This document shows, piece by piece, positions 1-16,490 of a stretch of 16,490 nucleotides of DNA. The notes beneath the pieces are model-generated. The model searched no databases, was not told the DNA's origin, and saw only the letters and a list, made by a program, of their open reading frames with translations. Within the stretch, counting starts at the first letter, position 1, and every line of letters starts with the position of its first letter. The translations under genes were made by a program, and so were the position numbers. The DNA is from Pseudomonadota bacterium (GTDB lineage Bacteria; Pseudomonadota; Alphaproteobacteria; Rhizobiales; Beijerinckiaceae), in contig JAGWRL010000236.1 of NCBI GenBank assembly GCA_028876585.1, positions 1-16,490 on the forward strand. The letters run 5' to 3'.

Positions 1-20
1 GAACCTTGGACCCGCTGATT
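1..20. repeat. attL core: copy of tRNA-Lys 3' part
   Basis: GAACCTTGGACCCGCTGATT matches 13675-13694 exactly. Beyond it the left copy reads GTGAGTC where the tRNA has AAGAGTC, so similarity continues with two mismatches and then ends. Read on the minus strand, the shared part runs from the edge of the anticodon loop through the anticodon 3' stem and variable loop to the T arm. This is the usual target segment of tRNA-specific tyrosine integrases. The repeat may continue left of the window. Confidence 0.85.
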
Positions 21-134
21 GTGAGTCGGGGCTAGGCGTCAGACGCAATCAGACGTTTCAGGACATGATGACTCCTCTGAATAGCGCCATTCGCTTGTGC
101 TTGCGCGAATTGACAGCTAGTGCTCTAGACACCA

Positions 135-276
135 GGTAACAGGGCAAGACGGCCTCATTTGGTTACCCCTGGGAAGTCGGGGTAACAGGCGCAATTTGGC
201 TTCGACCTGCCATACCCGATTTTGAAAAATCAGCGGGCCGAAGGCCGGGAGCGTCAACGGCGGTCGACCGGGTAAC
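135..276. promoter_or_regulatory. GGTAAC repeats between attL and int (possible arm-type sites)
   Basis: The hexamer GGTAAC occurs at 135-140, 181-186 and 271-276 and inverted (GTTACC) at 162-167. Two copies extend to GGTAACAGG (135-143 and 181-189). The copies at 162-169 and 179-186 form a perfect 8-bp inverted repeat, GTTACCCC/GGGGTAAC. Such clusters next to an integrase core site could be arm-type integrase or excisionase sites. One more GTTACCC lies at 13574-13580, near attR. A consensus -35-like TTGACA is at 110-115, but I see no convincing -10. No gene is evident in 21-288. Confidence 0.4.
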
Positions 277-288
277 GGTCTAACGGAT

Positions 289-1556
289 ATGCTGACCGAC
301 CTCAAAATCAGGAACGAAGGCAAGGGCGCCTCGCGGCGCGAAATCCCCGATGGCAAGATCGCCGGCCTCTACCTCGTTGTACAGCCGACCGGCGCGAAGT
401 CATGGGCCGTCCGCTATCGCGTCGATGGTCAGCCGAAGAAATTCACGATCGGCGCCTATCCGGCAATCGACCGTGCCGCGGCGCGCAAGAGGGCGCAGGA
501 AGCGCTTGGCGAGGTCGCTGGCGGCAACGCCTTCCGCCGCCAAGATCGCCGCCCGCGAGGCGCACAAGGCCGCAGAGTCGACGGCCGACCGCGTCGCCGA
601 AGTCGCCGAGACGTTCATCGCGCGATGCGTGAAGCGCAATGCGGGCGACGCTTGGGCGCGCGAGGGCGAGCGGTTTCTCCGCAAGGAGATCTTCCCGGCG
701 CTGGGAAAAAGCGCCTCGACGACGTCAAGATATCCGACGTTCACGACTTGCTCGACGCCATCGTTGACTGCGGCGCGCCGATCGTCGCCAATCGTGCGCT
801 CGCGATCTTCCGCCGCCTTTGCAACTGGGCGATCGAGCGCGGAATCATCGCCGTCTCGCCGTGCGACAAGATCAAAGCGCCGGCCGCCGAGCAGAGCCGC
901 GACCGCGTCTTGACCGATGACGAGGTCCGCCTGGCGTGGGGCGCGTTCGATCAAATCGGTTGGCCGTTCGGTCCGATTGCGAAGCTGCTTTTGCTGACCG
1001 GCGCGCGCCGCGACGAAGTCGGCTCGGCGACATGGGCCGAAATTGACCTGGTGGCGAAGACGTGGACGATTGCGAAAGAGCGCTCGAAAAACGGCGTCGC
1101 CCACGAAGTCCCGCTCAGCGACGCGGCCGTGGCGATCCTCGCCGCGATTCCGCGCATGGGCGAGCGGAAAGACGCTTTGGTCTTTTCGACGACCGGGAAA
1201 ACCGCCGTCTCCGGCTTCAGCAAGGGCAGGCGCAAATTGATGCGGCGATGCTCGACGCGCTGAAGGTCGAAGCCGGCAACGCGCGCGAGGTCGAGGCGCC
1301 GGCGCGTTGGACTTACCACGATCTTCGCCGGATGGCAGCAAGCGGCATGGCGGGGCACGGCATTCCGCCGCACGTCGTCGAGGCGGTGCTCGATCACAAG
1401 GGCGGGACAATCAAGGGCGTCGCTGCGGTTTATAACCGCTACAGCTACGCGACAGAAAAGCGCGCGGCGCTGGAAGCATGGGCGCGACGGCTCGACGCGA
1501 TCGTCAGCCCGGCGCTCGCATCGAACGTGGTTGGAATCGGGAGGGCGAGGGCCTGA
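289..1556 (+). pseudogene. int: Tyrosine integrase, DUF4102/P4 type, frameshifted
   Basis: This is a site-specific tyrosine recombinase expected to integrate and excise the element at tRNA-Lys. The first ~80 codons are a DUF4102-type arm-binding domain (through GLYLVVQPTGAKSWAVRYR and FTIGAYP). The core-binding part (AREAHKAAES through FLRKEIFPALGK) is in the next frame, and the reading then returns to the first frame for the catalytic domain. The catalytic Arg is in TGARRDEV. The HDLRR box, LDHK histidine and VYNRYSY tyrosine follow in a third frame. Frame changes lie near 530, 711 (a run of five A) and 1228 (a GGG run). Joined, the parts give about 420 residues, normal for the family, so the gene looks recently broken, or the sequence has indel errors. 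ATG 289 is the first start; its ribosome site is weak. Confidence 0.85.
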
Positions 1557-1557
1557 C

Positions 1558-1983
1558 ATGCCGAAGGCGTCCCGCAACCGGTCGAAATATGCCGGCAATC
1601 GCTCCGAAAATCGGAGCGATCCAAAGACGTGGCGAACGTTGGAGAATCCAAACGATTGGGCCAATGACTTCCTTGAAAGCTGCTGGCTTGGCGCAAAGGC
1701 GCGCGCCCTGATCTGGGACGGATACGACAATATAGCCGCTGAAAGCCATAACGGAGACACACTAGCAAATTCGCTAGAGCTTATTGCACACATCGACCCT
1801 GCTTTCGATGACGCTCTCAGAGTCCTGCGGGCGTACAAACTTCACCGGGGAGGGTTAAAGGCGGAATTGCAGTGGCGACAGCGCCGATTCGGTTGCAGGC
1901 CAGCTTATGCGCTCGCTCTACTTGGCTTCCAGCGACCGCTCAACGTGGCGGAAAGGAAAGCGTGGCCCTGGCGGCGAAGTTGA
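1558..1983 (+). CDS. Hypothetical protein downstream of int
   Basis: The ATG at 1558 lies one base after the integrase stop, so the gene is probably cotranscribed and coupled to it. The 141-residue product is hydrophilic with a basic N-terminus (KASRNRSKYAGNRSENRS) and a central acidic-hydrophobic stretch (residues ~25-85) with DPAFDDALRVLRAYKLH. I do not recognise the family. From about residue 105 the composition becomes basic and tryptophan-rich, where it overlaps the next ORF in another frame. The genuine protein may therefore leave this frame near 1870 and continue as the following ORF. Given the frameshifts nearby, one broken gene of about 245 codons is as likely as two overlapping genes. 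Confidence 0.45.
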   Translation: MPKASRNRSKYAGNRSENRSDPKTWRTLENPNDWANDFLESCWLGAKARALIWDGYDNIAAESHNGDTLANSLELIAHIDPAFDDALRVLRAYKLHRGGLKAELQWRQRRFGCRPAYALALLGFQRPLNVAERKAWPWRRS

Positions 1984-2300
1984 CCATGGCGCAGCTTGGA
2001 GCGCCTGGCGACGATTTCGAAACCGTGGCGACGGCGCTTCGAAAGGTGTTCGCCAGCTATCGTAGCGGCGGAAGTTTGGTTAAAGCGCCGCTGAACCTTG
2101 GCGACACCGGGCGCAAGTTGAAGGTTCGATTTTCTCGGCCTTGGCTTGGCGCCGATAACAAATCCCTGCGCGTAATGCGCGATGTCGAGTTTGCCGACGA
2201 CAGGACCGGGCTTGCGCCAGACAACCAGTGGTGGCGTCGCATGATCCGAGACGGTCACTTCGAACTCGTGCGCATCATCTCGCCAGACGCTGGGAAATAA
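1872..2300 (+). CDS. Hypothetical protein, possibly 3' part of preceding gene
   Basis: This 142-residue ORF starts at GTG 1872 after AAAGGCGG, but its first ~35 codons overlap the previous ORF and look unnatural. From about residue 35 onward (LAAKLTMAQLGAPGDDFETVATALRKVFASYR) it reads as a normal globular protein and ends in DGHFELVRIISPDAGK. No domain recognised. A third frame across 1870-1960 (SADSVAGQLMRSLYLASSDR) also looks protein-like, which fits one gene broken by two indels. A hairpin terminator candidate follows 18 bases after the stop. Confidence 0.45.
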   Translation: MATAPIRLQASLCARSTWLPATAQRGGKESVALAAKLTMAQLGAPGDDFETVATALRKVFASYRSGGSLVKAPLNLGDTGRKLKVRFSRPWLGADNKSLRVMRDVEFADDRTGLAPDNQWWRRMIRDGHFELVRIISPDAGK

Positions 2301-2318
2301 TTCTAAGAACTTTTCCAC

Positions 2319-2350
2319 GCCCAACCGGGCGGTTGGGCATAATTTCTCGC
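2319..2350 (+). terminator. Hairpin, possible terminator after int block
   Basis: GCCCAACC (2319-2326) pairs perfectly with GGTTGGGC (2331-2338) across a GGGC loop, followed by the T-containing but not pure ATAATTTCT. It lies just after the 2300 stop and could end the integrase-side transcript. The weak T tail lowers confidence. Confidence 0.5.
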
Positions 2351-2360
2351 TTTGTCCCAC

Positions 2361-2384
2361 TTGGCCGCGCCAAATCGCGGCCAA
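2361..2384. promoter_or_regulatory. 9-bp inverted repeat upstream of the HTH gene
   Basis: TTGGCCGCG (2361-2369) and CGCGGCCAA (2376-2384) are perfect inverted arms with a 6-base spacer, ending 16 bases before the GTG of the small HTH gene at 2401. The position fits an operator for that operon, or a second hairpin after the one at 2319. I cannot tell which. Confidence 0.4.
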
Positions 2385-2400
2385 ACTAGACGAGGCTGAC

Positions 2401-2655
2401 GTGATCAAACAAGAATTCCCCGCGCCTGTTATCATCAACGGTCGCCTGTTCTTTGAGTGGCTCGCCGTCGAGAACCACAAGCGAGCGCTACTCGGTTTGC
2501 TCGAACTTCCGCGCGATCCAAACGCCCCGGTTCGGCTCATTCCAGCCAAAGTTGTTGCCTCCGAATTCGGATTCGGCCGCCGCACATTGGGCCGCCGCAC
2601 ATTGGGCCGGCGCATCGCCAAGCCGAAGCACAACGTGAGCGGCGAGGCGGCCTAA
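2401..2655 (+). CDS. Small HTH-like protein (excisionase/AlpA-like candidate)
   Basis: This 84-residue protein starts at GTG 2401 and opens the early operon; the next start follows its TAA directly. The C-terminal half, PVRLIPAKVVASEFGFGRRT, has the spacing of a short helix-turn-helix, resembling phage AlpA/excisionase-type proteins that end the recognition helix in RRTLGRRI. The N-terminal half (EFPAPVIINGRLFFEWLAVENHKRALLG) is unrecognised. A perfect 15-bp tandem duplication at 2576-2605 doubles the segment RRTLG inside the presumed recognition helix, which may have altered or destroyed DNA binding. Position near the integrase fits a directionality factor or early regulator. The function is inferred from one short motif and place only. 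Confidence 0.55.
   Translation: MIKQEFPAPVIINGRLFFEWLAVENHKRALLGLLELPRDPNAPVRLIPAKVVASEFGFGRRTLGRRTLGRRIAKPKHNVSGEAA
2576..2605 (+). repeat. Perfect 15-bp tandem duplication inside the HTH gene
   Basis: GCCGCCGCACATTGG occurs twice head to tail (2576-2590, 2591-2605), followed by the related GCCGGCGCATCG. It adds five codons in frame (RRTLG repeated). Confidence 0.95.
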
Positions 2656-2841
2656 GTGGCGAAGAAAAAAAGCCTGAGCGTTTGCGCCGCTCAGGCTTCG
2701 AAGGTGGAAAACAAAATCGACAGCGCCTCTCATAGCGCGGCCGCCTTGCAATCGCAAATCAAGTTTCTCGCCCGCCGCGGCATTTCCCCGGCGCGCGCCG
2801 CGATCGTCGCGCCTTTCGCATTCGGGGAGGCGCGCTCATGA
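2656..2841 (+). CDS. Small prophage protein, unknown
   Basis: This 61-residue ORF starts at a GTG that directly follows the TAA of the HTH gene and ends in an ATGA overlap with the RuvC-like gene, so it sits in a coupled operon. It begins MAKKKSLSVC and has a serine/alanine-rich middle. Its C-terminal segment (FLARRGISPARAAIVAPFAF) looks like the conserved core. I recognise no function. Overlap with both neighbours is the main reason to believe it is real. Confidence 0.6.
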   Translation: MAKKKSLSVCAAQASKVENKIDSASHSAAALQSQIKFLARRGISPARAAIVAPFAFGEARS

Positions 2842-3347
2842 GCGACCTTCTCAACTCCACCGCGCTCCGCATCGTTCTCGCGATCGATCCAGGCGCGCAC
2901 GGCGCCTTCGCCGTATTTGTCGACGGCAAGCTCGACGCCGTCTTCGACACGCCCGCGCTCGAAGAGAAGAGCGGCCGGCCGGCTGTTAACGCGCCGCTAC
3001 TCGCCTCTCTGATTGCGGAGACGCACGCGACGGCGGCATTTTGTGAGTTTGTTGGAGCCCGTCCAACCGATGCGAAGGCGTCAGCGTTTGCCTTCGGCCG
3101 AAGCCGGGGCGTTATCGAAGGCGTCTGCGGCTCACTCTCAATCCCCCTCGCATTCAGCGCCCCGCAAACGTGGAAACGCCTTGCCGGGATCGCGCCAGGA
3201 ACCGAAACCAAGGACACGGCGCGCGCCGTTGCGATCGCCAAGTGGCCGCACATGGCGGAGATGTTCGCGCGCAAGAAGGATATCGACCGGGCGGAAGCTT
3301 GTTTGATCGGCCGGGCGGCCTTGCAGCGGGAGGCGCGAAATGTCTGA
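2838..3347 (+). CDS. RuvC-like Holliday junction nuclease
   Basis: This 169-residue protein has the RNase H fold signature of RuvC-type crossover junction endonucleases: strand 1 with Asp17 in LAIDPGAHGAFAV, Glu70 in AAFCEFVGARP, and the C-terminal D150-x-x-E153 pair in KKDIDRAEACLIG. These match the four acidic metal-binding residues of the family, with Glu for the last Asp. Length is normal. Phage members resolve or debranch replication and recombination intermediates, often before packaging. It starts in an ATGA overlap with the gene before and overlaps the gene after by 8 bases, so it is part of the replication operon. The reading frame is intact. Confidence 0.8.
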   Translation: MSDLLNSTALRIVLAIDPGAHGAFAVFVDGKLDAVFDTPALEEKSGRPAVNAPLLASLIAETHATAAFCEFVGARPTDAKASAFAFGRSRGVIEGVCGSLSIPLAFSAPQTWKRLAGIAPGTETKDTARAVAIAKWPHMAEMFARKKDIDRAEACLIGRAALQREARNV

Positions 3348-3984
3348 TCGCGCCGACTTCGCGCAAACCGGCGCCGCCGTCGCGCCTGATGATCTCGACG
3401 ACGAGCGCCTTGTCGGTCTCAACCTGACGCCCGCCGAAGCCGCGCTCGCCGGTTCCATGCCGGCCGTCATGCACGCGCCGACCTATGTCGCGCTTCACGA
3501 TCACGGCATTTCCTGCGCAGCCATCACCGGCTACGACGCCTTCGACGCCTTGCACGTCGAGCCCGTTTGCTTCCTCCCCAGCGGCCGGTTCGAACTCGCG
3601 CGAGACATGCGCGACCAAACCGGTGCGCTTCTCGCCGTCATCGTCCCCTGTCGCAACGATCTCGGCTTCCTCGACGATCTTTGCGCTTGGGAAATTTCGA
3701 CCGACAAGCTGGCGTGGTGGCGTGGCGCGGCGGCTTTGATCGGCGAATCCTACTTCGCCGAGCCTTGGGTTGACGATGGCGTCCGCGTCTTCGCAACCGT
3801 GGCGGAATGGCTGCGGGCCGATCGGCGCGGCGTCGTCATCCTGCGGTCCTCGCTCGCGCGCTGGCGGTTGGCCGAACACCGGCTCATCGTCGATGACGCC
3901 CATTTCGGGCGCAAGCTCCGGGACGCGCTGTGGCTCCCCGAACCGTGCGGCTTCGTCGATACAGCGCGAAGGGCTGCGGCATGA
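3340..3984 (+). CDS. Unknown prophage protein next to RepA-like ATPase
   Basis: This 214-residue soluble protein is encoded between the RuvC-like gene (8-base overlap) and the RepA-like ATPase gene (ATGA overlap at 3981). An acidic N-terminus (DDLDDERLVGLNL) is followed by a mixed alpha/beta body with LLAVIVPCRNDLGFLDDLCA (~120-140), a WWRGAAALIG segment and a late RRGVVILRSSLARWRLAE, ending DALWLPEPCGF. I know of no named domain. The gene order suggests a primase- or helicase-accessory role in element replication; this is inference from position only. Intact frame and codon use like its neighbours. Confidence 0.7.
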   Translation: MSDRADFAQTGAAVAPDDLDDERLVGLNLTPAEAALAGSMPAVMHAPTYVALHDHGISCAAITGYDAFDALHVEPVCFLPSGRFELARDMRDQTGALLAVIVPCRNDLGFLDDLCAWEISTDKLAWWRGAAALIGESYFAEPWVDDGVRVFATVAEWLRADRRGVVILRSSLARWRLAEHRLIVDDAHFGRKLRDALWLPEPCGFVDTARRAAA

Positions 3985-5183
3985 ATCGCCTGGTTGCCCT
4001 CGACGACTACGCGCCGGCGGCTGACAATCCACGCGACGACGCAAAGTCGGCGCCGCTGAAGGCGACCCGCATTATCTGGCGCGACCCATCGACCATTCCG
4101 CCTCGCCGGTTCTTGTATGGCCGGCATTTCGCACGCGGTTTCGTGAGCGTCACGGCCGCGCCCGGCGGCGTCGGCAAATCCTCGTTGGAGATCGCCGAAG
4201 CCATCGCCATCGGAACCGGCCGCAAGTTGCTCGACGTCACGCCGTACGAGCTCGCGCCGGTTTGGTATATGGGGCTTGAAGACCCGCTCGACGAATACGA
4301 GCGCCGCGTCGCAGCCATCGTCTTGCACTACGGCATTCCCGGCGATGAGATCGAGGCTGCGCTGTTTCTCGATTCCGGCCGGGATCAAGATTTCATCATC
4401 GCGACCGAAGAGAGAAACGGGACAAAAATCGTCGAGCCCGTTTTCGCGGCCATCGTTGAGAACGTTCGGCGCCACGGTATCGGCCTCATCATCGTTGACC
4501 CGTTCGTCGCCTGTCGCGCCGTTACGGAAAACGACAACACCAAATTGGAAAAAGTGACGAAGGCATGGGCGCGCATCGCCGACGTGACGAATTGCGCGGT
4601 CGAGCTGGTGCACCACTTCCGCAAGAGCGGGAACGGCGGCGGCGAGCCGACTGCGGACGATGTTCGCGGCGCGTCCGCCATCGTCGGCGCCGTCCGTTCC
4701 GTGCGCATCCTCGCCGGCATGTCGCAGGACCAAGCCGACCAGGCGGGCGTGAAAGACCACTTCCGCTATTTCTCAGTCGGCTTCGGGAAGGCCAATCTAT
4801 TTCCGCGCTCCGACGCGGCAGACTGGTACCACATGGCGAGCGTCAGTCTCGGCAACGGCGGTAGTCGCCCACATGACGAAATCGGCGTCGTCACCGCCTG
4901 GAAATGGCCCAACGCTCTCGACGGGCTCCACGTCGCCGACCTGCGCAAAGTGCAAGACGTCGTCGCGGCTGGCGAATGGGCCGAGAGCGTTCAGAGTCGC
5001 GACTGGGTTGGACACGCCGTCGCTGACGCGCTGGGCCTCAACGCAGACGACAAGCGAGACAAGGCGCGCATCAAGTCGCTGTTGCGGACATGGACGGCCA
5101 GCGGCGCGCTAAAGCGAGATCGACAGTTCAACGCGAAGGAAGGCCGAGAGCGACCCGTCATAATTTGCGGAGCTAGAACGTAA
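3981..5183 (+). CDS. RepA-like AAA ATPase (AAA_25), putative replicative helicase
   Basis: This 400-residue RecA-fold ATPase resembles the RepA/RegA-type AAA_25 family of plasmid and phage replication helicases. Visible motifs: Walker A APGGVGKSS (60-68), an acidic WYMGLEDP segment (95-102), Walker B GLIIVDPF (168-175), the VHHFRKSG segment (from 210) and the RGASAIVGAVRSVRIL stretch (229-244). The C-terminal ~80 residues look like a winged-helix tail. I chose ATG 3981 because it overlaps the previous stop (ATGA); a GTG at 3930 would add 17 unconvincing residues inside the upstream gene. The gene is intact and ends immediately before the CCGCAC array, the arrangement expected for an initiator/helicase beside its origin. 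Helicase activity is inferred. Confidence 0.8.
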   Translation: MNRLVALDDYAPAADNPRDDAKSAPLKATRIIWRDPSTIPPRRFLYGRHFARGFVSVTAAPGGVGKSSLEIAEAIAIGTGRKLLDVTPYELAPVWYMGLEDPLDEYERRVAAIVLHYGIPGDEIEAALFLDSGRDQDFIIATEERNGTKIVEPVFAAIVENVRRHGIGLIIVDPFVACRAVTENDNTKLEKVTKAWARIADVTNCAVELVHHFRKSGNGGGEPTADDVRGASAIVGAVRSVRILAGMSQDQADQAGVKDHFRYFSVGFGKANLFPRSDAADWYHMASVSLGNGGSRPHDEIGVVTAWKWPNALDGLHVADLRKVQDVVAAGEWAESVQSRDWVGHAVADALGLNADDKRDKARIKSLLRTWTASGALKRDRQFNAKEGRERPVIICGART

Positions 5184-5185
5184 TT

Positions 5186-5307
5186 CCGCACTTCGCGGTT
5201 CCGCACTTGTTTCCGCACCGCGCCCCGCACCCCTTATGGAGGCGCGGTGCGGAGCGAAATTGCCGCACATGCCGCACCTCGCCGCACTTGAGGTGCGGAA
5301 TGTGCGG
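5186..5307. repeat. CCGCAC/GTGCGG array with two hairpins, possible origin
   Basis: Ten copies of CCGCAC fall in 122 bases. Direct copies begin at 5186, 5201, 5213, 5225, 5263, 5272 and 5282; inverted copies begin at 5247, 5293 and 5302. They build two perfect hairpins: CCGCACCGCGCC (5213-5224) with GGCGCGGTGCGG (5241-5252), and CCGCACCTC (5272-5280) with GAGGTGCGG (5290-5298). The array starts right after the RepA-like gene and has no good T tract, so an iteron-like origin or protein-binding array is more attractive than a terminator. Function is inferred. Confidence 0.6.
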
Positions 5308-5563
5308 AGGCATTCAGGCGTTAGACCCGGAAGTTGGTGAAAAGGCCGTTGCACACAAATCCATTCGCCCCGCCCGCATGAGTCTGGCGCTTTTGCTCAT
5401 TCAATGGGCAAATGCTCTATTGCCAGCATTGCGTCTCCGCAGGCGCCCATGTGAGGCGGTTCAAATTGTTGATGTCGCAGATCATCATGCGAGCCACGGG
5501 TCCGTTCAAGGGCCGTTCGCTTCGTTCGACCGGGGAACGGTGGGGCGTCAGCGCTGAGGCGAG
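5308..5563. other. No convincing gene between repeat array and serine recombinase region
   Basis: Several short frames are open here, but none has a clear ribosome site, recognisable motif or consistent codon use. One frame carries a YCQHC cysteine pair near 5420, too little to call a zinc finger. The stretch may hold the remains of an early gene or the flank of the repeat array. Confidence 0.4.
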
Positions 5564-5815
5564 ATGGCGAAGAAAGTTCAACATCGGGACGGCTCCAGTT
5601 TCGAACCGCCGAGATGGGGATGGATTGCCGAACGCAAGGTGGCGAAACTCACAGACGCGACGCTCCCCTCCTGCCCTCGCGCGAGACGGCGGCGCAAAGT
5701 GACCCATCTCTGCTTTTGGTTCGGCTCAAAAGGTGTCAGTTTCGCGCTTGGCGCACAAGATAGGCTTAACAGGCATATGAGCCGGAGTTGTGCGCTAGGA
5801 ACAAACGAGCCCTAA
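5564..5815 (+). CDS. Doubtful small ORF before the recombinase
   Basis: This ORF of 83 codons starts at ATG 5564 behind GAGGCGAG (short spacing) and stops 15 bases before the recombinase ATG. The first ~50 residues (MAKKVQHRDGSSFEPPRWGW...) read like a small basic protein; the rest is less natural, with a basic RARRRRK run. No domain recognised. It could be a real gene, a degraded one, or chance. Two other frames are also open over much of this stretch. Confidence 0.3.
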   Translation: MAKKVQHRDGSSFEPPRWGWIAERKVAKLTDATLPSCPRARRRRKVTHLCFWFGSKGVSFALGAQDRLNRHMSRSCALGTNEP

Positions 5816-5830
5816 CTTGTGAGCCACGCC

Positions 5831-6413
5831 ATGCGCATCGCCTATTTCCGCGTTTCGACCGGCGACCAATCCGTGAGCGCACAGCGCCACGCGCTCGGCG
5901 GAGCTTTCGACCGCGAGTTTGTCGACGAAGGCGTCAGCGGCGGCGTGCTGGCGGCCGACCGTCCCGGCTTCGCCAAGCTGATCGACACAGTCCGGGCGGG
6001 CGATACCGTTTGCGTCTACGCCGTGGATCGACTGGGACGCGACGCCATTGACGTACAGGCGACCGTCAAGCGCTTGATCGAACGCGGCGTCGTTCTCGAC
6101 ATTCACGGCATTGGCGTCTTGTCCGGCGACGTGGCGAAGCTCGCCCTCGCCATCTTCGCTCAGCTCGCTGAGATGGAGCGGACCAAGATCAAGGAGCGCA
6201 CGGCCGCCGGGCGTGAAGCCGCCCGCGCCTCTCTGGCGACGACTGGGAAGACCCAGCACGGCAAGTTGAGCCTCGGACGGCCAAGCGCACGACGGCGCCG
6301 AAGTCGCCGCCTGGCGCGCCGAGAACGCCGCCAGCATTGCCGCGACGGCCGATCACTTCGGCCTGTCGGCTGCGACGGTCAAGCGCTACTGCGCCCGCGC
6401 CACGGCCGTCTGA
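5831..6413 (+). pseudogene. Serine recombinase (resolvase/invertase), frameshifted before HTH
   Basis: This is a small serine recombinase. The catalytic Ser is Ser9 in AYFRVSTGDQS; the family motifs DRPGFAKLID, VYAVDRLGRDA and LAEMERTKIKERTAAGREAA follow. After KLSLGRP (near 6283) the frame changes: a C-terminal HTH, AAWRAENAASIAATADHFGL then SAATVKRYCARATAV, continues in another frame to the TGA at 6411-6413. Read without the shift, the original frame runs on as unrelated sequence to 6496. Joined length is about 193 residues, normal for the family. ATG 5831 gives the usual MRIAYFRVS start; a GTG at 5819 is possible. The catalytic domain is complete, but the sequence-recognition domain would be lost. 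Confidence 0.8.
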
Positions 6414-6442
6414 CGCCTCTCGCTCATATTCAATCTTATCGG

Positions 6443-6470
6443 GTTGCCCTCGCCGGGCGGCTTTTTGTTT
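6443..6470 (+). terminator. Intrinsic terminator after the serine recombinase
   Basis: GTTGCCC (6443-6449) pairs with GGGCGGC (6455-6461), using two G-T pairs, over a TCGCC loop, and is followed by TTTTTGTTT. It lies 30 bases after the recombinase stop and separates the early region from the packaging promoter. Confidence 0.75.
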
Positions 6471-6493
6471 GCGCCTCAATCCATCAACAGGAA

Positions 6494-6540
6494 TGATTGT
6501 CGCGCTCTGTCACTCATTGTCTCGCAATATCGATCATTGT
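6494..6540 (+). promoter_or_regulatory. Three TSATTGT repeats with exact 20-bp period
   Basis: TGATTGT at 6494-6500 and TCATTGT at 6514-6520 and 6534-6540 are spaced exactly 20 bp apart, with further agreement inside the units (pattern TnATTGTnnCnC). They lie directly upstream of an extended -10 promoter, the place for an activator or repressor binding on one face of the helix. Confidence 0.6.
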
Positions 6541-6547
6541 AACACTT

Positions 6548-6556
6548 TGATATAAT
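6548..6556 (+). promoter_or_regulatory. Extended -10 promoter (TGATATAAT) for packaging genes
   Basis: TGATATAAT is a perfect extended -10 (TG-n-TATAAT), 48 bases before ATG 6604. No good -35 hexamer stands 16-18 bases upstream; the spot is occupied by the 20-bp-phased repeats. That fits a promoter relying on the extended -10 plus a regulator. A start near 6563 is predicted. Confidence 0.65.
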
Positions 6557-6603
6557 GCGTATTTTCCATTGCGATCAGCCCGCGCTCGTGAGAAGCTCGC
6601 GGC

Positions 6604-7011
6604 ATGAAACTGACGCCATCGTCACCGAAAGTCCGTGTGCTTGGTCCACATAGCCGCGTGCCGACGCGTGGCGCGGTCGGCGATGGCGTTGACGGCCGAT
6701 CACGGGAAGGCCGGTTTCTGCGGCAGACTGAGCGCGAATTGCTGATCCAGTTTGGTCGCGAGCCGTCATTCGGCGAGCGCCTGCTCATCCGCCGGATCGC
6801 TCGTGCGATGTTGCAGCTTGAGCTTTTCGACCAGAAGCCTTCGACCGATGGCGAATTCACGGCGCATGACGCGCGCGCCTTTTCCGCGCTCAGCAACCAA
6901 GTGCGGCTCGGCTTGCGCGACATTGGCTTGAAGTCGGCGCCGAAGGACAAGCCGGCGACCGTCGCCGAGATCGCGGCGCGCTGCGCTCAGCCGAGGGTCG
7001 CCGCCGAGTGA
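6604..7011 (+). CDS. Putative terminase small subunit
   Basis: This 135-residue protein is encoded directly before the large terminase, with a 4-base overlap at GTGA 7008-7011. The central segment REPSFGERLLIRRIARAMLQ is followed by LELFDQ and by AFSALSNQVRLGLRDIGLKS. It resembles small-terminase-like proteins of alphaproteobacterial prophages, which recognise the packaging site and feed DNA to the large subunit. The assignment rests mainly on position; I see no diagnostic catalytic residue. The first ~25 residues (LGPHSRVPTRGAVGDGVDGR) look flexible. Frame intact. Transcription probably starts at the extended -10 at 6548. Confidence 0.6.
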   Translation: MKLTPSSPKVRVLGPHSRVPTRGAVGDGVDGRSREGRFLRQTERELLIQFGREPSFGERLLIRRIARAMLQLELFDQKPSTDGEFTAHDARAFSALSNQVRLGLRDIGLKSAPKDKPATVAEIAARCAQPRVAAE

Positions 7012-8052
7012 AGCCCCTCGTCACGATGCGCGCCGCGCTCGACGATCCCGACCTGTTCGGCCGGATGCTGGCGGGCGAGTCCTGGCGCCGTGGCGAGCGC
7101 TGCTGATCGCCGCCATGGGCGAGGAACTAACCGAAGGCGAGCGCGCGGTCTTCGAAGACCTCACGGGGCGCGAGCGCGAGCCACTGAGCCGGGTTGACGA
7201 ACTTTGGGCCATCATCGGTCGTCGAGGCGGCAAAACCCGCGCAGCGGCCGTCCTGGCGGCATATTTGGCGGCCTTGGTCGATCATTCCGACAAGCTCGCG
7301 CCCGGCGAGCGCGGCGTGTTGCCGATCATGTCCGCGTCGACTTGGCAGGCGCAAAGGGCGTTCGGATTTCTTTCGGGCATTTTCGCCGAAGTCCCGACGC
7401 TGGCGGCGCTGGTCGAGAACGAAACCGCCGACACACTTTCGCTGAGCAACGGCGTCGACGTCGAATGCCGACCGGCGAGCTTTCGCACGGTTCGCGGTTC
7501 GACCTTCATTGCAGCTATCGCGGATGAGGTCGCCTTCTGGCGATCGGATGAAACAAGCCGCAATCCTGATACTGCGATTCTGGCGGCGACACGGCCGGCG
7601 CCGGCGACAACCGGCGGCCCGTTGATCGTCATTTCCTCGCCTTATGCGCAATCCGGGGAGTTATGGTCGACGTTCAAGCGCGACTATGGCGCGTCGGGCG
7701 ACCCGCTGATCCTGGTTGCGCGCGCGCCGTCGCGGACGATGAATCCGACGTTGCCGCAAAGGTGGTTGATCGGGCGCGCGAACGCGATCCGGACTCGGCG
7801 CGGGCGGAATTCGACGCGGAATTTAGGAGTGACATTTCGACGTTTATCAGCCGCGAGACCGTCGACGCTGCGATTGAATTTGGCGTCACGGTCCGCGCGC
7901 CGGTAGATGGCGTCGCCTATGTCGGCTTTGTTGATCCGTCCGGCGGCTTGCCGAGCGCAAGGCGCTGTTGGCGCGCCGTCTCGACGCCGAGGCGGAACGG
8001 CAGGGCGCCGAGATTGCGGTCGCGGCCGTGGCGGGAAAGCGAACAAGCTTGA
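7008..8052 (+). pseudogene. Terminase large subunit, frameshifted and truncated in nuclease domain
   Basis: This is the ATPase motor that packages phage DNA. GTG 7008 overlaps the previous stop and gives MKPLVTMRAALDDPDLFGRM. A one-base loss near 7088 (in SWR-AWRALLIAAMG) shifts the frame. Walker A is GRRGGKT (near 7230), Walker B is IAAIADEVAFW, and a coupling motif ISSPYAQSG follows. A second one-base loss at the AGGTGG near 7761 shifts to the frame with VVDRARERDPDSARAEFDAE. It reaches VAYVGFVDPSGG, the first Asp of the C-terminal nuclease domain. There homology appears to stop near 7946 and unrelated sequence begins, so most of the nuclease domain is deleted. About 310 codons remain of a usual ~500. 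It should be non-functional. Confidence 0.8.
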
Positions 8053-8373
8053 TCCACGACATGAACCGCGTTGGCGTGCGCATCCGCGAGCGGCAAGTCG
8101 CGGCGGCGCTCGACGAAGGCCGGCGCTTGCACAGCGAGGCGCAAGCGCTCGCGGCCGATCTTGCCGGCAAGCTTCAACGCCTCATGGGATTGCGGCAAGC
8201 GATTGTTTCCCTGATGACCGAGACCGCCAACCGCCAACCGCCATGACGCCGATCAGGGGCGCGTGTTCAACGGGGCGCCTTACGAGGTTGACGCGCTGCA
8301 ACGCCCCGACATTCTCGCCGACCCGGCGACCGTCGAAACCCACACGCGACAATGGTTGGAGAAAGTCAGATGA
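7935..8373 (+). pseudogene. Coiled-coil prophage protein fragment fused to terminase end
   Basis: From the point where the terminase breaks off, another frame is open without a normal start: LAERKALLARRLDAEAERQG and on to MTETANRQPP, stopping at 8237. It is charged and heptad-like (about 95 residues, likely coiled coil). A one-base shift near 8240 links it to DADQGRVFNGAPYEVDALQR and so to a TGA at 8371-8373. That stop overlaps the next ATG (ATGA), as expected of a genuine gene end. I read it as the 3' part of a structural or scaffold-like gene whose 5' end was removed by the same deletion that truncated the terminase. Family unknown. Confidence 0.55.
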
Positions 8374-8879
8374 CGACTCGCGACCGGACGGCCGACGACC
8401 TGGCGCACGCTCAGTTCAAAGCCGATTTCAACAAGCTGTTCGGCGTGAAGCCGCAACTGCGCAAGCGTGGCGCCAACAAGGAAGATCAGCGCCGCAGGAA
8501 CATCGAGCGCGCCTTTCCGACTCCTGAGCTACGAAGGGAATACGAGAGCGCGGACGAAGCTGGAAAGACCGTGATGCTGCTTGAAAAGATGCCGGAGGCG
8601 ATGGTCGAGCCGCAGCGTTTGGAGAAGCGGGCGGCGCTGGCGAAGATCGCCGCCGACAGCCGCGAAATGCGAGCGCAACTCGACGCCTACAAAGGTGAGA
8701 TCGAGAAAATCGATCGCGACTTCAGCGAAATAAAGAAGCGCGCGGAGGAAGCGCGGTCGCGATCGTTCCATGTGCGCCCCTTCGCGCTCGATCCCAACGA
8801 TCCCGCCGCGCTGGAAATCGTTGGCGAGGCGCTGCGGCGCAATCCCAATTTGCTCGACAAGATCAACCGCCCCAACTGA
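8370..8879 (+). CDS. Hypothetical prophage protein with coiled coil
   Basis: ATG 8370 follows GGAGA at a good distance and overlaps the upstream stop; an ATG at 8352 would add six residues. The product has 169 residues, very rich in charged residues. A basic segment (KPQLRKRGANKEDQRRRNIE) is followed by a likely coiled coil at ~85-125 (ALAKIAADSREMRAQLDAYK, EIEKIDRDFSEIKKRAEEAR). The C-terminal part is NDPAALEIVGEALRRNPNLL. No family recognised. Scaffold-, head- or DNA-associated structural roles are all possible from position. Frame intact, and coupled to its neighbours. Confidence 0.65.
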   Translation: MTTRDRTADDLAHAQFKADFNKLFGVKPQLRKRGANKEDQRRRNIERAFPTPELRREYESADEAGKTVMLLEKMPEAMVEPQRLEKRAALAKIAADSREMRAQLDAYKGEIEKIDRDFSEIKKRAEEARSRSFHVRPFALDPNDPAALEIVGEALRRNPNLLDKINRPN

Positions 8880-8889
8880 AGGCAAAGCC

Positions 8890-9168
8890 ATGAGCAACAT
8901 TCGTATGTTTCCCGCGTCCTGGTCGCCGCCGGCGCAAATCATTTGCGGCATGCGCTCATATAGCGGCGCGCCCGGCCAGTTGGTCGACGTTCCCGCTTCT
9001 AATGCGCAAAGCCGGATTGGCTGGACGCCGATTGCGCCGTCAGGCACGACAGCGCAGCGCCCCACGAATGTCGTGGCCGGCAATTGGTACATCGACACGA
9101 CGCTTAGCGCCGCGATCGTGTATGACGGCGCCTATTGGCGCAATCCGATCACGTCCGCGCTTGTCTGA
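8890..9168 (+). CDS. Hypothetical small prophage protein
   Basis: ATG 8890 has GAAGG about 8 bases upstream and follows the previous stop by 10 bases. The 92-residue product starts MSNIRMFPASWSPPAQIICG. It has little charge and is rich in aromatic, Pro, Gly, Ser and Thr residues, ending TTLSAAIVYDGAYWRNPITS. That composition suggests a beta-rich virion or tail-associated protein, but I recognise no family. A longer reading from further upstream would lie inside the previous gene and is not needed. It overlaps the next gene by one base (TGATG). Confidence 0.6.
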   Translation: MSNIRMFPASWSPPAQIICGMRSYSGAPGQLVDVPASNAQSRIGWTPIAPSGTTAQRPTNVVAGNWYIDTTLSAAIVYDGAYWRNPITSALV

Positions 9169-9410
9169 TGATGCTTGATCAGGCCGAAGCCGCTGAGCGC
9201 GTGGCCTTTGCCGCGATCGGAGCGTTGGGCGAGGCCGAGCTTGCGGCTGTCAAGGCGTGGGTTGCGAGCGGTTGCGAGGGGCCGCGGCCTTTGTCTGACG
9301 CTGAGGCGCGGCGCGTGTTGGCGGATCGGTTGATGGCGGCGATTGAGGCGCGGGAAGGCGAGGGCGTGTTGGGTCGCGCCATGCTACTCAATTATCAGAC
9401 CTTGGCGTGA
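9168..9410 (+). CDS. Hypothetical small helical protein
   Basis: The ATG at 9168 shares its A with the stop of the preceding gene (TGATG), so translation is probably coupled. The 80-residue product is almost entirely helical and alanine/glutamate-rich: MLDQAEAAERVAFAAIGALG, then LSDAEARRVLADRLMAAIEA. Many siphophages have small helical proteins (head-tail connector or tail assembly) at such positions, but nothing specific is recognisable. It ends in a GTGA overlap with the next small ORF. Confidence 0.55.
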   Translation: MMLDQAEAAERVAFAAIGALGEAELAAVKAWVASGCEGPRPLSDAEARRVLADRLMAAIEAREGEGVLGRAMLLNYQTLA

Positions 9411-9550
9411 CGAGACGCGATCTCAGGAAAGAGTTGCAGCCTGCTACTCTTTCGGACCTTGGCGAGCGCGACGCCGGAGGGCGAGGTCGCATTGAATCGC
9501 GCCCGGCGATTCAATTGGCCGACCTAGTCGCGTGGATTCGCGGAGGTTGA
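9407..9550 (+). CDS. Small ORF, probably degraded gene start
   Basis: GTG 9407 overlaps the previous TGA (GTGA). It encodes 47 residues: basic at first (MTRRDLRKELQPATLSDLGE), ending IQLADLVAWIRGG. Another frame continues sensibly just after it (EVDRPDRFRVVHGRAAAGPP, to a stop near 9654). The real gene may therefore have been longer and broken by an indel near 9540. Its far end runs antisense into the 3' part of the secreted-peptide gene. Function unknown. Confidence 0.4.
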   Translation: MTRRDLRKELQPATLSDLGERDAGGRGRIESRPAIQLADLVAWIRGG

Positions 9551-9640
9551 CCGGCCGGATCGCTTCCGCGTGGTCCACGGGCGCGCCGCGGCCGGTCCGC
9601 CCCAGGATCGCGCGACGTCGCTTGGTCGCGTGGGACATCG

Positions 9641-9931
9641 TCAGTTTCGGTGACGCAGTTGATCAATCAGTCTCGTTTCGCGGCGTGCAGGGGCGGGCGA
9701 AGCGCCTGACCCTCTCTTGCTGGCCAACCCCGGCAGGCCTGGTACGCTCGAGCGCAGGCAAGCGCCATAGCAATAGGTTTTGTCGCCTGGCCAGCTCATG
9801 CAGGCCAGAATACACTGACAGTAAGGTTCGCGATCGCACGCCTTTTCCTCGGCGCCGGCGGGGTTGTCGATGGCGAACGTCGACACAGCGAGCGCGCCGA
9901 TCGCGAGGGTCTTGATCAGCTTCGTGAACAT
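9641..9931 (-). CDS. Secreted six-cysteine small protein
   Basis: This is a 96-residue precursor. Residues 1-27 form a clear Sec signal peptide: Lys-rich start MFTKLIK, hydrophobic TLAIGALAVSTFA, and a likely cleavage after PAGA. The mature part begins EEKACDREPYCQCILACMS. Six cysteines lie at 32, 38, 40, 44, 54 and 58, spaced C-x5-C-x-C-x3-C-x9-C-x3-C. The last four form a twin CX3C pattern, as in disulfide-pinned helical hairpins. A strong Shine-Dalgarno (AAAGGAG) stands 8 bases before the ATG, so translation looks real. It is transcribed against the phage genes, as a lysogenic cargo (moron) gene would be. Export to the periplasm is well supported; function is unknown. Confidence 0.75.
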   Translation of the reverse strand: MFTKLIKTLAIGALAVSTFAIDNPAGAEEKACDREPYCQCILACMSWPGDKTYCYGACLRSSVPGLPGLASKRGSGASPAPARRETRLIDQLRHRN

Positions 9932-9960
9932 CGTGTTGCTCCTTTGACTGAGGTTTGAAC

Positions 9961-9995
9961 GTCGGGTCTGCGCCCGACAGTTCCTAGTCTAGGAA
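9961..9995 (-). promoter_or_regulatory. Two inverted repeats upstream of the secreted-peptide gene
   Basis: TTCCTA (9981-9986) and TAGGAA (9990-9995) form a perfect inverted repeat with a 3-base centre. Next to it GTCGGG (9961-9966) and CCCGAC (9973-9978) form another. They lie 30-65 bases before the ATG of the minus-strand gene at 9931 and may be its operator. I see no clear -35/-10 pair. Confidence 0.4.
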
Positions 9996-10091
9996 ACTCG
10001 CATTCGCAGCGCTGTTCCCTACGGCACAGCCCGAAGGAGGAATGTGAGAGGGTCGCCGGCGTGTTTCCGGAAGGCGCGCTCAAGGAGAACG

Positions 10092-10400
10092 TCAAGAGAC
10101 AACCTCTTTCAGAGAATCGGCCGCTTTTTCATTGCCTTCGGCGGCGGCTTTCTGCAGCTTGCGGAGACCGGCTTCGCGGCTTGTCCCGGTTGGGCGTTCC
10201 GATTGAGTCTCAAGGTGTATATTATCCACGTTGGTTTCTTCGCCTTCCGACTTTCCCGCGCGCCCGTATGGATTGTTTGAGCCTCCGGCCGGCCGCTTCG
10301 TCACCTCAACCCATAGCGCCAGCACGTCCGCACGGTCGTGAATCAGGTTTTCAACCGTGTCGCAATCGGGGCGGATGCGAACGACGCCGCTTGACGGTCG
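10092..10400 (-). pseudogene. Remnant of a small prophage gene lacking its start
   Basis: The frame is open from a TAG at 10401-10403 down to the stop at 10092. Its protein-like sense starts well before any usable start codon (IRPDCDTVENLIHDRADVLA, then LWVEVTKRPAGG). It continues through SNNPYGRAGKSEGEETNVDN to SREAGLRKLQKAAAEGNEKA. GTG 10325 gives 77 residues, but conserved-looking sequence precedes it. In another frame just upstream, RRAIADDLATVKRR could be the true N-terminus, separated by an indel near 10392. I associate such proteins with rhizobial prophages but know no function. Confidence 0.5.
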
Positions 10401-10417
10401 CTAGATCGTCGGCGATG

Positions 10418-10822
10418 GCGCGGCGCAAGGCGATCTATGAGGTGATGTACCCGGAGACGAAAGCGGAAGCTAACACCTCGCTCGCGCGGAAAGCGAGCGC
10501 AAATTCTGCGTTCGTTCCCGCGACGGTGGACGCTACGGGCAAAAGCCGCCGCTCTGTTGAGATCGCCGCCGCGCGCGGGAAAGCGCTCGGCGACGATCTC
10601 GACGCCATCGCCGGTACGTCGCTCGACAAGGGCGCGGAGCTGGACGCGCTGGCGCATATGGACAAGGAAGATCGCGCCTCGCTGATCCAGCGCGCTAAGA
10701 CCGGCGAGAAAGTCAGCGCGCGGATATCAACCATAGACGGCGACATAAAACGCGCTCGCACTCACGAGTCGTCTTCCGCCTCTTCCGCAATCTGTTCGTT
10801 CAGAAAGTCTGCTTTCGCCTGA
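10418..10822 (+). pseudogene. ParB-like protein, 3' fragment
   Basis: From ATG 10418 the sequence is MARRKAIYEVMYPETKAEAN, then ATGKSRRSVEIAAARGKALG, then DDLDAIAGTSLDKGAELDAL and a closing AKTGEKVSARISTI. This is the C-terminal layout seen in phage and plasmid ParB/sulfiredoxin-domain proteins (an HTH-like segment, then the GTSLDKGxELDAL motif). The N-terminal nuclease/ParB domain is absent; upstream lies a divergent gene remnant, so a deletion probably joined them near 10415. The last ~20 residues (THESSSASSAICSFRKSAFA) are antisense to the 10762-10944 gene and look like read-through. Broken at both ends; probably non-functional. Confidence 0.6.
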
Positions 10823-10944
10823 GCTTCGCTGGCGGACTCATAGACGCCGACAAGTCCGTTCGGCCCTACAACGCGCCAACCCTTCGAGCCATCGTTGATG
10901 CGCTCGACGGTATAGAGCGGGGCCTCGTGACCAGGGTCGCCCAT
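10762..10944 (-). CDS. Small hypothetical protein downstream of XRE regulator
   Basis: This 60-residue acidic protein starts at ATG 10944 with GGGAG about 9 bases upstream, only 21 bases after the XRE gene stop, so both are likely one transcript. The sequence (YTVERINDGSKGWRVVGPNG, then LVGVYESASEAQAKADFLNE) suggests two or three beta strands followed by a helix, like small phage proteins that present a residue-rich beta sheet. I recognise no family. As part of an immunity operon it might modify repressor action; that is speculation from place only. Confidence 0.6.
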   Translation of the reverse strand: MGDPGHEAPLYTVERINDGSKGWRVVGPNGLVGVYESASEAQAKADFLNEQIAEEAEDDS

Positions 10945-10965
10945 TTCGCAACTCCCACGCTTCCG

Positions 10966-11244
10966 CTATTCGTCATTGCTGGCGTTCAAATCCTCAACGG
11001 CGATCACCGCCGGCGCCGGCCTGCGCAGCCTGACGCCCGCCCCGCCGCCGTTCTCGGCGATGAACTCGACGCCAGCGGCTTCGAGGGCGGAAACCATTTT
11101 TGCGATTGCCGCTTCTGAGACGTTCGTCAATCCAGTTTCAAAGCGCTTGATAGTCGGTTCCGAGAGATCGGCCGCTTTCGCAAGCTGAGGCTGGGACCAA
11201 CCCAATAAGCCCCTCGCCCCTCGAATTTGTGCAATCGACGCCAT
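10966..11244 (-). CDS. XRE-family transcriptional regulator (repressor-like)
   Basis: This 92-residue protein has a Cro/C1-type HTH: RGLLGWSQPQLAKAADLSEP then TIKRFETGLTNVSEAAIAKM (about residues 8-50). It is followed by the common C-terminal stretch of this group, ALEAAGVEFIAENGGGAGVR. Length is typical of small single-domain phage and chromosomal XRE regulators. The start is ATG 11244, just 7 bases from the divergent promoter region that carries repeated CGTATCA and an ATCAT/ATGAT palindrome. It probably represses that promoter and perhaps itself. It heads a minus-strand operon with the 60-residue gene. Intact. Confidence 0.8.
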   Translation of the reverse strand: MASIAQIRGARGLLGWSQPQLAKAADLSEPTIKRFETGLTNVSEAAIAKMVSALEAAGVEFIAENGGGAGVRLRRPAPAVIAVEDLNASNDE

Positions 11245-11250
11245 GGGCGC

Positions 11251-11292
11251 TTGACCGTTTTCGTATCATTGCGCATGATCCGAAACGTATCA
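11251..11292 (+). promoter_or_regulatory. Promoter/operator between XRE gene and divergent operon
   Basis: TTGACC (11251-11256), a 17-bp spacer and CATGAT (11274-11279) make a reasonable sigma70 promoter for the plus-strand gene at 11318. Overlapping it are CGTATCA at 11262-11268 and 11286-11292 (24 bp apart) and the palindrome ATCAT-TGCGC-ATGAT (11265-11279). This is the expected layout for repression by the adjacent XRE protein. Confidence 0.55.
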
Positions 11293-11317
11293 CAAACCGC
11301 TCATAGGAGCAACCCCA

Positions 11318-11761
11318 ATGCCCAACGCCACGTTGCGGGCAAACGCCCGAACTTTGCCCTGTCGCAGGCGACCCGTCGCGCCCGCGCTCCGTCGCCGGCT
11401 GGAGGCGTCGCTCGAAAACCTGATCGGCCTGCTCGACGAACTCGACGGCGACCCGGACCTGGAAGATGGCCACGACCGCGAAGGCGATCCGGCCGAAAGG
11501 GGCCTCGCCGACGCGGACGGGTTGGCCGAACAGACCGGCGGCGAGCCGTCGCTCGGCGCGACGCTCGATATAGATCAGCGCGTCGCCTGGGGCCGCCAGC
11601 GTTTCACTTGGACGGTCGATAGCGAGGCGACGGGAACCGTCGAGGATGTCGAGCGCGTGAAGTCGTATGACGCGCGCGTCGCCGATCGCGCGGCGGCTAT
11701 CGCTGCCCGCAACCAAGCCCGCGAGATCATCCGGCGCCGCCGGGCCGCCGCTCACGCTTGA
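11318..11761 (+). CDS. Hypothetical prophage protein
   Basis: ATG 11318 follows ATAGGAG at ideal spacing, behind the XRE-facing promoter. The 147-residue product has a basic N-terminus (MPNATLRANARTLPCRRRPV), a helix with an acidic run (LENLIGLLDELDGDPDLEDG), a GEPSLGATLDIDQRVAWGRQ segment and a basic helical C-terminus (AAIAARNQAREIIRRRRAAA). The DLLDELDGDPDLE-type motif with a later EPSLG is one I associate with small unknown proteins of rhizobial genomes and prophages. Function unknown. The strong ribosome site and intact frame support a real gene. Confidence 0.65.
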   Translation: MPNATLRANARTLPCRRRPVAPALRRRLEASLENLIGLLDELDGDPDLEDGHDREGDPAERGLADADGLAEQTGGEPSLGATLDIDQRVAWGRQRFTWTVDSEATGTVEDVERVKSYDARVADRAAAIAARNQAREIIRRRRAAAHA

Positions 11762-11772
11762 AAGGAAGACCG

Positions 11773-12308
11773 ATGACGAAGACCCATTGAACGCCGTGGC
11801 GGAAGCCGCGCCCATCGATCGCCGCGCCGCGCTCGGCGCTATCGCCGGAGCCGCCGGCCTGCTCGCCGCTCCCCGCCTCGCCAAAGCGGGCGACCTGGCG
11901 GCCGATCTCGTCTTCGCCGCCATCGAACGCCATCGCGCCGCCTGGGCGCATTTCGGGGCGACGTGTTCGCTCACCGACGACGTGCTGGCCGAACAGGAAG
12001 GCCGGACGATCACGGCGGCCGACGAAGCCGAGCACGCCGCCGCGAATGACGTCGAGACGGCGCTGTTTCTGGCGCTGCTTGCGGCCGCGCCGCAGACCAA
12101 AGCCGGGGCGCGGTCGCTGATAGCCTATGCGTCGGCCTTCGATCTCGGCGGCATAGACGCCGCGCTCGAAACGCTGTTCGCCGCGCTGCTGCGCTCGCCG
12201 GGGAGGCTTGACGATGGAAAACGCCAGCCCTCCCGACGCCGCCCTCGTGGGTCTCGCCCGCGAGCTGATCGCCAAAATCCGCGCCAATGGCCACGACGTC
12301 CACATTGA
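11773..12308 (+). pseudogene. TAT-signal-like unknown protein, frameshifted at its start
   Basis: AAAGGAAG followed by ATG 11773 is the natural start, but that frame stops after MTKTH. One missing base in the CATTGAAC (11785-11792) puts the rest in another frame. Restored, it reads MTKTHLNAVAEAAPIDRRAA then LGAIAGAAGLLAAPRLAKAG: twin Arg, a hydrophobic helix and an AKA cleavage site, resembling a TAT signal. The mature part (LVFAAIERHRAAWAHFGATC and beyond) is helical and alanine-rich. TTG 11788 could act as an alternative start. The frame overruns the next gene's start at 12214, so the original end may have been the TGA near 12209, reached through a second indel. Family unknown. Confidence 0.5.
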
Positions 12309-12486
12309 CGCTGGTCACTTGGGTTTTCTGCTGAGCGTGGCCAAACCGACCGCCGAGCCTGGAAATGTGCGCGGCAGGGACCTTCCCTCGTCTGCGCTCG
12401 GCGTCGACCTGACGCCTTACGAGGCGATCTTCGCCAGCGCGGACTGTGACCGGATTTTCGCCGCCGCGCTGCAAGGGGAGGCGTGA
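12214..12486 (+). CDS. Hypothetical small prophage protein
   Basis: ATG 12214 has GGGGAGG about 8 bases upstream. The 90-residue product starts MENASPPDAALVGLARELIA, continues IRANGHDVHIDAGHLGFLLS and ends LTPYEAIFASADCDRIFAAA then LQGEA. It looks like a compact helical protein; no family recognised. It is the last clean gene of the plus-strand group that starts at 11318. After its stop the frames degrade. Confidence 0.5.
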   Translation: MENASPPDAALVGLARELIAKIRANGHDVHIDAGHLGFLLSVAKPTAEPGNVRGRDLPSSALGVDLTPYEAIFASADCDRIFAAALQGEA

Positions 12487-12916
12487 GCCCGGCGACGGCC
12501 GCGCCTTGTCGCTCGCGGCCGAGGCCGTGGCGCTGGCCTGGGGCATGGTCGGGACGGCGGCGACCCTGCGCGGGCCTCCCGCTGGCGCTCGACCAGCGCG
12601 GGGCGCTACGCCGTAAGCGGCTCGCTGAAAATGCGGGGCGGCTTCGGCATCCCCGATCTCATCGGCCCGGCGCGGATGTATCGCCGGGCCGATTTCGGGC
12701 GTACCCAGCTAATATTCATCACGGCCAGTCTTGGCTATCGCCCCACTTACCGATATCCGACTCGCTCGGCCAAGTCGTCACTGTATTTTTTGTAAGCATG
12801 GGCAATTTCGATGGCTAATGCGTCCGTAATCAGAGGAGGCGGCCAATATATTTTTGAAAATTATCGGGAAATATTCGCTCTACGCGACTACGAGCGCGTG
12901 GTAAATTTTGCCAATT
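12487..12916. other. Gene-poor junction with terminator; GC falls
   Basis: One plus frame stays open from 12487 to about 12796 and has a protein-like patch (GRYAVSGSLKMRGGFGIPDL), but it has no ribosome site and ends in an AT-richer tail. I take it as a gene remnant at most. From about 12700 base composition becomes clearly more AT-rich, ending in unannotated sequence (AATATATTTTTGAAAATTAT) before the HNH gene. This may mark the edge of a separately acquired segment. Confidence 0.4.
12661..12693 (+). terminator. 12-bp perfect hairpin, probable terminator
   Basis: ATCGGCCCGGCG (12661-12672) and CGCCGGGCCGAT (12682-12693) pair perfectly over a 9-base loop. The T tail is short (TTTC). It lies after the last plus-strand gene and before the convergent HNH gene, so it could stop transcription from either side. 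Confidence 0.55.
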
Positions 12917-13561
12917 CTAGCCTTCCGCGATCGTTGGCAGCGAACTGAAAGAATAAAAAAGCAAATGACCGATCGTAAATTTGGTTGTCTGCGAGTTTGG
13001 CCTGCGATCTTCCGGCTTCACTTCCGGAGGAAGCTCATCGAAATCCAAGATTTGAAAGCTGAGGTGGACCCACCTATAGCTCTGTGAGTTCATCACGTGC
13101 TTCCCGATCCAAATTGCCCAACCTTTCGGGACGGATTGGGTGCGCATGAGCCATTCGCGGTCCTCTTGTGGAATTCCAACGAAGGAATTGCCCTTGCTGG
13201 AAAATTCGGCGGTCATCGTAGCCATCGCTATCCACACGGCTACCGCGCGTTGGGCGGCCTCATCGAGGGTGCAAGGGGAACCCTTCAGAAGGGGAATCAG
13301 GTAGGGCTTAGCTCGAGTCTGAATCCCACTAAACCAAGTAGAATTGCATTTGGCGCAGACGATTTCAGGAGAGGAGTCGAGAACATCGCCGGCGCGAGTT
13401 CGAACGTCTGCAGGTTCCTGTTCGCCCGGCCGTGGTACGAAAATTCTGGCTTGGGTGTGCTTGTTTCCAAGCCGCTCAACGTAGCCCCTCGTCCAAGCGC
13501 CAAAAACGTGCTCCGCAGTCAGTTTGCCGAGTCGACCGCAGAAAATGCAACTCTTGTTCAA
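12917..13561 (-). CDS. HNH-type zinc-finger nuclease-like protein
   Basis: This 214-residue protein has an HNH/zinc-finger layout: C5-x2-C8 (CIFCGRLGKLTAEHVFGAW) with E17-H18, then C69-x2-C72-N73 (IVCAKCNSTWFSGIQTRAKP). This arrangement of two CxxC pairs, EH and CN..W recurs in predicted HNH endonucleases of about 200-300 residues. The C-terminal ~120 residues carry AQRAVAVWIAMATMTAEFSS and a hydrophobic SYRWVHLSFQILDFDELPPE but no motif known to me. The only in-frame start is TTG 13561 with a weak ribosome site. GC is lower than in the rest of the element, and the gene lies between the phage genes and attR, the usual cargo position. Nuclease activity and any defence role are inference. Confidence 0.6.
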   Translation of the reverse strand: MNKSCIFCGRLGKLTAEHVFGAWTRGYVERLGNKHTQARIFVPRPGEQEPADVRTRAGDVLDSSPEIVCAKCNSTWFSGIQTRAKPYLIPLLKGSPCTLDEAAQRAVAVWIAMATMTAEFSSKGNSFVGIPQEDREWLMRTQSVPKGWAIWIGKHVMNSQSYRWVHLSFQILDFDELPPEVKPEDRRPNSQTTKFTIGHLLFYSFSSLPTIAEG

Positions 13562-13653
13562 ATTTCGTCTGCCGTTACCCTAGCGTATACTGCGGTCAAA
13601 AAGAGTCCGTTTTTCTGACGGTCACATTTCTCGCTAAGTGATTTATTTTGCTT

Positions 13654-13729
<76 letters not shown>

Positions 13730-13730
13730 G

Positions 13731-13751
13731 TCGCGGAAGCGTCTTCCGCGA
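13731..13751. repeat. 9-bp hairpin abutting the tRNA 5' end
   Basis: TCGCGGAAG (13731-13739) and CTTCCGCGA (13743-13751) are perfect inverted arms with a CGT loop. It begins two bases before the mature tRNA 5' end on the transcribed strand, so the tRNA precursor may carry a leader hairpin. Nothing further is seen up to 13941. Confidence 0.5.
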
Positions 13752-13941
13752 TGAGGCCCGCCCCATAGCAAAGGGGCGCAGCCGTGTCTACCCTGGCCGA
13801 CCCGATTAAATCGGCGATCACGCGGGCGACCCGCTCGCTCGGGGACCCGTGGCCGCCTCGCTCGGCCGCGCCGCCTGTGAAAAGCCTCGCCGTGGCCGAA
13901 TCGTTCGACACGGCGCGGGCAAGTTCAGCCGGCGGCCGCGC

Positions 13942-14502
13942 TCATTTGACAGGGGCCGGGCCTAGCGCCGCCTCGATCCAGGCGCGGGTCTGCGCCAGCA
14001 CCTCGTCCGACAGGTCCGCATCGTCGATCGCGCGGGCGAGGATCACGGCGCCCACCATCGCCGCCCAGGTCCCGATCGCCGCGCGGCGTCGCTGCGCCGC
14101 GTCCAGATCGGGGAGCGCTTGGCTGATCCGCTCGATCTGCGATCGCAGCCCCTGCGTCATCGCCGCGCGCGCCGCCGGCGTCTGGTGGCGGATGTCGGCG
14201 GCGAGGCCCGCCGTGGGGCAGCCGCCGGCGGCGTCGTCCCGATGCCCCGGCGCGAGATAGGCGTCGAGATAGGCGCGCAGATCGCCGCCGCCTTCGCCGT
14301 CGGCGAGAACATGGCCGACCGTCTCGGCGACGAGATCGTCCTTCGAGCGGAAATGCCCGTAGAAACCGCCGTGCGTGAGGCCGGCGGCCTGCATCACTTC
14401 GGCGACGCTGACGGCGTCGAAGCCTTTGTCGCGGAACAGCCGGCTGGCGACGTCGAGGATTCGCCGCCGGTTCTGCGCCATCTGCTCTCGACTGACTTTC
14501 AT
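13942..14502 (-). CDS. TetR/AcrR-family transcriptional repressor
   Basis: This 186-residue protein has the family layout: an N-terminal HTH (ILDVASRLFRDKGFDAVSVA, then EVMQAAGLTHGGFYGHFRSK) at residues ~15-60, then a helical ligand-binding domain that includes AAGGCPTAGLAADIRHQTPA. It belongs to the chromosomal flank, not the element. It is divergent from the short-chain dehydrogenase gene with 100 bases between starts, carrying TCATGA palindromes and overlapping promoters, so it most likely represses both transcripts and releases on binding a small molecule. Ligand unknown. ATG 14502 is the natural start (MKVSREQMAQNRRRILDVAS). Intact, with typical length. Confidence 0.88.
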   Translation of the reverse strand: MKVSREQMAQNRRRILDVASRLFRDKGFDAVSVAEVMQAAGLTHGGFYGHFRSKDDLVAETVGHVLADGEGGGDLRAYLDAYLAPGHRDDAAGGCPTAGLAADIRHQTPAARAAMTQGLRSQIERISQALPDLDAAQRRRAAIGTWAAMVGAVILARAIDDADLSDEVLAQTRAWIEAALGPAPVK

Positions 14503-14517
14503 GGCTCACACTGGCCC

Positions 14518-14570
14518 TTGACATAATCATGACCATCATCATATTTAGTCAATCATGATAACCGTCATGA
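14518..14570. promoter_or_regulatory. Divergent promoter and TCATGA operators (TetR/SDR)
   Basis: Plus strand: TTGACA (14518-14523), 16 bp, CATATT (14540-14545). Minus strand: TTGACT (complement of 14547-14552) with a weak -10 on the tetR side. The palindrome TCATGA occurs at 14527-14532, 14553-14558 and 14565-14570; the last two form an 18-bp inverted repeat. All lie between the two starts, as expected for TetR operators. Confidence 0.6.
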
Positions 14571-14602
14571 ATATAGGGTTCCACGCAGCGGAGAGCAATC
14601 CC

Positions 14603-15391
14603 ATGGCCGCCATTCCCTCAGTTCTGATCACCGGCGCCTCCACCGGCATCGGCGCCGTCTATGCGGATCGCTTCGCGCATCGTGGCCATGACCTTGTGCT
14701 GGTCGCGCGCGACCGGGCGCGGATGGAGGCGCTGGCGGCGCGCTTGCGGCGGGAGGCCGGCGTGTCAATCGACATCGTCCAGGCCGATCTGACGCAGCCC
14801 GGCGAACTTGCGACGGTGGAGGCCCGTCTGCGCGACGACGCGCGCATCGGCGTTCTCGTCAATAATGCGGGAGCGGCCCTCGGCGGGTCGTTCATCCAGC
14901 AATCCACGGACGATGTCGCGCGCCTCGTCGCGCTCAACACCACGGCGCTGCTGCGGCTCGCCCACGCGGCGGCGGCGCGTTTTGCGCAGGCCGGCGCGGG
15001 GGCGATCATCAATATCAGCTCCGTGGTCGGCCTGGCGCCCGAATTCGGCATGACCGTCTATGGCGCGACCAAGGCGTTCGCGCTGTTCCTGTCGCAGGGC
15101 CTCGCCGTCGAACTCGGCCCCAAGGGCGTCTACGTTCAGGCCGTGCTGCCCGCCGCCACGCGCACCGAGATTTGGAAACACGCCGGCGCCGACGTCAACA
15201 CGATGGCGGGCGTGATGGAGGTCGACGAACTCGTCGATGCGGCGCTGCTCGGTTTCGACCGCCGCGAGCCGGTGACGATTCCCCCGCTGCCCGACGCGGG
15301 CCAATGGGACGCCTATCAGGCGGCGCGTCAGGCCATGTTGCCGAACACGCGGCAAAATCACGCCGCGCCGCGCTACCGGACCGGCGCTTAA
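14603..15391 (+). CDS. Short-chain dehydrogenase/reductase (SDR)
   Basis: This is a 262-residue classical SDR that should use NAD(P)(H) to reduce or oxidise a carbonyl or alcohol. The cofactor motif is TGASTGIG (10-17), the structural NNAG is at 87-90, and the N-S-Y-K set is visible: Asn112 (ALNTTAL), Ser139/140 (NISS), Tyr153 and Lys157 (YGATK). ATG 14603 has GGAGAG about 8 bases upstream; ATG 14555 would put 16 poor residues in front and lie in the operator. The downstream oxidoreductase gene starts 35 bases later, so both are probably one operon under the divergent TetR regulator. Substrate is not predictable. Confidence 0.88.
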   Translation: MAAIPSVLITGASTGIGAVYADRFAHRGHDLVLVARDRARMEALAARLRREAGVSIDIVQADLTQPGELATVEARLRDDARIGVLVNNAGAALGGSFIQQSTDDVARLVALNTTALLRLAHAAAARFAQAGAGAIINISSVVGLAPEFGMTVYGATKAFALFLSQGLAVELGPKGVYVQAVLPAATRTEIWKHAGADVNTMAGVMEVDELVDAALLGFDRREPVTIPPLPDAGQWDAYQAARQAMLPNTRQNHAAPRYRTGA

Positions 15392-15426
15392 ACCGCCGCG
15401 CCGCCAAAGGCAAAATGGGAGCCGAC

Positions 15427-16428
15427 ATGCAGGCCTTCATCCTCGATCACTACAAGAAAAAGAGCCTGCTGCGCCTCGGCGAGACGCCGGCGCCGACGCC
15501 GGGGCCAGACGATGTTCTGGTTGAAGTCCACGCGGCGGGGGTCAATCCGCTGGACGCGAAAATCCGCGACGGCGAATTCAAACCCATTCTGCCTTATCGC
15601 CCGCCGTTCATTCTCGGGCACGATGTGGCGGGGACCGTGGTTGCGATCGGCGCGAACGTTCGACGGTTCCAGCCGGGCGACGCGGTCTACGCCCGACCGC
15701 GCGACGGCCGGATCGGCGCGTTCGCGGAGTTCATCGCCATCAACGAAGCCGACGCGGCGCGCAAGCCGGCCAACCTCGACATGGCGCAGGCGGCCTCGAT
15801 CCCGCTGGTCGGCCTGACTGCGTGGCAGGCCCTGGTTGAGCGCGGCGGGTTGAAGACGGGGCAGAAAGTTCTGATCCACGCCGGCTCAGGCGGGGTCGGA
15901 ACATTCGCCATCCAACTCGCCAAACATCTCGGCGCGACGGTCGCGACCACGACCAGCGCGGCGAACGTGGAGCTGGTGCGAAGCCTGGGCGCCGATATCG
16001 TCATCGACTACAAAGCCCAAGATTTCGAGACGATCTTGTCCGGCTACGATCTGGCGCTGAACAGCCTCGACGGCGGGACCTTGCGCAAATCCCTCACCGT
16101 GCTCAAGCCGGGCGGCAAGCTGATCTCGATCTCCGGCCCGCCGGACGCGGATTTCGCCATCAAACAGGGCGTGAACTGGGGCCTGCGTCAGTTGTTCCGG
16201 GCACTCAGCTTCGGCGTTCGCCGGCGGGCCAAACGCCGTGGCGTCAGCTATGAGTTCCTGTTCATGCACGCCAGCGGCGGGCAGTTGAGCGAGATCACGC
16301 GGCTGATTGAAGCCGGCGCTATCCGCCCGGTCGTGGATCGCGTGTTCCCGTTCGAATCGACCAACGAAGCCTTGGCGCAGACTGAGACCGGGCGCTCAAA
16401 AGGCAAGATCGTCGTCAAACTGAAGTGA
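15427..16428 (+). CDS. NADP-dependent MDR oxidoreductase (quinone-reductase-like)
   Basis: This 333-residue medium-chain dehydrogenase/reductase is of the zinc-free quinone oxidoreductase type. The GroES-like N-terminal domain holds VEVHAAGVNPLDAKIRDGEF and FILGHDVAGTVVAIG (61-75). The Rossmann domain holds the nucleotide loop AGSGGVG (152-158) after QKVLIH. The usual structural-zinc cysteines are absent. The C-terminus SKGKIVVKLK is typical of the family (xGKivl). ATG 15427 follows GGGAG by 8 bases, 35 bases after the SDR stop. Members reduce quinones, enones or similar electrophiles with NADPH. With the SDR and TetR genes it suggests an inducible detoxification or redox unit; the substrate is unknown. 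Confidence 0.88.
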   Translation: MQAFILDHYKKKSLLRLGETPAPTPGPDDVLVEVHAAGVNPLDAKIRDGEFKPILPYRPPFILGHDVAGTVVAIGANVRRFQPGDAVYARPRDGRIGAFAEFIAINEADAARKPANLDMAQAASIPLVGLTAWQALVERGGLKTGQKVLIHAGSGGVGTFAIQLAKHLGATVATTTSAANVELVRSLGADIVIDYKAQDFETILSGYDLALNSLDGGTLRKSLTVLKPGGKLISISGPPDADFAIKQGVNWGLRQLFRALSFGVRRRAKRRGVSYEFLFMHASGGQLSEITRLIEAGAIRPVVDRVFPFESTNEALAQTETGRSKGKIVVKLK

Positions 16429-16431
16429 ACC

Positions 16432-16490
16432 TCGCTATAGCGATTTCCGTTCGGATGGGATCGCCGGCGTCATTCCCGCGAAAGCGGGAA
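16432..16490. repeat. Palindrome and GAAA-loop hairpin at window end
   Basis: TCGCTATAGCGA (16432-16443) is a perfect palindrome just after the MDR stop. TTCCCGC (16473-16479) and GCGGGAA (16484-16490) form a hairpin with a GAAA tetraloop, cut by the window end. The latter resembles the CATTCCCGCGAAAGCGGGAA palindromes scattered in some alphaproteobacterial genomes. One or both may end the SDR-MDR transcript. Confidence 0.55.

What the first reader, a model, noticed from the sequence alone, without database searches (positions are those of the whole stretch)
5186..5307. Ten CCGCAC repeats forming two hairpins beside the RepA-like gene
Seven direct and three inverted copies in 122 bases, building perfect 12-bp and 9-bp stems, directly after the putative helicase/initiator gene. 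Neither terminator nor coding sequence explains this density. It is a candidate replication origin for the element, or a target of the RepA-like ATPase or a partner.
Basis: partly seen in the sequence, partly recalled or inferred. Interest (0 to 1): 0.7.

Follow-up and report, generated by a model that had tools for sequence, protein, structure and literature searches.

The report
Helicase-read origin repeats in prophages
Ten short repeats next to a helicase gene of a mobile element are very probably the docking sites for that helicase's own tail domain, and so the likely start point of DNA replication; related elements use different repeats that can often be predicted from three amino acids of the tail.

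Summary
The array is real: 10 CCGCAC in 5186-5307; 300 shuffles of the window reach at most 4 per 122 bp. It starts right behind a helicase gene (3981-5183) whose product resembles RSF1010 RepA plus a C-terminal winged helix. Of 157 sequences tested, 98 have a significant repeat array just after this gene, against 11 of 727 control stretches; the word varies, mostly C-NN-CA-C/G. Two results tie array to helicase tail. Near-identical helicases with different words have exchanged tail plus array as one block: 20 of 25 different-word pairs with conserved flanks dip there, 0 of 36 same-word pairs, about three events. Residues 386/389 (wing) and 338 covary with word positions 2/3 and 6; rules read from them named the word in 25 of 27 arrays of loci not used for the rules, 11 of 13 non-redundant. 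So the helicase very probably binds the array. Origin function is inferred from SaPI/PICI, pRN1 and PLE replicons; GC skew and AT content give it no support. The layout is known; with an RSF1010-type motor and a readable code it looks like a new variant.

The parts
3981..5183 (+). RepA-type helicase gene, 400 aa (P0001)
4932..5180 (+). C-terminal winged-helix domain, residues 318-400: proposed array-binding domain
   Evidence: helices 318-330, 343-351, 358-374, strands 377-384, 389-396; alone pLDDT 92.9, listed matches are largely winged helices; exchanged together with the array in relatives
5133..5147 (+). wing residues 385-389 (A K E G R): proposed readers of repeat positions 2 and 3
   Evidence: columns 386 and 389 covary with repeat positions 2/3; long wings with E387 before GR go with CCGCAC (window, L116, L145)
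4992..4994 (+). residue Q338: proposed reader of repeat position 6
   Evidence: Q338 goes with C in 79 of 80 non-redundant loci; R/K338 with G or T in 15 of 17
5186..5307 (.). array of ten CCGCAC repeats (iterons); candidate replication origin
5186..5191 (+). CCGCAC copy 1
5201..5206 (+). CCGCAC copy 2
5213..5218 (+). CCGCAC copy 3
5225..5230 (+). CCGCAC copy 4
5247..5252 (-). CCGCAC copy 5
5263..5268 (+). CCGCAC copy 6
5272..5277 (+). CCGCAC copy 7
5282..5287 (+). CCGCAC copy 8
5293..5298 (-). CCGCAC copy 9
5302..5307 (-). CCGCAC copy 10
5212..5253 (.). inverted repeat, perfect 13-bp arms, 16-nt centre
5263..5307 (.). inverted repeat, 18-bp arms with one mismatch, 9-nt centre
2838..3347 (+). 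upstream ORF of the RuvC-like Holliday junction resolvase family; overlaps the next ORF
   Evidence: phrog_1770 E 1.2e-22; ORF
3340..3984 (+). ORF overlapping the helicase start; no family found
   Evidence: no Pfam, PHROG or NCBIfam match at E 0.01; no significant similarity to the toprim gene before the helicase in pVL1_6

Best explanation
The array is the binding site of the helicase encoded just before it and is, most likely, the element's replication origin. Supported by comparison: the RSF1010-RepA-like helicase carries an extra C-terminal winged helix; an array at its 3' end has a word that changes together with that domain; and residues 386/389 at the wing (387 in the longer wing found here) plus residue 338 carry much of the word's specificity. 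Inferred: winged helices of several subunits bind the iterons, which lie in both orientations around hairpins. This assembles helicase rings on the array, strands open at the hairpins (half of the relatives have a C-rich stem with an A/T-only loop there), and the helicase with a primase (adjacent or fused in some relatives) starts replication after excision or induction. Exchange of the tail-plus-array block changes origin specificity without changing the helicase motor.
For: 98 of 157 sequences (window included) have a significant array in the 220 bp after the stop, against 11 of 727 control stretches. Block exchange of C-terminal domain plus array between conserved flanks: L148/L145 (N domain 97%, C domain 31%; DNA identity per 60-column bin 75-100% up to the bin at -350, 67% at -290, 30-53% in the bins from -234 to +120, 83-97% from +178), likewise L152/L116 and, more weakly, L120/L128. 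20 of 25 different-word pairs and 0 of 36 same-word pairs with both flanks conserved show a dip of 15 points. Of the columns tested, 389 and 386 rank first and second for position 2 (z 14.4, 11.1; next 9.2), 389 first for position 3 (10.6; next 4.2), 338 first for position 6 (18.3; next 9.1). Rules applied to loci not used for them: 25 of 27 arrays right, non-redundant 11 of 13 (word of the nearest derivation sequence: 4 of 13); permuted predictions at most 9 in 5000 trials. Winged-helix fold; RepA-type motor. In complete plasmids the word's densest 250-bp cluster is the one behind the helicase: pVL1_6 13 of 22 copies, Mlot p3 6 of 24, R. serenus p1 8 of 68 in the 50 kb examined. pVL1_6 and pR24_3 list no other named replication gene. 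Published analogues: PMC7581432, PMC6092414, PMC4234260, PMC8263062 (passages read).
Against: No binding and no origin activity was measured. Cumulative GC-skew minima do not lie at the array in any of four complete plasmids (7.5-13.4 kb away). No AT-rich region lies beside the window's array (lowest GC 0.53-0.54, about 100-500 bp downstream), and the nearest DnaA-box-like site has one mismatch (5391). Overall C-domain identity does not track word distance (Spearman -0.04; partial 0.02), N-domain identity slightly does (-0.15); the C domain as a whole covaries hardly more than the ATPase domain (mean z 0.94 vs 0.87 for position 2): the signal sits in a few residues. Within the derivation set the rules are imperfect: leaving out C domains over 70% identical, 386+389 give both variable bases in 55 of 120 (majority guess 18, best of 400 random column pairs 41), position 3 alone only 69 of 120 (majority 65), and column 340 alone (43) does slightly better than 389 alone (40). 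Held-out misses: L163, L235. The block exchange rests on about three independent events. 59 of 157 have no significant array directly after the gene. Some words were set by hand. NZ_CP141051 also has repB/repC.
Confidence: 0.8

Rival explanations
1. The helicase binds the array, but for control rather than initiation: autoregulation, incompatibility/copy control, or blocking of transcription or of a fork past the gene.
For: The array lies in the intergenic space after the gene; iteron arrays elsewhere also act in copy control (recalled). GC skew does not mark it as an origin.
Against: It lies 3' of the gene, not at its promoter; no sigma-70-like promoter was found in 5000-5900. A helicase targeted to a site by its own DNA-binding domain has loading as its simplest use (inference), and the same layout is an origin in SaPIs, PICIs and pRN1 (PMC7581432, PMC6092414, PMC4234260; passages read).
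Confidence: 0.1
2. The array is a site for another protein (DnaA, an integration host factor, a partition protein) and only travels with the helicase by linkage.
For: Linkage alone would give joint exchange of neighbouring DNA.
Against: Linkage does not predict that three residues of the winged helix foretell the word, also where the array lies about 0.3-1.5 kb away, nor that flanks on both sides stay conserved while C domain and array change.
Confidence: 0.05
3. Transcription terminator or RNA element formed by the two hairpins.
For: Strong hairpins directly after a stop codon.
Against: The terminator scan finds none at the array; no Rfam match at E 0.1 in 4900-5900; the repeated unit is a hexamer in both orientations, with copies outside the stems; the word follows protein residues.
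Confidence: 0.03
4. Chance clustering of a GC-rich hexamer.
For: The whole window has no excess of CCGCAC.
Against: Maximum 4 per 122 bp in 300 shuffles against 10 seen; arrays at the same place in relatives.
Confidence: 0.01

Closest known systems
SaPI / PICI rep-ori (and SCCmec Cch2)
   Same: Helicase initiator whose C-terminal domain recognises short iterons directly 3' of its own gene; primase nearby or fused (PMC7581432, PMC6092414, passages read).
   Different: Those helicases contain DUF927 or are of the D5/Primase_C type (PMC7581432, passages read); here the motor is of the RSF1010 RepA (RecA-fold, DnaB-like) type. E. coli PICI origins have two iteron sets around an AT-rich region (PMC6092414); the window has none, though half of the relatives have an A/T-loop hairpin in the array.
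RSF1010 RepA helicase
   Different: The RSF1010 chains (242-254 resolved residues, 279 in the sequence) have no counterpart of the whole winged helix in the two best rows (aligned to model residues 307-314); RSF1010 origin iterons are read by a separate protein, RepC (recalled).
pRN1 ORF904 replicon and the phage BIP-1 analogue
   Same: Replication protein with a winged helix; essential ~100-bp stem-loop downstream of its gene, proposed as origin, poorly conserved between conserved flanks (PMC4234260, abstract and passages read).
   Different: SF3 helicase with prim-pol; no iteron code described in the passages read.
PLE RepA/ori modules of Vibrio cholerae satellites
   Same: DNA-binding domain of the initiator and origin exchange together as a module while the rest of the initiator stays conserved (PMC8263062, passages read).
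   Different: RepA_N initiator with N-terminal DNA-binding domain, no predicted helicase (PMC7145576, passages read); iterons ~30 bp; origin in a separate noncoding region.
Phage P4 alpha protein with ori1/crr; lambda O with ori
   Same: Phage initiators with their own iteron arrays in or near the gene (recalled).
   Different: P4 alpha is a primase-SF3 helicase fusion; lambda O is not a helicase (recalled).

Membership tests
RSF1010 RepA-type helicase (AAA_25, PF13481) | AAA_25 / RecA-fold helicase core | tested here: met
RSF1010 RepA-type helicase (AAA_25, PF13481) | forms hexamers and unwinds DNA | not testable with these tools
   no experiment
SaPI/PICI rep-ori | iteron array immediately 3' of the rep gene | tested here: met
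   first copy at the third base after the stop; 98 of 157 sequences
SaPI/PICI rep-ori | C-terminal domain of the helicase recognises the iterons | tested here: inconclusive
   supported by block exchange and residue rules; binding itself not measured
SaPI/PICI rep-ori | two iteron sets flanking an AT-rich region | tested here: not met
   no AT-rich stretch in or beside the window's array; A/T-loop mini-hairpin in 49 of 99 relatives
SaPI/PICI rep-ori | DUF927 or D5/Primase_C-type Rep helicase | tested here: not met
   only AAA_25 found in Pfam; best fold RSF1010 RepA
Classical iteron-plasmid origin (definition recalled) | DnaA boxes and an AT-rich unwinding element beside the iterons | tested here: not met
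   TTWTNCACA: one-mismatch matches only, nearest 5391; GC 0.53-0.70 from 5100 to 5950
Replication origin (function) | cis-required for autonomous replication | not testable with these tools
   needs a mini-replicon or marker-frequency experiment
Intrinsic terminator | GC stem followed by a T run | tested here: not met
   no hit at the array

The most novel reading that the evidence does not exclude
A DnaB/RSF1010-RepA-class (RecA-fold) ring helicase that is its own origin-recognition protein: a fused winged helix reads a hypervariable iteron array, and a short residue code (338, 386, 389) lets the origin word of an element be read from its protein sequence. Tail and array circulate as exchangeable origin-specificity cassettes among alphaproteobacterial elements and viral contigs, plausibly driven by origin incompatibility, decoys or origin-targeting enemies.
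Probability: 0.65. Interest if true: 0.8.

Novelty: new variant of a known kind. Interest (0 to 1): 0.72.

Why it matters
If right, it extends the helicase-reads-the-repeats-behind-its-own-gene design from the SF3/MCM-like initiators (class names recalled) to the RecA-fold replicative helicase class, which is usually thought to need a separate origin-binding protein or loader (recalled). It would make origins findable in many prophage-like elements and plasmids from the protein alone. It also offers a natural, very variable protein-DNA recognition system with known partners: at least 15 words and three residues that carry much of the specificity. Exchange of origin-specificity cassettes would be a testable route by which co-resident elements avoid replication incompatibility or origin-directed attack, as shown for PLE satellites (PMC8263062, passages read).

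Tried and rejected
First homolog scans with the single window protein found nothing; an alignment from the protein search solved this. No own genome is held, so density elsewhere in the host genome could not be tested. P0002 and P0004 share the EGR wing, so CCGCAC arrays are predicted there, untested. The first de novo word test left out two-letter words and so missed CCCCAC/CCACAC arrays (87 of 157 significant; redone, 98 of 157). Overall distance correlation between C domain and word: none. GC skew as origin marker: no support. Toprim primase at the window's position before the helicase: not found. Rfam: no match. Search for P4 alpha papers: none. DNA search of phage records: no match. A regular-expression reading of the wing agreed with the alignment in only 76 of 109 and was dropped with the failed script; one search uses the alignment. 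No paper on arrays behind AAA_25/RepA-type helicases in alphaproteobacterial elements was seen in the listings of the ten searches; one search listed 12 of 2,710 papers and eight of nine, and most subscription journals are missing, so this is weak evidence of novelty. P4 alpha or SaPI Rep domains were not among the 50 rows shown for the C domain, which excludes nothing.

Choices that shape the counts: words were set by hand for L082, L125, L130, L261 (CATCGG) and for L123, L127-L129, L136, L187, L189-L193 (CGCCAG, where those loci were present), and eight words judged to be shifted or background were skipped (skipped nine words and set a few by hand in the same way); one search dropped two sequences (123 of 125), five (120 of 125), reduced 123 to 99. 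In one search, 174 pairs had all three segments; 113 without both flanks at 70% identity were set aside.

Full report
Observation. The window holds ten CCGCAC in 5186-5307, seven on + and three on -, and seven more in the other 16 kb. In 300 dinucleotide shuffles of the window no 122-bp stretch held more than 4. The copies build a perfect 13-bp stem (5212-5224/5241-5253) and an 18-bp stem with one mismatch (5263-5280/5290-5307); the region folds far better than shuffles as single-stranded DNA (z -6.75). The first copy begins at the third base after the stop codon of the helicase gene 3981-5183. No terminator-like site and no Rfam match lies at the array.

Array at the same place in relatives. 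165 loci with homologs were fetched. For 157 of 166 sequences (window included; 6 have too little DNA after the gene, 3 no stop) the commonest hexamer in the 220 bp after the stop was compared with shuffles: 98 of 157 reach p <= 0.01, against 11 of 727 equal stretches taken inside the gene, 600/1200 bp upstream and 600/1200 bp downstream. Two of these 11 are displaced arrays (L162, L164). Loci are not all independent. The word varies: CTCCAC 23 loci, CCCCAC 21, CCGCAC 15 (window included), CCACAC 13, CCTCAC 7, CGCCAC 6, CTCCAG 5, CATCAG 4, and others; many fit a frame TGC-NN-CAC-C (these counts include weak cases with fewer than four copies). In 96 of 99 non-redundant loci (at least four clustered copies) the median is 6 copies, the first copy 7 bp after the stop, span 127 bp, with both orientations.

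Tail and array are exchanged as a block. Among pairs with at least 75% identical ATPase domains, same-word pairs have C domains nearly as similar as N domains (median difference 0.03, 36 pairs, some of them identical) while different-word pairs do not (0.345, 44 pairs). L148 (CTCCAC) and L145 (CCGCAC) share 97% of the ATPase domain but 31% of the C domain; DNA identity per 60-column bin is 75-100% up to the bin at -350 from the stop, 67% at -290, 30-53% in the bins from -234 to +120, and 83-97% from +178. L152/L116 show the same (43-57% against 67-92% mostly), L120/L128 a shallower dip (57-73% against 78-97%); L148/L151 and L120/L147 with equal words show no such dip. Over pairs with at least 80% ATPase-domain identity and both DNA flanks at least 70% identical (61 of 174 pairs), a dip of 15 points or more was seen in 20 of 25 different-word pairs and 0 of 36 same-word pairs. 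Two of the 20 have near-zero middle values from the alignment method; L120/L128 itself falls just short (14 points). These pairs stem from about three independent exchanges. The CGCCAG word of the L128 group was partly set by hand.

Recognition residues. Over 123 non-identical sequences with a word (of 125), alignment columns were compared with each word position. Column 389 and then 386 score highest for position 2 (z 14.4, 11.1; next 9.2), 389 for position 3 (10.6; next 4.2), and 338 for position 6 (18.3; next 9.1). 386 lies in, and 389 directly behind, the loop between the two strands, the wing. Positions 4 and 5 hardly vary (C in 119 and A in 118 of 123) and their best columns are others. 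The z values are from simple permutation and do not allow for relatedness; the comparison is with the other columns. In 99 non-redundant loci Q338 goes with C at position 6 in 79 of 80, and R or K with G or T in 15 of 17. With the short wing (88 loci), E389 goes with G at position 3 in 6 of 7, R/K389 with C in 33 of 37, N389 with C or T in 13 of 13, M389 with A in 8 of 16, and H389 with G at position 2 in 6 of 7. In the 11 long wings, E at 387 goes with CCGCAC (window, L116, L145), K at 387 with CCCCAC (L001, L086, L132, L012) and A with CCACAC (L007); the other three (L014, L099, L265) each have another wing. The window therefore fits its own word. Within this set, prediction that leaves out all sequences with a C domain over 70% identical gives both variable bases right in 55 of 120 (majority guess 18; best of 400 random column pairs 41), position 2 in 81 and position 3 in 69 (majority 65 each), and position 6 in 111 (majority 97); single column 340 (43) is slightly better than 389 alone (40) for both bases. 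Whole-domain identity does not track word distance (Spearman -0.04), and mean z of the C domain is hardly above that of the ATPase domain (0.94 vs 0.87 for position 2).

Test on loci not used for the rules. 69 further non-identical loci had no word with enough copies directly after the gene; the written rules gave one or two words for 45 of them. Over the whole locus the predicted word is the top cluster of 32 possible words, with at least four copies in 250 bp, in 26 of 45; one of these (L188) lies inside the gene and should be discounted. In the DNA after the gene only, 27 of the 45 have a cluster of at least five copies of any of the 32 words, and the commonest word is a predicted one in 25 of 27 (misses L163 and L235). 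After removing similar C domains 11 of 13 are right, while the word of the nearest derivation sequence would be right in 4 of 13; permuting predictions gave at most 9 in 5000 trials, mean 2.5. Arrays there lie from about +260 to +1540 bp. Two of the 27 (L162, L164) had been seen before. The other 18 of 45 show no such cluster in the DNA held, some because the contig ends soon. This is the strongest evidence that the helicase's own domain reads the array.

Architecture. In 49 of 99 non-redundant array regions a G+C stem with a 4-7 nt loop of A/T only (often CCCC-TTTA-GGGG) occurs, against 2.5 expected from mononucleotide shuffles and 2 of 92 control stretches. Copies to its left more often point one way (122 of 197) and those to its right the other way (92 of 112). 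The window has CCTTATGG inside its first hairpin, too short a stem for this test. I read this as an opening or priming site between two iteron groups; this is inference.

Why an origin. SaPI replication uses a helicase whose C-terminal domain recognises iterons directly downstream of its gene, and SCCmec Cch2 binds repeats behind its gene through its C-terminal domain (PMC7581432, passages read). PICIs have the origin immediately 3' of the initiator, and the authors say no other known bacterial replicon shares that organisation (PMC6092414, passages read). pRN1 needs a 100-bp stem-loop downstream of the gene of a helicase with a winged helix, and that stem-loop is the unconserved island between conserved flanks (PMC4234260, abstract and passages read). 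PLE satellites exchange initiator DNA-binding domain plus origin as a module, tested there by replication (PMC8263062, passages read). Ectopic origin copies block lambda replication (PMC4488673, abstract read), which could favour diversification of origin words among co-resident elements (inference). In complete plasmids the word's densest 250-bp cluster lies behind the helicase: pVL1_6 13 of 22 copies, Mlot p3 6 of 24, R. serenus p1 8 of 68 in 50 kb; pR24_3 is weak (3 of 21) because its array mixes words. pVL1_6 and pR24_3 list no other named replication gene, though many genes are hypothetical and the table is incomplete; NZ_CP141051 (Mlot p3) also has repB/repC. Against: GC-skew minima lie 7.5-13.4 kb from the arrays, and there is no AT-rich element or exact DnaA box near the window's array.

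Verdict. Binding of the array by the helicase's C-terminal winged helix: very likely (about 0.93, my estimate). Origin of replication: likely (about 0.8). The design is a known kind; its occurrence with an RSF1010-RepA-type motor, the large set of words and the short residue code are the new part. Ten literature searches in the held library showed no description of it in their listings.

Noticed in passing
window 289-1263 and 1062-1556 (+): Tyrosine integrase is split between two reading frames: Pfam Phage_integrase positions 27-100 in one ORF and 114-158 (just under the cut-off) in the other; the element may be decaying or the sequence may carry an indel. Described only.
   Followed up: partly
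window 5819-6496 and 6303-6401 (+): Serine recombinase (resolvase/invertase) whose likely C-terminal helix-turn-helix lies in another frame than the catalytic domain.
   Followed up: partly
window 7115-7906 (+): ORF with weak terminase large subunit similarity (phrog_7579 E 1.3e-5); a following ORF in another frame (7663-8052) may be its continuation (no Pfam match).
   Followed up: no
window 13654-13729 (-): tRNA-Lys (ctt) gene near chromosomal-type genes (TetR, short-chain dehydrogenase, zinc-type dehydrogenase at 13942-16428).
   Followed up: no
L025, L026, L029, L030, L034, L036, L037, L040, L042, L047-L049, L051, L053, L059, L061, L063: A Rhizobiaceae/Brucellaceae/Roseobacter-type group has no significant array after the gene and an altered wing (DPVQRK..FVRA type); where its helicase binds, if anywhere, is unexplained.
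   Followed up: partly
about half of the arrays, e.g. L118 2485-2504, L106 1420-1439, L052 4258-4277: C-rich stem with A/T-only loop (CCCC-TTTA-GGGG type) inside the array regions, 49 of 99 against 2.5 expected; role unknown, possibly strand opening or priming.
   Followed up: partly
L003 / NZ_CP102848 (pR24_3), about 6.6-6.86 kb: An array that mixes CCTCAC, CCCCAC, CCGCAC and CCACAC units, as if position 3 were read loosely (sequence).
   Followed up: no
L157, L158, L162, L164, L197-L199, L208, L216, L217, L219, L225, L228, L232, L235, L237, L240, L242, L243, L245, L251: Viral-contig relatives carry the array about 0.47-1.5 kb downstream, so other DNA lies between helicase and array.
   Followed up: partly
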